This document shows, in pieces, positions 1 through 64,000 of a stretch of 64,000 bases of DNA. Position 1 is the first letter of the stretch; each line of letters begins with the position of its first letter. The position numbers were made by a program, and so were the translations under genes. A model generated the notes under the pieces. It was not told where the DNA came from and made no database searches. It worked only from the letters and a program-made list of their open reading frames with translations. Source of the stretch: Mucilaginibacter myungsuensis (GTDB lineage Bacteria > Bacteroidota > Bacteroidia > Sphingobacteriales > Sphingobacteriaceae); contig NZ_JADFFL010000004.1 of assembly GCF_015222005.1 (NCBI RefSeq), positions 124,001 through 188,000 of the forward strand. The letters are read 5' to 3'.

Positions 1-355
1 CAAAGATAGAACCCGCCGTTTGGTTCTTACGGCCATAGATAAGCCAAAAACCAACACCGACCAATATCATTGGCCAGATAGCCCTTGAAAAGTCGGCCCG
101 GGGGAAAATATCATCCAGCAGACTTAATGCGCCTATAGCGATAATAATAAGCGGGACCGGGCGCTTGAAATCGTTTTTAGCACCAATGTAAACGCCAAGG
201 GCGATCATAAACATCGGGAAGCTGATGACCCAATCGGGGATGTAAAACAAGTTAGTTTCTTCTAATAGATAAACCAGGCCAATGGCCAGTAAGATCACTC
301 CGGCGAAAGCCTTGCCGGTCTGTGGTATATTTTTATATTTTGGATCGATACTCAT
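1..355 (-). CDS. LiaF-like transmembrane protein, C-terminus cut by window edge
   Basis: The reading frame starts at an ATG (353-355) and runs off the left edge without a stop, so only about 118 N-terminal residues are visible. After a short polar start (MSIDPKYKNIPQ) come about four hydrophobic segments separated by short loops, one with the loop motif GAKNDFKRP. This resembles the LiaI/LiaF-like (DUF5668) transmembrane domain, often found in envelope-stress proteins next to PspC or regulator genes. The missing C-terminal part would show whether a LiaF-type soluble domain follows. A -7-like box on the same strand lies at 382-389 (TAGTTTTA). It is divergent from the next gene. Family call by pattern only. 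Confidence 0.6.
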   Translation of the reverse strand, partial: MSIDPKYKNIPQTGKAFAGVILLAIGLVYLLEETNLFYIPDWVISFPMFMIALGVYIGAKNDFKRPVPLIIIAIGALSLLDDIFPRADFSRAIWPMILVGVGFWLIYGRKNQTAGSIF

Positions 356-578
356 GATCTGATGAATTAATTTTGATAGCGTAAAACTAATATAATGGCT
401 TGCTTTTGCAAACCACTATATGGTATGGGCGGGGCATAAGTCGGTAAAGGCGGTGAAATTGTCGGTGAAAAAATTACCGCATTTTAACGCACAACCAATA
501 GCTATGATCGGGTGCCGCACATAAGGCATTTGCAATGCAGCCGATATTTGTATCTTGGCGTTAGAATTAACCCCCGCA

Positions 579-995
579 ATGGAAAAAGTGTATCATTTGG
601 GTAAAGGCCGACTGGTGTTCATCAGCTTGTTTTTAATGTTCGCGCTGATCACAGCCGGCCGCGGGTTTTACCTGTACAAAACCCTGAATGACCCGATGTG
701 GATCCTGCCCGGCATAGTACCGCTGGTGATCGCCTGTATCGTTTTCCCTTTATTGCTGACCACCAAACTCACCATTACTACCTGGAGTATTACTCGCATA
801 GGTTTATTGGGCACCAAAGAAATGCTGATCAGCGACATTGCCGGTTACCGTCTGCGCCACATCCCGCGTACCCGCCGTATGATGCTGGTGTTTGTATCAC
901 GTAACGGCGATACCATGAATGTGCGCTATTTTCAGTTAGATGAGGGTGATGAGATATTGCGCTGGGCCGAGGAGCGGTTTGCGAGGTTGGACTAA
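579..995 (+). CDS. Membrane protein with two TM segments and a PH-like C-terminal domain
   Basis: A protein of 138 residues. An upstream TTG at 555 is possible, but the ATG at 579 is preferred because a -7-like box (TATCTTGG, 551-558) would place transcription start just before it. Two hydrophobic helices (about residues 12-30 and 42-60) are followed by a soluble beta-rich segment with the phrase ISDIAGYRLRHIPRTRR, reminiscent of bacterial PH-like membrane-associated domains. The next gene has an equivalent phrase (FKEIKGYRIEK), so the two may be distant paralogues. Function unknown; the gene is transcribed towards its neighbour with a 20-nt gap. Confidence 0.55.
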   Translation: MEKVYHLGKGRLVFISLFLMFALITAGRGFYLYKTLNDPMWILPGIVPLVIACIVFPLLLTTKLTITTWSITRIGLLGTKEMLISDIAGYRLRHIPRTRRMMLVFVSRNGDTMNVRYFQLDEGDEILRWAEERFARLD

Positions 996-1015
996 AATTT
1001 TAGAGACTTATCACA

Positions 1016-2161
1016 ATGCAACAAGAAATTACCTATGGTAGGCTGACTAAGATAGCTGGATACATATTTGGCTTACTATTCGCCGGGGGCGGATGTTATT
1101 TTTTTAATGTAGCAGCGACAGGCAAAGATTCGGGTTTAAATATTGGAATTGGTATACTTATTTTAGCGTTAGGTGTGTATATGGTCTTGAATACATATCG
1201 GAAAAAAGTTATAATTGCTAATGACCATCTTACCTATCGCGGAACGTTCAACACCAAAACGATTTTATTCAAAGAAATTAAGGGTTATCGAATAGAAAAG
1301 AACACATTGGTAATCGAATCCAAAGACAAGTTGCGAATCGCAATAACAGATCATGTTTACCTGACCGACGATTACAAGATCTTAAATACCGTTCGACGTT
1401 ATGGTGTCGACCTTGATAGAAAAGCTCATAATGACGAGCTAAAAGAGATCTTAGACGACAACGAAAATGGCTTCACACGCGCCGAGCGCAAACAATCATT
1501 AAACAAAGCAAAAAAGATCGCTTCATATACGAACTATATTGGGATAGCGATCGGTATTTGGGCGGGGTTTTATCCTAACCCTTATAACATCGCTATATGC
1601 GTGGCTTTGATATTTCCGGTTGTCGCCTTATTTGTATTGAGCAGATATAAAAATATCATTTCCCCAGTCGATACGGGAGGAGCAAGACCAGCGATAAGTT
1701 GGGCAATGCTCGCTCCATCCTTTGGATTGATGATCCGGTCATTTAAAGACTATGATCTTCTTAACGAATGGGAAGTCCTCTTGCCTGCTTGTTGCGCTTT
1801 TGCTATATCTTGTCTTGCATTTTATCTTGCCCTGCCTAAAAAAGAAGCTAACAAATATGACTGGCTTTGGGTCAGTTTATTTGCTATTCCATATTGCTAT
1901 GCCGCAACCATTCATTTAAACTGCATGGCTGATAATTCCCCTCCACTCAAATTCAACACCAGTGTTCAAAACAAATACACCAGCAAAAGCAAAGGCAATA
2001 CGCATTATCATCTAACTTTGACCCCGTGGCAACGCCACCAAGAGCCGATAGAGATCGAAGTCACACGCACCGAATACGAACAAACCCCTGTCGACGGGCC
2101 CGTTGGCGGGCACATCAAGAGGGGTTTGCTGAGTATAAAATGGTTCTATTTGGATATGTAA
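1016..2161 (+). CDS. Polytopic membrane protein with PH-like segment, unknown function
   Basis: A protein of 381 residues. Two N-terminal hydrophobic segments (about 12-28 and 42-58) are followed by a soluble stretch of about 100 residues containing FKEIKGYRIEK, similar in position and pattern to the preceding protein. Four or five further hydrophobic segments occupy roughly 170-290, and a hydrophilic C-terminus follows. The base composition looks more AT-rich than neighbouring genes, which may mean recent acquisition or weak selection on codon use. It lies 20 nt after the preceding gene and probably forms an operon with it. I do not recognise a named family. Confidence 0.5.
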   Translation: MQQEITYGRLTKIAGYIFGLLFAGGGCYFFNVAATGKDSGLNIGIGILILALGVYMVLNTYRKKVIIANDHLTYRGTFNTKTILFKEIKGYRIEKNTLVIESKDKLRIAITDHVYLTDDYKILNTVRRYGVDLDRKAHNDELKEILDDNENGFTRAERKQSLNKAKKIASYTNYIGIAIGIWAGFYPNPYNIAICVALIFPVVALFVLSRYKNIISPVDTGGARPAISWAMLAPSFGLMIRSFKDYDLLNEWEVLLPACCAFAISCLAFYLALPKKEANKYDWLWVSLFAIPYCYAATIHLNCMADNSPPLKFNTSVQNKYTSKSKGNTHYHLTLTPWQRHQEPIEIEVTRTEYEQTPVDGPVGGHIKRGLLSIKWFYLDM

Positions 2162-2164
2162 AGC

Positions 2165-3220
2165 CTAAACCTCAGGCTCTTGCTGACTCAGGCAATGGAA
2201 ACTGCCTAAGCCCCAAATGATATCTGTTGAGTCGATACCGACAACCTTACGGTCGGGGAAGCAGCCTTGGATAATATCCAAAGCTTTATCATCCTTATCG
2301 CAACGGAAAGTAGGTACTACAACCGCCGAGTTAGCGATGTAGAAGTTGGCGTAGGATGCCGGCAAACGCTGGTCTTCCCAGATCACCGGATCGGGCATTG
2401 GTAACTCTACGATATTCAACTGCCTTCCGTTAAGCAGGCGCATACCTTTTAGGGTCTCCAAATTCTCTTGCAGGATGTGGTAATTCTCGTCGTTCTTGTT
2501 CTCCTCCACTACGGTCAGCACGGTATCCTCGTTAGTGAACCGGGTGATATCGTCGATGTGACCATCGGTATCGTCACCAATGATGCCGTCACCTAACCAA
2601 AGGATCTGCTCGGCGCCGTAATAGTTATACAAGTACTCTTCTATTTGCCCCTGGTTTAAATGAGGATTACGGTTTTGATTAAGCAGACATGCGGTAGTGG
2701 TTAACAACGTGCCTTTACCATTAAACTCTACCGAGCCGCCTTCCATCACAATACCGGGATTGTAAACCGGCAGGCCAAAGCGTTCACCGATCAGCGTCGG
2801 GATCACGTCATCCAGATCAAAGGGAGGATATTTACCGCCCCAGGCATTGTAGCCCCAATCGACAATGACTTTCTCTTTCTTCTCGCGGTTCACCAAAAAC
2901 GCTGGGCCATGGTCACGACACCAGGCATCATTAGTAGGGAAACGATAGAACTCTATCTTGGTCATATCCACACCCACCATTTCCAGTTGCAGCTTAGCAA
3001 AAGCTTGCATCTGCTCGTCTTTAACGTTAATGCGTACCAGTTCACCTGTGGCAACCTCGCGGATAAACTCGGCATATTTACCATAGATCAAACCGATCTT
3101 GCCCGGCCATGATTCTTCTTTATGTGGCCACGACAGCCAAGTGGCGGTATGTCTTTCCCATTCAGCTGGAAAGCTGAAGCCAAGGTTTTTAGGGTATATG
3201 ATATCTGATGATGAGGTCAT
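2165..3220 (-). CDS. aguA: Agmatine deiminase (peptidylarginine deiminase-like)
   Basis: Hydrolyses agmatine to N-carbamoylputrescine and ammonia, a cytoplasmic step to putrescine. Family signatures are clear: WLSWPH near the N-terminus, WCRDHGP, MEGGSVEFNGKG, GDDTDGHIDD, and the C-terminal catalytic cysteine in GSFHCLSQQEP (Cys343 of 351). The ATG at 3220 (MTSSSDIIYP) is preferred over an in-frame ATG at 3244, because the latter lies inside a dispersed repeat palindrome (3240-3330) and would add eight residues of atypical sequence. The upstream neighbour is N-carbamoylputrescine amidase, the next enzyme of the pathway, on the same strand. Very sure of family and pathway; less sure of the exact start. 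Confidence 0.93.
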   Translation of the reverse strand: MTSSSDIIYPKNLGFSFPAEWERHTATWLSWPHKEESWPGKIGLIYGKYAEFIREVATGELVRINVKDEQMQAFAKLQLEMVGVDMTKIEFYRFPTNDAWCRDHGPAFLVNREKKEKVIVDWGYNAWGGKYPPFDLDDVIPTLIGERFGLPVYNPGIVMEGGSVEFNGKGTLLTTTACLLNQNRNPHLNQGQIEEYLYNYYGAEQILWLGDGIIGDDTDGHIDDITRFTNEDTVLTVVEENKNDENYHILQENLETLKGMRLLNGRQLNIVELPMPDPVIWEDQRLPASYANFYIANSAVVVPTFRCDKDDKALDIIQGCFPDRKVVGIDSTDIIWGLGSFHCLSQQEPEV

Positions 3221-3239
3221 AATTGGGTGTATTTCGTTT

Positions 3240-3330
3240 GTCATTGCGAGGAGCGATATCGACGTGGCAATCCCGCAGACAGGTCTTCGTGGATTGTCCT
3301 ATGAGATTGCCGCGCTACGCTCGCAATGAC
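3240..3330. repeat. Dispersed palindromic repeat (GTCATTGCGAG ends)
   Basis: Ends GTCATTGCGAG and CTCGCAATGAC are perfect inverted repeats enclosing about 70 nt that include GCGATATCGACGTGGCAATC. This looks like a REP-type intergenic element. A shorter related copy starts near 32732 (CGTCATTGCGAGGAACGATG). The element sits between aguB and aguA and overlaps an alternative start codon of aguA. Confidence 0.7.
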
Positions 3331-3344
3331 AAATAATTATAGAA

Positions 3345-4214
3345 TTAGTCGTTATCTAACAAACGCTTCGTGATCGGCTGATAACTATCGATCCTTCTGT
3401 CCCTTAAGAACGGCCAGTGGCTGCGATAGTAATCCGACCTATCCAGATCCAGTTCTTTAACTATCACTTCTTCTTCATCAACAGTGGTCTGATGCAAAAG
3501 TTCGCCAAACGGGTCTGCAAAGAAAGATCCGCCCCAGAATTTCACGCCGGCTTCTTCACCTACACGGTTCACGCTTACCACGTGTACGCCGTTAGCTACG
3601 GCGTGACTACGCTGGATAGTTTGCCAGGCATTGTATTGCTTAGTGTTGGTGGCTTCGTCCTGCGTGGTAGCCCAACCAATAGCGGTCGGGTAGAACAATA
3701 TCTCGGCACCCATCAAAGCGGTGATACGGGCAGCCTCAGGGTACCACTGATCCCAGCAGATCAGCACACCGATGGTAGCAAATTTGGTTTTGAAGGTTTT
3801 ATAACCCAGATCACCCGGCGTGAAGTAGAACTTTTCGTAAAAACCCGGATCATCAGGGATGTGCATCTTACGGTATTTGCCCAGGTAAGCACCGTCGGCA
3901 TCAAGCACGGCGGTGGTGTTGTGGTAAACACCTTGCGCACGTTTCTCAAACAAAGAGGCGATAACTACCACGCCCAACTCAGCCGCTACGGCTGATAGCG
4001 CGTCGGTAGATGGGCCGGGGATACTTTCGGCCAGTTTAAAATTGTCGTAATTTTCCTCGTCGCAAAAATATAACGAGGTGAACAGCTCCTGCAAACAAAC
4101 GATCTGTGCGCCTTTAGCGGCCGCCTCGCGGATCTTTACAATAGCTTTATCTAAATTCTGCTGCTTATCAGCAACACAAGTAGTTTGAACGATACCAACT
4201 TTAACCTTACTCAT
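3345..4214 (-). CDS. aguB: N-carbamoylputrescine amidase (nitrilase superfamily)
   Basis: Converts N-carbamoylputrescine to putrescine, CO2 and ammonia. The 289-residue length is typical. The nitrilase catalytic triad is visible: Glu43 in CLQELF, Lys116 in YRKMHIP, and Cys153 in VLICWDQWYPE. A C-terminal SVNRVG and a WGGSFFADPFGE segment also match the family. It is upstream of agmatine deiminase on the same strand, 124 nt apart, with a repeat element in the gap; together they complete the agmatine route to putrescine. A canonical -7 box (TACCTTTG on the minus strand) sits about 20 nt before the start codon. Confidence 0.95.
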   Translation of the reverse strand: MSKVKVGIVQTTCVADKQQNLDKAIVKIREAAAKGAQIVCLQELFTSLYFCDEENYDNFKLAESIPGPSTDALSAVAAELGVVVIASLFEKRAQGVYHNTTAVLDADGAYLGKYRKMHIPDDPGFYEKFYFTPGDLGYKTFKTKFATIGVLICWDQWYPEAARITALMGAEILFYPTAIGWATTQDEATNTKQYNAWQTIQRSHAVANGVHVVSVNRVGEEAGVKFWGGSFFADPFGELLHQTTVDEEEVIVKELDLDRSDYYRSHWPFLRDRRIDSYQPITKRLLDND

Positions 4215-4234
4215 AATTAGTTCGAAATTTTGCG

Positions 4235-4242
4235 CAAAGGTA
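4235..4242 (-). promoter_or_regulatory. -7 promoter box upstream of aguB
   Basis: On the minus strand the sequence reads TACCTTTG, an exact match to the Bacteroidetes TAnnTTTG -7 element, 21 nt before the aguB ATG. Confidence 0.7.
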
Positions 4243-4369
4243 GTTTTTTTAGTGATCAGTTAATTAGTTAACCGGAGATCAGTTGATCAGCCATGAGTAA
4301 AAAATCACAAGCAACATCCGCCTAACCTCTAATTAACTTATCGCTAATTCACTAAAAGAAACAAAACAT

Positions 4370-4377
4370 TATCTTTG
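4370..4377 (+). promoter_or_regulatory. -7 promoter box upstream of the flippase-like gene
   Basis: TATCTTTG is an exact match to TAnnTTTG, 7 nt before the ATG at 4385, so the transcript would be nearly leaderless. It is divergent from the aguB promoter. Confidence 0.7.
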
Positions 4378-4384
4378 CGCCCGA

Positions 4385-5326
4385 ATGTCAGAAATAGAAG
4401 AAGAATTAGAGTACCACGACCATAAAACGCCTAAGCAAAAGCTTTGGTCGGCCACTAAAACTATCTTAAAGATCGCGGTGACCGGCGTTCTGCTTTATTT
4501 TGTTTTCAGGAAGGTGCCTTTTGCCGACGTTAAGAACCGTTTGCTGCACGCTAATTACTGGTGGATGCTGGCTGCCTTGTTAAGTTTCTTCTGTTCGATG
4601 GTGGTATCGTCATGGCGCTTGCTTAGTTTCTTTAAGTCGATAGATCTTAAGCTCGATCCTAAATTTAACTTCCGTTTGTTCCTTTTGGGTCTGTTCTACA
4701 ATTTCATTCTTCCCGGCGGTATCGGCGGCGATGGTTATAAGATATACCTGCTGCATAAAAATTATAAGCTACCGGGCAAAAAAGTATTCTGGGCTATCAT
4801 GTTCGATAGGTTGAGCGGTTTATGGGCCATCGGGCTGATCACTGTGGCACTGATATTTATGATCCCGCAAATAGATATTCATATCGGTATCCCGCTAACT
4901 ATTTTTGTTGCGGCATCGGCAGTTTACTATTTTGTGGCCTACAAGTTTTTTAAAGATTATACTCGCTTCTTTTTCCAAGCGCATTTAAAAGCTATCCTTG
5001 TACAAGGATTTCAGGTGATCGCCATTGTTTTTGTATTGCTGGGTCAAGATTTTGACGGCAAGTTCTCTCCTTACTTACTATCCTTTTTAATATCAGCCTT
5101 AGCTACCATTATCCCGATCAGCGTTGGTGGTGCAGGTATCCGCGAAACGGTGTTCACCTATCTTACCAAATGGTTCCCCATGGATGAGAGCATGGCGGTA
5201 TTTTTACCGGGTACGTTCTATTTAATATCGTTATTGGTTGCCTTATTGGGTGTTTACTACGTGCTACGCCCAAGTAGGTTAGAAGAAGGCCTACCCAAAC
5301 CAACCGAAGAGCATATCGAAGATTAA
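4385..5326 (+). CDS. Flippase-like membrane protein (LPG synthase TM-region family)
   Basis: A 313-residue integral membrane protein with about seven or eight hydrophobic segments and a charged N-terminal tail (EIEEELEYHDHKTPKQK). Two family signatures are visible: the glycine-rich PGGIGGDGYKIYLL after the third helix and ISVGGAGIRE before the last helices. These mark the lysylphosphatidylglycerol synthase transmembrane/YbhN family, whose members are thought to act on lipid or lipid-linked glycan translocation. The aminoacyl-transferase domain of MprF is absent. Substrate unknown. It is a single-gene unit. Confidence 0.85.
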   Translation: MSEIEEELEYHDHKTPKQKLWSATKTILKIAVTGVLLYFVFRKVPFADVKNRLLHANYWWMLAALLSFFCSMVVSSWRLLSFFKSIDLKLDPKFNFRLFLLGLFYNFILPGGIGGDGYKIYLLHKNYKLPGKKVFWAIMFDRLSGLWAIGLITVALIFMIPQIDIHIGIPLTIFVAASAVYYFVAYKFFKDYTRFFFQAHLKAILVQGFQVIAIVFVLLGQDFDGKFSPYLLSFLISALATIIPISVGGAGIRETVFTYLTKWFPMDESMAVFLPGTFYLISLLVALLGVYYVLRPSRLEEGLPKPTEEHIED

Positions 5327-5444
5327 GCCTAAGGCCATCCCAAATTTTATTTCAATATTCATCCTTTAAACTTTCTCAAAAGTTGATATAAATTCAAATT
5401 TCAGAATCATATACTGATATTTGTTTATCACACAACCATTGCTT

Positions 5445-5480
5445 TAACTTGGCGTTATTCTGTTATAAACCGATAACGCC
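5445..5480 (+). promoter_or_regulatory. Promoter and inverted repeat before the aromatic hydroxylase gene
   Basis: A -7-like box TAACTTGG (5445-5452) overlaps an inverted repeat: GGCGTTAT (5451-5458), a 14-nt spacer, then ATAACGCC (5473-5480), which abuts the ATG at 5482. It could be a repressor operator at the transcription start or, if transcription begins upstream, a hairpin masking the start codon. Only the repeat and its position are seen. Confidence 0.5.
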
Positions 5481-5481
5481 C

Positions 5482-7260
5482 ATGAGCCGTTTTAATGACT
5501 TTAATAACCCGCAGGTGGCTGCGCTGCCCGCTCATTTAAAGCAATTTATTGTAGATCAACACTACGAGCACTATACCCCTATCGACCATGCGATATGGCG
5601 CTATGTGATGCGTCAAAATTACAGCTACCTAAAGGACGTTGCGTACTATCCCTACATCCCCGGGCTGGAAGCCGCCGGACTGACCATAGAAAAGATCCCA
5701 GACTTACAGGAAATGAACAATGCTTTAGCAAAGATCGGCTGGGGCGCGGTCACTGTCGACGGTTTTATCCCACCCGCCGCATTCATGGAGTATCAAGCCT
5801 ACCGTGTATTGGTGATCGCTGCGGATATCCGTCAGTTAAAACATATCGAATACACGCCTGCTCCGGATATCATTCACGAGTCAGCCGGGCATGCGCCTAT
5901 CATCGCAGATAAAGATTATCACGAATACTTGAGTTACTTTGGTTCGATAGGTGCCAAAGCGATGTTCTCGGCACAGGACTTTGAATTATACGAGGCCATC
6001 CGCGCCCTTTCGATATTAAAAGAAATGCCCTATGCCGATCCAGCAGAACTGAAAGCAGCCGAAGACCTGCTCATCCATCGACAGGAGAACATGGGTGAAC
6101 CATCCGAAATGGCATTACTTAGTCGCCTGCATTGGTGGACGGTAGAGTATGGATTGATCGGCACCTTGGAAGACCCGAAAATATACGGCGCAGGTCTGCT
6201 GTCATCCATCGGCGAAAGCGCAAGCTGTATGAAACAGAAGGTAAAAAAGATTCCTTACACGATCGACGCATTGAACTATAGTTACGATATCACCACAACC
6301 CAACCGCAGTTATTTGTAACGCCGACATTCCAGAACCTGATCGATGTATTAGAGGAATTTGCCGATACGATGTCGTTCCGTCGTGGTGGGATTTATGGTC
6401 TGCAAAAAGCGATCGAAAGCAAGAATACTTGCACGATCGTCTACAGTTCAGGCTTACAGGTATCGGGTACCGTCGCGGAATTCAAGCAACATCAAGGCAA
6501 ACCAACGTTCATCAAAACCGCCGGACCGACGGCTTTGGCATATAGCGATAAGCAATTGAAAGATCACGGTAAGGGTTATCATAAAGACGGCTTTAGTTCA
6601 CCTGTAGGTAAATTTAAAGGTTGGGAAACAGCCTTGGAAGACATTAGCAAAGACGAGTTGACCCAGGCAGGTGTCGAGACCGGTAAGATGGCCCATTTGC
6701 AATTTGAAAGCGGCATCCAATTAACAGGCAAAGTAAAGTCGATCATCAGTAACGATGGTAAGATCCAACTGATCACCTTTACCGATTGTACTGTAAAAGA
6801 TGCTATAGGCAATTTGTTATTCGACCCATCATGGGGAGTATATGACATGGCCGTGGGCGAGTTGATCACATCGGTATTTTGCGGAGCGGCAGATAAGGAG
6901 TCGTTTGAAGAGATCGGCCCAAGGTCGACAACTGCTACTTTCCATCCTGTTCACGATCCGGCTACGCTTCAATTGCATAAACTATATCAGCAGGTGCGCA
7001 ATGTCCGGCAAACACATAAAGGTTACGAGTTTTTAGGCAACGTTTGGGAGCAGCTGCATAAAAACCATCAGGACGATTGGCTCTGTGCGATGGAGATATT
7101 AGAGATAATGGACCACGAAGATATCCAGCCTGAGTTGGCTGCAGAGATCAGATCTTTCTTGCAGCGTAAAGCCGACACAGAACCTGAGTTAAGCAAATTG
7201 ATCAAAGATGGTTTTTATCTGATCAGCCACCCGGTGGAGCAGAAATTGGTAGTTTTATAG
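5482..7260 (+). CDS. Aromatic amino acid hydroxylase (phenylalanine 4-monooxygenase type) with long C-terminal extension
   Basis: A 592-residue protein. The N-terminal half is the pterin-dependent, iron-containing aromatic amino acid hydroxylase fold: the iron ligands His132 and His137 occur in PDIIHESAGHAP, the family equivalent of PDxxHExxGH. It should hydroxylate phenylalanine to tyrosine in the cytoplasm using tetrahydrobiopterin. The ATG at 5482 is preferred over a TTG at 5449, which would lie between promoter and inverted repeat. Residues beyond about 300 form an extra module of nearly 300 residues with repeated SGxQxxGxV-like strands and a helical tail; typical single-domain bacterial enzymes are about 260-300 residues. 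I believe this extended form is common in Bacteroidetes, but the extension has no function I know. Confidence 0.88.
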   Translation: MSRFNDFNNPQVAALPAHLKQFIVDQHYEHYTPIDHAIWRYVMRQNYSYLKDVAYYPYIPGLEAAGLTIEKIPDLQEMNNALAKIGWGAVTVDGFIPPAAFMEYQAYRVLVIAADIRQLKHIEYTPAPDIIHESAGHAPIIADKDYHEYLSYFGSIGAKAMFSAQDFELYEAIRALSILKEMPYADPAELKAAEDLLIHRQENMGEPSEMALLSRLHWWTVEYGLIGTLEDPKIYGAGLLSSIGESASCMKQKVKKIPYTIDALNYSYDITTTQPQLFVTPTFQNLIDVLEEFADTMSFRRGGIYGLQKAIESKNTCTIVYSSGLQVSGTVAEFKQHQGKPTFIKTAGPTALAYSDKQLKDHGKGYHKDGFSSPVGKFKGWETALEDISKDELTQAGVETGKMAHLQFESGIQLTGKVKSIISNDGKIQLITFTDCTVKDAIGNLLFDPSWGVYDMAVGELITSVFCGAADKESFEEIGPRSTTATFHPVHDPATLQLHKLYQQVRNVRQTHKGYEFLGNVWEQLHKNHQDDWLCAMEILEIMDHEDIQPELAAEIRSFLQRKADTEPELSKLIKDGFYLISHPVEQKLVVL

Positions 7261-7339
7261 GATCTGTAATTTCCAAATTATTAAGTGCATGGGCGTTTTT
7301 GGATTTAACCAAACAATAACGAACTTCGCATCGACAACT

Positions 7340-8044
7340 ATGAACATCATTATAACAGGAGCCAGCAGCGGCGTAGGGTTCGAAGCCGTTTTAGAGCTGT
7401 GCTTAACTAATAAGCATAACGTGATCGCATTAGCTCGATCGGAAGATAAGCTGACCAAATTAGCGGAGATAGCGTTAGGGTTGAACCCGGAAGCAACGCT
7501 TTATCCGCTGGTATTTGATATTATACACGATGATTACCACGGCTTGCAAGATTTTATTGCTGCACGCTTTGACGGCAAGGTAGATATTCTGATCAATAAC
7601 GCGGGTGTACTCATCAACAAGCCATTTGCTGATACAGATGAAACCGACTTTGTAGAAATGCTGCAAAGCAATTATCTGGGTCATGTGCGTATGATACAGG
7701 CGATGCTGCCGGTAATGACCGAGGGGTCGCATATCCTCAATATTGGTAGCATGGGCGGCTTTCAGGGCAGTGTGAAGTTCGCTGGATTGGCAGCTTACTC
7801 GGCAAGTAAGGCGGCTCTACACACGCTGACGGAATGCTTAGCATTAGAACTTACGGATTGCAAGATCAAAGTGAATTGCCTGGCTTTGGGATCGGCCCAA
7901 ACAGAGATGTTGGAAAAAGCCTTCCCGGGATATGAGTCGCCGGTGATGGCATTTGAGATGGGTAAATATATTGCTGATTTTGCGCTGACCGGGCACCGCT
8001 TTTTTAATGGCAAAGTGTTACCTGTTGCTGTAACTACACCATGA
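7340..8044 (+). CDS. Short-chain dehydrogenase/reductase
   Basis: A 234-residue classical SDR oxidoreductase. Cofactor motif TGASSGVG at residues 6-13, NNAG in the central strand, and the catalytic Tyr153-x3-Lys157 in YSASKAAL. The start at MNIIITGASSG fits the family; an in-frame upstream ATG would add 17 atypical residues. The stop overlaps the start of the next gene by 4 nt (ATGA), indicating translational coupling. Substrate unknown; the hydroxylase gene immediately upstream might suggest pterin reduction, but SDR substrates cannot be read from these motifs. Confidence 0.85.
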   Translation: MNIIITGASSGVGFEAVLELCLTNKHNVIALARSEDKLTKLAEIALGLNPEATLYPLVFDIIHDDYHGLQDFIAARFDGKVDILINNAGVLINKPFADTDETDFVEMLQSNYLGHVRMIQAMLPVMTEGSHILNIGSMGGFQGSVKFAGLAAYSASKAALHTLTECLALELTDCKIKVNCLALGSAQTEMLEKAFPGYESPVMAFEMGKYIADFALTGHRFFNGKVLPVAVTTP

Positions 8045-8430
8045 TATTGCGAGTGAGGCTCTTGTTGACCGCATTTCTTTTTGTGCCGACAATCACCTCG
8101 GCGCAAAAGATGATGTATGCTAAATTCCGTAACGGAATATTTAAAACAACTTCATCGGTATCGGGTACTATCCTCATCACCCGTCACGGCAATTACCAAT
8201 CCGAACTGAGCAACAAAGGCATCAAGATGGAATTTGAGGTAAAGTGGCTTAGTGATCATACCTACACGCTAAAACCAACGTCCGAAACCATTAAACGATA
8301 CAAGATCCCAACAAAAGCATTACTGACAGTGACCATGGGCAAAGTATCGGGCAACAAGTTCTTTCAGATCACGTCATCGAACCTGAACGACCGTAGGGCG
8401 GGATCAGAAGTTATTAAAGTAGGGGAATAA
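8041..8430 (+). CDS. Small secreted protein, unknown function
   Basis: A 129-residue protein with a cleavable signal peptide (hydrophobic stretch ending TITSAQK, residues about 1-21). The mature part is beta-rich with the phrases FRNGIFKTTSS, TLITRHGNYQ and FEVKWLSDHTYTL. It resembles a family of about 130-residue secreted Bacteroidetes proteins that are sometimes mislabelled as topoisomerase IV. A small periplasmic beta-barrel fold is plausible. It overlaps the SDR stop codon by 4 nt and so is probably co-translated with it. Confidence 0.6.
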   Translation: MILRVRLLLTAFLFVPTITSAQKMMYAKFRNGIFKTTSSVSGTILITRHGNYQSELSNKGIKMEFEVKWLSDHTYTLKPTSETIKRYKIPTKALLTVTMGKVSGNKFFQITSSNLNDRRAGSEVIKVGE

Positions 8431-8526
8431 GTTACGCCGACGCGCAATTTCTTAACACAAGCTTAAAACAAACGTAGATCCCGATCATTATCATTGTGTA
8501 TATCGCTTAATTAAATTGGTAATACA

Positions 8527-8796
8527 ATGGACTCGATACTGGAAATAACCGAGAATGAATACCTGATCAAATTGAACCGTAGCCAATTCAATTTATCTTT
8601 TGTGCGCGACCTGCTGAAGATGGCAGCGGTTTTTTCGCCCGGTGACGAGGAGGAACAACATAGCCCAAAAGAAAATGCCGACGAAGTTGAACAGGCCGAC
8701 TATGACGACGATCTGGAAATACCCGATCGACACATCTCACCCGATCAAAACCACAACGCCGAGCCGGATTACTTTGATACCCTCGACGAAAAATAG
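8527..8796 (+). CDS. Small acidic protein, unknown function
   Basis: An 89-residue protein. The N-terminal 37 residues (EITENEYLIKLNRSQF, then FVRDLLKMAAVF) look like a short beta-alpha unit. The remainder is strongly acidic and probably disordered, rich in Asp, Glu and Pro. A -7-like box TAAATTGG (8512-8519) precedes the ATG by 7 nt, and a bidirectional terminator follows immediately, so it is a complete monocistronic unit. No family recognised. Confidence 0.5.
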   Translation: MDSILEITENEYLIKLNRSQFNLSFVRDLLKMAAVFSPGDEEEQHSPKENADEVEQADYDDDLEIPDRHISPDQNHNAEPDYFDTLDEK

Positions 8797-8802
8797 GACA
8801 AT

Positions 8803-8840
8803 AAAAAAGCGGGTAATATCTTGATCTTATCCGCTTTTTT
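8803..8840. terminator. Bidirectional terminator
   Basis: AAAAAAGCGGGTAA and TTATCCGCTTTTTT form a 14-bp stem with one G-T pair, flanked by A and T runs, between convergent genes. Confidence 0.8.
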
Positions 8841-8857
8841 ATGCTCAGTGTCAGCTA

Positions 8858-9403
8858 TTAAAAGTTCCTATAGCCGCGTACAACTTGTTTATCCATTTGC
8901 GCCATTTGGCCTTTCATCATTTTTATCTGATCAGCTAATAGTTTGTTCTTGTCGTCCTTAGCGGCCTCGGTCAGGTACATTTGGGCTTCGCGCTTGTTGC
9001 GTTTAGCCATGGAGATACCTGCAAGACTCAATTTAGCCAAAGCCGTGTTGTGCGACATACGCATGCCCAAAGACAAAGCTTTTTTAAAATATTTTTCAGA
9101 CTTCATCGGGCTCTTGCGCGATTCGATCAAGCCGATCAGCAGGTTATAGTAACCCCATTGGTTCTTGTGCAGTTCCTTCTCGTAATCTTTGATCTTCAGC
9201 AACCACTCTTCCGACTTTTCCTGGTTCTCTTTGCGCAAAAAGTATTGCGCTATGATCATGTTCTCGTTAAAAAAGAAGCTTAATAAAAATATACCGCCAA
9301 TAAATAGCACCGGTATCCCCCAACCCCACAGGCCGAAACCGGCCATGGTAACGGCAGCTCCCATGATCACACATGCTATAATTAAACGAACAAAATTTGA
9401 CAT
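8858..9403 (-). CDS. Membrane-anchored TPR-like protein
   Basis: A 181-residue protein. Two closely spaced hydrophobic helices (about residues 5-23 and 28-45) are followed by a helical soluble region with TPR-like spacing: WGYYNLLIGLIESRK, KSEKYFKKALSLGM, and TALAKLSLAGISMAKRNKREA. It probably exposes a short TPR array on one face of the inner membrane as a protein-interaction surface. It is convergent with the preceding gene across a terminator and divergent from ung. Function unknown. Confidence 0.55.
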   Translation of the reverse strand: MSNFVRLIIACVIMGAAVTMAGFGLWGWGIPVLFIGGIFLLSFFFNENMIIAQYFLRKENQEKSEEWLLKIKDYEKELHKNQWGYYNLLIGLIESRKSPMKSEKYFKKALSLGMRMSHNTALAKLSLAGISMAKRNKREAQMYLTEAAKDDKNKLLADQIKMMKGQMAQMDKQVVRGYRNF

Positions 9404-9439
9404 AATTTGATATACTATATTACAGGCTGCAAATATCCG

Positions 9440-9447
9440 TTAATTTG
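9440..9447 (+). promoter_or_regulatory. -7-like box upstream of ung
   Basis: TTAATTTG matches TAnnTTTG at 7 of 8 positions, about 30 nt before the ATG. The same octamer occurs upstream of the DUF2975 gene and the S9 peptidase gene in this window. Confidence 0.45.
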
Positions 9448-9476
9448 CGATCCAAATCAACATCTTACTAATAAAT

Positions 9477-10154
9477 ATGTCAGTAGCGTTACCGCCGTCG
9501 TGGCTCGAAGTTTTAAAGGACGAATTTGATAAGCCCTACATGGCCAACCTGCGCAAATTTCTGCAGGACGAGAAGGTGGCCGGCAAGGTGGTCTATCCCC
9601 GTAATGCCGACATTTTCAACGCATTCAATAAAACACCGTTCGACAATGTCAAGGTAGTGATCCTTGGGCAAGACCCTTACCACGGTCCCGGACAGGCGCA
9701 TGGGTTATCATTTTCGGTTCAAAAGGATATCGCTATCCCCAGATCGCTCATTAATATCTATAAAGAACTGGCTACCGATATCCTCGGCTTTATAAAACCC
9801 TCCCACGGTAATCTGGAAGAATGGGCCGAGCAAGGTGTGCTGCTATTGAATGCTACACTCACCGTCCGTGCTACCGAAGCCGGCTCGCATCAAAAGAAGG
9901 GCTGGGAGATATTTACCGACGAGGTGATCCGCACGCTATCACAAAAACGAGATGGCTTGGTATTCATCCTTTGGGGTGCCTATGCCCAATCGAAGATACC
10001 GCTGATCGATGCTAACAAACACCATATCATCAAGTCGGTGCATCCATCACCGCTATCTGTGGAGCGTGGCTTTTGGGGATCGAAGCCGTTCTCTAAAGCC
10101 AACGAGTATCTGATAAGGACAGGCAAGCAACCTATAAACTGGCAAATACATTAA
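9477..10154 (+). CDS. ung: Uracil-DNA glycosylase, family 1
   Basis: Excises uracil from DNA in base excision repair. The 225-residue length is standard. Motif [14 protein letters not shown] carries the catalytic Asp66, and motif B HPSPLS carries His189. FKNxIF-like uracil-binding strands and LLNATLTV are also present. It is a single gene with its own promoter-like box. Confident. Confidence 0.97.
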
Positions 10155-10328
10155 GGCCGATCAACTTGGTAGAAAGTTTACAAAGGTTAACAATTTTAAA
10201 GTAGAATACAATCTAAAAAAATGATTATCAGTTATTTAAAATAAAAAAGAGCATTGTGATGTAAACTCTGCTTTCTAAACCTGGTTATGGGACATATAAT
10301 CAGCTTGACGGATTGGACTCGTACACAC

Positions 10329-10373
10329 TAAACAAGGATTATTTTATGTTTTACATAAAATAATCCTTGTTTA
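10329..10373. repeat. Perfect 20-bp inverted repeat upstream of DUF2975/HTH operon
   Basis: The arm TAAACAAGGATTATTTTATG (10329-10348) and its exact reverse complement (10354-10373) are separated by TTTTA. It lies 17 nt before a -7-like box (10390-10397). It is AT-rich, so it is unlike the GC-rich terminators elsewhere in the window. It could be a terminator of ung, an operator for the HTH protein encoded two genes downstream, or a small mobile-element remnant. Confidence 0.75.
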
Positions 10374-10389
10374 ATTAAATTATGATGTG

Positions 10390-10397
10390 TTAATTTG
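10390..10397 (+). promoter_or_regulatory. -7-like box upstream of DUF2975 gene
   Basis: TTAATTTG, 7 of 8 match to TAnnTTTG, 18 nt before the ATG at 10416 and 17 nt after the inverted repeat. Confidence 0.45.
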
Positions 10398-10415
10398 GAG
10401 TATTGGCTTTAACAC

Positions 10416-11045
10416 ATGAAAACTAATAATCGTCTCCTCAACCTGATAAGCAGCATTACCAATATAGCTTGGTATCTGAACATAATTTACATATCATTTG
10501 GCTTGATCGCATTACTCGTATTGTTTGTTGTCGATGATCATGTTACGACAGCACTTGCGACTGTAAAATTTAGAGAAGGCCCACCGCTGGCAGCGAAAAC
10601 TTTGAAACACATCGCGCCTCAGGCCAGTTCAGCTGTCATATTTCCGAAAGGGGCTGGAATAACGATCAGTTTAGCAACCTCTCCGACCATCGTAATTTTC
10701 TTTTTAACGGTCACAGCAATATTTGCAACGCTAACGACAGGCATCATCAAAAACTTACGCAAAATATTCGACGCGATCAAACACAACCAACCATTCCATA
10801 TGAGCGTTGTAAAAAGCTTAAAGTCGATTGCTTTATTGCTGGCCTGCATAACTCCATTACACCTATTGTATATCTATTGTAGCTACATGATATATCAGGA
10901 CACTATAGTTGATTTTGATAAACAGATGAAGATGGTTTGGTCTGATAATTTTATAGGGCCGATTTTAGGCGCAGTTATTTACATTATAGCCGATATCTTC
11001 AAATACGGTCTGGAACTAAAAAAAGAAACCGAGGAGTTTGTATAA
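10416..11045 (+). CDS. DUF2975-family membrane protein
   Basis: A 209-residue integral membrane protein with four hydrophobic segments (about 22-42, 82-105, 132-152, 178-198). Its partner downstream is a small Cro/CI-type HTH protein whose start codon overlaps this stop (TAATG). A four-helix DUF2975 protein followed by a short XRE regulator (the B. subtilis YoaS/YozG arrangement) is a recurrent pair of unknown function. The gene appears AT-richer than neighbours, which suggests an accessory module. Confidence 0.7.
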   Translation: MKTNNRLLNLISSITNIAWYLNIIYISFGLIALLVLFVVDDHVTTALATVKFREGPPLAAKTLKHIAPQASSAVIFPKGAGITISLATSPTIVIFFLTVTAIFATLTTGIIKNLRKIFDAIKHNQPFHMSVVKSLKSIALLLACITPLHLLYIYCSYMIYQDTIVDFDKQMKMVWSDNFIGPILGAVIYIIADIFKYGLELKKETEEFV

Positions 11046-11254
11046 TGGCGATAATCGTAAACCTCAACGTAGAGATGGCCAAAAACAAAATGTCACTCAA
11101 GGAACTGGCCGAAAGGCTGGACATCAGCATGACCAATCTGTCGCTGCTAAAGACCGGCAAAGTAAAAGGTGTCCGCTTCGATACCATCAACGCCATTTGC
11201 AGAGAGCTGAACTGTAAGCCGGGGGATATTTTGGATTACAGGCCGGATGAGTAA
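11045..11254 (+). CDS. Cro/CI-type helix-turn-helix regulator (YozG-like)
   Basis: A 69-residue single-domain DNA-binding protein. The HTH spans about residues 14-45: SLKELAERLDISMTNLSLLK, followed by RFDTINAICRELNCKPGDIL, the typical end of the XRE fold in YozG-like proteins. It is translationally coupled to the DUF2975 gene by a 1-nt overlap. The likely role is control of its own operon, with the inverted repeat at 10329-10373 as a candidate site; that link is inference. Confidence 0.88.
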   Translation: MAIIVNLNVEMAKNKMSLKELAERLDISMTNLSLLKTGKVKGVRFDTINAICRELNCKPGDILDYRPDE

Positions 11255-11256
11255 AT

Positions 11257-11325
11257 GTGCAAATATGAAAATATGCAGATCAGAAGATTTTTGCAGATGA
11301 AGAAATATGATCAGATCATTTGCAC
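11257..11325. repeat. Intergenic repeat region with GTGCAAAT inverted ends
   Basis: GTGCAAAT (11257-11264) and ATTTGCAC (11318-11325) flank several TGCAGAT/TGCAAAT-like units, with further TGCACA units to 11342. It lies between convergent genes and may act as a weak terminator or be a dispersed repeat. Confidence 0.4.
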
Positions 11326-11342
11326 GTCTGCACATTCGCACA

Positions 11343-11813
11343 TCAATACTCCAACGGCACTATCGGCTCCTTCTTACTGGTCGACATGATCATCATGGTC
11401 TGGAAAGTTTTTACCACCGGGATACGGCTGATCTTTTCCATGATCAGTTGCTCGTAGGCTTTGATGTTGCTTACGTATACCTTTAATAGAAAATCGCACT
11501 GACCGGTCACGTGGTGGCACTCGGTCACTTCTTTGATGTTCTTTATCTCGTCCAAAAATATCTGGATGGTATTTTTTTGATGGAAGTCCAGCGATATCTG
11601 GATAAAGGTTTTGATACCTAAGCCCAATTTTTCCTCGTCGACAAGGGCGTGGTAGCTCTTGATGTATTCGGCATTTTCCAGCTTGCGCACACGCTCTAAA
11701 GTAGGTGCAGGCGAAAGGCCTATCTCGTTCGACAACTGAAGGTTGGTTATCCGTCCGTTCTCTTGTAAAATTTTAAGTATTTGCAGGTCGGTTTTATCTA
11801 ATTCGGCGGCCAT
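11343..11813 (-). CDS. Lrp/AsnC family transcriptional regulator
   Basis: A 156-residue protein with an N-terminal winged HTH (LDKTDLQILKILQENGR, then ITNLQLSNEIGLSPAPTLERV) and a C-terminal RAM ligand-binding domain (VTECHHVTGQCDFLLKVYV). Members bind amino acids and form octamers. The start MAAELDKTD is chosen because the -7 box lies just upstream; a farther in-frame start would run through the promoter. The target is unknown; no amino acid gene is adjacent. Confidence 0.93.
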   Translation of the reverse strand: MAAELDKTDLQILKILQENGRITNLQLSNEIGLSPAPTLERVRKLENAEYIKSYHALVDEEKLGLGIKTFIQISLDFHQKNTIQIFLDEIKNIKEVTECHHVTGQCDFLLKVYVSNIKAYEQLIMEKISRIPVVKTFQTMMIMSTSKKEPIVPLEY

Positions 11814-11836
11814 AAAGGAGATATAATTGAGTGAAA

Positions 11837-11844
11837 CAAAATTA
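11837..11844 (-). promoter_or_regulatory. -7 promoter box of the lrp-like gene
   Basis: The minus strand reads TAATTTTG, an exact TAnnTTTG match 24 nt before the ATG at 11813. Confidence 0.65.
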
Positions 11845-11895
11845 TATTTTTTATACCCACCCTCAAACAAAAAATAATTTTTATTTACGATAATT

Positions 11896-11927
11896 TTTAG
11901 ATAAGTCTAAACTTATGGTTAGATTTG
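11896..11927 (+). promoter_or_regulatory. mntR-mntH promoter with two overlapping palindromic operators
   Basis: TTTAGA-TAAG-TCTAAA (11896-11911) is a perfect 6-4-6 palindrome. A second, ATAAGT-CTAA-ACTTAT (11901-11916), overlaps it by 11 nt. They lie just upstream of a perfect -7 box TAGATTTG (11920-11927). Location and form fit autorepression by the DtxR-family regulator encoded immediately downstream. Confidence 0.65.
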
Positions 11928-11932
11928 TCTTA

Positions 11933-12583
11933 ATGCATACTTTTACCGAGGAGAACTATCTTAAAACCATATACCACTGTACCTTAGCATCGGGTAGTGC
12001 CACTACTAATCAGATAGCGGCCGCTACCAATACCCGTGCAGCTTCGGTTACGGATATGTTGAAGAAATTATCCGAAAAAAAGCTGATCAATTATGCCAAA
12101 TATCAGGGTGTGACCTTGACCGCTGAGGGTGAAAAAATAGCCATTGGTGTGATCCGCAAGCACCGCCTTTGGGAGTATTTTTTGGTAGAGAAGTTAGATT
12201 TTAAGTGGGACGAGGTGCACGAGGTGGCCGAAGAATTGGGACACATCTCCTCGATAGAACTGATAGACCGGCTGGACAAATTTATGGGCTACCCCAAATA
12301 TGATCCCCATGGCGACCCGATCCCGGATTCCAACGGAAGATTTAAACGGCAAGAACTAAAACCGGTATCGGGATTGGCTGTTAATGACACCGGCGTTGTA
12401 TTAGGCGTAGGTGACCACAGCACGGCTTTTTTGCAATATTTAGAAAAAGCATCGCTCACGCTCGGCACTAAGCTAACCGTGATAGAGATCATCGACTATG
12501 ACCACTCTGTAGTATTGCAGATAGCCGATAAAAAATTGAACATCAGCCGCGAGGTGGCTAAAAACCTCTTAGTAGCCTTATGA
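11933..12583 (+). CDS. mntR: DtxR/MntR-family metal-dependent repressor
   Basis: A protein of 216 residues from the ATG at 11933 (MHTFTEENYLKTIY). The ATG at 11915 overlaps the operator and -7 box and is therefore disfavoured. Domains: N-terminal winged HTH with TNQIAAATNTRAASVTDMLK, a dimerisation and metal-binding helical domain with WEYFLVEKLDFKWDEVHEVAEELGH (His and Glu ligands), and a C-terminal FeoA/SH3-like domain. The DNA binding probably depends on Mn(II) or Fe(II). The stop overlaps the start of the Nramp transporter gene by 4 nt, so the regulator and its likely target are one operon. Manganese rather than iron is inferred from the Nramp partner. Confidence 0.88.
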   Translation: MHTFTEENYLKTIYHCTLASGSATTNQIAAATNTRAASVTDMLKKLSEKKLINYAKYQGVTLTAEGEKIAIGVIRKHRLWEYFLVEKLDFKWDEVHEVAEELGHISSIELIDRLDKFMGYPKYDPHGDPIPDSNGRFKRQELKPVSGLAVNDTGVVLGVGDHSTAFLQYLEKASLTLGTKLTVIEIIDYDHSVVLQIADKKLNISREVAKNLLVAL

Positions 12584-14481
12584 CAAAAAAAGTAAGCGGC
12601 GAATCATTAGGCGGGGCACATGGCTCTGTCGATACCAATAAACAGACCGGCTGGAAGCGTTTTTTGGCCTTTATTGGTCCGGCGTATCTGGTGAGTGTGG
12701 GTTATATGGATCCGGGTAACTGGGCTACGGATATTGCCGGTGGTAGTGCCTTTGGTTATAAGCTGATCTGGGTACTTCTGGCATCAAACCTCATAGCGCT
12801 GGTGCTACAATCGCTATCGGCCCGTTTGGGCATCGTGCGCGGTTTAGACTTGGCTCAGGCATCTAAACATAGCTATCCGCCATTTGTCAACTTTTGGCTT
12901 TATATCCTTGCCCAGCTTGCTATTATCGCCTGCGATCTGGCCGAAATCATTGGTATGGCCATCGGCTTAAAACTCTTGTTCAACCTGCCGCTCATCTGGG
13001 GTGTATCGCTCACCATTACCGATACCGTGCTGATGCTTTGGCTGATGAACAAGGGCATGCGTAAGCTGGAAGCCTTTATTGTAGCCATGATCTTTATTAT
13101 CGGGCTGTCCTTTCTGGTAGAGATGTTCATCGTTAAGCCTGATGTGATCGAACTGGCTAAGGGCTTCATTCCCAACAACCTCTTCGGTGGCGACAAGGTG
13201 CATCAGCAAATGCTGTACATCGCCATTGGTATTATTGGGGCTACAGTGATGCCGCATAACCTGTACCTGCATTCGTCATTAGTTCAGACCCGCCGTATCG
13301 AGCGTACCGACGAGGGTATCGCTTCCTCTATCAAATTCAATTTCTTTGATACCGTCATTGCCCTTAATCTGGCATTTTTCGTCAACGCCGCTATTTTGAT
13401 ATTGGCAGCCAGCGCTTTCTTCCGCAATGGCTTTTACGAAGTGGCCGAGATACAGGACGCTTATAAACTATTAGAGAATATCTTCGGTTCGGTAGCCCCT
13501 ACCCTGTTCGCGGTCGCGCTGATCGCATCCGGACAAAGCTCTACCATTACGGGCACGTTGGCCGGGCAGATCATTATGGAAGGGCACATCAACCTCCGTA
13601 TCGAGCCTTGGTTGCGCCGTTTGCTTACACGGGCTTTGGCTATCATACCTGCCGTATTTACCATTCTATATTACGGCGAAGAAGGTCTGGGCGACCTGAT
13701 CATCCTCAGTCAGGTGGTATTGAGCTTACAGTTAGGTTTTGCGGTTATCCCGCTGATCCACTTTACATCAGACAAAAAGCGGATGGGCAAATTTGCCATC
13801 GGTATCAAAACCAAAATATTTGCCTGGGCGAGTTCGATGCTTATCGTGGCGCTGAATGCCAAATTGGTGGTAGATCAGGTTCATGAATGGATACAGGAGA
13901 CCGGCGGCAGTGTATGGATGTATGCATTGGTGTTACCTATTGTGATAGGCATTGCGTTGTTACTGATCTATGTATTTATCCGCCCGTTGATATTCAAATA
14001 TAAGGAGACACCGATCTACGTTCCGCACGGTTTGGCCGAGGCCTTGGACGATATCCAGCCGATCACCTATCACCACATCGGTATCACCATCGATTTCTCT
14101 AATAACGATCGCGATTCTATCCGCCACGCGCTGATGCAGGGCGGCAAAAAGGCGCATTACACGTTGATACACGTAGTAGAGACCGCCGGCGCGCGTTACC
14201 ATGGCACCGAGGTAATGGACCACGAGACCCAAAGCGACGTGGATAACCTGGATAAATACATCCACGAGATACGAAAGATGGGCTATCGGGTAGAACCGCG
14301 TATCGGCTACGGATTCCCGGCTAACGCAATCGTAGGTCTGGTCGAGAAAGAAAAGATCGACTTTTTGGTAATGGGATCCCATGGCCACAAGGTTTTAAAG
14401 GATCTGATCTATGGATCTACCGTTGATAAGGTTAGGCACAATGTTAAAGTGCCGGTGCTGATCGTTAAAGGGCACAAGTAA
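12580..14481 (+). CDS. mntH: Nramp divalent metal transporter fused to a universal stress protein domain
   Basis: A 633-residue protein. Residues about 25-465 form the Nramp/MntH transporter with the metal-binding motifs DPGN (Asp44, Asn47) in TM1 and MPH (Met224, His226) in TM6; it imports Mn(II)/Fe(II) with protons. Residues about 490-633 are a complete UspA domain ending in the nucleotide-binding signature GSHGHKVLKDLIYGST and VPVLIVKG. Typical MntH proteins are 400-450 residues and lack the Usp part. The domain probably senses ATP or a nucleotide and tunes transport; that is inference. It is translationally coupled to mntR. Confidence 0.92.
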   Translation: MTKKVSGESLGGAHGSVDTNKQTGWKRFLAFIGPAYLVSVGYMDPGNWATDIAGGSAFGYKLIWVLLASNLIALVLQSLSARLGIVRGLDLAQASKHSYPPFVNFWLYILAQLAIIACDLAEIIGMAIGLKLLFNLPLIWGVSLTITDTVLMLWLMNKGMRKLEAFIVAMIFIIGLSFLVEMFIVKPDVIELAKGFIPNNLFGGDKVHQQMLYIAIGIIGATVMPHNLYLHSSLVQTRRIERTDEGIASSIKFNFFDTVIALNLAFFVNAAILILAASAFFRNGFYEVAEIQDAYKLLENIFGSVAPTLFAVALIASGQSSTITGTLAGQIIMEGHINLRIEPWLRRLLTRALAIIPAVFTILYYGEEGLGDLIILSQVVLSLQLGFAVIPLIHFTSDKKRMGKFAIGIKTKIFAWASSMLIVALNAKLVVDQVHEWIQETGGSVWMYALVLPIVIGIALLLIYVFIRPLIFKYKETPIYVPHGLAEALDDIQPITYHHIGITIDFSNNDRDSIRHALMQGGKKAHYTLIHVVETAGARYHGTEVMDHETQSDVDNLDKYIHEIRKMGYRVEPRIGYGFPANAIVGLVEKEKIDFLVMGSHGHKVLKDLIYGSTVDKVRHNVKVPVLIVKGHK

Positions 14482-14490
14482 AACATTCCT

Positions 14491-14520
14491 TGTAGAGACA
14501 CGAGGTATAGCGTCTCTACA
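14491..14520. repeat. TGTAGAGAC hairpin repeat
   Basis: TGTAGAGAC and GTCTCTACA are perfect 9-bp inverted arms around 12 nt. A degenerate relative occurs at 35697-35728. It may terminate the mntRH transcript or be a dispersed repeat. Confidence 0.6.
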
Positions 14521-14570
14521 TCTCCTTATTATTTTTTTTGCATATTTGCATCCCGCCAAACGGAGAACAG

Positions 14571-15023
14571 ATGAGCAAGGATAATATCTATATCAAAAAC
14601 AAGCAAGCTTACTTCGAGTACTTCATATCTGATAAATATGTTGCGGGGATAAAACTGCTCGGCACTGAGATAAAGGCTATCCGCGAGGGCAAAGCTAATC
14701 TTAACGATGCTTTCTGTACTTTTATTAGCGGGCAGCTGTATGTGCGCAATATGCATATTGCCGAATACAGCTACGGTTCTTTTTATAATCACGAGCAAAA
14801 ACGCGATCGTGTGTTGCTGCTTAATAAAAAGGAATTAAAAAAACTGGAGACCAAAGGCACCGAGAAAGGCTTTACCATCGTCCCGCTGGCACTTTTCATT
14901 AGCGAGCGTGGTTTTGCCAAATTAGAGATCGGCCTTGGCCAGGGTAAAAAACTATACGATAAGCGCGACACCATGAAAGAGCGCGATTCTAAAATGGAAC
15001 TTGACCGCGCGATGAAAATGTAG
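14571..15023 (+). CDS. smpB: SsrA-binding protein SmpB
   Basis: A 150-residue protein from the ATG at 14571; an in-frame ATG at 14538 lies at or before the likely promoter (CATATTTG, 14540-14547). SmpB binds tmRNA and is required for trans-translation rescue of stalled ribosomes. Motifs: [39 protein letters not shown], NPHEx-like HNHEQKRDR positions, and the lysine-rich C-terminal tail. No ssrA gene is seen in the window. Confidence 0.96.
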
Positions 15024-15198
15024 CATCGACGCTCATCTTTCATCAATAACAACCCACCCAAAACCTTTAAGCAATAAAACCTGAACTTCATTCATTATAA
15101 ATTCAAAAATAAAATTCGACGGGTTATATTATTTACTATAAATTAAGCACCGAAATTATAACCGGCACTAAGTTACCCCAATTCATTATTAACTATTT

Positions 15199-17244
15199 AT
15201 GCATCGCGTGGCAAGTATGATATATAATGGCAAATACATTTTGCCGATAATTATACTTTTAGCATTCATACATTCTTGTTCTAAACCACGGTCTTCGGTA
15301 TCGCCAGGCATCAGCGCGGAACTTAACGCCGCCGAAGCCGACTTTTACGCGGGCAGGCACAAAAAGGCATTAAGATCGCTGGCTAACTTGCGCCCTCAAC
15401 TGAGTGACAAGAAAGGCGCCCTGGTCCGCTATTATTATTTGATGGCACAACACCACGCCCGCACAGCCGATGTAATGGGCTTGTATGTTGATAGCGCATT
15501 GGCACTATTCCCCGACCAGCAAGCCATTGACGAATGCCCCGAGGGCTACTACTGCGCTACACTTGCCGGCGGCGACCACCGGTTAAAAACAGGCCAATAT
15601 GCCACCGCTTTAGACCTTTTTGACAAAGCAAAAAAGACATTGCCCCTGACCCATATGTGCGATGATGGCACGTTGGACAGCAAACTTGGTATGATCTATT
15701 TTAACCAAAAAAACTACCGCCACGCCGCAAGCTACTGGCGGTCGTGTTACCGTAAGCAAGGTCTTTGCGACCAAAATGTGAGTGCACAAACAGATTTTTT
15801 TGTAAAGCAAGGCACGCTCAATAACATAGGTGTATCATACGAACAAGCCGGGATGATGGATAGCGCGTTACATTACTATCGCTTAGATCACGCCCTGATC
15901 AATGCCGCGGTGGGTAATGACCAGATCAGCAAAGTATCTGTAAACGGGGCTTACGAGGTATTGTATGATAACCTTGGCAGCGTACACCTTACACAAAGTA
16001 AATTTGATTCGGCCCGGTATTATCTAAATAAATGCCTGAGCATCCCCGACCCTGAAACGGATGGCATGCGGATCCCACCATTGTTAAAACTGGCCGAGTT
16101 AGACATCCTTACCGGGCGGTTTGATACCGCTTACCAGTCTTTCCGTCATAGTAAAAAGCTATTGAACAAGTACGCTGACCTGAATCAAAATTCGGCTGCC
16201 GAATGGAAAAGGCTTTATGCCTATTACCTATCAATGACCAGGCAACCGGATAGTGTTTATCATTTTCTGGATCAGTACATACGCGAGCAGGATACACTGG
16301 ACAAAAACTCCACCAACCTTTTCCGCCTCAATATCCAGCGCGAGCTTTATGGCATCCAGCAACAACAGTCGCTTAACGAGCTTTCTCAGCGTAATAAATT
16401 AAAAAAACTTTATCTTATAGGTATCGGTATAATCGCGTTGTTGTCGCTGATCATAGGCTACCTTGTTTACCGCAGCCTTAAAAAGACCCGCAAAAGTCAT
16501 CAGGCATCCACCTTACATAATCAGCAATTACAACAAACGCTGAGCGAACTGGAACGCGTGAATCAGAATCATGTCCGTATTATGCGGGTAATGGCGCACG
16601 ATCTTCGTAATCCCTTATCGGGCATGATCGGTCTGTCTAACGTGTTGCAATTACAGGATGATCTTTCAGCGGATAGTCAGCACATGGTGCAACTGATCGA
16701 AACCACCGGCAATAACGCCATGAATATGATCAACGAATTGCTGAAAAGCGGACTGGCCGACGAAAAAGAAGAGTTGGAAATGGTAAAGCAGCCGATAGAT
16801 ATTAATGCGCTATTGCAAAACTCTATCGAACTACTCCAATTTAAGGCCGACGAAAAAAAGCAACGTATCTTGTTCGAACCATCTGCAATGCCTGCGGTGG
16901 TCTTGGCCAATCAGGAAAAGATCTGGCGGGCATTTAACAACCTTATCGGTAATGCTGTAAAGTTCAGCCATATTGGTGGTGAGATAAAGGTTGGGGTTAA
17001 AACTACCGGTGATACCGTGCTTATATCGATAGCTGACCAAGGCGTTGGGATCCCAGAAGAAGACAGGGAAAGTATCTTTGAGATGTTTACCCCGGCTAAA
17101 AAGGTAGGTACAGATGGTGAGCATCCGTTCGGTTTGGGTCTGTCTATTTCTAAACGCATTATTGGCATGCACCAGGGTCGTATCTGGCTGGATAGCGAAG
17201 TGAACGTAGGGACCACTTTTTATGTGGAGCTGCCCACAACTTAA
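15199..17244 (+). CDS. TPR-containing hybrid-type sensor histidine kinase with N-terminal lipobox
   Basis: A protein of 681 residues. The N-terminus has a hydrophobic stretch ending in a lipobox-like FIHSC, so it may be lipidated (an alternative ATG at 15217 gives a cleaner signal). A long helical TPR-like periplasmic region follows (about 35-400), then one transmembrane helix (about 410-430), a coiled-coil linker, a HisKA domain with phospho-acceptor His467 in MAHDLRNP, and a HATPase domain with NLIGNAVKFS, DQGVGIPEED and GLGLSISKRI. No receiver domain is attached and no response regulator is adjacent, so the partner is unknown. Confidence 0.88.
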   Translation: MHRVASMIYNGKYILPIIILLAFIHSCSKPRSSVSPGISAELNAAEADFYAGRHKKALRSLANLRPQLSDKKGALVRYYYLMAQHHARTADVMGLYVDSALALFPDQQAIDECPEGYYCATLAGGDHRLKTGQYATALDLFDKAKKTLPLTHMCDDGTLDSKLGMIYFNQKNYRHAASYWRSCYRKQGLCDQNVSAQTDFFVKQGTLNNIGVSYEQAGMMDSALHYYRLDHALINAAVGNDQISKVSVNGAYEVLYDNLGSVHLTQSKFDSARYYLNKCLSIPDPETDGMRIPPLLKLAELDILTGRFDTAYQSFRHSKKLLNKYADLNQNSAAEWKRLYAYYLSMTRQPDSVYHFLDQYIREQDTLDKNSTNLFRLNIQRELYGIQQQQSLNELSQRNKLKKLYLIGIGIIALLSLIIGYLVYRSLKKTRKSHQASTLHNQQLQQTLSELERVNQNHVRIMRVMAHDLRNPLSGMIGLSNVLQLQDDLSADSQHMVQLIETTGNNAMNMINELLKSGLADEKEELEMVKQPIDINALLQNSIELLQFKADEKKQRILFEPSAMPAVVLANQEKIWRAFNNLIGNAVKFSHIGGEIKVGVKTTGDTVLISIADQGVGIPEEDRESIFEMFTPAKKVGTDGEHPFGLGLSISKRIIGMHQGRIWLDSEVNVGTTFYVELPTT

Positions 17245-17314
17245 TATCCGCGATCTAAAACATTTACACAACTTATTGCGTTAATGATGCTGAACTTTTA
17301 ACTGTTAAACAGGG

Positions 17315-17322
17315 TATCTTTG
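17315..17322 (+). promoter_or_regulatory. -7 promoter box of the GAF histidine kinase gene
   Basis: TATCTTTG, exact TAnnTTTG match, 21 nt before the ATG at 17344. Confidence 0.7.
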
Positions 17323-17343
17323 TAGCAGATCCCTAATTCAAAT

Positions 17344-18546
17344 ATGCCTAAATTCCCCTTGCCGGATAACGAAGCAGACAGGTTAGCTGCCCTGCGATCG
17401 TACAACATACTGGATACAGCCGAAGAGGATGACTTTGACGAGCTGACCACGCTGGCTTCGGCAATATGCCAAACGCCTATAGCGCTGATCAGTTTGGTTG
17501 ACGATAGCAGGCAATGGTTCAAATCTCACAAAGGGCTGGATGCCCGCGAAACCCCAAAAAATGTCTCGTTCTGTGCCCATGCCATTGCATCGCCCAATGA
17601 GGTGATGATGGTGAACGACGCCAGCCAAGACCCTCGATTTACAGAGAATAGTTTGGTTACCGGCGAACCGCATGTGATATTTTACGCAGGGGTACCTTTG
17701 GTTACCGAAGACGGCTTTGCTTTAGGTTCGCTTTGCGTGATAGACCATACCCCGAAAGAACTTACCGCCGAACAGATCAACGCGCTTAAGATCTTGGCCA
17801 AACAGGTGATCAACAAGCTCGATCTTCGCCGTAAGGCCGAGACCTTGAAGAAGGCCCATCAGCAATTACGTAGTTCTAACGCCTTTATAGAGAAGTTTGC
17901 CAGCATGGCGGCGCACGATATCAAGAACCCGCTAAGCAGTATGCTGCTATCATCGCAAGCGCTGCGGATGCGCTTGGCAAAGATGCAAGATGCCGGTTGC
18001 ATGAAATTGATCGACCTGAACATCACATCCATCAATCGCTTAATGAGCATGCTGGACGAGATGCTGGCCTATTCTAAATCGCCCGATACTTTATTGAAAC
18101 GCAAACAGCGCATTTATCTGAATGATATCCTGAAACAGGTTATCGGGTTGATCAAGGTGCCTGCCAATTTTAAGATATCGCTGCCCGAAGATGGTTACCA
18201 GGTAAACGTATCCCCTATCGCGACCGAGCAGATCTTTATCAACTTGCTTACCAACGCTATCCGATATAACGATAAAGAGGAAGGCCTTATCGATATCCGC
18301 TTTAGCTACGATGATGATAACTATCTTTTTGAGGTAGAAGACAACGGTATCGGCATCGACGAAAAACATTTTGACGATATCTTCACCAATAACTTCACGC
18401 TTAATAAGGCCGACCGCTTTGATAACTCAGGCACGGGTATTGGCTTATCTACCGTTAAAGAGATCATCAATACCTTGGGTGGCAGTATATCATTAACATC
18501 TGCAATTGGCAAGGGTACCACTTTCTACGTGTCGATACCTAAATAG
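17344..18546 (+). CDS. GAF-domain sensor histidine kinase
   Basis: A 400-residue cytoplasmic kinase without transmembrane helices. The N-terminal GAF domain (about 25-160) carries the phrases ALISLVDDSRQWFKS and SFCAHAI, typical of GAF kinases in Bacteroidetes. A HisKA domain with His191 in AAHDIKNP and a HATPase domain (NLLTNAIRYN, DNGIGID, GTGIGLSTVKEI) follow. No cognate regulator is adjacent. The ligand is unknown. Confidence 0.9.
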   Translation: MPKFPLPDNEADRLAALRSYNILDTAEEDDFDELTTLASAICQTPIALISLVDDSRQWFKSHKGLDARETPKNVSFCAHAIASPNEVMMVNDASQDPRFTENSLVTGEPHVIFYAGVPLVTEDGFALGSLCVIDHTPKELTAEQINALKILAKQVINKLDLRRKAETLKKAHQQLRSSNAFIEKFASMAAHDIKNPLSSMLLSSQALRMRLAKMQDAGCMKLIDLNITSINRLMSMLDEMLAYSKSPDTLLKRKQRIYLNDILKQVIGLIKVPANFKISLPEDGYQVNVSPIATEQIFINLLTNAIRYNDKEEGLIDIRFSYDDDNYLFEVEDNGIGIDEKHFDDIFTNNFTLNKADRFDNSGTGIGLSTVKEIINTLGGSISLTSAIGKGTTFYVSIPK

Positions 18547-18547
18547 C

Positions 18548-18763
18548 TCAGGGCTTTCTCTTTCCGGTGACCAATAAGATAATCCCGGCAATTACAAATA
18601 CTCCTCCCGCATAAGGCGGCCAGTTCACAGTATGTTGCTTATCTGCCGATATCTCTATCGGGCCGGCGTCTACCACTTTCTCTTTCTTGGTGTAAGTAAA
18701 TCCGGTGTAAATGAACATCAGCAACCCTATGATCAATAATATTATCCCTATTGGCTTATTCAT
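18548..18763 (-). CDS. Small two-helix membrane protein
   Basis: A 71-residue protein with two hydrophobic helices (about 4-23 and 50-67) joined by a charged loop (KKEKVVDAGPIEISADK). The pattern fits DUF3185-like small membrane proteins. It is convergent with the histidine kinase; the two stop codons are 1 nt apart. Function unknown. Confidence 0.6.
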   Translation of the reverse strand: MNKPIGIILLIIGLLMFIYTGFTYTKKEKVVDAGPIEISADKQHTVNWPPYAGGVFVIAGIILLVTGKRKP

Positions 18764-18888
18764 GTCTGTTTAAATTAGTAAATTGATAATAGCTTAACAC
18801 TTGTAAATGTTTGGTTTGCATAACAATAAGTATTTTTATCGTAGGCTATTTTTACTAAATTGCCCATACCAATTTTACATCTATTAAC

Positions 18889-20046
18889 ATGTCAACTGCA
18901 AAACGTAAACTGCTTTCGGTATTGATGGTTGCGTTACTGTGTAGCAACCTTAGCTGGTCGGCTAATCTGGATAAAGGCCCCGGCACGCTCGATCCTATCC
19001 TGCAAAAAGACTACATACAGAACATTATGCACAAAGTTGCCGATTGGCAGCTGGATTCCTGGACCAAGACCGGTTTCCGCCATGCCAAGGTAGATTGGAC
19101 CAACGCCGCCTGCTATACCGGGCTATACGCCTTGGGTAGCATGCCCAATAACGAGAAATACCTTACCTTCCTTGTCGATATTGGCAACAGCTTGAACTGG
19201 AATACCGGCCGCGACCGTTTTATGGCTGATGATTATTGCATCGGGCAAACCTACTCGTTGCTGTACACCAAGTATCAGGACAAAAAGATGATCGCTCCTT
19301 TCCGCTTACTGGCCGATAGCATTGTGGCCAAACCGCACGACGAATCGTTGGAGTGGAAGAACAAGATACAATCGCGCGAATGGGCCTGGTGCGATGCTTT
19401 ATTTATGGGGCCGACCGCTTTAAGCTACCTCAGCACTGCCACCGGCGACCCGAAATATCTGGAGACCGCCGTTAAACTTTGGTGGAAGACCACCGAATAC
19501 CTGTACGACCCGGTAGAGCGCCTTTACTCGCGCGATGGCAGTTACCTTAACAAGACCGAAAAGAATGGCAAAAAGGTATTTTGGTCCAGAGGAAACGGTT
19601 GGGTGATGGGCGGATTGGTGCGCGTGCTGGACAATATGCCGCTTGACCATCCCGAGCGTAAGAAATTTGAGACCCAGTATAAAGAGATGATGGCTAAAAT
19701 AGTATCTATCCAACAACCCGACGGTAGCTGGCATGCGTCATTACTGGACCCCGAAAGCTACCCTATAAAAGAAACCAGCGGGACAGGCTTTTACACTTAC
19801 GCCATCCTGTGGGGATTGAATAATAACCTGATCGACGCTAAGACCTATTGGCCGGTCGCTAAAAAAGCCTGGGCGGCGTTAACCACTGCCGTACATCCTG
19901 ACGGCATGTTGGGCTATGTACAGCGCATTGGTGGCGCGCCCGACAGCGTTACCGAGACAAGCACCGAAGTTTATGGCGTTGGATCGTTTTTATTAGCCGG
20001 CACACAACTTTATGATTATATGGCTACCCATCCTAAAGCAAAGTGA
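18889..20046 (+). CDS. GH105/GH88-type unsaturated glucuronyl or rhamnogalacturonyl hydrolase
   Basis: A 385-residue secreted enzyme with a signal peptide ending near SWSANLD. It has the (alpha/alpha)6 GH88/105 pattern: WTNAACYTGLYALG, DDYCIGQTYSLLY (candidate general acid Asp), EWAWCDALFMGPTAL and WSRGNGWVMGGLVRVL, then TSGTGFYTYAILWG. Family members remove the unsaturated uronic acid left by polysaccharide lyases on pectin-derived oligosaccharides. The KduI and UxuB-like genes at 55-56 kb could process the released sugar, but they are far away. A palindrome GTAAATATTTAC (20067-20078) follows the gene. Confidence 0.9.
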   Translation: MSTAKRKLLSVLMVALLCSNLSWSANLDKGPGTLDPILQKDYIQNIMHKVADWQLDSWTKTGFRHAKVDWTNAACYTGLYALGSMPNNEKYLTFLVDIGNSLNWNTGRDRFMADDYCIGQTYSLLYTKYQDKKMIAPFRLLADSIVAKPHDESLEWKNKIQSREWAWCDALFMGPTALSYLSTATGDPKYLETAVKLWWKTTEYLYDPVERLYSRDGSYLNKTEKNGKKVFWSRGNGWVMGGLVRVLDNMPLDHPERKKFETQYKEMMAKIVSIQQPDGSWHASLLDPESYPIKETSGTGFYTYAILWGLNNNLIDAKTYWPVAKKAWAALTTAVHPDGMLGYVQRIGGAPDSVTETSTEVYGVGSFLLAGTQLYDYMATHPKAK

Positions 20047-20182
20047 TAGGAATGTCGTAATGTGATGTAAATATTTACACTTGTTAAAAGATGTTAAAAC
20101 GCAAGGCGCTATGCTAAATTGAAGCGCTGTTCGTGCTATATTGGTCGTCAAATAAATAATTGACCATATTTACATTATTCAT

Positions 20183-20190
20183 TATCTTTG
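20183..20190 (+). promoter_or_regulatory. -7 promoter box of bamD-rpoZ
   Basis: TATCTTTG, exact match, only 4 nt before the bamD ATG, so the mRNA is probably leaderless or nearly so. Confidence 0.7.
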
Positions 20191-20194
20191 CAAA

Positions 20195-21127
20195 ATGTTT
20201 AAAAGACAAAGTGTCGTTTTTTTTAGTGTACTGATAGCTGTTTTTGCGATCGTGGCAAGCTGCAAAAGCAAGTTCGAGAAGATAAAAGGAAGTAACGATT
20301 ACACTAAAAAGTACCAAGAGGCAGTTAGGCTATATAACAGAAAAGAATATTCTAAAGCTTTAGAATTATTTGATGATGTTGCCCAACGCTACCGTGGCCG
20401 CGAGGATGCTGTTGACCTTTTTTACTATTACGCTTACACCAACTATCGCTTGCGCGATTACACGTCGGCCAGGTACCAGTTCAAAAACTTTGCTGATACT
20501 TACCAAAACAGCCCGCGTGCCGAAGAGTGCCGCTTTATGGCCGCTTATTGCTATTACCTTGATTCGCCGAACTACACTTTGGATCAGGATAACACAAGCC
20601 GAGCTATCGACGCTTTGCAATTGTTCATTAACTTGTACCCTAAAAGCGACCGTGTTGCCGAGGCCAGCAAACTGATAGCCGACCTGCGTAACAAGCTGGA
20701 AGAAAAAGCTTTTGCTAACGCTAACCTGCACTTGACCATTTTGGATTATCAAGCTGCAGTGATCACCTTTAATAATGCCTTGCGCGATTATCCGGATACC
20801 AAGTATGCCGAGGAGATGGAATATTTGATCATCAAATCGCAATACCTGTACGCAAAGAACAGCAGCGAGTTTAAGCAAGAAGAGCGTTACAATGCCGCGA
20901 TCACCTTTGCCGATCAGTTCACTGAAAAATATCCGGCAAGCAAATACCTTAAAGACGCTGCTAACTATAAAAAAGATAGCGAACGCGGTATACAGCAAAA
21001 CAAGTTAGCGCTGATAGAGATCAATGCCGATATGGCCAAAGCACGTAAAGCTGCTCAAAAAGACAGTTTACAACGCACAGCGCTACCATCGATCAAACAA
21101 AGCAGCCAAAAAATACCTGCCAACTAA
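20195..21127 (+). CDS. bamD: Outer membrane assembly lipoprotein BamD
   Basis: A 310-residue lipoprotein; the signal peptide ends in the lipobox IVASC. TPR-like repeats follow (KKYQEAVRLYNRKEYSKALELFD, YYYAYTNYRLRDYTSARYQF, AIDALQLFINLYPKSD, YPDTKYAEEMEYLI), the YfiO/BamD pattern. It acts at the inner face of the outer membrane in the BAM complex that inserts beta-barrel proteins. It is followed 22 nt downstream by rpoZ, a conserved Bacteroidetes gene order. Confidence 0.92.
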   Translation: MFKRQSVVFFSVLIAVFAIVASCKSKFEKIKGSNDYTKKYQEAVRLYNRKEYSKALELFDDVAQRYRGREDAVDLFYYYAYTNYRLRDYTSARYQFKNFADTYQNSPRAEECRFMAAYCYYLDSPNYTLDQDNTSRAIDALQLFINLYPKSDRVAEASKLIADLRNKLEEKAFANANLHLTILDYQAAVITFNNALRDYPDTKYAEEMEYLIIKSQYLYAKNSSEFKQEERYNAAITFADQFTEKYPASKYLKDAANYKKDSERGIQQNKLALIEINADMAKARKAAQKDSLQRTALPSIKQSSQKIPAN

Positions 21128-21149
21128 TAATTTTTGATAAAAAAGATAT

Positions 21150-21485
21150 ATGACAAACGTTAATAACAAACCAACTGTTGCCAGCAGCACCGTTACCCGC
21201 GACTTACGCGAGCTTGACGTGAAAACCGATAACATTTACGAGTCGTTGGTGATCATTGCTAAAAGGGCCAACCAGATATCTAACAATATCAAAGAAGAAT
21301 TGACCCAAAAACTATCTGAGTTCGCATCAGCTAACGATAACCTGGAAGAGGTGTTTGAGAACCGCGAGCAGATAGAGATATCTAAACACTACGAGCGCAT
21401 GCCAAAACCAACTTTGGTAGCTATACAAGAGTTTTTAGAGGATAAGGTTTACTACCGCAACCCTAATAAAGAGAAAGACGCTTAA
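21150..21485 (+). CDS. rpoZ: RNA polymerase omega subunit (Bacteroidetes type)
   Basis: A 111-residue protein with VTRDLRELDVKTDNIYESLVIIAKRANQI, where the RpoZ core helix pairs with the NIYE and KRANQ signatures, and a longer acidic C-terminal part typical of Bacteroidetes. It assists assembly of the RNA polymerase beta-prime subunit. It follows bamD and ends at a strong terminator. The coaBC gene I would expect next is not here; MG2 genes on the opposite strand follow. Confidence 0.85.
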   Translation: MTNVNNKPTVASSTVTRDLRELDVKTDNIYESLVIIAKRANQISNNIKEELTQKLSEFASANDNLEEVFENREQIEISKHYERMPKPTLVAIQEFLEDKVYYRNPNKEKDA

Positions 21486-21511
21486 TATTTAAGCTGAAAC
21501 GATACGCCGGG

Positions 21512-21538
21512 GCCGCCTTGTTTTGCAAGGCGGCTTTT
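21512..21538 (+). terminator. Rho-independent terminator after rpoZ
   Basis: GCCGCCTTG, 5-nt loop, CAAGGCGGC, then TTTT. Confidence 0.85.
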
Positions 21539-21555
21539 GCTGTTTGTAGCTTTAA

Positions 21556-24009
21556 CTATGGCTGTATCTGTTTGTCGTCTTTTTTGGCGATGGTCTCAAA
21601 AGATGCCTCATTATAGATCACATCCTTATCGGTGACGCCCTGCACCACTATTCTGAATTTGCCGGTGATATCGCTGGTGTAAAAGGTCAGTTCGGTCTCT
21701 TTATCTTTACTCAGCATTACGCTATGTTTCCAAAAAACGGTGGATAGATAGTCGGGCTCCAACGGGTTTAACACAGCATAATCGGCACCATAGTATTGCT
21801 TGGAATTATTGATGCCGGTAAAAACGGTCATACCCGGGGCAGATACGTTACCTACGCCGCAATGCACATATTTGATCAGACCGCCGCCGCCGGCCTCGCG
21901 CAGCGTTTCGCCAATTTTTGGTGGCCTGTTCTCCGGGTCTCCGGGGTGATTAAAGCAGTTAAGGATATTATAACGGCAAACATAATCGCCGCAATCGTTA
22001 GCGCCGCGCAGTTTATCGCTCTTTCCTTTTATATTCACCTGCCTAAGTTTGGTTGCATTTTTTAACGGGGTGAATACAAAAGTTTTAGTATCGCTCGTCA
22101 CCGGCGGATCAAATGGCTCAGGTTCGATTCCTTTGGCAATGCCTAATTGCGCCAAATGATACTGGTCCGTTAGCATAACCGTATGGTCGGCCGATGCTTC
22201 TGTCGTTCGTATCCGCATCCTGTTGTCGGTCTTTTGAGCAAATACGTTACCGTTGGTCAGCGCAAAATCTCCGTTCTGATCCGTTGGGACCATGATCAGT
22301 ATGCCCGAATCCTTGCGCAATAATAATCTCATCGCTCTCTTTACCGAGTCCTTACCCTTAAGTACGGTGCCATTGTAAGCAAACTCATCATACCGGCGGA
22401 TAGTATCTTCGGGGACGGCCTTCATCATCTCGTGCCAGGCATATTTGCTCCAGCCACGAATGAGCAGCAGGTCATTCAAGTATTTTCGGTCGGGGGCGCG
22501 GCTGCCCATCAGATTTTCTTTAGCCGGGATATTCTCTATCTCGTTACGCAGGTAATAATATTGTTCGATGTTGTTATCCTTTTTCACTTCCAGCCGGTTA
22601 TCCTGTACGCAAGCCACAGATACCAGCGCCGATGACGCTTTGGTCTTCAGCGGGTCTAACTTAAGTTTAACGGTCATTTTTTGCCGAAGGCCGGGTTGCC
22701 TATCGTCCACTTTAATGTTAATGTTAGAGCGGTGATCGTAATGCGCAAAAAACATATGTTCGGCGACCGGCTTTTGGTAACTGTCCAATACGGTCACCGT
22801 GGTAAGGCCCCGCGGCATATTACTAAGATCTATCTTCACACTTCGTCCGCGTTTGTCGGCATCAATATCTATCGCTGCAAATATTTCGCGGTAGTTATGC
22901 ACCAGTAAGGTAAACTTGCCTTTAAAACTACTCCGCACAATAAGCCGGGCGGTATCATTAGCTACAGATTCGGCCATGTACATCACAACTCCGGCCGGTA
23001 ACACCGTAGGTAAAGGGTAAACCACATCATCATGCTTAACCCTGATCAGTTTGGCCGTGTAGGTTGCGGCAGTAGTTGGGCTGATGTTGAACGTCCCCAT
23101 CCCATAACTATCCGTTTGGATGGTATCGATCGGCTTACTGTTGGCATATAACACAGCCGACGCTTTAATGGGCGTACCGGCCGGAGTTTTAGCCTCCCAG
23201 GCAACCCGACTGATCAGTCCTGAAACTAAATTGCCGCCCTCGGGATAAAATTTCACACTGTTTATCTGCTTTTTCACCGGGATATCCAGGTGCACGGTCT
23301 TGGTTATCTTGTTGTGTTTTACCTGCACCTCTAAATTATGCTGCAGGTTATTGATCCTGTTTTTGGGGATAAGCAGCGTGTAACTGCCGAGTACATTAGT
23401 TTTAGCTTCGCCCATTACACGGGTACTTTTGTCTTTGTTCCGGCCTAAAATATAGCTCACGCTGGCCTTATCCAGCGGACCATCGGGGCCTTTGGCATTA
23501 ATGAGTACGCGGGTATTCACCAGATCTTTAAAAAGCGTGTCCAACGTAATACTTACGGTAAAAGGTGGTTGCGTAGCAGTTTTAATAGTGATAGGCTGCA
23601 CAAAACGTAAAGCCGGTTTGCCATTTACTTTAAGGTTGGTGATGGCTATAAAACTGTAATTGCCCGGGGTGATTGTGTCCGGAATGATAAGGTTACCATC
23701 TGCAAAACCGCGCATGGGATACTTGGCCTCTACGATCAGCTTTTGAGTGTTATCATTCACCAGGCCAACAGATATTACCTGATGTTTAAGCAGGTTGCTA
23801 TCCGGGTTTAGCAGATAGGCCGCAAACCAGATGGTCTCGTTATTTACGTACACCGTTTTATCTAAATGGGCAAACAGCACTGACGATGGTTTTTGGTTAT
23901 TGTAGACCTTGGCTTGTTGAAATATCGTATCAATGTACTTGCCCTGACCCTTAGCAACGGATACCAGTAGAAAGGACAAGGCGAAAGCTATACTAAACAG
24001 TCTGTGCAT
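21556..24009 (-). CDS. MG2-domain secreted protein, third gene of a tandem triplet
   Basis: A protein of 817 residues with a signal peptide ending VAKGQ. The N-terminal alpha-2-macroglobulin-like MG2 domain shows FAHLDKTVYVNNETIWFAAY, followed by Ig-like segments including VKFYPEGGNLVSG. Near residue 660 is a cysteine-rich insert: NDCGDYVCRYNILNC followed by a conserved His and a later HCG. The C-terminus has FYTSDITGKFRIVVQGVTD. No thioester motif and no TonB-receptor barrel are present. It lies 13 nt after the middle copy and is its probable operon partner. Function unknown; envelope or secreted scaffolding or protease inhibition by analogy. Confidence 0.75.
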   Translation of the reverse strand: MHRLFSIAFALSFLLVSVAKGQGKYIDTIFQQAKVYNNQKPSSVLFAHLDKTVYVNNETIWFAAYLLNPDSNLLKHQVISVGLVNDNTQKLIVEAKYPMRGFADGNLIIPDTITPGNYSFIAITNLKVNGKPALRFVQPITIKTATQPPFTVSITLDTLFKDLVNTRVLINAKGPDGPLDKASVSYILGRNKDKSTRVMGEAKTNVLGSYTLLIPKNRINNLQHNLEVQVKHNKITKTVHLDIPVKKQINSVKFYPEGGNLVSGLISRVAWEAKTPAGTPIKASAVLYANSKPIDTIQTDSYGMGTFNISPTTAATYTAKLIRVKHDDVVYPLPTVLPAGVVMYMAESVANDTARLIVRSSFKGKFTLLVHNYREIFAAIDIDADKRGRSVKIDLSNMPRGLTTVTVLDSYQKPVAEHMFFAHYDHRSNINIKVDDRQPGLRQKMTVKLKLDPLKTKASSALVSVACVQDNRLEVKKDNNIEQYYYLRNEIENIPAKENLMGSRAPDRKYLNDLLLIRGWSKYAWHEMMKAVPEDTIRRYDEFAYNGTVLKGKDSVKRAMRLLLRKDSGILIMVPTDQNGDFALTNGNVFAQKTDNRMRIRTTEASADHTVMLTDQYHLAQLGIAKGIEPEPFDPPVTSDTKTFVFTPLKNATKLRQVNIKGKSDKLRGANDCGDYVCRYNILNCFNHPGDPENRPPKIGETLREAGGGGLIKYVHCGVGNVSAPGMTVFTGINNSKQYYGADYAVLNPLEPDYLSTVFWKHSVMLSKDKETELTFYTSDITGKFRIVVQGVTDKDVIYNEASFETIAKKDDKQIQP

Positions 24010-24022
24010 TAGTCAAGTAAAA

Positions 24023-26494
24023 TTATTGTTGGGGTATTTGTTTCTTTTTAACATCAAAGGAAGTCTCACCATATACCAATCCCTGATCGGTAACGCCTTG
24101 CATCACCACTCTGAATTTGCCGGCAATATCGCTGGTGTAGAACATCACATCCGCCTCGCCTTTATCATTCAAAGCCACGGCATGTTTCCAAAATATGGTA
24201 GATTGATAGTCGGGCGGACCGTTTTTAGTTTCATTGTAATTAGTAACATAAAATTCCTTATGGGTGTAAATACCACTTACCTTTAGCATATTATCGGGAG
24301 CGGCCGATCCGTTTTTAAAGACCTTACAGCCGGTATAAACTATCCCACCTGCATAAGTGGCACCTTGTATTGGTTCGGTGTTACCCGGTTCATTATTATG
24401 CCTTGGACAATTCAATATATTAAATGGGCATACATAGTCGCCGCACTCATTCTGCCGGTGGATACCTTCACGTCCATACAAAGAATTATCAGTTGTTGAC
24501 TTGATATTGACCTGTTTTAATTGCGTAGCCAAACCCGGTTCAACCGATACTAACGAGCGGTTATTCTCTGCAGCACCAGGCGTTTCAGGCTCGTCAAGGT
24601 CCAGTGTATCCGCCAATCGTTTAGATGTCCGGTCGTACGGGTCATCAAGTTTGATACGGTAAGGAACATCACGGGCAATACCATTAATAAAAAGAAAGAT
24701 GTTCTTGTCAGGCTCGGTCAGCAGTTCGTTTTCAGACATTTTGAAATCACCCGCTGCATCGGTCGATATCATCCCGATCCTATCTTTCATCATTGATGTT
24801 AGGTTGATGGGCTTTTTCAATTTTTTTCCTGCGTAAGATACGCTACCCTTATAAGCCAGATTATTAAAATTCTTAATCGTATCGGTGGATGATACTTTGT
24901 TAAGATCGGTCCAGGTGTACCTGCTCCACCCTCTCACCAATAGCAGATCGTTCACATAACGGTTACGCACCTCGTCGTTACCAAAAACGCCATCTATAGG
25001 TGGTAAATTTTGCAGATCGCGTTGCAGGTAAAAATAGGTTTCGATGTTGTTAGGATTTTTAGCGCTTAGCCTATTATCCTGCACACAGGCTACAGACACA
25101 AAACCACTGGTTGGCTTTGCATCACCGGTATTGAATTTTAGTTTTACGTTTACCTGTTCGCGCATGCTGTACGATGTTTTGTCTGATGAGATATCCGATA
25201 CCGGCCTATCGCTGTATCCGGCAAAGAACATCCGCTCGGCACATGGCCTGTCCAGGCTATCCAAAAGCGTAATGGTAGCCAGGCCGCGTGGCATAGCCGC
25301 CGTACTGATCTTCACGGTGCGGCCATATTTGGGCACTACAACTTGAAGGTCAGCAAACTCGCTACGGTAATTGTGCAGCAATAAACGGTAGGTGCGTTGT
25401 TCGTTACTTAGCAGACGTAGCACCAGTGTATCTTTAGGTAAAGCTTGGGCTACACTGACCACAGGTCCGTTCATCATTGGAGCTGGCAGGCGATAGCTGG
25501 TATCGATTGTTCCATTCTGCAAAATGGCTACCCTATACGCCGACCCGGCTTCGGGTTTAAGATAGAACACACCCATGCCATAGCTATTGGTCTCTAAGGT
25601 ATCGACAAGCTTATTATCTTTAAATAGGACCCCACCAAGCTTCAGGAAATTTCCACCGGCATCCCTGGCCTCCCAGGCGATGCGATTTTGCATATTCAAG
25701 ACCAAATTGCCCCCTTCCGGATAGAACTTCACAATGGGCTTTTCTTTCTTTACCGGGATGCTTAGTTTAATAAACTCGGTTTGTTTACCGTTCTTAACCT
25801 CTGCACGGAGGGTGTGGTTAGCTGAGGTCAGTAATTTCCTGTCGATGGTTAAGGTATGCCCCCCGGTAACATCAGTTTGCGCGTCGACAGCCAACACAGG
25901 CTTCTTACTACCGCCAACAGTATATTTTATTGGCGCACCGATCAGCAAGATCGACTTATCCGACCGCGCCTTCAACAGCGTTTTCACAGGGCCAACGGTG
26001 CTTGTGCTGTCCAATAATTTCAATGTTAAGCCTATAGAAGGCTGGTTAGTAGTTTTTAAAACTATCGGTTGCTCAAAAAGCACTTCGGGATCTTTGCCGT
26101 TCATCCGGTCGGTGTAGGCAACAAAAGTATAACCACCCGCCGCGCTCGAATCGGGGATAGACATATTGCCAAAGCTCAAGCCGCCATCCATCACAAAATT
26201 TTTCTGTGCCACTACTTTGCGGTCCGCCCCCCTGATCAAACTTACCGAAAGTGTGCGATGGGCTTTAGCCGCAATGCTGTCGGCATTTAACAGGTATCCG
26301 GTGAACCAAACCTCCTCGTTACTGGTATAAATGGTCTTATCAAAATGGAGGAATAAAACCGGCGCTGCATGTTTTTTGGCGTAAAGCGCCAATTTATCAT
26401 TTAAAGTAGCGGGGGTTTGTGCCTGTGCCTCTGCTTCTGCAAAAAACAGCAGCGATATAACAATAGCATTAACCAAGTTCTTTGAAATATTCAT
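24023..26494 (-). CDS. MG2-domain secreted protein, middle gene of the triplet
   Basis: A protein of 823 residues, paralogous to both flanking genes but clearly the most divergent. The signal peptide ends near AEAQAQ. MG2 reads LHFDKTIYTSNEEVWFTGY; the Ig-like region has VKFYPEGGNLVLN. The Cys-rich insert is present (NECGDYVCPFNILNC) but is preceded by a longer linker with YGREGIHRQ. The C-terminal FYTSDIAGKFRVVMQGVTD matches the others. Operon position second of three, 7 nt after the first gene. Function unknown. Confidence 0.75.
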   Translation of the reverse strand: MNISKNLVNAIVISLLFFAEAEAQAQTPATLNDKLALYAKKHAAPVLFLHFDKTIYTSNEEVWFTGYLLNADSIAAKAHRTLSVSLIRGADRKVVAQKNFVMDGGLSFGNMSIPDSSAAGGYTFVAYTDRMNGKDPEVLFEQPIVLKTTNQPSIGLTLKLLDSTSTVGPVKTLLKARSDKSILLIGAPIKYTVGGSKKPVLAVDAQTDVTGGHTLTIDRKLLTSANHTLRAEVKNGKQTEFIKLSIPVKKEKPIVKFYPEGGNLVLNMQNRIAWEARDAGGNFLKLGGVLFKDNKLVDTLETNSYGMGVFYLKPEAGSAYRVAILQNGTIDTSYRLPAPMMNGPVVSVAQALPKDTLVLRLLSNEQRTYRLLLHNYRSEFADLQVVVPKYGRTVKISTAAMPRGLATITLLDSLDRPCAERMFFAGYSDRPVSDISSDKTSYSMREQVNVKLKFNTGDAKPTSGFVSVACVQDNRLSAKNPNNIETYFYLQRDLQNLPPIDGVFGNDEVRNRYVNDLLLVRGWSRYTWTDLNKVSSTDTIKNFNNLAYKGSVSYAGKKLKKPINLTSMMKDRIGMISTDAAGDFKMSENELLTEPDKNIFLFINGIARDVPYRIKLDDPYDRTSKRLADTLDLDEPETPGAAENNRSLVSVEPGLATQLKQVNIKSTTDNSLYGREGIHRQNECGDYVCPFNILNCPRHNNEPGNTEPIQGATYAGGIVYTGCKVFKNGSAAPDNMLKVSGIYTHKEFYVTNYNETKNGPPDYQSTIFWKHAVALNDKGEADVMFYTSDIAGKFRVVMQGVTDQGLVYGETSFDVKKKQIPQQ

Positions 26495-26501
26495 ATGATA
26501 G

Positions 26502-28958
26502 CTATTTTGCTATTTCCTTCTTTTTAACGTTAAATATCGCCTCGCTATACACCACATCCTTATCAGTAACACCCTGCACTACTATCCTAAATTTGCCTGT
26601 AATATCGCTGGTGTAAAAACTTAGTTCGGTATCACTATCTGTGCTTAGCATGATGTCGTGCTTCCAAAGCACGGTAGATAAAAAGTCATCATCTAAAGGA
26701 TCGAGTTTTTTATAATCGGCGCCGTAATGTTCTTTACCGTTAAAAACACCTCTGAATATGAGCATGCCATCTGCTTCCATGTGCTCCTTATTTATCGCTA
26801 TGCCGCAACGCTCGTAAGAAATCAGACCACCAGCACCCGGATCACGTATCAACTCGCCACCAACGGGCGGGCGATTATCCGACTCGAACGGATGGTTAGG
26901 ACAATTAAGGATATTGAAGCGGCAAACGTAATCGCCGCAATCATTGGCACCATAGCTCTTTTTGGGGGCTCCCTTAATGACCACCGTCCTCAAATTAGTT
27001 GTTCTCTTCAGACCCGCAAAAACAAATTCCTCGGTATTCTTACTTACCGGCGGGTCAAAAAGACCGGGTTCGATGTTTTTGGCTATCTCTTTTTGAATGC
27101 CTATAAACGGATCTGTCAATTTGATCCTGTATAGGACCGTGTTATTATCTCCGGTTAGCCAGATACGATCATCCTTACGTTTGGCAAATATCTGCGAACC
27201 GGATAGTTTAAAGTCACCATTAATATCCGCCTTTAATTTGGATACGTAGGAAGAATCTTTAAACAGATTTACGCCAACCAATTTCTTATGAGATAGGTGA
27301 TCCTGGTCAGGATCGGCTATGTTGCCGTAAAACAATACTTCGTCCAGTGTTTTAACAGTATCAGCGGCAACAGTGTTCAACATATCGGGCCAGTTGTATT
27401 TGGTCCAACCACGTATCAATAATAAATTGTTCAGGTAGCTTTTGTCGAGTGCTTGTCTCCCCATCACGTGCTCTTTTACCGGCAGGTCGCTAATATTCTT
27501 TTGCAGATAAAAATAGTTCTCTATGTTATTCTCTTTTTTTATCGCCAGCCTGTCGTCGTGCACCGCCGCTACAGATACCAGGGCTTTAGTAGCGTCAGTT
27601 TTGCCGGGATCAAGCCTTAGTTTTATCGTCATTAACTGCCGCAGACCCGGCTGCATATCGCTCACGCCGATCTTGACGGCGGATCGCTTATCATAATGTG
27701 CAAAAAACATCCGTTCAGCTGCCGGTCTAAATTTATCATCGAGCACTGTTATAGTATTAAGCCCCCTGGCCACATTAGGCAAACCCAATTTAATAGCGTT
27801 ACCTACCTTATTTACGTTGAGCGTGACCGACGCGCCGATCTTGCTGTAGTTATGTATCATTAAAATATATTTCCCGGCGACAGCACTTTTAATGCCCAGT
27901 TTAAGTGTATCGTCCACTATCGCATTGGGCATATTAATAGTTACCCCCGATGCCATTGCGGGCGGCAGTTGATATACAGCATCATCATTTTTAATACGGA
28001 TGAGTTTGGCGGTATAATGTTTGCCCGGCATAGGTGTTAAGCTGAAGATCCCCATGCCGTAACTGTCGGTCTCTATCGTATCTACCGCCCGCTTATCAGC
28101 ATACAGTATAGCCGCAGCACGAATGGGCGTACCGGCAGGTGTCTTCACCTCCCAACCTATCCTACTTGTCAGGCCGGCTACTAACCTACCACCCTCGGGA
28201 TAGAATTTCACATCGTTAACTTGTTTTTTAACAGGTATATCAAAATGAATGGTCTTTACCTTTCGGTCGGCTTTTACCTGTATCTCTAAATTATGCTGAT
28301 CGTTGTTGATATAACTCTTTGGGATCAGTAAGGTATGGCTGCCTAACACGTTGGTTTTAGCCTCGGCCACAAACCGGGTCTTTTTGTCTTTGCCTAAGGT
28401 AAAATTCAATTTAGCGCCCTCCAGCAAACCGTTAGGGTCACGGGCGGTCAGGATCAAACGGGTGTTTAGAGGGTCTTTATAAAGCGTATCCAATGTTACG
28501 TTGATCGTAAATGGCGGTTGCACCGGCGTTTTAATGGTAACGGGTTGTATAAACCGCAAGGCCGGCTGTCCATTGACCTTTAGGTTGGTAAAGGCTACAA
28601 AACTATAATTACCTGGCGCAACGGTGTCCGGCACCAGTAAATTGCCATGGGCAAAGGCGCGCATGGGATATTTAGCCTCGACAACTAATTTCTGCGTGTT
28701 GTTATTTACCAGACCGACCGAAATAACCTGGTGTTTGAGCAGGTTACTATCAGGGACCAACAGGTAAGCCGCAAACCAGATGGTCTCGTTATTCACATAG
28801 ATGGTTTTATCGATATGCGCGAACAATACCGACGAAGCATTCTTTTTAGAATACCATTTTATCTTTTGATCTACAGTATCTTTGTAGTTATCCTGTGCTT
28901 TGGCGGCCGAAATGGATACCAATAGCATGGCAAGCAAGTAAATAGTACGCAGAGACAT
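26502..28958 (-). CDS. MG2-domain secreted protein, first gene of the triplet
   Basis: A protein of 818 residues with a signal peptide ending ISAAKAQ. MG2 reads FAHIDKTIYVNNETIWFAAY, almost identical to the third copy; the segment HQVISVGLVN is shared exactly. VKFYPEGGRLVAG, NDCGDYVCRFNILNC and FYTSDITGKFRIVVQGVTD are all conserved. A -7-like box (TAAATTTA on the minus strand, 28991-28998) lies about 32 nt upstream, so this is the promoter-proximal gene of a three-gene operon. Confidence 0.75.
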   Translation of the reverse strand: MSLRTIYLLAMLLVSISAAKAQDNYKDTVDQKIKWYSKKNASSVLFAHIDKTIYVNNETIWFAAYLLVPDSNLLKHQVISVGLVNNNTQKLVVEAKYPMRAFAHGNLLVPDTVAPGNYSFVAFTNLKVNGQPALRFIQPVTIKTPVQPPFTINVTLDTLYKDPLNTRLILTARDPNGLLEGAKLNFTLGKDKKTRFVAEAKTNVLGSHTLLIPKSYINNDQHNLEIQVKADRKVKTIHFDIPVKKQVNDVKFYPEGGRLVAGLTSRIGWEVKTPAGTPIRAAAILYADKRAVDTIETDSYGMGIFSLTPMPGKHYTAKLIRIKNDDAVYQLPPAMASGVTINMPNAIVDDTLKLGIKSAVAGKYILMIHNYSKIGASVTLNVNKVGNAIKLGLPNVARGLNTITVLDDKFRPAAERMFFAHYDKRSAVKIGVSDMQPGLRQLMTIKLRLDPGKTDATKALVSVAAVHDDRLAIKKENNIENYFYLQKNISDLPVKEHVMGRQALDKSYLNNLLLIRGWTKYNWPDMLNTVAADTVKTLDEVLFYGNIADPDQDHLSHKKLVGVNLFKDSSYVSKLKADINGDFKLSGSQIFAKRKDDRIWLTGDNNTVLYRIKLTDPFIGIQKEIAKNIEPGLFDPPVSKNTEEFVFAGLKRTTNLRTVVIKGAPKKSYGANDCGDYVCRFNILNCPNHPFESDNRPPVGGELIRDPGAGGLISYERCGIAINKEHMEADGMLIFRGVFNGKEHYGADYKKLDPLDDDFLSTVLWKHDIMLSTDSDTELSFYTSDITGKFRIVVQGVTDKDVVYSEAIFNVKKKEIAK

Positions 28959-28990
28959 GTTATTAAGGTTTATTGGTTATTAGGTTGAGA

Positions 28991-28998
28991 TAAATTTA
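28991..28998 (-). promoter_or_regulatory. -7-like box of the MG2 triplet
   Basis: The minus strand reads TAAATTTA here (7 of 8 against TAnnTTTG), about 32 nt before the first MG2 gene. Confidence 0.4.
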
Positions 28999-29218
28999 GC
29001 AAAAAAAAATTGGACGAAGAGGGTGTTCCAAAACACTTTTAACGCGGCATCTTAATTTTATGAAACCCGGGGCGAGATGCCGAGAAGTTTTTCAACATTC
29101 AAACTCAAATGCCGCTAACTATCAAAAGTTTCCCACAAAATGGTGAAATTTCATTAAGAATTTGTTGAAAAATTTAACCTCAACTACTTGCATTAATGAA
29201 AATAATGTATATTCGTAC

Positions 29219-29425
29219 ATGCAAACAATGAGCATCAACTTACCTGAAGGCCTAAAAGTATCTGAGCAAGATGTACTTACGGCTTTAGCCACCAGGCTAT
29301 ATGATACCGGTAAAGTGACCATTGAACAAGCCGCCGGGCTTGTAGGATGCACCACGTCGACCTTCATTGAAGAACTGACGGCCCAAAGTTTGCAGGAAAG
29401 CGCCACCGCTACCTATCTTTACTAA
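29219..29425 (+). CDS. UPF0175 family small protein (antitoxin-like)
   Basis: A 68-residue protein from ATG 29219 (ATG 29228 also possible; a -7-like box TATATTCG at 29208-29215 favours one of these over the far upstream start). The pattern matches UPF0175: SINLPEGLKVSEQDVLTALA, RLYDTGKVTIEQAAGLVGC, then TTSTFIEEL, an HTH-like helical segment. UPF0175 proteins are often paired with a PIN-type or DUF3368 toxin. No such partner lies next to it here; the next gene encodes a secreted phosphatase. Confidence 0.72.
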   Translation: MQTMSINLPEGLKVSEQDVLTALATRLYDTGKVTIEQAAGLVGCTTSTFIEELTAQSLQESATATYLY

Positions 29426-29455
29426 CGGAATTTTCCGTCCATCGACAATTACATC

Positions 29456-30250
29456 ATGAAGTTAAAATTAAGTTTAAGCATTGCCGTGCTTTGCCTTACC
29501 GCTAACGCATTTGCCCAAGACAAAAGCTTATCCACCGTAAACGCGGGAAAAGCTTGGGCGGCCATATATCAACAACGCTCGGCCGAGTATAAGGCCCTTT
29601 GTTTCCAAGCCTACAATATTGCCAAATTCCGTTTAGATGAAGCCATTAAACACAAAGGCAAAAAACCATTGGCCTTAGTGACAGATATTGACGAGACCCT
29701 TTTAGATAACAGTCCTGAGGGTGCCCGTGCCGCCTTAGCCAATCAGGATTTTAACACCAAAGATTGGAAAACCTGGACAGCCAAAGGTATTGCCGATACG
29801 GTGTCGGGCGCAGCAGCATTCTTTAAATACGCCGCTAAGAAAGGCGTAACGGTTTTCTATATCACCAACCGCGATCAGGACGAACGTGATGGCACGCTTA
29901 AAAATCTAAAGACATTCAACCTGCCCTTTGCCGATGATGCGCATTTGCTATTAAAGTCGGGCACGTCGAGCAAGGAAGCCCGTCGCCAAATGGTTCTGGC
30001 CAAATACAATATTGTGTTATTATGCGGCGATAACCTGCCGGATTTTGACCTGCTGTACGATAACAAGCCCACCGAAGAAGCCCGCATGGCGACCACCGAA
30101 AAACTGAAGGCCGAATTTGGCAAGAAGTTCATCGTGATACCAAATCCATCATATGGCGATTTTGAAGGTGCGCTATTCAAATTTAATTACAAGTTGACAC
30201 CGGCGCAGAAGGACTCGGTGATCATGGCAAAATTGAAGGTCTCACAATAA
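29456..30250 (+). CDS. Secreted HAD-family acid phosphatase (lipoprotein e(P4)/class B-C type)
   Basis: A 264-residue protein with a signal peptide ending NAFAQD. The HAD motif I is VTDIDETLLDN with nucleophile Asp77 and acid/base Asp79, then motif II TNRDQDER and a C-terminal CGDNLPDFD (motif IV). Such enzymes dephosphorylate nucleotides or other phosphomonoesters in the periplasm. There is no lipobox Cys, so it is probably soluble rather than a lipoprotein. It follows the UPF0175 gene by 30 nt, probably without functional relation. Confidence 0.88.
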   Translation: MKLKLSLSIAVLCLTANAFAQDKSLSTVNAGKAWAAIYQQRSAEYKALCFQAYNIAKFRLDEAIKHKGKKPLALVTDIDETLLDNSPEGARAALANQDFNTKDWKTWTAKGIADTVSGAAAFFKYAAKKGVTVFYITNRDQDERDGTLKNLKTFNLPFADDAHLLLKSGTSSKEARRQMVLAKYNIVLLCGDNLPDFDLLYDNKPTEEARMATTEKLKAEFGKKFIVIPNPSYGDFEGALFKFNYKLTPAQKDSVIMAKLKVSQ

Positions 30251-30341
30251 GGCAGAGCTCTGTCATCTCAAAAAGAAAATTCGTAAACACGATACGGATA
30301 TTTGTGTTGATATTTGAACGGAACAAATACAACCTATAGAG

Positions 30342-31205
30342 ATGACAGTTATCGAAAATGAATACCTAAAGGCGTCCATAGACCATAAGGGCGCGCAACT
30401 AAGTTCGCTAATAGATAAGGCTACCGGCCGCGAGATCATGTGGCATGGCGATGCCTGGCCATCGCACGCACCCAACCTGTTCCCGGTGGTAGGTTCGGTG
30501 ATCAACAGCCAGATCGTGGTGGATGGTAAAACGTATGATCTGCCGCCACGCCATGGCTTTGCCCGAGGTTCGGATTTTTCTATTAAAGAGACCAATGGTA
30601 CTCACGCCAAGTTCTCGTTAAAATATAGCGAGGCGACGCTGAAGATGTATCCTTACAAATTCGACTTTCAGGTGATCTATGACCTGATCGATAACGCCCT
30701 GCGCATCACCTACAAGGTTTTGAATCTTGATGAGCGGACCATCTATTTTTCTGTCGGAGGCCACCCGGCGTTCAATGTTCCTTTTAACGAAGGTGAAAAT
30801 TATGAGGATTACTATCTGGAGTTTGAGATCGAAGAACCTTTAGATACCCACCTGTTAGGTAGCGACGGCTTTTTTAACGGCCAGACCGAACCAGTGAAAT
30901 TAGAAGGCCGCAACCTACCGCTGACCCGCGAGATGTTCGCTAAAGATGCTTTGGTATTCGTCCATCCGCAGTCGCGCCAGGTGGCGATCAGGAGTACCAA
31001 GCACAATGAAAGCCTTACTGTGCAGTTCCCGCACTTCCCGTACCTGGGTATCTGGGCAAAGCCGGGCGCCGATTTTGTCTGCATCGAGCCTTGGTTGGGC
31101 CATGCTGACGTAAGCGGAAAACCCGTTGAATTGAAGAACAAAGCAGGCATCCAAAAACTGGTACACGGCCATGTTTTTGACGCAAGTTATTACATCAGCA
31201 TATAA
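30342..31205 (+). CDS. Aldose 1-epimerase family protein (LacX-like)
   Basis: A 287-residue cytoplasmic sugar mutarotase-fold protein: MWHGDAWPSHAPNLFPVVGS, PRHGFARGSDF (catalytic-type His), SVGGHPAFNVPF and CIEPWLGHAD. This is the LacX branch, which interconverts anomers of aldoses; the substrate is not readable. It is a single gene ended by a strong hairpin. Confidence 0.88.
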   Translation: MTVIENEYLKASIDHKGAQLSSLIDKATGREIMWHGDAWPSHAPNLFPVVGSVINSQIVVDGKTYDLPPRHGFARGSDFSIKETNGTHAKFSLKYSEATLKMYPYKFDFQVIYDLIDNALRITYKVLNLDERTIYFSVGGHPAFNVPFNEGENYEDYYLEFEIEEPLDTHLLGSDGFFNGQTEPVKLEGRNLPLTREMFAKDALVFVHPQSRQVAIRSTKHNESLTVQFPHFPYLGIWAKPGADFVCIEPWLGHADVSGKPVELKNKAGIQKLVHGHVFDASYYISI

Positions 31206-31232
31206 AAAACCTTAGGGTTGAAAGCATTTGTG

Positions 31233-31271
31233 TGGTCCCTGCAATTTATGTAAGTTGCAGGGACCATTTTT
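31233..31271 (+). terminator. Rho-independent terminator with 12-bp stem
   Basis: TGGTCCCTGCAA and TTGCAGGGACCA around a 10-nt loop, followed by TTTTT. It ends 12 nt before the next start codon. Confidence 0.85.
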
Positions 31272-31283
31272 CATATCCTAACA

Positions 31284-32699
31284 ATGAGACGATCCTTATC
31301 ACTCTTATGCATTGTGGTTTTTGCGACCACAGCGACCTTTGCACAAAAGATACAATACCAACCCACTTACGAACAAGCCTTAAGCAAGTCCGCGTCCGAA
31401 GATAAAATGGTATTGGTGGTGATATCGGCCATCATCCCAAAAGCCATGCTCGACTCGGCTAAGTTTAAAAGGAAAGTGTCCTATAAAAGTGGATTGGATG
31501 ACAAGCAGGTTGCCCAATTTGTTAACCATAATTTTATTCCCTACCATATATTTTACAAGGACCCCGAGGCCGCCGTCTTTCAAAAAAAATATAGTTTGCT
31601 AAGCACCCCGGCTTACCTGTTCATTGATAAGCTGAACAATTTGGTTTACAAAGCCGACACCAATTCGTTATCGCCTGCGCGGTATCTTAATATGTTCCAA
31701 AAGGCAAAAGAAACATTGGCATCGGGGAAAACCATTAGCCAATACCAGGCTCAATACCTGGCAGGAAATAGAAAGCCAGAGTTTTTGAAAGACTATATAG
31801 AATTGAACCAGGGCATGGGCGTTTACGACAATGCTAAACTGGCCGACGACTATGCCGCCCAACTGCCGCCCTCCGCCTTTCAGGATTATAAGCAATTACT
31901 TTTTGTGATGAAAGCGGGACCGTACGCTTTTGGCAAGACCTATCAGTCGTTCAAAACCAACCGTAAATTAATGGACAGCTTATATAAATACGAGCCCGTT
32001 AACCTGCGCATCGCTATCAACGACCGTATTATTGACAACACGTATGCCGAAGCCATCAGGCGCGAAGATTTCCCTATGGCCAAACAGGCGATCGATTTTC
32101 TGCTCAATACCTGGCGCGGCAACCCAAGGCAGGGTATGGCTACGGGTTATGGCCGACTTTTGGAGTACGTAGATGCAGTGCATGACACCACAACCTATTA
32201 CAAATTATCGACCTATTTACACGATGGTTTTTACATGGACATCAGTGCCGACTCTGCCAAGAGAAAGGATAACGCGATAAGGGAACGCATCAGAAAGGCG
32301 CCGGGGTTACAGGCTGCCGATGATGCCTTGATAGCCGGTGCAAAGTTGAAAGACGAGAACGGTAATACTATTGCCAACACCATATTGATACCCGGGATCA
32401 ACAACAGTACGGCAAACACACTTAATAACGCGGCATGGCAGTTTTACAAAATGGGCACAAAAGATAAGGGTAACCTTTCTAAAGCCATAACTTGGGCTAA
32501 AAGAGCGATCGCGTTAGATCCCAACCGATATGCCTACTACGACACGTTGGCGCATTTGCTTTACCGTATGGGTTTATATGACGAGGCTAATTCCAGTCAG
32601 GAGAACGCGCTTAAGATCGCTAAGCTGGAGCAACAAGATAAAGAGACCATGGAGCGGGTAAGGGTGGAGTTGGGTAAGATCAAAGGTAGGAGTTTATAG
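31284..32699 (+). CDS. Secreted thioredoxin-fold/TPR protein
   Basis: A 471-residue protein with a signal peptide ending TATFAQK. The region after the signal (about 30-135) has a thioredoxin-like pattern (YEQALSKSASEDKMVLVVIS, then STPAYLFIDKLNNLVYK) but lacks a CxxC motif, so it is not an oxidoreductase of the usual kind. The C-terminal part (about 370-465) contains TPR-like helices, LSKAITWAKRAIALDPNRYA and LLYRMGLYDEANSSQENALK. Function unknown; a periplasmic binding or chaperone role is plausible. Confidence 0.65.
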   Translation: MRRSLSLLCIVVFATTATFAQKIQYQPTYEQALSKSASEDKMVLVVISAIIPKAMLDSAKFKRKVSYKSGLDDKQVAQFVNHNFIPYHIFYKDPEAAVFQKKYSLLSTPAYLFIDKLNNLVYKADTNSLSPARYLNMFQKAKETLASGKTISQYQAQYLAGNRKPEFLKDYIELNQGMGVYDNAKLADDYAAQLPPSAFQDYKQLLFVMKAGPYAFGKTYQSFKTNRKLMDSLYKYEPVNLRIAINDRIIDNTYAEAIRREDFPMAKQAIDFLLNTWRGNPRQGMATGYGRLLEYVDAVHDTTTYYKLSTYLHDGFYMDISADSAKRKDNAIRERIRKAPGLQAADDALIAGAKLKDENGNTIANTILIPGINNSTANTLNNAAWQFYKMGTKDKGNLSKAITWAKRAIALDPNRYAYYDTLAHLLYRMGLYDEANSSQENALKIAKLEQQDKETMERVRVELGKIKGRSL

Positions 32700-32762
32700 T
32701 TTTTACCCCTACAACAAATCTCTCTCCGAACGTCATTGCGAGGAACGATGAGAGATAAACTA

Positions 32763-32797
32763 AGAAGGGGCGCAAAACTTGCGTCCCTTCTCTTTCT
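32763..32797. terminator. Bidirectional terminator between convergent genes
   Basis: AGAAGGGGCGCAA, AAC, TTGCGTCCCTTCT, followed by a T-rich tract; a partial CATTGCGAGGAACG repeat precedes it near 32732. Confidence 0.75.
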
Positions 32798-35532
32798 TAA
32801 AACAATCCTAACTGTCCCGAATCATCTATATCGATATCATCAGGATTGGTGATCTCAAAGTCGACCTTTTTTGCCGGTTTCGGTTCAGCCTGATCAACCG
32901 CCTCTGATACAGGGGCGGCCGTTGGCGGGGCATCGACTGAAGTTTTATCATCAGGTGTAACGGTGATCTCAGTATCCTCTATCGTATTTGGTTCGGGATC
33001 CGGCACATCGCTTTCGTCGTCATGTTCGGCAATCAGGGTTACGGTCTGTACCGTGTGGGCCGATAGGCGGTTACCCATGGCTTTCATGCCTTTCACATCG
33101 ATCAGGTCCACAAGATTCAATTCAACCGTCTCCGGTGTCAGTGCTTTACCTTTTAGTTGCTCAACACTTACGATAGGTTGGGCCGCGCCTGATATCAGGA
33201 TCAGTTTGGAACCACTCTCCTCGCTAATGACGCTGACCTGTTTACCGATAACGATGTTATCAAAGATAAAGCGCTTCACCATGTAATTTTTAGACTTACC
33301 CTCGTAATGCACCACAGTGTAAACCTTTTCGGGGTTATACTTCTCGATCAGGATCATCTTATCGTCAAAGTGGTTATTCAGGTCAAAGCTGGCCAGCTCG
33401 TACAAACCATTCCCTTCCATGATCAGGATCTTGTCCTCGCCATCAAATTCGCCAAGATATTTACCTCGGCCATCAACGTTAAGGCGTTTTAAGATGTCAT
33501 CATACCAGATCTTGCGACCGGCCAGGGTAGATACACCTTTGCTCTTCAGCGTGATTTTTTTAACCGGGTACTTGGTCAGGATATTACCCATAGATCCACG
33601 GCCTTTGATGGCCAACTGGGCAAAGTCCTCGTCAAACTGCAGTTTCTTTAATTTTGAATGTGGCTTCAGTTGGATGTTCACCAACTCGGCCTCGCCGTTA
33701 GGGTTAGCCGTAAAGTAAAGCATCTTGCTGCCTTTGGTACCTTTGGTCAGATCGTAGTCCTTATCACGAGTAACGCCCACAACGTTAAAACGTTTTACGT
33801 AAGCTACGCCGCTCTCGCCGTCCTTGTAGATCATGTTGTAAACCGTGCGCTCGTCATTCTTTTTAAAGACGGCTACGTGTACGATATCCTTACCCACAAA
33901 TACCTTCTCCTGCACCTTGGTGATCATGGCTTTACCATCACCGCGGAACACGATGATCTCGTCGATATCCGAGCAATCGCCTACAAACTCGTCTTTCTTT
34001 AAGCTGGTGCCAATGAAGCCGTCCTCGCGGTTAACGTATAATTTTACGTTAGCCAAAGCTACTTGTGCTGCCTCTACCTTATCAAAGGCCCGTAGTTCGG
34101 TCTTACGGCCACGGTCTTTACCGAATTTAACTTTTAGCTTTTCGAACCAGTCGATGGTATAGTCGGTCAGATGTTTCAGGTGGTGTTTAACCTGTTTGAT
34201 CTCGTCGTTCAGGTTTTTGATCTGCTCATCTGTTTTCTTAAAGTCGAAACGGGTGATGCTGCTCATCGGCTTATCGATCAGCTTTTTATAATCCTCGGGC
34301 AATATCTCGCGATAGAACTGCGGGAAGAAAGGCGTGAACAATTTGGTCAGCGTCTCCACCACCAATTCAAACGTCGACGAACTTTCGTAATCAGGATGTT
34401 TATACATCCCTTCCTGAATAAATATTTTGAGCAAAGAACTAAAGAATATCCGCTCCATCAGCTCCGCCAGTTTTATCTCCAGCTCCCGCTTCAACAACTC
34501 CTTGGTGAACAAGGTGCTCTCATTAAGGATGTCATTCACACTCATAAAGTGTGGCTTGTCGCCTTTGATCACACAAGTGTTAGGCGATATCGAGACCTCG
34601 CAATCGGTAAAGGCGTATAACGCGTCGATGGTCACATCCGGCGATATACCCGGCGCCAGGTGTATCACTATCTCAACATCCTTGGCGGTATTATCTTCGA
34701 TCTTTTTGATCTTGATCTTGCCTTTATCATTAGCCGCGATAACACTGTCGATCAATCCACCTGTTGTTGTACTGAAAGGTATCTCGGTAATAGCAAGCGT
34801 TCGTTTATCGCGTTCCAAAATTTTAGCCCGAACACGCACCTTGCCGCCCCGCTGCCCTTCGTTATATAACGATACATCGGCCATGCCTCCGGTCGGGAAA
34901 TCGGGCACCAGATCGGCCCGGACACCTCGCAGGATGCCTATAGAGGCATCTATCAGCTCGATGAAGTTGTGCGGCATGATCTTGGTGGCCAATCCAACAG
35001 CAATGCCTTCCGCCCCCTGAGCTAACAGCAAAGGGAACTTTACCGGCAGGGTGATCGGCTCTTTGTTCCTACCATCATAACTGGCCTGCCAAATGGTAGT
35101 ATCAGGATTAAAGACAACCTCCAAAGCAAACTTAGACAAACGCGCCTCGATGTAACGCGGCGCCGCTGCCGAGTCGCCGGTGATCGGGTCGCCCCAGTTA
35201 CCCTGGCGGTCTATCAGCAGGTCCTTTTGACCTATCTGCACCATGGCGTCGCCAATAGAAGCATCCCCGTGCGGGTGATACTTCATGGTGTTACCGATAA
35301 CGTTGGCCGCTTTATTAAAACGCCCGTCGTCCATCTCCTTCAACGAGTGCAGGATACGGCGCTGAACAGGTTTCAAGCCGTCGTTAATGTGCGGCACAGC
35401 ACGGTCAAGGATCACGTATGATGCGTAATCCAAAAACCAGTTCTCGTACAACCCGTCGAGCGATATTACGTTTTTCAGTTTATTGTCTTCGTTATTTAAA
35501 AGCGCGTCGTCAGCGCCCAGATCTTCACTCAT
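32797..35532 (-). CDS. parC: DNA topoisomerase IV subunit A
   Basis: A 911-residue protein. The breakage-reunion domain has VPHINDGLKPVQRRIL, KYHPHGDASIGDAMV, and the catalytic Tyr127 in AAPRYIEARLSKFA. A coiled-coil region near 430-480 and a C-terminal beta-pinwheel region follow, ending in a low-complexity acidic tail. It decatenates chromosomes with ParE. ParE is encoded 12 kb away on the other strand (47886-49778). The parC/gyrA decision rests on that ParE partner and on the length and C-terminus; GyrA is the alternative. Confidence 0.9.
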   Translation of the reverse strand: MSEDLGADDALLNNEDNKLKNVISLDGLYENWFLDYASYVILDRAVPHINDGLKPVQRRILHSLKEMDDGRFNKAANVIGNTMKYHPHGDASIGDAMVQIGQKDLLIDRQGNWGDPITGDSAAAPRYIEARLSKFALEVVFNPDTTIWQASYDGRNKEPITLPVKFPLLLAQGAEGIAVGLATKIMPHNFIELIDASIGILRGVRADLVPDFPTGGMADVSLYNEGQRGGKVRVRAKILERDKRTLAITEIPFSTTTGGLIDSVIAANDKGKIKIKKIEDNTAKDVEIVIHLAPGISPDVTIDALYAFTDCEVSISPNTCVIKGDKPHFMSVNDILNESTLFTKELLKRELEIKLAELMERIFFSSLLKIFIQEGMYKHPDYESSSTFELVVETLTKLFTPFFPQFYREILPEDYKKLIDKPMSSITRFDFKKTDEQIKNLNDEIKQVKHHLKHLTDYTIDWFEKLKVKFGKDRGRKTELRAFDKVEAAQVALANVKLYVNREDGFIGTSLKKDEFVGDCSDIDEIIVFRGDGKAMITKVQEKVFVGKDIVHVAVFKKNDERTVYNMIYKDGESGVAYVKRFNVVGVTRDKDYDLTKGTKGSKMLYFTANPNGEAELVNIQLKPHSKLKKLQFDEDFAQLAIKGRGSMGNILTKYPVKKITLKSKGVSTLAGRKIWYDDILKRLNVDGRGKYLGEFDGEDKILIMEGNGLYELASFDLNNHFDDKMILIEKYNPEKVYTVVHYEGKSKNYMVKRFIFDNIVIGKQVSVISEESGSKLILISGAAQPIVSVEQLKGKALTPETVELNLVDLIDVKGMKAMGNRLSAHTVQTVTLIAEHDDESDVPDPEPNTIEDTEITVTPDDKTSVDAPPTAAPVSEAVDQAEPKPAKKVDFEITNPDDIDIDDSGQLGLF

Positions 35533-35556
35533 CGGCAGCTAAAAATTATGGATGGG

Positions 35557-35564
35557 TAAAGATA
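35557..35564 (-). promoter_or_regulatory. -7-like box of parC
   Basis: Minus strand TATCTTTA, 7 of 8 match, 24 nt before the parC start. Confidence 0.45.
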
Positions 35565-35696
35565 AAAATACTTGCCTTTTATAGGGGGACGAGTTTTGCA
35601 CATCGGGAGTGCGGTGTGGGATCGTGCCTGATAAATGTAGAGCAGCATATTTGTGGCTTCCGCATGCAAAAATTCAAGATCTGCATTTTGGACCTT

Positions 35697-35728
35697 TGTA
35701 GTTTGAGACGCAAGTATAAGTCTCTACA
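35697..35728. repeat. Degenerate TGTAGAGAC-type hairpin
   Basis: TGTAG, TTT, GAGAC, 10 nt, GTCTC, TACA: a broken copy of the hairpin at 14491-14520. Confidence 0.4.
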
Positions 35729-35951
35729 GAAGGACCTGCTTTTAGATATCCGGAAAATGAACGACAGTGGTTCTTCGGTACCGGTAACCCTGCTCTCTGT
35801 CCAAGTTTTGCCCTTACGCTCCAGACCGGCCCTTCGCAAAAGCTTTCCCTCCGATCAGGTTTAGGTCTACCGGTCAGTGCTGCACCAAAAGACAGGTATT
35901 GACATATCCCGGTTTAAATATCTATCTTCAAATCATCAAACCCTGATCATC

Positions 35952-36479
35952 ATGAAAAAAATTTATCTATTGGCCATTCCGGTATTATTAGCTACCGCAT
36001 GTTCACAACCCGAAAAGGTCGCTGCACCGGCCATCAGCGCATCGCCCGAGTATCCTTACAAGATCGAGAAACCCGATCAGTGGCAAACCGATACCAGCCA
36101 TGCCAATACCTTAACAGCCTTAAAGTTCTTGAAAGCTTTAGAAACTAACGACAACACCACCGCCAAAGCTTGCGTTGCCGACACCATGGTGTTCAATTAC
36201 GATGGCGGGACCTTTAAAGGTGCGTTCGGTGACTGGATGGCTCAAATGGCAGAAGGCATGGGAGACATGAAAGATATTAAAATGAGCATAAAAGATTGGC
36301 AGGCTGTTACTGATAAGGACAGAAATGAACAATTTGTTACTGTTTGGTACACGCAATGCTGGAAAGACAGCAAAGGCAAAGCCGACTCGCTATCCTATAC
36401 CGACCACATGCAATTTAAAGGGGGCCGAATAGCACAGATCGATGAGTTTTCGCGCCATTTTACCATGCCATCACATTAA
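35952..36479 (+). CDS. NTF2-like (SnoaL-type) lipoprotein
   Basis: A 175-residue lipoprotein; lipobox LATAC near residue 17. The mature protein has the NTF2-like cone fold pattern: ALKFLKALETNDNTTAKACVADTMVFNYDGG, WQAVTDKDRNEQFVTVWYTQ, and SYTDHMQFKGGRIAQIDEF. Start at ATG 35952 gives a clean lipoprotein signal; an upstream in-frame start at 35877 does not. Members bind small hydrophobic ligands or act as isomerases; here function unknown. Confidence 0.75.
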   Translation: MKKIYLLAIPVLLATACSQPEKVAAPAISASPEYPYKIEKPDQWQTDTSHANTLTALKFLKALETNDNTTAKACVADTMVFNYDGGTFKGAFGDWMAQMAEGMGDMKDIKMSIKDWQAVTDKDRNEQFVTVWYTQCWKDSKGKADSLSYTDHMQFKGGRIAQIDEFSRHFTMPSH

Positions 36480-36489
36480 GAAAGATCTT

Positions 36490-36521
36490 GCGTACGGATC
36501 TGCACACCCATATCCGTACGC
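36490..36521. terminator. Terminator-like hairpin between convergent genes
   Basis: GCGTACGGAT, 12 nt, ATCCGTACGC, then a short T-rich stretch. Confidence 0.6.
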
Positions 36522-36541
36522 TTATTTCCCGGGCATAATTG

Positions 36542-37057
36542 TTATGATCGATCCTTTTTCCTCATCGCCCTGATCATTTGCCCATAGTCCCATTTATTCA
36601 GCATCGCTTTAAACATATTTTCGATGCGGTTGGCTCGCGTTGGCGCTGTCTTAGCGCTGTTGATCCAGGTGATAAAATAGCGTTGGTGCCCTTGGGCCAA
36701 ACTATCGTAATAGGCGCGGGCTTCGGGTTCGTATTCAAAACATTCTTCCAGTTCGTCGGGCAGTATTACGGCGGTATCGGTGTCCTCTTCTAATGTTACC
36801 TTTAGCATCGCTCCGGCCCGCTTATGGATGCCTTTGCGCATATCCGCATTAATAGCCATGATAAACTTCCCCTCTCCCATCGGCATCAGGGCTACAGCTT
36901 TGATCGGGAAAGCATCCAACATGCCTTTTACTCTGAACGACTTTTTGTTCCCCGGTTTTAATTCCTGAGCGATGTCTGCCGGGATCTCGATATAGGTCCA
37001 CTCGGTCTTTTCGCCCTTATCCTCGAATTGCAGAATGATGATGTCGTAGCTGATCAT
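36542..37057 (-). CDS. YdeI/OmpD-associated family protein with DUF1905
   Basis: A 171-residue cytoplasmic protein. The N-terminal half is a DUF1905 beta-barrel (WTYIEIPADIAQELKPGNKKSFRVKG, MRKGIHKRAGAMLKVTLE). The C-terminal half is the helical OmdA/YdeI domain (LEECFEYEPEARAYYDSLAQGHQRYFITWINSAKT, RANRIENMFKAML). This two-domain layout is common in Bacteroidetes. Function unknown. Confidence 0.8.
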   Translation of the reverse strand: MISYDIIILQFEDKGEKTEWTYIEIPADIAQELKPGNKKSFRVKGMLDAFPIKAVALMPMGEGKFIMAINADMRKGIHKRAGAMLKVTLEEDTDTAVILPDELEECFEYEPEARAYYDSLAQGHQRYFITWINSAKTAPTRANRIENMFKAMLNKWDYGQMIRAMRKKDRS

Positions 37058-37155
37058 AATGTTGAGAATGGAGCGAATTGATAATGAGGCACGTTAAAAA
37101 ATATGCGAAAATGTTAAATGTTTGTTAAATATCGCAATTGAACCCGAAACGTTGT

Positions 37156-37178
37156 AACGTTTTGATAATTGCGAACAT
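37156..37178 (+). promoter_or_regulatory. Weak candidate ECF-type promoter upstream of the lumazine-binding-like gene
   Basis: AACGTTTT (37156-37163), 9 nt, GAACATC. Spacing equals the pair at 42212 and 43124 and the -10 to ATG distance (53 nt) equals that of the gene at 42288, but only the AACGTTTT half matches well. Confidence 0.25.
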
Positions 37179-37225
37179 CTTATAGACAGTAACAGATCAA
37201 TAATAACCTTTAAAAATACAACACC

Positions 37226-37651
37226 ATGAAAACTTTAAAAACAATTGCTTTAGGCCTTGCCTTATTAACAACCGTATTTACCGCTAATGCTGCCGACAAA
37301 CCGATTGAGCGCCTAACCAAACACTACGCCATCAATACTTACATCGATGCCATGAGCCGCGGCAGACTACAAGGCTTTAATGAGGTATTGGACCCGACCG
37401 CCACTTTTAGCATGTTACGCGGCACGCAAGTTTGCAGCTACAACAAAAAAGACATGCTGAAATTTATGAAAGACAACCAGAATGTGGAGCAAGCCTGTAC
37501 CGTAAGCACATCAGAAGTTGAAAGCAACGACAACATTACCGTAGTGAAAGTTGATATGAAATTTAACGGCTTTATCCGCAGCAACTACGTAACGGTAGCC
37601 AACACCGGCGATGGCTGGAAGATCACCAACGTGCATAGCGTTTTTAAATAA
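37226..37651 (+). CDS. Secreted NTF2-like (putative lumazine-binding) protein
   Basis: A 141-residue protein with signal peptide ending ANAAD. The mature part has the NTF2-like pattern AINTYIDAMSRGRLQGFNEVLDPTATFSMLRG and a C-terminal VANTGDGWKITNVHSVF, typical of the lumazine-binding-like NTF2 group. It contains two cysteines that could form a disulfide. Ends at a strong terminator. Function unknown. Confidence 0.75.
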   Translation: MKTLKTIALGLALLTTVFTANAADKPIERLTKHYAINTYIDAMSRGRLQGFNEVLDPTATFSMLRGTQVCSYNKKDMLKFMKDNQNVEQACTVSTSEVESNDNITVVKVDMKFNGFIRSNYVTVANTGDGWKITNVHSVFK

Positions 37652-37688
37652 GATAATTTCCCCGAGTTTTAGTTTTGTTTATCGAAGT

Positions 37689-37723
37689 AAAGGCCCCGAA
37701 ATTCGGGGCCTTTCTGTTTTATT
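37689..37723. terminator. Rho-independent terminator
   Basis: AAAGGCCCCGAA and TTCGGGGCCTTT separated by one A (practical loop AAATT), then a T-rich run; overlaps the end of the convergent SGNH hydrolase gene. Confidence 0.8.
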
Positions 37724-38390
37724 TTTTAATGTATGGCTCAAGCACCGCTTGCCACTGGTCATATCCGCCGGGTTGCAGGTGCAACATATCCGACCGGAAA
37801 TACGTTGAGTCGGGCATTGCCTTTGCGTGGAACAAGGCCGTGTTGACATCTAAATACTCCACATCTTTTTGCTTTTTGATGTAGGCCCTGATACGCTCGT
37901 TCCCCAAGGTAACCTCGCCGTAAAATTTGGCACGGCTTGGGCTCATCTTCATAGACATAAAATAAACCTTGGCTTTAGGCACGTTGGTTTGGATCATGCC
38001 AAGCAGTTTCACAAAATTATCATACACCGATGCCGAGCTTGCCCCGCTGGCCAGATCGTTATCGCCAACGTAGATAAATATCTTTGACGGCTGGTACGGA
38101 TATACAATAGACGGCATATAGTATTGCACCCATTGCGCTATAGTAGAGCCACCAACACCGCGCATAATGATATTCTTTTTAGGATACTTGGCCGGTAGGT
38201 CGGTCCACATGCGGATGGACGAACTGCCGATGAACAGGATGCCGCCCGACTTAGGCATGCTAACGCTATCCTTGGCTTTGTAGACTTTGATCTCGTTCTC
38301 GAAAGGGTAAGTTTCTTTCGGTTTAGCCGTTTGGGCAAAAGCATGCGTGCTGAATATCAGCGCGGCGACAAGTAAAAATTTGATCTTCAT
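37719..38390 (-). CDS. SGNH/GDSL-type secreted hydrolase
   Basis: A 223-residue protein with a signal peptide ending HAFAQT. Block I is ILFIGSSSIRMW (nucleophile Ser in GSSS, residues 55-58), block II GVGGST, block III YVGDNDL, and block V SDMLHLQPGGY with the catalytic Asp-His pair. It is likely a periplasmic ester- or acyl-hydrolase. It lies 9 nt downstream of the cytidine deaminase gene on the same strand, so they probably form an operon. Confidence 0.85.
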   Translation of the reverse strand: MKIKFLLVAALIFSTHAFAQTAKPKETYPFENEIKVYKAKDSVSMPKSGGILFIGSSSIRMWTDLPAKYPKKNIIMRGVGGSTIAQWVQYYMPSIVYPYQPSKIFIYVGDNDLASGASSASVYDNFVKLLGMIQTNVPKAKVYFMSMKMSPSRAKFYGEVTLGNERIRAYIKKQKDVEYLDVNTALFHAKAMPDSTYFRSDMLHLQPGGYDQWQAVLEPYIKK

Positions 38391-38399
38391 TTTGCAGGT

Positions 38400-38891
38400 T
38401 TACTGAGCGACAAGGCGCTCCTCAAAAAACATAAAGGGTAAAAAACTGGCGACGCCCGTGGTCACCCATACCGGTCCGTCGATGCAATATAGGATAATTT
38501 TTAGCGGGGCACCTTGCTTTTTTTCATATTCGGCCATCACCTGCAGGCAGGATCCGCAAGGGGTTACAGGCTTCAGGATATCAAAATTATCGGTATGTGC
38601 CGTTATAGCGATAGTTTGGATGGGATCATCCGGATGATTAGCACCCCAATTGAACAAGGCGGTCCGCTCGGCACAAAGCCCGGATGGATAAGCTGCGTTC
38701 TCCTGATTACTGCCACGGATCACCTTACCGCTCTCTAACAGCAAAGCCGCACCTACTTTAAATTTGGAATATGGTGAATGCGAATGCTCCATTGCTTTCA
38801 CTGCTTCGCGACAGATAATTTGGTCGGCCGTATCAAGTTCAGCAAGGCTGTTGTATTCGGTGAACGCTATCTTTATTTCGTGCTTTATCAT
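38400..38891 (-). CDS. cdd: Cytidine deaminase
   Basis: A 163-residue protein. Zinc ligands Cys73 (in GLCAERTALF with Glu75 as proton shuttle), Cys112 and Cys115 (PCGSCLQ). HSPYSKFKVGAALLL is the substrate-binding strand. It converts cytidine and deoxycytidine to uridine forms in nucleotide salvage. The start MIKHEIKIAF is chosen over an upstream in-frame ATG that would add 30 unrelated residues. Confidence 0.95.
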   Translation of the reverse strand: MIKHEIKIAFTEYNSLAELDTADQIICREAVKAMEHSHSPYSKFKVGAALLLESGKVIRGSNQENAAYPSGLCAERTALFNWGANHPDDPIQTIAITAHTDNFDILKPVTPCGSCLQVMAEYEKKQGAPLKIILYCIDGPVWVTTGVASFLPFMFFEERLVAQ

Positions 38892-38964
38892 TATTTCGGC
38901 CCGGTTAAAAAAGCGGGGGAAACAAGATAGGGAAAATCGGGGAATAATGCAAGAAACTACTTCA

Positions 38965-40143
38965 TTATGGTTTAAGTGCACTCAATGCACCTTCCATATC
39001 TGTTATCAAATACTCGGCATCCTCCAACCCCACATACATTCTGATCAATTGATGACGATAATTATTCGCGTCATAGTCATCAGCTGCTATGGTCGCTATT
39101 GCCGGAATGATCAAACTTTCGTGCCCGCCCCACGATACCGCCATCAGCATATGTTGCAAGGCATCGCAAAAAGCTTCTATCTTTTGTAACGACGAATTCT
39201 TCAATGTAAAGCTGAACAAGCCGCCGCAACCTTGCATTTGTTGATGGGCCAGTTCGGCTTGTTTAAAGCTGGGGAGGAATGGCCAGATCACCTGATCGAC
39301 AGCCGCGTGTTGTTGCAACCTGGCGGTGATGATCTTTGTACTTTCAAAACTACGCTGTAATCTTAAAGATAAAGTGCGCAAACCACGAATGAGTAACCAC
39401 GCCGATTGCGGTGCCATGCTGGCTCCTATGCCCATGTATTCCAACTCGAATATCTTACTTAACAAAGCCTTGCTGCCCGTAACTACGCCTGCAACTACAT
39501 CCGAGTGCCCGCCGATATATTTGGTTGCTGATTGAGCCACCAGATCGATACCGAGTTTGATGGGCTGTTGATATAGCGGCGTGCAATAGCTATTATCTAT
39601 CATAGTCAGGATACCGCGACTTTTTGCCAATTGGGCTATTGCAGCCAAGTCCTGCAACTCGTAGCTGAACGTATTGGGGCTTTCGAGATAGATCAGTTTG
39701 GTTTCCGGGCGAATGGCGGCTTCAAAATTCTTCAACTCTGTCCCATCGACAAAAGTGCAGGTGACACCAAATCGAGGTAGCAGTTTGGTGAATAGTTTGA
39801 TGGTCCAACTGTAAGAGTTCTCTACACAAACAATATGATCGCCACTTTTAAGTAAGGCGATGATGGGTATGGCGATGGCTGCTACACCACTACCAAAAAC
39901 CAAAGCGTCCTCGGCACCATCTAAAGCCGCTAACTTTTTGCGAAGGATATTAATAGTTGGGTTATTGCCGCGCGAGTAAAGGTTAGCCTCAAACTCGTTG
40001 CTCATGGCTTTGCGGAAGTCGGCTACGGAATTGAAACTGAAATTACTCGTTTGCACAATAGGTGGCGCGACAGCATTGAAATACTGCTCGCGATCTTCGC
40101 CCAATTGGTTGAGGATGTAGGAAAGGTCCATATTATTCATCAC
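38965..40143 (-). CDS. PLP-dependent Cys/Met-metabolism lyase (cystathionine gamma-synthase/lyase family)
   Basis: A 392-residue fold-type I PLP enzyme. Cofactor Lys208 occurs in QSATKYIGGHSD, Asp183 in MIDNSYCTPL, and substrate-phosphate residues Tyr56 and Arg58 in LYSRGNNPT. The family covers cystathionine gamma-synthase, cystathionine lyases and methionine gamma-lyase, which cannot be told apart here. The start overlaps the stop of the upstream amino acid permease by 4 nt, so it probably degrades the amino acid that the permease imports. Confidence 0.88.
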   Translation of the reverse strand: MMNNMDLSYILNQLGEDREQYFNAVAPPIVQTSNFSFNSVADFRKAMSNEFEANLYSRGNNPTINILRKKLAALDGAEDALVFGSGVAAIAIPIIALLKSGDHIVCVENSYSWTIKLFTKLLPRFGVTCTFVDGTELKNFEAAIRPETKLIYLESPNTFSYELQDLAAIAQLAKSRGILTMIDNSYCTPLYQQPIKLGIDLVAQSATKYIGGHSDVVAGVVTGSKALLSKIFELEYMGIGASMAPQSAWLLIRGLRTLSLRLQRSFESTKIITARLQQHAAVDQVIWPFLPSFKQAELAHQQMQGCGGLFSFTLKNSSLQKIEAFCDALQHMLMAVSWGGHESLIIPAIATIAADDYDANNYRHQLIRMYVGLEDAEYLITDMEGALSALKP

Positions 40144-41468
40144 TTCGGCAACCTTCCCTTATTCATATAAACACTCGCGTAATAGATCACCAATCCCAGC
40201 GCAAACACTGCTAAACAAACCAAAGCCGCCCCCGGGTTAGCCCAAAAGATATTCAACGTAACGAACCAGTACGACAGGATAAAAACAATAGGCACAAGCG
40301 GGAACAACTTAATGGTATAGATATCGGTATTGTCCAGTTCTTTTGTCTTTTTGCGAAGGATGAATATCGCCACTGCCGCCAAGGACAGACCAATAGTATC
40401 AAAGAACATTACGTAGTCCAGCATCTTACGGAAACTGTCCGAAAAGAAAAGGATCACTAATATACTCGCCACAAAGAAGGTTACGCCAAATTCCTGTACC
40501 TGTGTTTTAGGATTAACCCTGCGGAATATCTCGGGCAGGGTGCCGTCCTCGCTCATGGCGTAGTAAACACGTGGATTGGCCATTACGTTAACGTTAATAT
40601 AAGCCAGCACCGAAATGAACATTAGCACCGAGGCTATTTTAGAACCTACGCTACCGAAGATCACGCCCGCCATGGTAGATGCCAGTGTAGTGGTCTGTTG
40701 TAATCCACCTAAACCCAATACTTTATAGTAGGCAAAGTTGATAGCCAGGTAAAGAAAGATCACCGTACCGATGCCTAATCCGATAGCCTTGGGGATGTTC
40801 CGTTTCGGGTCGATGATGTCACCGCCAAAGTTGATGGTCTGTTGATAGCCGCCGTAAGTGAAAAATATCGGCACCAAACTTAAACCTAAGGCAGTAATGA
40901 GACTGCCTTGCGTAGGTATCGCTTTAGTGATAACCGTACTATCATCATGCATAAATACCGCCGAGAAGAGCAGGATCACCGCCAGCACTTTCAATATCGA
41001 CAGCACATTTTGTGTACGTGCACTTACTTTGATACCAAAGAAAGCCAGCGCGTATAAGATCAGTACCGAAAGCACCGCCACTACTTTCACACCCGTCGGC
41101 CCCTGCCATTCGGGCGGAAGTGTTACCGGGTTAATATAGTTTGCACCGATGATAGCCACTACCGCTACCGAAGCCGCATTACTGATCACCAACACCCAAT
41201 TGATCATGAATGCGAAGGCCGGGTGATAACAATAGGAGAACACCTTATAAAAACCGCCGGTATGCGGGTAACGCGCGCCGATCTCGGCAAAAGTGAGTGC
41301 ACCGCAAAGGGTAACTATCCCCCCAAATATCCAGGCGCCGAAAAAAATATAGGTATCACCCGCGCGTACGGCCACCTCGCTGGGGTTTGCAAATATGCCC
41401 ATGCCTATCACCAGGCTGATAACGATCATGGTCAGGTCGAACCGGTTAAGGCGGGGGATAATGCTCAT
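40140..41468 (-). CDS. APC-family amino acid permease
   Basis: A 442-residue protein with about 12 transmembrane helices. The N-terminal VIGMGIFANPSEVA is the APC TM1 unwound segment, and the phrase FFTYGGYQQTINFGGDI fits TM6. It should exchange or import amino acids with protons. It is operon partner of the PLP lyase by a 4-nt overlap, which suggests a sulfur or hydroxyl amino acid as substrate (inference). Confidence 0.9.
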   Translation of the reverse strand: MSIIPRLNRFDLTMIVISLVIGMGIFANPSEVAVRAGDTYIFFGAWIFGGIVTLCGALTFAEIGARYPHTGGFYKVFSYCYHPAFAFMINWVLVISNAASVAVVAIIGANYINPVTLPPEWQGPTGVKVVAVLSVLILYALAFFGIKVSARTQNVLSILKVLAVILLFSAVFMHDDSTVITKAIPTQGSLITALGLSLVPIFFTYGGYQQTINFGGDIIDPKRNIPKAIGLGIGTVIFLYLAINFAYYKVLGLGGLQQTTTLASTMAGVIFGSVGSKIASVLMFISVLAYINVNVMANPRVYYAMSEDGTLPEIFRRVNPKTQVQEFGVTFFVASILVILFFSDSFRKMLDYVMFFDTIGLSLAAVAIFILRKKTKELDNTDIYTIKLFPLVPIVFILSYWFVTLNIFWANPGAALVCLAVFALGLVIYYASVYMNKGRLPK

Positions 41469-41581
41469 GTATCTGTTTGCGTATTAATTTAATTACAATA
41501 AACTATTATTACAATTTTGCCGTAAAGATGTAACATTTAAATACATAAATTCGTAAACAAAGCGGCACTTATCAGCTAACT

Positions 41582-42166
41582 ATGAAATATTGTCAAGGGC
41601 AAATTAAGCATTTATTGTTTATCGTGGCATTGTTGTTTTTCGGCAATGTAACCCTTGCGCAAACCGCTAAAACCAAAAGCGCTAAAGAATACCGGGCGTT
41701 CCCAAAAGGCTCGGGCAGCGATATAGCCGGTTTTGACTTACCCGAGGGATTTAAAGAAGTTACCAAGACCGATGATAATAAGTATGATTACGCTATAGCC
41801 ATCCCCGAGGGCAGTTTCGAGATCCGTTTTAAAATAAACCCACATACCGAAGGCACGTCTGATTCGCTTTATATAGAGCGGGGCAAAACCTTGGCAAAGG
41901 AATTGGCCGGAGATAATATGTTTTACATTAAGGATATCCCGCCGACAAGTCTATCCGATTACAACGCCGATGCCGGTAAGGTTTATTTCATGAGCCTGCC
42001 CGACTCGCCGACCACTAACCATTACAAATACGCTCTGCTTACCGTCCTACAGAAGAACCGCAAAGGCATCATCATGGCCGTCTGCATTACCAATGATCGT
42101 GGTCCGGATATGTTTAAGAATATCTATAGGGCAAAAAGTTGCATTAAATTTAAGGACGAACAATAA
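41582..42166 (+). CDS. Secreted protein of unknown function
   Basis: A 194-residue protein with a signal peptide ending VTLAQT. The mature protein has the phrases GFDLPEGFKEVTKTDDNKYDYA and SFEIRFKINPH and ends with two cysteines near MAVCIT and KSCIKF. No named family recognised. It is followed by a hairpin terminator and then the ECF-type promoter of the next gene. Confidence 0.5.
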   Translation: MKYCQGQIKHLLFIVALLFFGNVTLAQTAKTKSAKEYRAFPKGSGSDIAGFDLPEGFKEVTKTDDNKYDYAIAIPEGSFEIRFKINPHTEGTSDSLYIERGKTLAKELAGDNMFYIKDIPPTSLSDYNADAGKVYFMSLPDSPTTNHYKYALLTVLQKNRKGIIMAVCITNDRGPDMFKNIYRAKSCIKFKDEQ

Positions 42167-42183
42167 CGCTATCGCTTCACTTA

Positions 42184-42209
42184 CAGCACTTTTTCAACAA
42201 AAAGTGCTG
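42184..42209 (+). terminator. Hairpin terminator with perfect 11-bp stem
   Basis: CAGCACTTTTT, CAAC, AAAAAGTGCTG. It ends 2 nt before the ECF-type promoter at 42212. Confidence 0.65.
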
Positions 42210-42211
42210 CT

Positions 42212-42246
42212 CTACCCAACGTTTTCTTTCCATGGTACGATGATGC
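42212..42246 (+). promoter_or_regulatory. Candidate ECF sigma promoter, lipoprotein gene
   Basis: CTACCCAACGTTTT (42212-42225), 9 nt, GTACGATGATGC (42235-42246). The same two blocks at the same spacing precede the ECF sigma gene at 43190. Confidence 0.65.
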
Positions 42247-42287
42247 AGTAAAAAACATCAATTAAACCATTTAAAAAGAACACGACC

Positions 42288-43049
42288 ATGAAAAAGCTTA
42301 TCTTTTCCGTTCTGGCACTTATCGCATTTTGCTTCATCATTCAAAGCTGCAACAAACTCAACGACCCGGCCATTAAAACCGTTGGCAACATTAAACTGAG
42401 CAACACCGAGGTAATGATCGGCCAGCCCGATACACTGTACATCACCAACGCCGCCGCTACTGATAGTATCGCCTGGGCGGTATTGCCAACCGGGTATAAC
42501 ACCATCGCCACCAAAGGCCAGGCAGCGGTGCTTACCTTTCGCAAAGCGGGTACTTATACCGTTACTGCAAAAGTGAACAACGGCGCGGTACAAACCGCTA
42601 CCATTGTTGTAAACTCGCAGGTCTATGTGGCACCGGGCACAAGCGTACCAATGGAAATTATTAACGACGACATTACACTGAACCCTAAATTGTACAAAAG
42701 CGCAACATCCGACAGCACCTACATTTACATGATAGCCAATACTAAAAACAAGTATTGCCCTGCCGGCAGGCTTAACACCAATGCATCGGTAGATGCTAAC
42801 GGTAATTACAGTTCTAACATCATCAACGTATTAATGTATGGCAATTGCCCTACCGGCACCGAGCAGTTATATGCCACCATCAAATTTAACCAGGGCCCGG
42901 CAGTGCTGGCTAACGGTACCTACACGATCGGCGTTAGGCTGAATGATGTTACCTACACCGGTACCGTGGTAGTTACTGCTGCCACTATCACTTTTAACTG
43001 GAACCATACCAGCGGTGTAATACTGAGCAACAAAGTGATCATCAGATAA
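42288..43049 (+). CDS. Lipoprotein with Ig/PKD-like domain, unknown function
   Basis: A 253-residue protein; lipobox-like IIQSC at the signal end (residue about 21). An Ig/PKD-like domain follows (SWAVLPTGYN-type strand, AAVLTFRKAGTYTVTAKVNNG), then a beta-rich region with two cysteines (NKYCPAG and GNCPTGTEQ). It probably sits at the outer membrane. Its promoter is shared in form with the ECF sigma gene, which suggests it is a target of that sigma factor. Confidence 0.65.
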   Translation: MKKLIFSVLALIAFCFIIQSCNKLNDPAIKTVGNIKLSNTEVMIGQPDTLYITNAAATDSIAWAVLPTGYNTIATKGQAAVLTFRKAGTYTVTAKVNNGAVQTATIVVNSQVYVAPGTSVPMEIINDDITLNPKLYKSATSDSTYIYMIANTKNKYCPAGRLNTNASVDANGNYSSNIINVLMYGNCPTGTEQLYATIKFNQGPAVLANGTYTIGVRLNDVTYTGTVVVTAATITFNWNHTSGVILSNKVIIR

Positions 43050-43064
43050 AATTATCACCCTATA

Positions 43065-43107
43065 TTAGCGGGGCGATGGCGTTGACCGTCGCCCGCTAAT
43101 TTTTTTT
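43065..43107 (+). terminator. Rho-independent terminator
   Basis: Imperfect stem TTAGCGGGGCGATGG with CCGTCGCCCGCTAA, then TTTTTTTT, between the lipoprotein and the sigma gene. Confidence 0.8.
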
Positions 43108-43123
43108 CAAAATATTTACCAAC

Positions 43124-43158
43124 CTACCCAACGTTTTAACCGTAGCGTACGAAGATGC
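43124..43158 (+). promoter_or_regulatory. Candidate ECF sigma promoter, autoregulated sigma gene
   Basis: CTACCCAACGTTTT (43124-43137), 9 nt, GTACGAAGATGC (43147-43158), 32 nt before the ATG at 43190. Confidence 0.65.
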
Positions 43159-43189
43159 TTCTGAATATACCTATGAGCACTTTTTATTA

Positions 43190-43768
43190 ATGGACCTTAA
43201 CCGGCAACGCACTCAGGAATTAGTAAACGGATGTATGCAAAATAACAGGGCATCGCAAGAGGCTTTGTATAAGCTTTTTTACAGCGATATGCTGCGTGTT
43301 TGCCATAGCTACCTGGCCGACCCGGCGCTGGCTAAGGAGGCATTCAATACCGGGTTTTTAAAAGTTTTTCAGTCGATCAAAAATTTCGATATAGATAAGG
43401 GCGAATTGGGTGGCTGGATCCGCAAGATCATGGTGTTTTCGGCTATCGACCTATGCCGGAAGGAACTCCGGTTCAACAACACCAACACCATCGCTGCCGA
43501 TACCGACGACGAGTTTATCCCGCCGAGGATATTAGAGAAGCTTTACTTTGACGAAATCCTGAAACAGATACGCACCCTGCCCGCCGCAGCACAAATGGTT
43601 TTTAATCTGTCGGTGCTGGATGACCTTAGCCATAAAGAGATAGGCGAACAATTGAGCATCAGCGAGGGCACATCGCGCTGGCATTTGGCCGAAGCAAAAA
43701 AACGTTTACGCGAACTGCTGGACCCCGGCAACCAACAAACAAAAGAAAGGAGGAGCAACGGACTATGA
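43190..43768 (+). CDS. ECF-type RNA polymerase sigma factor
   Basis: A 192-residue sigma-70 family protein with region 2 (ASQEALYKLFYSDMLRVCHSYL, LAKEAFNTGFLKVFQSIKNFD, then GGWIRKIMVFSAID) and region 4 (LPAAAQMVFNLSVLDDLSHK, EIGEQLSISEGTSRWHLAEA). It lacks region 3, as ECF sigmas do. It overlaps the downstream gene by 4 nt (ATGA). Its own candidate promoter matches that of the neighbouring lipoprotein gene, so positive autoregulation is probable. Confidence 0.92.
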   Translation: MDLNRQRTQELVNGCMQNNRASQEALYKLFYSDMLRVCHSYLADPALAKEAFNTGFLKVFQSIKNFDIDKGELGGWIRKIMVFSAIDLCRKELRFNNTNTIAADTDDEFIPPRILEKLYFDEILKQIRTLPAAAQMVFNLSVLDDLSHKEIGEQLSISEGTSRWHLAEAKKRLRELLDPGNQQTKERRSNGL

Positions 43769-45486
43769 AAAATTCATTGAAGTACTCCAAACTTTGGCAG
43801 CAAAAACGCGACGAGTTAAAGATCGATGCCAACCCGGATATGGATTGGTCGGGTATGCAAGGTCTGTTGGATCAGCACATGCCGGTTACAACTCAAAGCG
43901 GCCCGACCGATGGCGGTAGTTCGGCTGGTTCAAGTGCAAGTTCAGGCGCATCTGCGGGAGCATCGGGCTTGGCTAAGTTAGGCGGCATAATTGGCCTTTC
44001 GACAGCAGTTGTAGCCGTGACGGTTTATGTGGCGTCGCATTTTATCGGCAGCACCTCTGATAAAAAAAGCAAGGACAGTTTAACCAGATCCGCTATCGAA
44101 CAGAAAGCATTGATGGACTCGACCAAGATCCTGACCGATACGCTATCTGAAAACTATCAGGCATTGACCGACTCGGCCGAGATGACCGCTGACGTTGATA
44201 GTATCGTAACGAACGGCCATACCGCGGCGAACTATAATAACAATGCAGAGAACTCAGCAAACAGCAAGGATCCGACGAGTATTGTTCCTGCAAACAACGC
44301 GGCTTCGTCAACATCAAAAAATAACACCATATCAAAGAACACTGCGTCGAGGACTGTTTCAGTTTCGAGGTCAGGTGCTGTCGTTAATAGCAGTGGACGA
44401 AAACTCGCTGCATCGGTCAATAACAAGTCCGGCATCAGCAAGAATGGTTCGGGCTATGTACCGAACAGGAGTGGCAGGAGTCAGGGCAGAAATGACAGAT
44501 CCGGGCGTGGAGCACAAGGGAATAATGGCGGTCGAAATAACAGCAGGATGCCGGCCGGAGGCGACAGATCATCAAAAGAAAGATCGCCTGATGGTAGGGT
44601 CAACAATATCGATGATAAAGCAAATACATCATATTCTTCGGTCAGGAACGATGCTAACGAGATAGCCACTGCGAACGACTGGTACGAGCGCACAATGCAG
44701 GCATTGTCGGTTAACAAATTTGCCGATGCTCAACATACCATTAAATCACCCGGCATGGGAGGATGGTCGCCGTTGACGGGGAACATCCGGAACATTGCTT
44801 TGCAAAACAAGATCAACCAAACCAAAAACCAAACAGCAGGCGAACCCAGCAATTTTGAATGGGGCATTTTGGCAGGGATCAATACTAATAGTAGTTTTAG
44901 TCGTAGGTTGATCGATACCAATGGGAACACCTCTTTACAGATCGACTTTTATGCAGGGCTTTATGGTACTTACTATTTTAAACCCAAGTGGGGTATCGGT
45001 GCGCAACTGTGGTTGTACAACCCGCAAAAGATCAGTGGCGGGTATGACCATGCTAACGGCAGCAAGGTAGATTCGGGTCAGTTGATCCGGGTGACCGACA
45101 GCCGCAAGGATTATTTTGTAACCCTGCCCATACAAGCCATTTACAAGGTGAACGACAATTTGAGTGTTAAGCTTGGACCGGTATTGAAATTCCCGATCAG
45201 TCAGACCAGCGGAGTTACCAGCCTCATTCCTGCCACCATCAGCCGGGATACCGCCTACTTCCGCAATACGATGGCTCAACTCAACGGCACTCGCTTAGAT
45301 CAAAAGATGAGCGTTGGTATTTCGGGCGGATTGCAGTATCAATATGGCAGGTTCAATATCCAGGCAAATTACTTGAAGAACCTGAGCGGATACAGTGTCA
45401 CGTCAGGCTATGGAAATTATAAGATGACAGACCCGGGATCGTTACATATTACTGTAGGCGTTAGGTTGAACCGGGCAAAAGAGTAA
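43765..45486 (+). CDS. Putative anti-sigma/outer-membrane beta-barrel fusion
   Basis: A 573-residue protein coupled to the ECF sigma gene. The N-terminal 70 residues are cytoplasmic-type (SKLWQQKRDELKIDANPDMD). A single transmembrane helix follows (about 74-92, LGGIIGLSTAVVAVTVYVAS), after a Ser/Gly-rich stretch. A long low-complexity Ser/Asn/Arg/Gly linker spans about 95-355, and a C-terminal beta-rich domain with alternating hydrophobic strands (FEWGILAGINTNSSF, then IDFYAGLYGTYYFKPKWGIG, ending in VGVRLNRAKE) fits an eight-stranded outer-membrane barrel. I infer one chain crossing the whole envelope that controls the sigma factor. Confidence 0.7.
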   Translation: MKNSLKYSKLWQQKRDELKIDANPDMDWSGMQGLLDQHMPVTTQSGPTDGGSSAGSSASSGASAGASGLAKLGGIIGLSTAVVAVTVYVASHFIGSTSDKKSKDSLTRSAIEQKALMDSTKILTDTLSENYQALTDSAEMTADVDSIVTNGHTAANYNNNAENSANSKDPTSIVPANNAASSTSKNNTISKNTASRTVSVSRSGAVVNSSGRKLAASVNNKSGISKNGSGYVPNRSGRSQGRNDRSGRGAQGNNGGRNNSRMPAGGDRSSKERSPDGRVNNIDDKANTSYSSVRNDANEIATANDWYERTMQALSVNKFADAQHTIKSPGMGGWSPLTGNIRNIALQNKINQTKNQTAGEPSNFEWGILAGINTNSSFSRRLIDTNGNTSLQIDFYAGLYGTYYFKPKWGIGAQLWLYNPQKISGGYDHANGSKVDSGQLIRVTDSRKDYFVTLPIQAIYKVNDNLSVKLGPVLKFPISQTSGVTSLIPATISRDTAYFRNTMAQLNGTRLDQKMSVGISGGLQYQYGRFNIQANYLKNLSGYSVTSGYGNYKMTDPGSLHITVGVRLNRAKE

Positions 45487-45494
45487 ATTTTCAG

Positions 45495-45527
45495 GCGGTA
45501 TCGTCTTAATGAGATGATACCGCTTTT
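45495..45527. terminator. Terminator between convergent genes
   Basis: GCGGTATCGTC and GATGATACCGC with 7-nt loop, then TTTT; it overlaps the 3' end of the exporter gene. Confidence 0.7.
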
Positions 45528-45835
45528 AAACCAACGATAGATCCGATCAGCGTCCCGATAAAGAAAAACCGCCAGAACGTGGCCGGATCTTTAAAGAAAA
45601 TGATGCCGGCTATCACCGTACCTACTGCCCCGATGCCTGTCCAAACCGCGTAAGCGGTACCTATCGGCAAGGTCTGTATCGCTTTGACTAACAGACCAAA
45701 ACTAATGGTGGCCGATACCAGGAAGCAAGCCAACCAAAAATACATCGTCGCGCCGCTGGTCTCTTTTACCTTGCCTAAACTAAAGGCAAAGGCCACCTCG
45801 AACAAACCTGCTACACACAAAATGATCCAATTCAT
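45506..45835 (-). CDS. sugE: SMR-family exporter, Gdx/SugE (guanidinium) type
   Basis: A 109-residue protein with four transmembrane helices. The essential Glu13 of SMR proteins is in AGLFEVAFAF. The phrase GTAYAVWTGIGAVGT is the signature of the family; the form resembles Gdx, which exports guanidinium, more than the multidrug EmrE. No guanidine riboswitch was recognised upstream. A single gene, 75 nt after the Crp-like gene on the same strand. Confidence 0.85.
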   Translation of the reverse strand: MNWIILCVAGLFEVAFAFSLGKVKETSGATMYFWLACFLVSATISFGLLVKAIQTLPIGTAYAVWTGIGAVGTVIAGIIFFKDPATFWRFFFIGTLIGSIVGLKAVSSH

Positions 45836-45910
45836 ATCCGTAAAAATCTACGGCGAAGATGAGGATATGAATGCCTCCGACTTTTTACAAATGTTAAAAA
45901 ATGCAGGAGT

Positions 45911-46474
45911 TTATTTAATATCCGCCCGGATACGGCTCAAACTTACTTGCGATATGCCAAGGTACGATGCGATGTAACCCAACTGCACCCGCTGCAGTAA
46001 GTTCGGGTCTGTTAGCAACAGATCTTGGTAACGCTCGGTAGCGGTTTTAAATTGCATGGATATCAGGCGCTCTTCTGTCTTTACCAATTCCCGCTCTATC
46101 AATTTGCGCCCCCAGTTGGCAATGTGGATATCGGTAGCGAATAAAGCCCGCAGATCCTCGGTGCGTATCTGGTATAATTCGCTATCGGCTAACAGTTCAA
46201 TATCCTCGTAACCTTTCTCATCGGCCACATAGCTTTTCATGGATAGCACCGCGTCGCCTTCACACCCGAACCAAAAGGTAACCTGCGCATCGACAGTATT
46301 GGCATAAGCCCTCACCAAACCTTTGCGGATGAAGTACAGGTACGGCTCTATTTTATCAGCTTTTAAAAGAACGTGTCCTTTGGGATAACTCACCAAAGTG
46401 GTGATGCTTGTTAGGGCATCGGAAGATGCGGCAGACATTGGTTGCAGGCGGGATATGATATCTTCTATTTGCAT
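45911..46474 (-). CDS. Crp/Fnr-family transcriptional regulator
   Basis: A 187-residue protein with an N-terminal cyclic-nucleotide-binding-like beta roll (PKGHVLLKADKIEPYLYFIRKGLVRAY) and a short C-terminal HTH (LLQRVQLGYIASYLGISQVSLSRIR). It lacks the iron-sulfur cysteines of Fnr, and no cAMP-specific Arg-Ser pair is obvious. The pattern is that of many short Bacteroidetes Crp-like regulators. Possible target: the adjacent exporter (inference). Confidence 0.88.
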   Translation of the reverse strand: MQIEDIISRLQPMSAASSDALTSITTLVSYPKGHVLLKADKIEPYLYFIRKGLVRAYANTVDAQVTFWFGCEGDAVLSMKSYVADEKGYEDIELLADSELYQIRTEDLRALFATDIHIANWGRKLIERELVKTEERLISMQFKTATERYQDLLLTDPNLLQRVQLGYIASYLGISQVSLSRIRADIK

Positions 46475-46614
46475 TTGGATGCTGATGGTAGCACTGCAAA
46501 TCTACACAGATCAGGATCCTATTTCGCGGGACAGTTTCATAAGACCCAAATTTGCCCCCTGTAGCACAATGGCATTTACCCCCGTAAAGCCATTAAACCA
46601 AATTAAAAACCTGT

Positions 46615-47622
46615 ATGAAGAACAAACTATTACTTTTTGCTTTACTGATCCTTGCCACCTTTAGCGCCTGCCGCAAAAACACAGGAGGAGAAATTAATGT
46701 AGACTACTGGCCGAAAATAAGGCACCTTACCATGGACAGCCTGAAAACATTAACCACCAACATACCCAAGGCTGATTACTATGACCTGACCTTTACCGAC
46801 AGCCTAACGGGTTACGCCGTCACCACAGGCGCCATCATCAAAACTATCAACGGTGGCCTTAGCTGGACATCTATTCCCTCACCTGCAAATGTTCCGCTTA
46901 AACGCGTCCAGTTTACCGACAGCCAGACGGGATACATTGCAGGCGGCATAGGCAACGCCGGGATCCTGCTTAAAACAACCAATGCCGGCCAGACCTGGAC
47001 CGTCATTAATTTTGGCACTACCGAACCGCTTACGGGCATGTATTTCATCAGCAATACTACTGGATTCATCATTGGCGATAACCTTTTCAGCAAGACGACC
47101 GACGGTGGCCAAACCTGGACCAGTGTTAAAGAAGCCGGCGCGAACGGCTTTCACGATATCCGTTTTAAAAATGCTCAGACCGGTATTGCTACAGCGGCCA
47201 AAGGCATGTACTTTAAAACCACCAACGGCGGCAATACCTGGCTAAAAGTGCAGACCACAACTACCAATAACCTGGGCAACGTTTACTTTACACCAGAGCG
47301 GACGCTGATCAATAAGTCGGCCGATACGCTGATCAATGTGGATGCCAACATGGCTATCACCAAGATCGATCCCGCCATTTTTAAACTACATTTTGTGAAC
47401 GATAACGACGCGGTAGGCATCGGCAATAAATTCGGGACCGGCTTTTGGCCTAACGGGATGGTCTTTGTGACCAACCGAAGTTCGTGGACAACGTATCAAA
47501 TGAAAGGGTTTGAGCCATCTCAGGTATTCAACTTCACCTCCATAGCCGCCATGAACGATTATAAGATCATGATCATCGGCACAGGCTTGAATGACACCAA
47601 AGTGATGACGATCAATAGGTAG
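46615..47622 (+). CDS. YCF48/BNR-repeat beta-propeller lipoprotein
   Basis: A 335-residue lipoprotein with lipobox TFSAC. The mature part has repeated BNR/YCF48-type blades: GAIIKTINGGLSWTSIPSP, GILLKTTNAGQTWTVINFG, LFSKTTDGGQTWTSVKEAG and GMYFKTTNGGNTWLKVQTT, then weaker blades. Aspartate-box-like TxGGxxW motifs fit a six- or seven-bladed propeller. In Bacteroidetes such proteins are surface or periplasmic and of unknown ligand. Confidence 0.85.
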   Translation: MKNKLLLFALLILATFSACRKNTGGEINVDYWPKIRHLTMDSLKTLTTNIPKADYYDLTFTDSLTGYAVTTGAIIKTINGGLSWTSIPSPANVPLKRVQFTDSQTGYIAGGIGNAGILLKTTNAGQTWTVINFGTTEPLTGMYFISNTTGFIIGDNLFSKTTDGGQTWTSVKEAGANGFHDIRFKNAQTGIATAAKGMYFKTTNGGNTWLKVQTTTTNNLGNVYFTPERTLINKSADTLINVDANMAITKIDPAIFKLHFVNDNDAVGIGNKFGTGFWPNGMVFVTNRSSWTTYQMKGFEPSQVFNFTSIAAMNDYKIMIIGTGLNDTKVMTINR

Positions 47623-47674
47623 ATACAAAGATATCTAATTCTTTATTAATTAAAGAATTTTCTGTAAAATATTC

Positions 47675-47800
47675 AAATCCCTCCTTGGGAAGGGGTGGGC
47701 AAGGTTTGAGCGGTAGCAGGGAGGGGTTCGCGACGATAAATAACGACGCCCCCCTCCCCGTCGCCTTGCACTCACCGCCTTGCCCCTCCCAATTGTTAAC
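47675..47800. repeat. GC-rich imperfect inverted repeat element
   Basis: CTCCTTGGGAAGGGGTGGGC at the left and GCCTTGCCCCTCCCAATTG at the right are roughly inverted. The centre has pyrimidine-rich tracts such as CGCCCCCCTCCCCG. Looks like a dispersed non-coding element of about 125 bp. Confidence 0.5.
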
Positions 47801-47839
47801 ATGTGGAATACTCGCTCCGCTTTAATTCGCTTCAATTAT

Positions 47840-47847
47840 TATTTTTG
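47840..47847 (+). promoter_or_regulatory. -7 promoter box of parE
   Basis: TATTTTTG, exact TAnnTTTG match, 38 nt before the ATG. Directly after it lies a hairpin GGCACA-ATTG-TGTGCC (47853-47868) at the expected transcript 5' end. Confidence 0.65.
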
Positions 47848-47885
47848 CCAAAAGGCACAATTGTGTGCCCTAACCAGCGATACAC

Positions 47886-49778
47886 ATGGCAGATCAGGTA
47901 GAATATTCAGATGACAGCATACGGTCCTTAGACTGGAAGGAACACATCAGGCTTAGGCCGGGTATGTACATTGGTAAATTGGGCGACGGCTCGGCTTACG
48001 ATGATGGTATATACGTGTTACTGAAGGAAATAGTGGATAACTCGATAGATGAGTTTGTGATGGGGGCAGGCCGTACCATTGATATCAACATGAGCGACCA
48101 CAAGGTTGCCGTGCGCGATTATGGCCGTGGTATCCCGCTGGGTAAGGTGATCGATTGCGTATCCAAGATAAATACCGGTGGCAAGTATGACAGTAAGGCC
48201 TTCCAGAAATCGGTCGGTCTGAATGGTGTGGGTACCAAGGCGGTAAATGCTTTGAGTGCTTCGTTCACCGTACAATCCTACCGCGATAACCGCACCAAGG
48301 TTGCCGAATTTGCCAAAGGTGAACTGATCCGCGATGACGCCGAAAAAGAGACCACACAACGTAACGGCACAGCGATCAACTTTTTCCCGGATGAGACCAT
48401 CTTCCGTAACTACCACTTCCGCCCGGAGTTTGTAGAGAATATGATCTGGAACTACGTATTCCTGAACTCGGGCTTAACCGTGAATTTCAATGGACAGAAG
48501 TTCTTATCAGAACGTGGCCTGTATGATCTGCTGACCAAGAACACCACTGCCGAAAATCTGCGCTACCCGATCATCCACCTGAAAGGACCGGATATCGAAA
48601 TAGCCATGACCCACGGCCAGCAATATGGCGAGGAATATTACTCTTTTGTCAACGGTCAGCATACTACGCAGGGCGGTACGCACCAGGCAGCCTTCCGCGA
48701 GGCGGTGGTGAAGACGGTGCGCGAGTTTTTTGATAAGGATTATGATGCGTCGGATATCCGTGCCTCGATCGTGGCAGCTATAGCCATTAAAGTGCAAGAG
48801 CCGGTATTCGAGTCGCAGACCAAAACCAAATTAGGTTCGCAGAACGTTGGTCCAGATGGGCCATCGGTACGTACCTTCATCGGCGATTTTGTGAAGAAAG
48901 CGCTGGATGACTACCTGCATAAAAACTCAGCGGTTGCAGAGGCGTTGAAAGCCCGTATCCTGCAATCAGAGCGTGAGCGTAAGGATATTGCCGGCATTAA
49001 AAAACTGGCCAACGAGCGTGCGAAAAAAGCATCCTTGCACAACCGTAAACTGCGCGATTGCAAATTGCATTTTGAGGACAGCCACGAGCGTCGTCAGGAT
49101 ACTACGCTATTCATCACCGAGGGTGACTCGGCCAGCGGATCGATCACCAAATCGCGCGATGTGATGACCCAGGCCGTATTCAGCTTGAAGGGTAAACCAT
49201 TGAACTGCTTTGGCCTGACCAAGAAAGTAGTTTACGAGAACGAAGAATTTAACCTGTTACAACACGCCCTGAATATTGAGGACGGCATAGAGAACCTGCG
49301 CTACAACAACGTAGTAATAGCTACCGATGCCGATGTGGACGGTATGCACATCCGTTTGCTGTTGATGACCTTCTTTTTGCAATTCTTCCCTGATCTGGTG
49401 AAGGCCGGTCACGTGTTCATCCTGCAAACGCCGCTGTTCCGCGTCCGCAATAAAAAAGAGACCGTTTATTGCTACAGCGACGAAGAACGTGTGAACGCCA
49501 TCAACCGCTTAGGTGTTAAACCCGAAATAACCCGATTTAAAGGTTTAGGCGAGATATCACCCGAGGAATTCGGCCTGTTCATAGGTAAAGACATGCGCCT
49601 TGACCCGGTGATCCTGCGCGATGCCAACGTAAAAGGCCTGCTGGAATACTTTATGGGTAAGAACACGCCAACTCGTCAGCAGCATATCATCGGTAACTTG
49701 AGGGTGGAGAAGGATGACGAGACGGTTAACCCGACAATTGCTGTAGCTGAGGATGTGGTTTTGCCGGTGGCGGTGTGA
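47886..49778 (+). CDS. parE: DNA topoisomerase IV subunit B
   Basis: A 630-residue GHKL ATPase with the N-box [22 protein letters not shown], and the transducer segment [11 protein letters not shown]. The TOPRIM domain begins at EGDSASG (near residue 412) with [10 protein letters not shown]. It pairs with ParC (32797-35532) to decatenate chromosomes. GyrB is the alternative; the short C-terminus after PTRQQHI fits ParE. Ends with a hairpin (49794-49826). Confidence 0.93.
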
Positions 49779-49793
49779 TAAACAATTGCGATC

Positions 49794-49826
49794 AGACTTA
49801 CGAAGTTTTTAATACTTCGTAAGTCT
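49794..49826 (+). terminator. Hairpin after parE
   Basis: AGACTTACGAAGT, TTTTAAT, ACTTCGTAAGTCT: 13-bp perfect stem, followed by a pyrimidine-rich but not pure T tract. Confidence 0.65.
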
Positions 49827-49902
49827 TCCCCTCCCACTTTCCGATATTCTCAACTTTCTTCCCATCAAAATCACCTCATTGTTGTTTAAACCGATATTAT
49901 AC

Positions 49903-49910
49903 TATATTTA
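49903..49910 (+). promoter_or_regulatory. -7-like box of xdhC-mocA
   Basis: TATATTTA, 7 of 8 match, 16 nt before the ATG at 49927. Confidence 0.45.
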
Positions 49911-49926
49911 CGGTTAACAACAGCCC

Positions 49927-51081
49927 ATGTCCGAACTACAACCCCTTCTTGCCGCCTATGATGCCGAACGTAAGTTGGGCAGGCCATGTGCCTTAGCCAC
50001 GGTAGTGGAGGTTAACGGCTCGGCTTATCGCCGACCGGGTGCAAGGATGTTGATCACTAACGACGGTCAACTAAACGGCACCATCAGCGGGGGTTGTTTG
50101 GAAGGCGATGCCCGTCGTCGCGCGCAACAGGTGATGTTCCGTGGTAAGCCGGAGATCGTTGTTTACGATAGCACCGATATTGAGGAAGACCTGGAACACG
50201 GCGCGCAACTTGGCTGCCAAGGCCAGATATTTATCCTACTTGAGCCGATCGACTTTAATGATGAGCATAATCCCTTAGAGTTACTTCGAGAGGTATTTTT
50301 GTTGCAACAACCATCTCTGTTGGCTACTGTGCTTAAAAGCGATAGTCCGGATATTGCCCGCACCGGTGACCGTGCGTTGCTACTGAACGATGGCAGCATC
50401 AAAAACAATGCTCTTGATCAAACATTCGGCAACAACCATCTGATACCGGATATGGCGGAAGTTTTGGCAGATGGCATATCTGAGGTTAAGGACTATAGAT
50501 ATGCCGGCAGTCATGTCCGAGTATTTTTAGAGCTGATCAAACCCTCCCCTATCCTGACCATTTACGGAGCCGGTAATGATGCCCAGCCGTTGGTGCAACT
50601 GGCCGTCCGTTTAGGATGGCGGGTGAGCGTGGTGGATGGTCGCCCGCAATTGGTGACCGAACATCGCTTCCCCGGAGCGGAGTGGGTACAAGTAGCCCGG
50701 TTAGAGGAACTGCCGCAACATGTCATCCCGCAAGGGTTGGCGGTTTTAATGAGCCATAATTATTTTTACGACATGGCGGTGTTGCAACAATTGAGTATGT
50801 TGCAGGATATTAGCTACATTGGCATCCTTGGTCCGCGTAAAAAGACCGACCGGATATTGGGCGAATTGGAGCAGCAAGGCATTAACACCGCCGTGCTCGA
50901 CGAGCGCATTTACAGTCCGATCGGCCTGGACATTGGCGGCGAGAACGCCGATGAGATAGCCCTGAGCATTATGGCCGAATTGCAGGCCGTACGTAATGGT
51001 TTTAAAGGCGGATCGTTAAGGGACCTGAAAGCCCCGATACATAACCGCGACCTAAATATTAAGGCACTAACAAATGGATAA
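49927..51081 (+). CDS. XdhC-family molybdoenzyme maturation protein
   Basis: A 384-residue protein with the XdhC/CoxI N-terminal domain (GRPCALATVVEVNGSAYRRPG, GTISGGCLEGD, LGCQGQIFILLEP) and a C-terminal Rossmann domain (LTIYGAGNDAQPLVQLAVRLG, then SHNYFYDMAVL, YIGILGPRKKTDRIL). XdhC binds the molybdenum cofactor, helps its sulfuration, and delivers it to xanthine dehydrogenase-family enzymes. The next gene, overlapping by 8 nt, is a MocA-type cytidylyltransferase, so the two act together. No molybdoenzyme gene is in the window. Confidence 0.9.
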   Translation: MSELQPLLAAYDAERKLGRPCALATVVEVNGSAYRRPGARMLITNDGQLNGTISGGCLEGDARRRAQQVMFRGKPEIVVYDSTDIEEDLEHGAQLGCQGQIFILLEPIDFNDEHNPLELLREVFLLQQPSLLATVLKSDSPDIARTGDRALLLNDGSIKNNALDQTFGNNHLIPDMAEVLADGISEVKDYRYAGSHVRVFLELIKPSPILTIYGAGNDAQPLVQLAVRLGWRVSVVDGRPQLVTEHRFPGAEWVQVARLEELPQHVIPQGLAVLMSHNYFYDMAVLQQLSMLQDISYIGILGPRKKTDRILGELEQQGINTAVLDERIYSPIGLDIGGENADEIALSIMAELQAVRNGFKGGSLRDLKAPIHNRDLNIKALTNG

Positions 51082-51667
51082 TAACATCGGTATCATCATC
51101 CTGGCGGCCGGAAGTTCGAGCCGCATGGGCGAGCCCAAGCAGTTTTTACAGTACAAAGGCAAGTCGCTGCTGCGCCATGCGGTCGAGACCGCCTCGGCTA
51201 TACGCCGCAAAGGCCCGATCATTGTAGTGACCGGCGCCCTGCACGACGAACTTTTTAAAGAATGCGCCGGCCTGCAGGTTGGCGTTGCCCATAATACCAA
51301 CTGGCAAACCGGCATATCCTCGTCTATCCATACCGGCTTGCGTGCCCTGGCCCGCTCCTATCCCGATGTAAAGGGCGCTTTGGTATTGCTGTGCGATCAA
51401 CCACTGATCACCAGTGCCCATTTGGATAACCTGACCGACATCTTTGCCCATAAAGGTTATCAAAGCATTGTCGCCACCTCATTTGCCGATACGGTAGGCT
51501 CACCTGCCATTTTCGGTCGCGAGATGTTCGAGCGGATCTATCAACTCAAAGGCGATAAAGGTGCACGCCAGATCCTGTTAGAACCGGATGTTAAACTGGC
51601 GACCGTGCCATTTAAACCGGCGGCTATAGATATCGATACCAAGGAAGACTACGAAGGATTGAAGTAA
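51074..51667 (+). CDS. mocA: MocA-type molybdenum cofactor nucleotidyltransferase
   Basis: A 197-residue NTP-transferase: IIILAAGSSSRMGEPKQFL is the nucleotide-binding signature, and VLLCDQPLI has the metal-binding Asp. MocA makes molybdopterin cytosine dinucleotide. It overlaps xdhC by 8 nt. The exact nucleotide specificity (CTP versus GTP) cannot be read here; the XdhC partner favours the cytosine form. Confidence 0.88.
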   Translation: MDNNIGIIILAAGSSSRMGEPKQFLQYKGKSLLRHAVETASAIRRKGPIIVVTGALHDELFKECAGLQVGVAHNTNWQTGISSSIHTGLRALARSYPDVKGALVLLCDQPLITSAHLDNLTDIFAHKGYQSIVATSFADTVGSPAIFGREMFERIYQLKGDKGARQILLEPDVKLATVPFKPAAIDIDTKEDYEGLK

Positions 51668-51705
51668 TGTGCAGATTCTTTAAAAGTGTTAGATAGGGAT
51701 CGTAT

Positions 51706-52002
51706 ATGAGCCAACCGGAACCCCTACCAACTTTACATTACAACTTTGATATTTCACGCTACGAAGACGAACTGGCGATATGGGGATATTGCGATAACGT
51801 CGTCGGGGGGTTACCTGACGGAAATTCTTATCAGGTCTGTTTTTATAACGCGATGAGATTATCAATGGAAGTGGCCGACAAAAAATTTATCGCCATCCCG
51901 AATATGATCGTGGTATCAGCCCTAAAAAGAGCGCAGATGGAAAATGCTGTCAACGAAGCTTGGGAAAGCGGCTTTTTTGACGAACTAAAGCCGATCAATT
52001 AG
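51706..52002 (+). CDS. Hypothetical small protein
   Basis: A 98-residue soluble protein, with LHYNFDISRYEDELAIWGYCDN and a helical C-terminus (VSALKRAQMENAVNEAWESGF). No signal peptide or named family. It follows mocA by 38 nt on the same strand and may be co-transcribed by chance. Probably real because of its clean start (ATG with a GTATATG context) and regular codon use. Confidence 0.5.
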   Translation: MSQPEPLPTLHYNFDISRYEDELAIWGYCDNVVGGLPDGNSYQVCFYNAMRLSMEVADKKFIAIPNMIVVSALKRAQMENAVNEAWESGFFDELKPIN

Positions 52003-52042
52003 CGGTTGGTAGCGTCATCGGCCATTTCGCATTTCTCAAAGT

Positions 52043-53503
52043 TCAATTGGCCAAATTCCACAGTGTTAAAAAGGCAAGTTGTGTTTGCCGTTTCAAGAGC
52101 GGATAGTTGATCTTGTCAGGCGTGTCGGTCACTTGATGATAATCGCGCGAGAAACCACAATCTATCCTGATGAAAGGCACCCCCTTAATGTGGAAGGGAT
52201 ATTGGTCTGAACCGAGTAACCGACGGCGCTCATACCGCGGATCTTCATAGTATTTATCCAACACCAATTTTGGGATCACTTCATTTGCCTTGTACAAGGC
52301 ATTACGTAACCCTCGCTTCACGCTGTCCTTCACTAAGATGTAGGCGTAGTTAACACTATCCTTCGACTTGTTGCCATGCAAAGTATCCGTCCTGCCTAAC
52401 TGGTCAATATTCAATATCGCATGCGTTTTACTCAAGGGCAGAAGCGGATGATCGGCGTACCATTGCGCCCCCAACAATCCCCGCTCCTCGCCGGTGAAGG
52501 ACGCAAAGATAATGGTTCGCTTGGGTCGTAAGCCTTGCTTGGCTGCTTTGTTAAGCATCGTAGCTATCTGCATAATGGCCGCTACCCCACTGGCATTATC
52601 CACCGCGCCGTAATTGATCTCGTCTCCCTTGGGGCCGTCATGATCGTGATGAGCGGATAGAATAATGGCAGGCAGCTTAGAATCAGTCCCTTTCAATACA
52701 CCGATCACGTTAGGCGCTTGCTCCGGTTTGTAAGTGATATCTACCGACAGATCAATGCCTGACTTGAGATCTGCATAATGCTTTCCGGGAGTAGTATTAG
52801 TTAAGCCTGTACTCAGCAATTCGTCAAACCGCTCGGGTGTAAGGTACAGATTCGGCAGTATCTGTTCTTCAGGTTCAAAATAAAAAGGCAATTTGTACTT
52901 GGGCAGATAGGCCGTGCTCTTTTGCTCTTCGACACGGTCTATGATACCCGGGCTACCGAAGACCAGTACTTTAGCATCCGCCGCTTTTAGCTTTTTCATC
53001 AAGGCATTTACGGCCTGTTCGGTATTTCGCTGAAATAGCCCAAGATCAATTACCACGGCTTTTCCGCTAACATTCATGGCTAGGATATCTTTCATAAAAG
53101 CGGCCGCGTCGGTATGGTCGGTAACCACTACGCCTGCATTTTTTAAACTGATCGGTTTGAAAGGGAACAATTCCCAACCATCTAATTGCTGACGGACCTT
53201 GGTGCCGATGGTCAACGATGCGTTGTCGTACTGTCGTTGCACGGTGATAGCCTGCAGATATGATCTGCCACCATCATACGCGCCGGCAATGCCTTCCTTC
53301 TTAAACCTATCGATAATGAACAACGACGCCAGTGTATCCTCATGGCTACCCATCAGCCTGCCCTTCATTTCCTTACTGGCTAAGTGGTACAGGCTGGCCT
53401 TCAGATCGGCTTCAGAGCATTCAGTCGCGATCTTTTTGATAGGCTTTTGTTGGGCGTCACAACCAACATTCAAGAATAGCAGTACAGCGAACAGGTAACG
53501 CAT
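52043..53503 (-). CDS. M28-family metallopeptidase, secreted
   Basis: A 486-residue lipoprotein-like protein (lipobox NVGC). The M28 zinc site is readable: SAHHDHDGPKG (His/Asp ligands), GAVDNASGVAA (bridging Asp), FTGEERGLLGA (catalytic Glu and Glu ligand) and a later Asp in ILNIDQLGR. A PA insert lies before the catalytic part. It should be an aminopeptidase acting in the periplasm or on the cell surface. It starts 2 nt after the stop of the preceding gene on the same strand, so an operon is likely. Confidence 0.92.
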   Translation of the reverse strand: MRYLFAVLLFLNVGCDAQQKPIKKIATECSEADLKASLYHLASKEMKGRLMGSHEDTLASLFIIDRFKKEGIAGAYDGGRSYLQAITVQRQYDNASLTIGTKVRQQLDGWELFPFKPISLKNAGVVVTDHTDAAAFMKDILAMNVSGKAVVIDLGLFQRNTEQAVNALMKKLKAADAKVLVFGSPGIIDRVEEQKSTAYLPKYKLPFYFEPEEQILPNLYLTPERFDELLSTGLTNTTPGKHYADLKSGIDLSVDITYKPEQAPNVIGVLKGTDSKLPAIILSAHHDHDGPKGDEINYGAVDNASGVAAIMQIATMLNKAAKQGLRPKRTIIFASFTGEERGLLGAQWYADHPLLPLSKTHAILNIDQLGRTDTLHGNKSKDSVNYAYILVKDSVKRGLRNALYKANEVIPKLVLDKYYEDPRYERRRLLGSDQYPFHIKGVPFIRIDCGFSRDYHQVTDTPDKINYPLLKRQTQLAFLTLWNLAN

Positions 53504-53505
53504 AC

Positions 53506-54288
53506 CTACTTTTTAGGGACTTGCTGCAATAACCAACGGGCAATATCCTGCGCGGCCTTGTCATTTTCGTAACCGACGGGCAGGCGGCCATTCACATACT
53601 CGTTATACAACCATGGGTCGCCAACGGCCAGTACCGTACCTTTGCCATATTTAGCTGTCGCGATGATCACCGCGTCGCCATCTTTCAGGGCAGCCTTTGC
53701 CGGGCCTTTGATACTGATCGTAGCGATGTCTTTCAGGAATAGTTTGGTAGCCGTTTTAAATATCGGGTTATTGCTGACGGTGAGGGTACCATCAGCAAAG
53801 TGGGCATCATCTGTAACGTGGTTATGCAGATCGTTATTGAACTCCATTCCAAATACGGTCGCCAGTTTGTTAAAATGCGGCAGTTCCACATTGGCACTGT
53901 CGTTAGCCATCAGCATTAGTACGCCGCCGGCTTTAACCCACTTCTCTATCGCGTCGATATCTTTCTGTTCGATGTAGTTAGGCGACGGGTTTTCCTTCTT
54001 GGAATCCGGGTCGACGATGATGTAAACATCAGTTCCTTTCAGGTTCTCTACAGTTGGCGCGGTCTCCAACGAACCCAATGTAGCACCGGCATCCTTGAAC
54101 CAACCGCCCCATTTAGAGAAACCGCCTTGCGATAAATCCTCCCAGGTATAGTGAAAACGCTCTTCTGCGCCCTTTACTTTGCGTACCTCGCGGTTAAAAT
54201 AATAATCGAGCGTTACTTTTTGGGCGCTAACAACAAAGGGCACCATAACGATGCCCATTGCCAAAATATTTTTAAAGATGGTCCTCAT
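53506..54288 (-). CDS. Secreted DUF4350-like protein
   Basis: A 260-residue protein with signal peptide ending FVVSAQ. The mature part resembles the glutamine-amidotransferase-like DUF4350 fold: TDVYIIVDPDSKKENPSPNY, WVKAGGVLMLMANDS, then YGKGTVLAVGDPWLYNEYVNG. The domain is seen in Bacteroidetes fused to or near GH88/GH105 hydrolases. It lies 2 nt upstream of the M28 peptidase gene, which is a curious combination, and KduI lies about 1.5 kb further upstream. Confidence 0.7.
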   Translation of the reverse strand: MRTIFKNILAMGIVMVPFVVSAQKVTLDYYFNREVRKVKGAEERFHYTWEDLSQGGFSKWGGWFKDAGATLGSLETAPTVENLKGTDVYIIVDPDSKKENPSPNYIEQKDIDAIEKWVKAGGVLMLMANDSANVELPHFNKLATVFGMEFNNDLHNHVTDDAHFADGTLTVSNNPIFKTATKLFLKDIATISIKGPAKAALKDGDAVIIATAKYGKGTVLAVGDPWLYNEYVNGRLPVGYENDKAAQDIARWLLQQVPKK

Positions 54289-54339
54289 TGGCTAATGGTT
54301 TACAAAGCCAATTTAGGTTTTATTGTTGATATACCAAGC

Positions 54340-54777
54340 TTACTTTGAATAAGTACGGAACACAGTGCTGCCATTCAAACGGCCAATACTGTCCCTTTCG
54401 GTAAAATCAAAAAACAGCACCATATCGTTCTTGGTCAGCGAGCGGATCTTCAGATCATAATCAGTCGCCGGTACGGTGATGTTGTTAACCGATACATAAC
54501 TGGGATATTTTAAGGTCAGGAAGTAGCCACGCAACTCGTACCTGAAGTTGGTAAAGCTATCACTACCCGATGTACCTTTATTAAATTCGATCGAATCAAC
54601 TCCGCCGGGTTGCACCGTCACAACAGAGGTATCGTTCACAAAATTGATTATCGAGTCCTTCACGTGGCCCCATTTACCAACGATGAGTGTATTGGTAGAT
54701 GTAGATTCGTCGTAACCCTTTTTGCAGCCATATAAGCCGCCTATGATAAGTAAAGTGAGTAAAAGTATTTTCCTCAT
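54340..54777 (-). CDS. Small lipoprotein, unknown function
   Basis: A 145-residue lipoprotein with lipobox GLYGC. The mature part is beta-rich with NTLIVGKWGHVKDS, YELRGYFLTLKYPSYV and MVLFFDFTERDS, a lipocalin-like layout common among Bacteroidetes lipoproteins. No named family is certain. Same strand as its neighbours. Confidence 0.55.
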   Translation of the reverse strand: MRKILLLTLLIIGGLYGCKKGYDESTSTNTLIVGKWGHVKDSIINFVNDTSVVTVQPGGVDSIEFNKGTSGSDSFTNFRYELRGYFLTLKYPSYVSVNNITVPATDYDLKIRSLTKNDMVLFFDFTERDSIGRLNGSTVFRTYSK

Positions 54778-54835
54778 ATATCGTTCAGTTTAAATTTATA
54801 GCTTTTAATCAATAGCGGAACATTTCGCAATTGGC

Positions 54836-54853
54836 TCCCGATAGCTATCGGGA
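54836..54853. repeat. Perfect 18-bp palindrome
   Basis: TCCCGATAGCTATCGGGA, a perfect palindrome of the type dispersed in Bacteroidetes genomes, just after the KduD/UxuB-like gene stop. Confidence 0.6.
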
Positions 54854-54872
54854 CCGCCTTTCGCATTCACTA

Positions 54873-55688
54873 CTACACCCCTCCAAATATCGAGAACCCA
54901 CCATCCACGCATATCATCGATCCGGTCACAAATGCCGATGCATCGCTCAATAACCAAACCAGCGCACCGATCAGTTCGTCGGGTTTGCCGAAACGTTTGA
55001 AAGGCGTTTGTTTGATCACCAGTTCGCCGCGTGGGGTATAACCGCCGTCGCTTGTGGTCAACAAGTTACGATTTTGTTCGGTCAGGAAAAAGCCCGGCGC
55101 TAATGCATTCATCCGGATAGCGTCGCCGTAACGATTAGCCAACTCTACCGCGAACCATTGGTTATAGCAGTCGACAGCAGCCTTGCCCATATTGTAACCT
55201 AATACTTTGGTAATGGCCCGTTTAGAGTTCATCGACGAGATATTTACTATACTGCCACTCCCTGTCCGCGCTATTAACTCGCCAAAAACCTGCGTCGGGA
55301 TGATCGTCCCCCAAAGATTTACTTCGGAAGTACGTTTCATTCCCTCGATATTCATACTAAAGATATCCTGATCCGGCTGTAGCACGCCTTCGGGCATGTT
55401 CCCCCCGGCGGCGTTTACCAAACCATCCAGGCGACCAAATTCGGCCTCTACTTTGGCTTTAGCAGCTTGCAGTTCTTCAGTATTTAATACGTCGGCAATC
55501 AGGGCGATCGCTTTGCCACCAGCCGCGTTAATGGCAGCGGCACGTTCCTCGGCAATGGCCGCGTTACGGCCTAAGATACCGACAGCCCCACCGGCGGCTA
55601 CGATACCGTCGATGAAAGCTTTGCCCAATATACCGGTACCGCCCGTAACGACGATCACCTTACCTGCTAACGAAAAATTATTTTCCAA
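54873..55688 (-). CDS. SDR oxidoreductase, fructuronate reductase (UxuB)-like
   Basis: A 271-residue SDR: VVTGGTGILGKAF cofactor motif, NAAGGN in place of NNAG, and the YNMGK catalytic Tyr-x3-Lys. The GNMPEGV insert and the C-terminus VDGGFSIFGGV fit the SDR-type mannonate/fructuronate oxidoreductases (B. subtilis YjmF/UxuB group) better than the shorter KduD. It is 29 nt downstream of kduI, so it may reduce the uronate-derived keto sugars. KduD is the alternative. Confidence 0.8.
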   Translation of the reverse strand: MENNFSLAGKVIVVTGGTGILGKAFIDGIVAAGGAVGILGRNAAIAEERAAAINAAGGKAIALIADVLNTEELQAAKAKVEAEFGRLDGLVNAAGGNMPEGVLQPDQDIFSMNIEGMKRTSEVNLWGTIIPTQVFGELIARTGSGSIVNISSMNSKRAITKVLGYNMGKAAVDCYNQWFAVELANRYGDAIRMNALAPGFFLTEQNRNLLTTSDGGYTPRGELVIKQTPFKRFGKPDELIGALVWLLSDASAFVTGSMICVDGGFSIFGGV

Positions 55689-55717
55689 TGTCTCTCTTTG
55701 TATGTACGATGTTAAAC

Positions 55718-56548
55718 TTATCTCAGATCAGGTACGGCAATGGCATCCATATCAGTATAATCCTGGTTCTCGCCGGCCATCCCCCAAATAAATTTATAGT
55801 TGGCCGTTCCGCTGCCACTGTGTATGCTCCACGGTGGCGATACCACAGCCTCGTGGTTATTCATCATGATATGGCGCGTCTCGCTACCCTCACCCATGTA
55901 GTGTACGATCTTATTCCCTTCCGGCACATCGAAATAGAAATAGGCTTCCATCCGGCGATCGTGCACGTGTGGCGGCATGGTGTTCCAAATGCTGCCCGGC
56001 TCTAAAATGGTCAGGCCCATTACCAATTGGCAACTGCGGATGCCTTCTAAAAATATGTATTTGTTGATAGTGCGTTGGTTGGCGGTTTCGGCAGCTCCTG
56101 CATTAACCTTTATGGCATCCTCGTTCGTCATCAAGGCCGTGGGATAGGTCATGTGCGCTGGTGACGACAGGATGAAATACACCGCAGGTTCCTCGGCGTT
56201 TACGCTGGCGAATTTGACATTTTTAGTGCCTTTGCCAATGTACAGGCAATCCAGCTTGTTTACGTTATAGGTAACGCCATCAGCGGTTACTGTACCATTA
56301 CCGGCCACGTTAATGATGCCGATCTCCCGGCGCTCCAAAAAATATTCGGCGCGTAGGTTGGCATAGTTAGGCAGATCTAAAGTGGTCTCTAATGGCGATG
56401 CCCCGCCAACGATCATACGATCGTAGTGTGTGTAAACCAGTTCTATTTTACCCGGCGATACAATACCATCCAAAAGGAAACGCTCGCGGATCTGCGCGGT
56501 TTGATAGGCCTTAAAATCTTCGGGGTGTACGCTATGTATAACTTTCAA
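55718..56548 (-). CDS. kduI: 5-dehydro-4-deoxy-D-glucuronate isomerase
   Basis: A 276-residue cupin-fold isomerase. Metal-binding histidines appear in PPHVHDRRMEAYFYF; the N-terminus MKVIHSVHPEDFKAY and the ending WGMAGENQDYTDMDAI are classic for KduI. It converts the unsaturated uronate derived from pectin, glucuronan or similar polymers to 2,5-diketo-3-deoxygluconate. Operon with the SDR downstream. Confident. Confidence 0.94.
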   Translation of the reverse strand: MKVIHSVHPEDFKAYQTAQIRERFLLDGIVSPGKIELVYTHYDRMIVGGASPLETTLDLPNYANLRAEYFLERREIGIINVAGNGTVTADGVTYNVNKLDCLYIGKGTKNVKFASVNAEEPAVYFILSSPAHMTYPTALMTNEDAIKVNAGAAETANQRTINKYIFLEGIRSCQLVMGLTILEPGSIWNTMPPHVHDRRMEAYFYFDVPEGNKIVHYMGEGSETRHIMMNNHEAVVSPPWSIHSGSGTANYKFIWGMAGENQDYTDMDAIAVPDLR

Positions 56549-56737
56549 AAGTGTTTGGTGCTATGTGGTTTTACCTTTCAATTAGGGATATACAAGTTTA
56601 CAGCAATGCACCCGAATTTACAAACCCGGCCAACCACTAAAACAAGTAAGGCCCCATCGCGGGACCTTAACTCAAAAACCAAACAAAAATATAGGTACAA
56701 AATCATGGTGGGCGTCTATTCCGGACAGCCATTATTA

Positions 56738-57388
56738 TTATGCCGAACGCTTCAGGCTGTTACTCAAACCAGCCTGATAAACGGCCGCTACGATATCCTT
56801 ACCGTCTATCGATCTTTCCAGGTCCAGTCCGGGCTCATCGTAAACCACTTGTTTGTTGGTATCCAACACATAGGTAGCGGCCAATGGCACATTCTCGTCT
56901 ATGCCCGAAAAACGGTTCCAGATCGGGTCAGCATCGCTGTAGATCCTTAGGCTTTGGGCCAGCTCATGGTCGGCATCGAAGTAGAAGTTTAGCGACAAAC
57001 TGTTATCCCAAGCCAATTTCTCTAAAGCAGCTTCTTTTTCAGGGGTGACGATCAATAGGTTGCCGCCATTAGCTTTGATCTCGGTTTGCAGGGCGTTCAG
57101 TTGTTTCAACTGATCTACGCCGTGCTGCTGCCATTGCGGCGAGTAAAAGCTGATCACCAATGGCTTGTTCAGCAATTGCCTGATCTGGATAGGGCCATGT
57201 ATCTCGGCTCCGTTAAAAAAGTGCTGCCAGTTGTTATAACCCGAACGCAGGTTGAAACCCGGTAACGAATTACCCGTACGCACAGGGCGCAAGGGCTTGT
57301 ACTTGCGGAACGACAGATCCACATCCGGAACAACTTCTAACAGATCAAAGAATGGGTATTTGGCGGTATTTAGGGCGGTAGCTAACAT
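56738..57388 (-). CDS. Thioredoxin-fold redoxin protein lacking catalytic cysteines
   Basis: A 216-residue protein. The redoxin/AhpC-TSA fold is recognisable from GPIQIRQLLNKPLVISFYSPQW and from the order of strands that follows, including LIVTPEKEAALEKLA, NLSLNFYFDAD-like and ATYVLDTNKQVVYDE. The position of the active-site PxxxTxC or CxxC reads SPQWQQHGVDQ, so no peroxidatic or resolving cysteine remains; I see no Cys in the chain. A 25-codon reading frame with five Cys codons lies 41 nt upstream and may regulate it. Function unknown; perhaps a scaffold or sensor. Confidence 0.75.
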   Translation of the reverse strand: MLATALNTAKYPFFDLLEVVPDVDLSFRKYKPLRPVRTGNSLPGFNLRSGYNNWQHFFNGAEIHGPIQIRQLLNKPLVISFYSPQWQQHGVDQLKQLNALQTEIKANGGNLLIVTPEKEAALEKLAWDNSLSLNFYFDADHELAQSLRIYSDADPIWNRFSGIDENVPLAATYVLDTNKQVVYDEPGLDLERSIDGKDIVAAVYQAGLSNSLKRSA

Positions 57389-57429
57389 GGTATATTTTAT
57401 TTAAGAGTTATAGTAAAAAAGACATTTGT

Positions 57430-57507
57430 TTATTGCAGTTGATGGCAGCAACAACAACATCGCCACTGCGTGGGTATCAGCATGTATGCCTTAATTGGAT
57501 AACTCAT
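57430..57507 (-). CDS. Candidate cysteine-sensing leader peptide with five consecutive Cys codons
   Basis: An ATG-initiated frame of 25 codons: residues 1-16 are MSYPIKAYMLIPTQWR, residues 17-21 are five cysteines (codons TGT, TGT, TGT, TGC, TGC), and HQLQ follows. The five Cys codons occupy 57445-57459. A hairpin can form around them (57465-57469 with 57435-57439, and GATG with CATC inside). It ends 41 nt before the redoxin start. This is the layout of a cysteine attenuator, as known for polycysteine leader ORFs in mycobacteria; I know no Bacteroidetes precedent. Too short for statistics, so translation is unproven. Confidence 0.6.
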   Translation of the reverse strand: MSYPIKAYMLIPTQWRCCCCCHQLQ

Positions 57508-57515
57508 CGTATTTA

Positions 57516-57531
57516 ATTTAGTCGACCAAAT
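57516..57531. promoter_or_regulatory. Near-perfect palindrome upstream of the Cys leader ORF
   Basis: ATTTAGTCGACCAAAT, symmetrical around GTCGAC with one mismatched pair, 8 nt upstream of the leader ATG. A candidate regulator binding site. Confidence 0.4.
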
Positions 57532-57556
57532 AAGTAGTCTTTTTTGTTAAATTTTT

Positions 57557-58060
57557 TTAGCTTTTCTTCCTTGTTAAAAATAACCCGAAGCTGTAGATAT
57601 GGCAACCGATACAAAAGCCTGCAAAGGCTTCAAAGGATGCAAAGGTGCACAACACCAAAGTGAGTATCTGTGCGGCAAGTTCTTCATTGAAAACTACAAG
57701 GGCCAAAATACTAAAGATGAATACAAAACCCATTCCGGCCGAGAAACGCTTAGGGCCACCGTCGGTAGGTTTGTGGCCCATGTTGAGTTGCTTTACAACA
57801 ACATCACTTAGCAGACCTATCAAACTATATTTACCCCATTGCCCTGCCCTCAGCAAAAAATCGATAGCCAGAAAAACAAGTATCGGCCAAAACCCGCTGA
57901 ACAGATAGGTGGTCGCCAACGCCAGCACAAAGAAGGCATTCACGCGTGCTTTGTGCTCGTTAATAGTAACGTGATCTACAGGGCAACTAAGCCCATACCC
58001 CCCAGCCCCCTGAAGGGGGAGCAAGCTTCTTTTGCTTTTGATGATATCTGCCGATCCCAT
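57557..58060 (-). CDS. DUF4395 membrane protein with a repeat-derived N-terminus
   Basis: A 167-residue protein. From residue about 26 (CPVDHVTINEHKARVNAFF) it matches DUF4395, with four transmembrane segments and the phrases NMGHKPTDGGPKRFSAG and FCIGCHIY, a CxGC pair near the end. Residues 1-25 contain KRSLLPLQGAGGYGLS, encoded by the sequence CTTCAGGGGGCTGGGGGGTA, a form of a dispersed Bacteroidetes repeat. The native start appears displaced or disrupted by that element; the frame is intact. DUF4395 proteins occur near sulfur and thiol-redox genes, and this one is flanked by a peroxiredoxin and a redoxin. Confidence 0.8.
   Translation of the reverse strand: MGSADIIKSKRSLLPLQGAGGYGLSCPVDHVTINEHKARVNAFFVLALATTYLFSGFWPILVFLAIDFLLRAGQWGKYSLIGLLSDVVVKQLNMGHKPTDGGPKRFSAGMGFVFIFSILALVVFNEELAAQILTLVLCTFASFEAFAGFCIGCHIYSFGLFLTRKKS
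57996..58040. repeat. CCCCCAGCCCCCTGAAGGGGGAG-type repeat inside a coding region
   Basis: The plus strand shows CCCCCCAGCCCC and TGAAGGGGGAGCAAGCTT, a hairpin-forming repeat, within the 5' end of the DUF4395 gene. Confidence 0.6.
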
Positions 58061-58280
58061 TTTTTTGACTTTTGACTTCTTACTTTTGACTTCCTACTTA
58101 AGACTTAAGAAAACTCCCCCCAGCCTCTCCGCCAAACAGCGGAGAAGGCTTCATAAAACCTTTCACAGTTTTACTTTACTAAAGGAGCCACGTGTATCTT
58201 AATTTCCTTGTTTATAAAACCTTGCACAGTAATATTTATCAAGGGTGGTGTTATAATTTTGGCAGGACCTTGCACAGCCC
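58061..58280. repeat. Repeat-rich gap: tandem GACTTTTGACTTC units and dispersed CCTTGCACAG boxes
   Basis: Tandem TGACTTTTGACTTCTTACTT units (58067-58105), then a TCTCCGC/GCGGAGA hairpin (58126-58147), then three AAACCTTGCACAG-like boxes near 58158, 58218 and 58267. Intergenic between prx6 and the DUF4395 gene. Confidence 0.5.
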
Positions 58281-58320
58281 TGCTTTTCTCTGTTTCCTGT
58301 CCCCTTTTGGGGTTAGGTTC

Positions 58321-58956
58321 TTATTTATTCGGTTGCGGTGTCAACCTTAAATAAGGTTTGATCACGGTGTGCCCTTTCGGGAATTTGTCAGGGATATCTT
58401 CTGTCTTGATCGATGGCAACACTACTACCTGATCGCCGTCTTTCCAGTCGGCCGGGGTGGCTACACTGTGGTAGGCGGTCAGTTGCAGCGAGTCGATCAC
58501 ACGCAGTACTTCATTAAAATTCCGGCCGGTAGATGCAGGGTAAGTGATGATCAGTTTGATCTTTTTATCGGGACCGATGATGAACAGCGAACGAATGGTC
58601 GCGTTCAGCGAGGCGTTCGGGTGGATCATATCATAAGCCTCAGCAATTTTGCGGTCCTCATCTGCAATGATGGGGAAAGTTACTTCAACGCCTTGCGTTT
58701 CGTTGATATCCTTTATCCATTCTTTGTGTGATGCTACCGAGTCGATACTTAGCGCCGCTACTTTTACGTTGCGTTTAGCAAACTCCTCTTTCAGTGCCGC
58801 AGTTCGGCCTAACTCTGTGGTGCAAACCGGCGTATAATCTGCCGGGTGACTGAACAGCACGCCCCAGCCGTCGCCTAAAAATTCGTAAAAATCGATGTCG
58901 CCTTCGCTGGTCTGTGCTTTAAAATTTGGGGCATCATCGCCTAATCTTAATCCCAT
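58321..58956 (-). CDS. 1-Cys peroxiredoxin (Prx6 type)
   Basis: A 211-residue peroxiredoxin. The peroxidatic Cys45 lies in HPADYTPVCTTELG; the Prx6-type C-terminal domain carries TPADWKDGDQVVVLPS. It reduces hydrogen peroxide and lipid hydroperoxides in the cytoplasm. Its transcript would begin with a SAM-I riboswitch (59114-59230 on the same strand), with no other gene between, so it appears to be controlled by S-adenosylmethionine. Confidence 0.93.
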   Translation of the reverse strand: MGLRLGDDAPNFKAQTSEGDIDFYEFLGDGWGVLFSHPADYTPVCTTELGRTAALKEEFAKRNVKVAALSIDSVASHKEWIKDINETQGVEVTFPIIADEDRKIAEAYDMIHPNASLNATIRSLFIIGPDKKIKLIITYPASTGRNFNEVLRVIDSLQLTAYHSVATPADWKDGDQVVVLPSIKTEDIPDKFPKGHTVIKPYLRLTPQPNK

Positions 58957-59113
58957 GGGTAGATGTGTTAAAATGTTTTTTTATGTTGGTTGGCAGCAAT
59001 TACTTCAAAAAGTTTTACGCAGATGCCTAACCTAAAATTAATATCCTGATGTTGTTTGCTTATCGCAGAAGCTGCAAGAGAGAGAACCGTTTTCACGGCG
59101 GTGTATTCACTCG

Positions 59114-59230
59114 CTTATCTTTCCCTGTTTGGTAACAGAGCAGGAATTAGCACCTTTTTACTTGCCCCAACGGGCTTGGTACAGGTTGCTAAGACGTCTT
59201 TGGGCCTTTCCCTCAGTCTTTCTGGATAAG
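59114..59230 (-). ncRNA. SAM-I riboswitch (S-box) upstream of prx6
   Basis: On the minus strand the aptamer reads CTTATCCAGAAAGACTGAGG, GAAAGGCCC, then TTAGCAACCTG, a variable arm, AAGGTGCTAATTCC, and GATAAG closing P1. These are the S-box consensus blocks in order: P1 CTTATC...GATAAG, the GAGGGA-GGCCC core, GCAACC, and GGTGCTAATTCC. A second GATAAG lies at 59059-59064 and could pair with the same P1 strand. No U-tract terminator was recognised, so the switching mechanism is unclear. Confidence 0.92.
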
Positions 59231-59340
59231 TAAATAAAGAACGATAACGACACAAATGTAAGAACGTTATTTTAAATAACAAATAAATCTATGGAATTAG
59301 TAGTATTTATTTTTAAAGGATTGATTTTTAGGGCAATTAA

Positions 59341-59539
59341 TTGTCTGAACCGCTGATTTAAATGATTTTTTTGATTTCGCTGTTTTGGGTTATTGTCTCG
59401 TCCTGAAAAAGTTTACACTTTTAAACGATGCTCCTTGACATGCATACCAACGATACATCGTAGTTAAGCATCATTTGCCACAATCAGCGAAATCAAAAAA
59501 ATCATTCAGATCAGCGGTCAAGATCAGCAGTTCAGACAA
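59341..59539. mobile_element. MITE-like element with imperfect terminal inverted repeats
   Basis: The left end TTGTCTGAACCGCTGATTTA continues to GATTTCGCTG at 59382; the right end (59485-59539) is the reverse complement with a 13-nt extra stretch. Both contain TGATTTTTTTGATTTCGCTG. The middle has its own partial hairpin (GATGC...GCATC). No gene inside. Copy number elsewhere unknown. Confidence 0.55.
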
Positions 59540-59575
59540 CCCTTAACTGTATCACAACCTTTACTTGACTTGTAC

Positions 59576-59583
59576 TTAATTTG
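59576..59583 (+). promoter_or_regulatory. -7-like box upstream of the S9 peptidase
   Basis: TTAATTTG, 7 of 8 match, 58 nt before the ATG at 59642. Confidence 0.35.
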
Positions 59584-59641
59584 CGGTATATTGCTGCTTC
59601 ATTGTGTTAGCTCCTAACTATTGCTTACAAATTCATCAATA

Positions 59642-61981
59642 ATGAATAAATTTTTACTCTCTGCACTGCCCTTCGCGCTGGCCCTGACCGCGCAGGCGCA
59701 AGCCCCTGCCGCCTACACGGCAAAAGATTACGAACGTGCCGAAACTCAATTAACAAGCGCGCTTAGTCCGCTGGTTACCCGCGGTGGCATCCGCCCTAAC
59801 TGGATGCCTGACGACCGTTTCTGGTACAAAGCTAGCCCTGCCGAAGGTGGCCAGTTTATGGTTTACAACCCGGCAAAGGGTTCAAAAGCCCTGGCATTTG
59901 ATCACGCTAAATTAGCGGCCGCACTTTCTGCTACCGCTGGTAAAAGTTATACAGCTACTACCCTGCCGTTCACTACCATCAGCTTCGCGGCCGATAAAAA
60001 GTCGGTGATATTTACGGCGGATGGTAAACAGTATAAATTTGATGGTTCGGCGGTAACTCCCGATTCAACACCTATCGAATCAGCCGCCGGTGCCTTCGGT
60101 GGTCGCGGCCGCCGCGGCGGTTTTGGTGCAGGCAGCACGTCTCCGGATAAAAAGAAGGTAGTATTTATTAAGGACTACAACCTTTGGGTGCGCGATGTGG
60201 CCACCAATAAAGAAACTCAACTGACTACCGATGGTGTTAAAGACAACGGCTACGGTACCGACAACGCCGGTTGGGCACAAGGCCCGGGCCCGATATTGGT
60301 TTGGTCGCCCGATTCTAAAAAGATAGCCACCTTTCAGCAAGATGAGCGCCAGGTGAACGACTTTTACATGGTGAACACCTCGGTTGGTGCGCCTAAACTG
60401 TATCAGTGGAAGTATCCTTTCCCTGGTGATAAAGTAATACCGATGCTAAGCCGTGTTATCATTAATGTGGATGAGCCAAAAGTGATCCGCTTGAAATGCG
60501 ATGCTGATCCGCACCGTTCTACCCTGAGCGACGATATTAAAGGAGGCGAAGGTTGGGCCGACGTTTATTGGAGCGATGATGCAACCAAATTGGTTTTCGC
60601 ATCTACCAACCGCGATCACAAAGAAGAGAAAGTACGCATGGCCGATGCTGCCACCGGCGATGTACGCGAGATATTCCAGGAGACAGTTAAAACCCAATTC
60701 GAGTCGGGCTGGGGCGATGTTAACTGGCGATACCTGAGCAAAAGCAACGAGATACTGTGGTTTTCGGAACGTGATAACTGGGGCCATCTTTACTTATACG
60801 ATGCCACTACCGGTAAACTGAAGAACCAGATAGACAAAGGCGAGTGGGTAAACTCTAACGTAGTTAAGGTTGATGAAAAAGCCCGAGTGATCTATTTAAC
60901 GGCCATGGGTCTGCAAAAAGAGAACCCGTATTTTGCCCAGCTTTGCAAAGTTAATTTTGACGGTAAAGGTTTCACCGTGTTAACCCCGGGCGCTGGTACG
61001 CACAGTACGTCGTTCTCGCCATCTGGAAATTACATCATCGATACCTACTCTAAACCGGATGTTGCTCCGGTTACCGTATTACGCGACATGAAGGGCAAGC
61101 AATTGCTGGAGTTAGAGAAGACCGACATCAGCAAACTGACCGCTACCGGTTGGAAACCTGTTATCCCATTCTCTACAAAAGCAGCCGACGGCAAGACCGA
61201 TGTTTACGGCCTAATGTGGGTACCGCGTAACCTGGATCCTAACAAAAAATATCCGGTTATCGATTATATCTATCCTGGTCCGCAAGGTGGTAGCGTAGGT
61301 AGCTGGTCTTTCTCTATCGCAAAAGGCGATTGTAATGCGTTAGCCGAATTAGGCTTTGTGGTAGTAGCTATCGAAGGAACAAGCAACCCTTACCGCTCAA
61401 AAAGCTTCCACGATATGAGCTACGGCAACATGGCCGACAACACGCTTGGCGATCAGGTAGCAGGGATTAAAGAATTAGCTACCCGTTACCCATATATCGA
61501 CGTGAATAAGGTAGGTATCTGGGGTCACTCAGGTGGTGGCTTCGCTACAGCGGGTGCCATGTTCCGTTTCCCTGATTTCTTTAAAGTAGGCATAGCCGAA
61601 TCGGGCAACCACGAGAACCTGAACTACGAAGACAACTGGGGCGAGCGTTATAACGGTTTAGTTACCAACTCTGACTACGCCGCGCAAGCTAACCAAAGCA
61701 TCGCCAAAAACCTGAAAGGCAAACTGATGCTTGTACACGGCTTGTTAGATAACAATGTACCAATGCAAAACACCATGCTGGTTGTTGAAGCCTTAGAGCG
61801 TGCCAACAAAAGCTTTGACCTGGTAGTATTCCCTAACAGCGCACACGGCTTTGGCGAACACTCGGCCTACATGATGCGCCGCCGTTGGGATTACTTTGTA
61901 AAACACCTGAAAGGTATTGAGCCACCTTTAGATTACAAAATGACAGGCGGCCGCCCTGCACAGCCTACTGCCGCGCAATAA
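59642..61981 (+). CDS. S9 family dipeptidyl-peptidase IV-type serine protease, secreted
   Basis: A 779-residue protein with signal peptide ending LTAQAQ (start at ATG 59642; an ATG 21 nt upstream in frame adds residues not typical of signals). An N-terminal beta-propeller (about 40-490) precedes the alpha/beta hydrolase domain. Catalytic Ser630 in WGHSGGGF, Asp703 region in HGLLDNNVP, and His735 in NSAHGFGE. It has a Gly/Arg-rich insert (GGRGRRGGFGAG) near residue 150. It cleaves X-Pro or X-Ala dipeptides in the periplasm. Confident of family. Confidence 0.94.
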   Translation: MNKFLLSALPFALALTAQAQAPAAYTAKDYERAETQLTSALSPLVTRGGIRPNWMPDDRFWYKASPAEGGQFMVYNPAKGSKALAFDHAKLAAALSATAGKSYTATTLPFTTISFAADKKSVIFTADGKQYKFDGSAVTPDSTPIESAAGAFGGRGRRGGFGAGSTSPDKKKVVFIKDYNLWVRDVATNKETQLTTDGVKDNGYGTDNAGWAQGPGPILVWSPDSKKIATFQQDERQVNDFYMVNTSVGAPKLYQWKYPFPGDKVIPMLSRVIINVDEPKVIRLKCDADPHRSTLSDDIKGGEGWADVYWSDDATKLVFASTNRDHKEEKVRMADAATGDVREIFQETVKTQFESGWGDVNWRYLSKSNEILWFSERDNWGHLYLYDATTGKLKNQIDKGEWVNSNVVKVDEKARVIYLTAMGLQKENPYFAQLCKVNFDGKGFTVLTPGAGTHSTSFSPSGNYIIDTYSKPDVAPVTVLRDMKGKQLLELEKTDISKLTATGWKPVIPFSTKAADGKTDVYGLMWVPRNLDPNKKYPVIDYIYPGPQGGSVGSWSFSIAKGDCNALAELGFVVVAIEGTSNPYRSKSFHDMSYGNMADNTLGDQVAGIKELATRYPYIDVNKVGIWGHSGGGFATAGAMFRFPDFFKVGIAESGNHENLNYEDNWGERYNGLVTNSDYAAQANQSIAKNLKGKLMLVHGLLDNNVPMQNTMLVVEALERANKSFDLVVFPNSAHGFGEHSAYMMRRRWDYFVKHLKGIEPPLDYKMTGGRPAQPTAAQ

Positions 61982-61992
61982 GCTTTAAATAT

Positions 61993-62040
61993 AAAAACGA
62001 CGAAGCCCCGGATGTGATCATTCGGGGCTTCGTCGTTTTT
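61993..62040. terminator. Strong bidirectional terminator, 18-bp stem
   Basis: AAAAACGACGAAGCCCCG and CGGGGCTTCGTCGTTTTT with a 12-nt loop, between convergent genes. Confidence 0.92.
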
Positions 62041-62094
62041 AAAGGTTGTTCAGAATTACTATTATTCGGAACCTTTAAAATATTTACCGACTAC

Positions 62095-62619
62095 TTACTC
62101 AGCTGTAGTGTTATTTAATGCGGCGGCAACCTCAGCGTTGTTAGCGGCATAGTCGGCAGCGGTTTTATGTTGTTTATCTTTCAACGAAGATTTAGCGCCG
62201 TGCTTGATCAGTGTTTGCACCAACTCGGTGTTACCGTTAGCGGCAGCAGCCATTAAAGCGGTTTGGCCCTCGGTGTTTTTTGTGTTAACTGCCGGGAAAT
62301 GACTCAGGATGTAATAAACGGCATCGGTACGGTTAGCTTTGCAAGCCAGGATCAGCGCGGTGTTGCCTGCTTTGTCGGTCAGATCAACATTCACATTTTT
62401 TTGCAGGATCAACTTAGCCATGCGGTCTTGCGAAGACTGAACGGCGGTCATCAACGGCGTGTTACCCGCTATGTTCTTCACATTCACGTCAGCACCACGC
62501 TCTAACAGGTGTTTCACGCCTGCCGCGTCTTTAGCAGCAATTGCGGTAAAAATGTCTTGAGCGAACATACGCGCCGAGAACATCAGGGCCGCGGTCAACA
62601 GGAATAATTTCTTCTTCAT
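62095..62619 (-). CDS. Secreted ankyrin-repeat protein
   Basis: A 174-residue protein with signal peptide ending ARMFAQD. About four ankyrin repeats follow, such as GNTPLMTAVQSSQDRMAKLI, GNTALILACKANRTDAVYYI and GQTALMAAAANGNTELVQTL. A periplasmic protein-binding role is expected; no partner is evident. A -7 box lies at 62690-62697 on the same strand. Confidence 0.9.
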   Translation of the reverse strand: MKKKLFLLTAALMFSARMFAQDIFTAIAAKDAAGVKHLLERGADVNVKNIAGNTPLMTAVQSSQDRMAKLILQKNVNVDLTDKAGNTALILACKANRTDAVYYILSHFPAVNTKNTEGQTALMAAAANGNTELVQTLIKHGAKSSLKDKQHKTAADYAANNAEVAAALNNTTAE

Positions 62620-62689
62620 TTTACTTTTTTAATAGTTTAATAGTGTGTGGCTTGCGCCGTTATTTTTAAAGATCACGTCAATATTACGG

Positions 62690-62697
62690 CAAAAATA
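62690..62697 (-). promoter_or_regulatory. -7 promoter box of the ankyrin gene
   Basis: Minus strand TATTTTTG, exact TAnnTTTG match, 70 nt before the ATG. Confidence 0.6.
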
Positions 62698-63033
62698 GCC
62701 CCATGGATCTTTTGTTCATTATATTCATTTTCAGCATCTTGAGGTTGATTTTCGTTTAAAGAAATATTTTAGATCTTAAAAGCACAGTAGAATCTGCCCT
62801 TAGATCGCTTAATAAATGTTACAACAACTATAAGTTTTGAGCAGGATAGCCTTGGTAAGCCATATTTTATCTTAAGTTAAAGAGACAAAAGGTGTAAGCT
62901 CTTTTGATTGTGAAATGAACATGACGATCAACCGATTGCAATTTCTGAGGCATAAACGGTTGAATTACATATTGATCAAACAAAATATGTGTAAGACGCT
63001 CCTCGACATTCCCCGAAAGGCTACAAAAGACGA

Positions 63034-63063
63034 ACGGCCGCTACCTCTTGCAGGCGCGGCCGT
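63034..63063 (-). terminator. Hairpin after the GH95 gene
   Basis: ACGGCCGC and GCGGCCGT around 14 nt that can pair further (CCT with AGG); only a short T run follows on the minus strand (CTTTTG), so termination is uncertain. Confidence 0.5.
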
Positions 63064-63187
63064 AACACTAAACTATTGATCGTATACTATCAAGTAAACA
63101 ATACTAAGTACTTGTTTTACAGGTCACCAATCAACCCGTATTACTACGTATTTTTTTGTGCGGGCCGGATAGTCCGAACGTAGACAT

Positions 63188-64000
63188 TTATACGGCACGC
63201 ACCTGTTTTATCTTTCCGTTAACTTTCACTTTCACAAGCCTTCCTGCGGTCGACTTGATCTGATAACTTATCACCTTACCATTCAGCCATTTAAAGTTGA
63301 CGGTAAAATTGCCACGTGCTTTCATACCCTTAACCTCGCCGCTTGCTTTCCAAGCATCGGGCAGAGCCGGTAATAGTTCGATAAACCCGGCATGGCTCTG
63401 GATCAGCATCTCGGCAATACCTGCCGACGCGCCAAAGTTACCATCGATCTGGAACGGTGGCCCCGCTGATAGCATATTAGGATATACCCCGCCCCCGCCG
63501 CCGTAGTTAATGTGGGTCTTTTCGGTAGAGTGCATCATTTGGTTAAAGAGTTTGTATGCACGGTTACCATCTTTTAACCTTGCCCACCACAATTGCTTAC
63601 TTGCGATAGACCAGCTTGGGCCGTCATCGCCGCGGTCTTCTAACGTTTTCTTACAAGCCTCGGCCAGTTCAGGAGTGCTTTCCGGAGTGATCAGCGGAGC
63701 AGGATATAATCCGTATAAATGCGATACGTGGCGATGCTGTTTATCTGTCTCTTTGTAATCTTCCAACCATTCTAATAAACGACCGTCAGTTTTGCTCACC
63801 ACTCCTGGCGGCGGTATCTGCGCCAGCTTGCGCGATAATTCGGCACGTAATCCGGCATCAACACCTAAAGTTTTAGATGCGGTGATCACGTTATTGAATA
63901 ACTCGCGAATGATCTGGTTATCAATGGTCGGGCCTTCGCATATACTTGCCGTCTTCCCGTTGGGGAGGTAAAAAGTATTCTCGGGCGATGATGATGGTGA
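63188..64000 (-). CDS. GH95 family alpha-L-fucosidase, N-terminus cut by window edge
   Basis: About 270 C-terminal residues of a GH95 enzyme; the frame continues through the window end. Signatures: SPSSSPEN and CEGPTIDNQIIRELF at the window edge, KQHRHVSHLYGLYP, KQLWWARLKDGNRAYKLF, then NMLSAGPPFQIDGNFGASAG and a C-terminal beta-sandwich. It hydrolyses alpha-1,2-linked fucose (or galactose) from glycans, usually secreted. No neighbour in the window suggests the specific glycan. Confidence 0.93.
   Translation of the reverse strand, partial: SPSSSPENTFYLPNGKTASICEGPTIDNQIIRELFNNVITASKTLGVDAGLRAELSRKLAQIPPPGVVSKTDGRLLEWLEDYKETDKQHRHVSHLYGLYPAPLITPESTPELAEACKKTLEDRGDDGPSWSIASKQLWWARLKDGNRAYKLFNQMMHSTEKTHINYGGGGGVYPNMLSAGPPFQIDGNFGASAGIAEMLIQSHAGFIELLPALPDAWKASGEVKGMKARGNFTVNFKWLNGKVISYQIKSTAGRLVKVKVNGKIKQVRAV

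Follow-up and report, generated by a model that had tools for sequence, protein, structure and literature searches.

What does a short open reading frame with five consecutive cysteine codons do immediately upstream of a redoxin gene whose own product lacks cysteine? The question is raised by one locus in the window, by which we mean the whole stretch of Mucilaginibacter myungsuensis DNA analysed here, 64,000 nucleotides in length (contig NZ_JADFFL010000004.1, positions 124,001 to 188,000). The locus consists of the following elements, numbered within the window.

57430..57507, minus strand: leader ORF of 25 codons plus TAA, with its ATG at 57507 and the product MSYPIKAYMLIPTQWRCCCCCHQLQ
57445..57459, minus strand: five-Cys codon run TGT TGT TGT TGC TGC, the proposed sensor
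57389..57429, minus strand: spacer of 41 nt between the leader stop and the redoxin start
56738..57388, minus strand: redoxin of the AhpC/TSA family (PF00578), 216 aa, with its ATG at 57388
57527..57534, minus strand: degenerate promoter-like box CTTATTTG, 27 nt 5' of the leader ATG, weak in the window itself
59112..59232, minus strand: SAM riboswitch RF00162 upstream of the adjacent peroxiredoxin gene, listed for context only

An earlier note on this DNA had described a 25-codon frame with five Cys codons ending 41 nt 5' of a cysteine-less redoxin, and this description holds. The coordinates agree, a five-Cys sORF was obtained in 0 of 5000 dinucleotide shuffles of the window's 340-nt upstream region, and the redoxin contains 0 Cys, its sole Met being the initiator. 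A CCC run appeared in 22 of a further 5000 shuffles of the same region. Chance or a simple repeat was rejected as the origin of the five-Cys ORF, on the grounds of the shuffles together with the control genes and the third-base variation described below. The Cys run of the window leader is followed by HQLQ and not directly by the stop codon. NCBIfam returned no family for any of the five leader peptides tried.

Of 60 relatives, 25 have the redoxin, and 22 loci were treated as orthologs; the weak matches L023-L030, which are without a Cys run, were not counted as such. Three or more consecutive Cys codons lie within 900 nt 5' of the gene in 19 of these 22 loci, and no such run was found within this distance at L015, L017 and L018. 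A profile search provided 49 public redoxin loci, 42 of them titled Mucilaginibacter; the incomplete loci L238 and L247 were left out of the counts, giving 47 usable loci, or 48 with the window. Upstream sORFs were required to begin with ATG and to span 12-70 codons within 340 nt, and Cys was counted in the last nine residues. By this measure, CCC was present at the leader end in 34 of 47 redoxin loci, compared to 2 of 165 control genes (other genes from those same loci) and 3 of 4700 shuffles. At least three Cys were present in 39/47, 3/165 and 36/4700, respectively. Eight of the 47 loci have no sORF with at least three Cys at its end within 340 nt, and at one of them, L228, the Cys ORF is more distant. 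When the search was extended to 420 nt and leaders of a second type, described below, were counted as well, 41 of the 48 loci, window included, carried a leader; that search found none at L213, L215, L218, L231, L232, L235 and L249. The 47 loci are related and do not represent independent events, but their leaders still differ widely beyond the Cys run. Judged from this comparison, a Cys-rich leader end before redoxin is conserved in kind, while its sequence is not. The frame that the earlier note suggested looking for in relatives thus precedes most orthologous redoxins.

In 38 of 40 other redoxin loci, a promoter box of the form TAnnTTTG precedes the first Cys ORF by 14-56 nt. In or beside this box, an imperfect palindrome CTAC..GTAG was seen at redoxin, phyH and susC leaders (L086, L169, L174, L197, L216, L243); the pattern has a match in 14 of the 40 redoxin loci and may be the operator of a regulator. 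A CGAATG string, often in the form ATGCGAATG (Met-Arg-Met), stands 5' of the Cys run at L010, L014, L020, L086, L112, L133 and L169 and may mark the true start of Cys leaders. No conserved operon was found around the redoxin, as any one neighbour family occurs in 17 of 48 loci at most. At two loci a fluoride riboswitch lies directly 3' of the gene (L002:1360-1422, minus strand; L201:4719-4781, plus strand).

Upstream of redoxin, a second short ORF, with the ending ..YGL[C]RC.., was detected in 21 of 48 loci, e.g., L201, L202, L216 and L226. This YGL[C]RC(C) ORF is located about 160-55 nt 5' of the redoxin, and 20 loci carry a tandem pair of Cys-bearing leaders. Tyr-Gly-Leu is invariant in 21/21, with varying third bases in these codons. 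The conserved Cys codon after Tyr-Gly-Leu, two from the end, is TGT in 21/21; third-base variation is therefore not true of every Cys codon. This peptide may act by arrest of the ribosome or as a second sensor of cysteine.

Cys runs were then searched in the organism's own genome and in relatives, and 217 sites were examined. With 181 of these set aside because they fall within ORFs of 150 aa or longer, 36 remain. Among them are leaders of metX and of an S10-type peptidase gene in the own genome, leaders of metY, and leaders of genes for a PhyH-type dioxygenase and SusC-like receptors in the own genome and others; some sites have no such target gene, e.g., L036, L079, L100 and L119. The metY assignment is above the NCBIfam cut-off, whereas metX is the best NCBIfam match yet below cut-offs. 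Genes of sulfur metabolism, metY and metX, are thus found downstream of poly-Cys leaders. Of 300 genomes of the order, 39 contain the exact pattern ATG(TGY)4TRA, namely 34 of 70 from this genus as against 5 of 230 others, and its reversed control gave a single match. We read 30 of the 47 sites with this pattern, three of which were flagged as inside long ORFs. All 27 intergenic sites lie upstream of one of six kinds of gene (metY 17, S10-type 5, SusC-like 2, metX 1, redoxin 1, porin 1), the targets being identified mostly from the first residues of the ORFs. One flagged site, L254, resembles another metY leader. The own genome (G000) has no metY at E up to 1e-150, compared to 35 of 36 same-genus relatives having it in that search; its metX retains a SAM aptamer and a Cys leader.

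The metY leaders allowed the coding character of the Cys run to be examined. At E up to 1e-150, metY was found in 37 genomes, and the best 30 of the 37, all of the same genus, were read. Their leaders are 28-40 codons long, and 27 of 30 have a CCC run; the remaining three end in CYCC or RRCC. A stop-anchored alignment was built from 29 of the 30, as L292 (tail RRCC) failed the filter. Cys occupies each of the last two codons in 28 of 29 leaders. The first two bases of these codons are nearly fixed, while the third bases over all 29 rows are T 14, C 14, G 1 and T 17, C 12, and the stop codon is TGA in 15, TAA in 13 and TAG in 1. At codons -3, -4 and -5, Cys was counted in 25, 22 and 12 of 29 leaders, often with Met substituted (codon -5 in 15/29). 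On account of the third-base variation and the stop exchange in the 29 leaders, the run is under coding constraint on cysteine. The metY leaders accordingly are short upstream ORFs with a constrained Cys run near the stop.

All 28 same-genus metY loci searched carry a match to RF00162 above the gathering score; these are 28 of the 30 metY loci, the other two sites having been matched as L162 and L185. The gap from the aptamer end to the leader AUG is 7 nt in 22/28 and 5-9 nt in 27/28, with 14 nt in one. The usual SAM riboswitch (S box) platform acts on the main gene, whereas in these loci the aptamer is followed by the leader AUG, in most cases at a distance of 7 nt. Fifteen SAM aptamers were compared in three Mucilaginibacter genomes. 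Five of them end in ATAAATT, and in all five a Cys-run leader ATG follows 7-13 nt later; these leaders precede metX of the own genome (gap 13 nt), metY in two cases and, in two more, a gene named by eye as TlpA-like. An RF00162 aptamer immediately 5' of the leader start was thus found for both metX and metY. Downstream of the other 10 of 15, the window's included, no ORF with a Cys run starts within 40 nt; in three cases a short ORF that lacks such a run starts in this interval. The genes after these ten aptamers, named by eye, include metH-like, cysteine desulfurase-like and peroxiredoxin genes. At the TlpA-like genes of L368 (G026) and L369 (G022), the aptamer is of the putatively leader-gating class and the leader has an ending RCCCCCL or RCCCL inside. 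In the window, no ATG is present within 40 nt 3' of the aptamer at 59112-59232. The earlier note had taken the nearness of this riboswitch as support for a sulfur link. The riboswitch is indeed present, but it is followed by the peroxiredoxin gene, and since its class has no Cys leader, its nearness is no direct evidence; it was dropped as direct support.

The arrangement extends beyond the genus. Among 30 genomes from other genera of the family, 25 have metY at E up to 1e-120. At least three Cys are present in the last nine residues of 19 of these 25 leaders, in 9 of the 12 genera having metY. L318 and L330 have two Cys at the leader end, L317 has only a 10-codon ORF with two Cys, and L324, L331 and L333 have no Cys in the last nine leader residues. 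An aptamer was detected in 18 of the 20 loci searched (L317 and L333 are without), and in 18/18 an ORF of 19-45 codons begins 6-11 nt past it. For the wider phylum we took 20 metY upstream regions, 19 chosen from matches among 118 genomes and one from the earlier metY search, and found the aptamer in 17. In the six aptamer loci of the same class, an AUG lies 2-9 nt downstream, and three of the leaders (L335, L336, L354) are clearly rich in Cys. The eleven aptamer loci of other classes have no Cys-run ORF starting within 25 nt; one of these, L350, carries an ORF of four codons with a single Cys at its end. The riboswitch appears to predate the Cys leader. Met/Arg-rich stretches (TRMR, CSRMR, MSMRMR, MRMRMPMSC) stand in place of Cys runs at L318, L324, L331 (genus g25) and L339, and such metY leaders perhaps sense methionine.

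The products encoded downstream are poor in sulfur. Cys plus internal Met amount to 0.22 per 100 aa in the redoxin family, compared to 2.87 in 204 neighbour proteins. No Cys is present in 45 of 48 redoxins and no internal Met in 33 of 48, whereas 12 of the 204 neighbours are without Cys and none is without internal Met. The S10-type protein of the own genome (464 aa) has 0 Cys and 3 Met, the porin of L273 (377 aa) 0 Cys and 2 Met, and the metX product (350 aa) 2 Cys and 3 Met. Sulfur-starved Pseudomonas aeruginosa is described as inducing antioxidants including a 1-Cys peroxiredoxin (PMC12581299), and this result makes a redoxin within a sulfur regulon plausible.

The recurrence of Cys leaders before sulfur genes, in some cases directly 3' of a SAM riboswitch, indicates that these bacteria may gauge their supply of cysteine by how easily ribosomes pass over Cys codons. 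A quite different account would treat the TGY string as a nucleotide motif, be it a protein-binding site, an RNA element or a simple repeat, in which the ORF is incidental. TGY repeats are common elsewhere, as the 181 of the 217 examined sites set aside above illustrate; in the leaders, though, third bases vary and stop codons exchange while the ATG and the frame are retained, and we regard this account as very improbable. Alternatively, the peptide itself might do the work: rich in Cys and Met, it could bind a metal or react with oxidants or persulfide, acting in trans or, as a redox-sensitive nascent chain, in cis. The frequent Met just 5' of the Cys run in the metY leaders would suit this, as would the second conserved peptide before redoxin, with its third-base variation at Tyr, Gly and Leu. 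The first leaders, by eye, share little beyond the Cys run, and the sulfur-assimilation targets as well as the abutment of metY leaders on SAM riboswitches fit supply sensing better, so that a working peptide appears distinctly unlikely to us.

A further alternative concerns the downstream step. The earlier note had proposed classical attenuation, in which a stalled ribosome opens a hairpin; this would employ a terminator or a start-blocking hairpin. The hairpin said to span the Cys codons of the window was not supported by folding: the predicted fold pairs these codons otherwise and is no better than that of shuffles (z -0.36; 66 of 200 shuffles fold equally well). No terminator-like sites were found in 57300-57700, the 41-nt spacer included. 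Such sites are not enriched over shuffles in metY leaders (1/30 vs 13/300) or redoxin leaders (2/41 vs 8/205), and a classical intrinsic terminator between leader and gene was discarded on this ground. Sequestration of the start site is likewise unsupported, as in our models for metY and redoxin the opening was hardly altered by stalling. For the metY start, mean opening energies over 28 loci were 4.57, 4.39 and 4.43 kcal/mol, with no difference by ribosome position; for the redoxin start they were 5.05, 4.50 and 4.72 kcal/mol across ribosome states. At the redoxin, stalling lowered the energy by more than 1 kcal/mol in 10 of 41 loci and raised it in 4. What speaks for attenuation is a hairpin with a CACG/CGTG stem predicted shortly 3' of many metY leader stops, with a YACG string starting 7-8 nt past the stop in 18/30. 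In the model, a ribosome at the leader stop melts an arm of this hairpin (pairing 0.79 to 0.23), and one stalled at the first Cys does not. RNAalifold on a MAFFT alignment of the 30 metY leaders returned no pairs after the leader. A hand-named helix in 16 chosen leaders of the 30 kept the CACG/CGTG core, but its pairing and covariation were below those of shuffles, and this helix was rejected. Taken with the unenriched terminators and the little-changed start sites, this leaves classical attenuation rather doubtful. The 50 nt 5' of metY are poor in G (C 19%, G 5%; C 17.5%, G 12% in 148 control genes), which would suit Rho loading and equally an open start site.

We read the system as a ribosome-sensed cysteine regulon that is partly SAM-gated, a reading that draws on what the sequence shows, namely the ORFs, their coding constraint, their targets, the geometry of aptamer and leader, and the low sulfur content. 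When cysteine is short, the ribosome would stall on the Cys codons near the leader end, and the stall would raise expression of the downstream gene, whose nearly sulfur-free product would be suited to sulfur starvation. In Mucilaginibacter the same device would be common to metX, metY, the PhyH-type dioxygenase, the S10-type peptidase, SusC-like receptors, a porin and the redoxin. For metY, and for the own-genome metX with its 13-nt gap, the leader AUG lies just past the P1 helix of the SAM riboswitch. Because of this position, SAM probably decides whether the leader is translated, and cysteine would decide the effect of that translation. Ribosome stalling, the direction of regulation and SAM gating are the parts that we infer. 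As neither an intrinsic terminator nor a start-sequestering structure was found, protection from Rho-dependent termination is the favoured link to the downstream gene. The cysteine-sensing interpretation of the earlier note is upheld by Cys frames before most redoxins and before sulfur-assimilation genes; its attenuation part is not. We consider the whole model, in which a leader peptide gene in cis senses charged Cys-tRNA and raises the downstream gene in a dispersed, SAM-gated regulon, to be likely. More specifically for the Sphingobacteriaceae, we lean slightly toward a SAM aptamer that gates initiation of the Cys leader, giving metX and metY two inputs, and a riboswitch-free version that runs a nearly sulfur-free regulon including the redoxin.

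Going by the title of work by Canestrari in 2020 (doi 10.1111/mmi.14498), poly-cysteine leaderless sORFs of mycobacteria are reportedly cysteine-responsive operon attenuators. The present leaders resemble them as poly-Cys short ORFs with a proposed response to cysteine. However, they belong to another phylum, and each is preceded either by a SAM riboswitch or by a promoter and a short 5' stretch. The ribosome-binding-site step of the mycobacterial mechanism is unsupported in them. Leader peptides of cys operons were predicted in the actinobacterial genera Mycobacterium, Propionibacterium and Bifidobacterium (Seliverstov 2005, PMC1262725). In the sections of that paper drawn on here, the Cys codons are likewise near the stop, conserved terminators are lacking and Rho is also suggested, but the taxa are others and a riboswitch is not mentioned. 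Mycobacterium tuberculosis ppe2 has a riboswitch-controlled translated leader (PMC11260477). Similar to our case, a riboswitch and a short translated ORF control the next gene, whereas the ligand is B12 and not SAM, and an amino-acid-codon sensor is not described in the part of the source used. According to the portion consulted of a 2010 survey, leader peptides had by then been shown in Proteobacteria and Actinobacteria, to which the survey adds Firmicutes (PMC2965389). In Flavobacterium psychrophilum, leader-peptide attenuation was suggested for amino-acid operons, cysteine not being named in the excerpt used (PMC9723704). Among the literature matches listed (full text, open-licence papers), none concerns a poly-Cys leader in Bacteroidota.

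If the model is true, ribosome-sensed cysteine control would exist in a second phylum, and a single RNA would integrate two sulfur metabolites through a riboswitch and a leader. It would further allow a direct study of how a stalled ribosome can control a gene that has neither a visible terminator nor a blocked start. The Bacteroidota would gain a tractable cysteine regulon, in which unstudied sulfur-free proteins would be marked as belonging to life under sulfur starvation.
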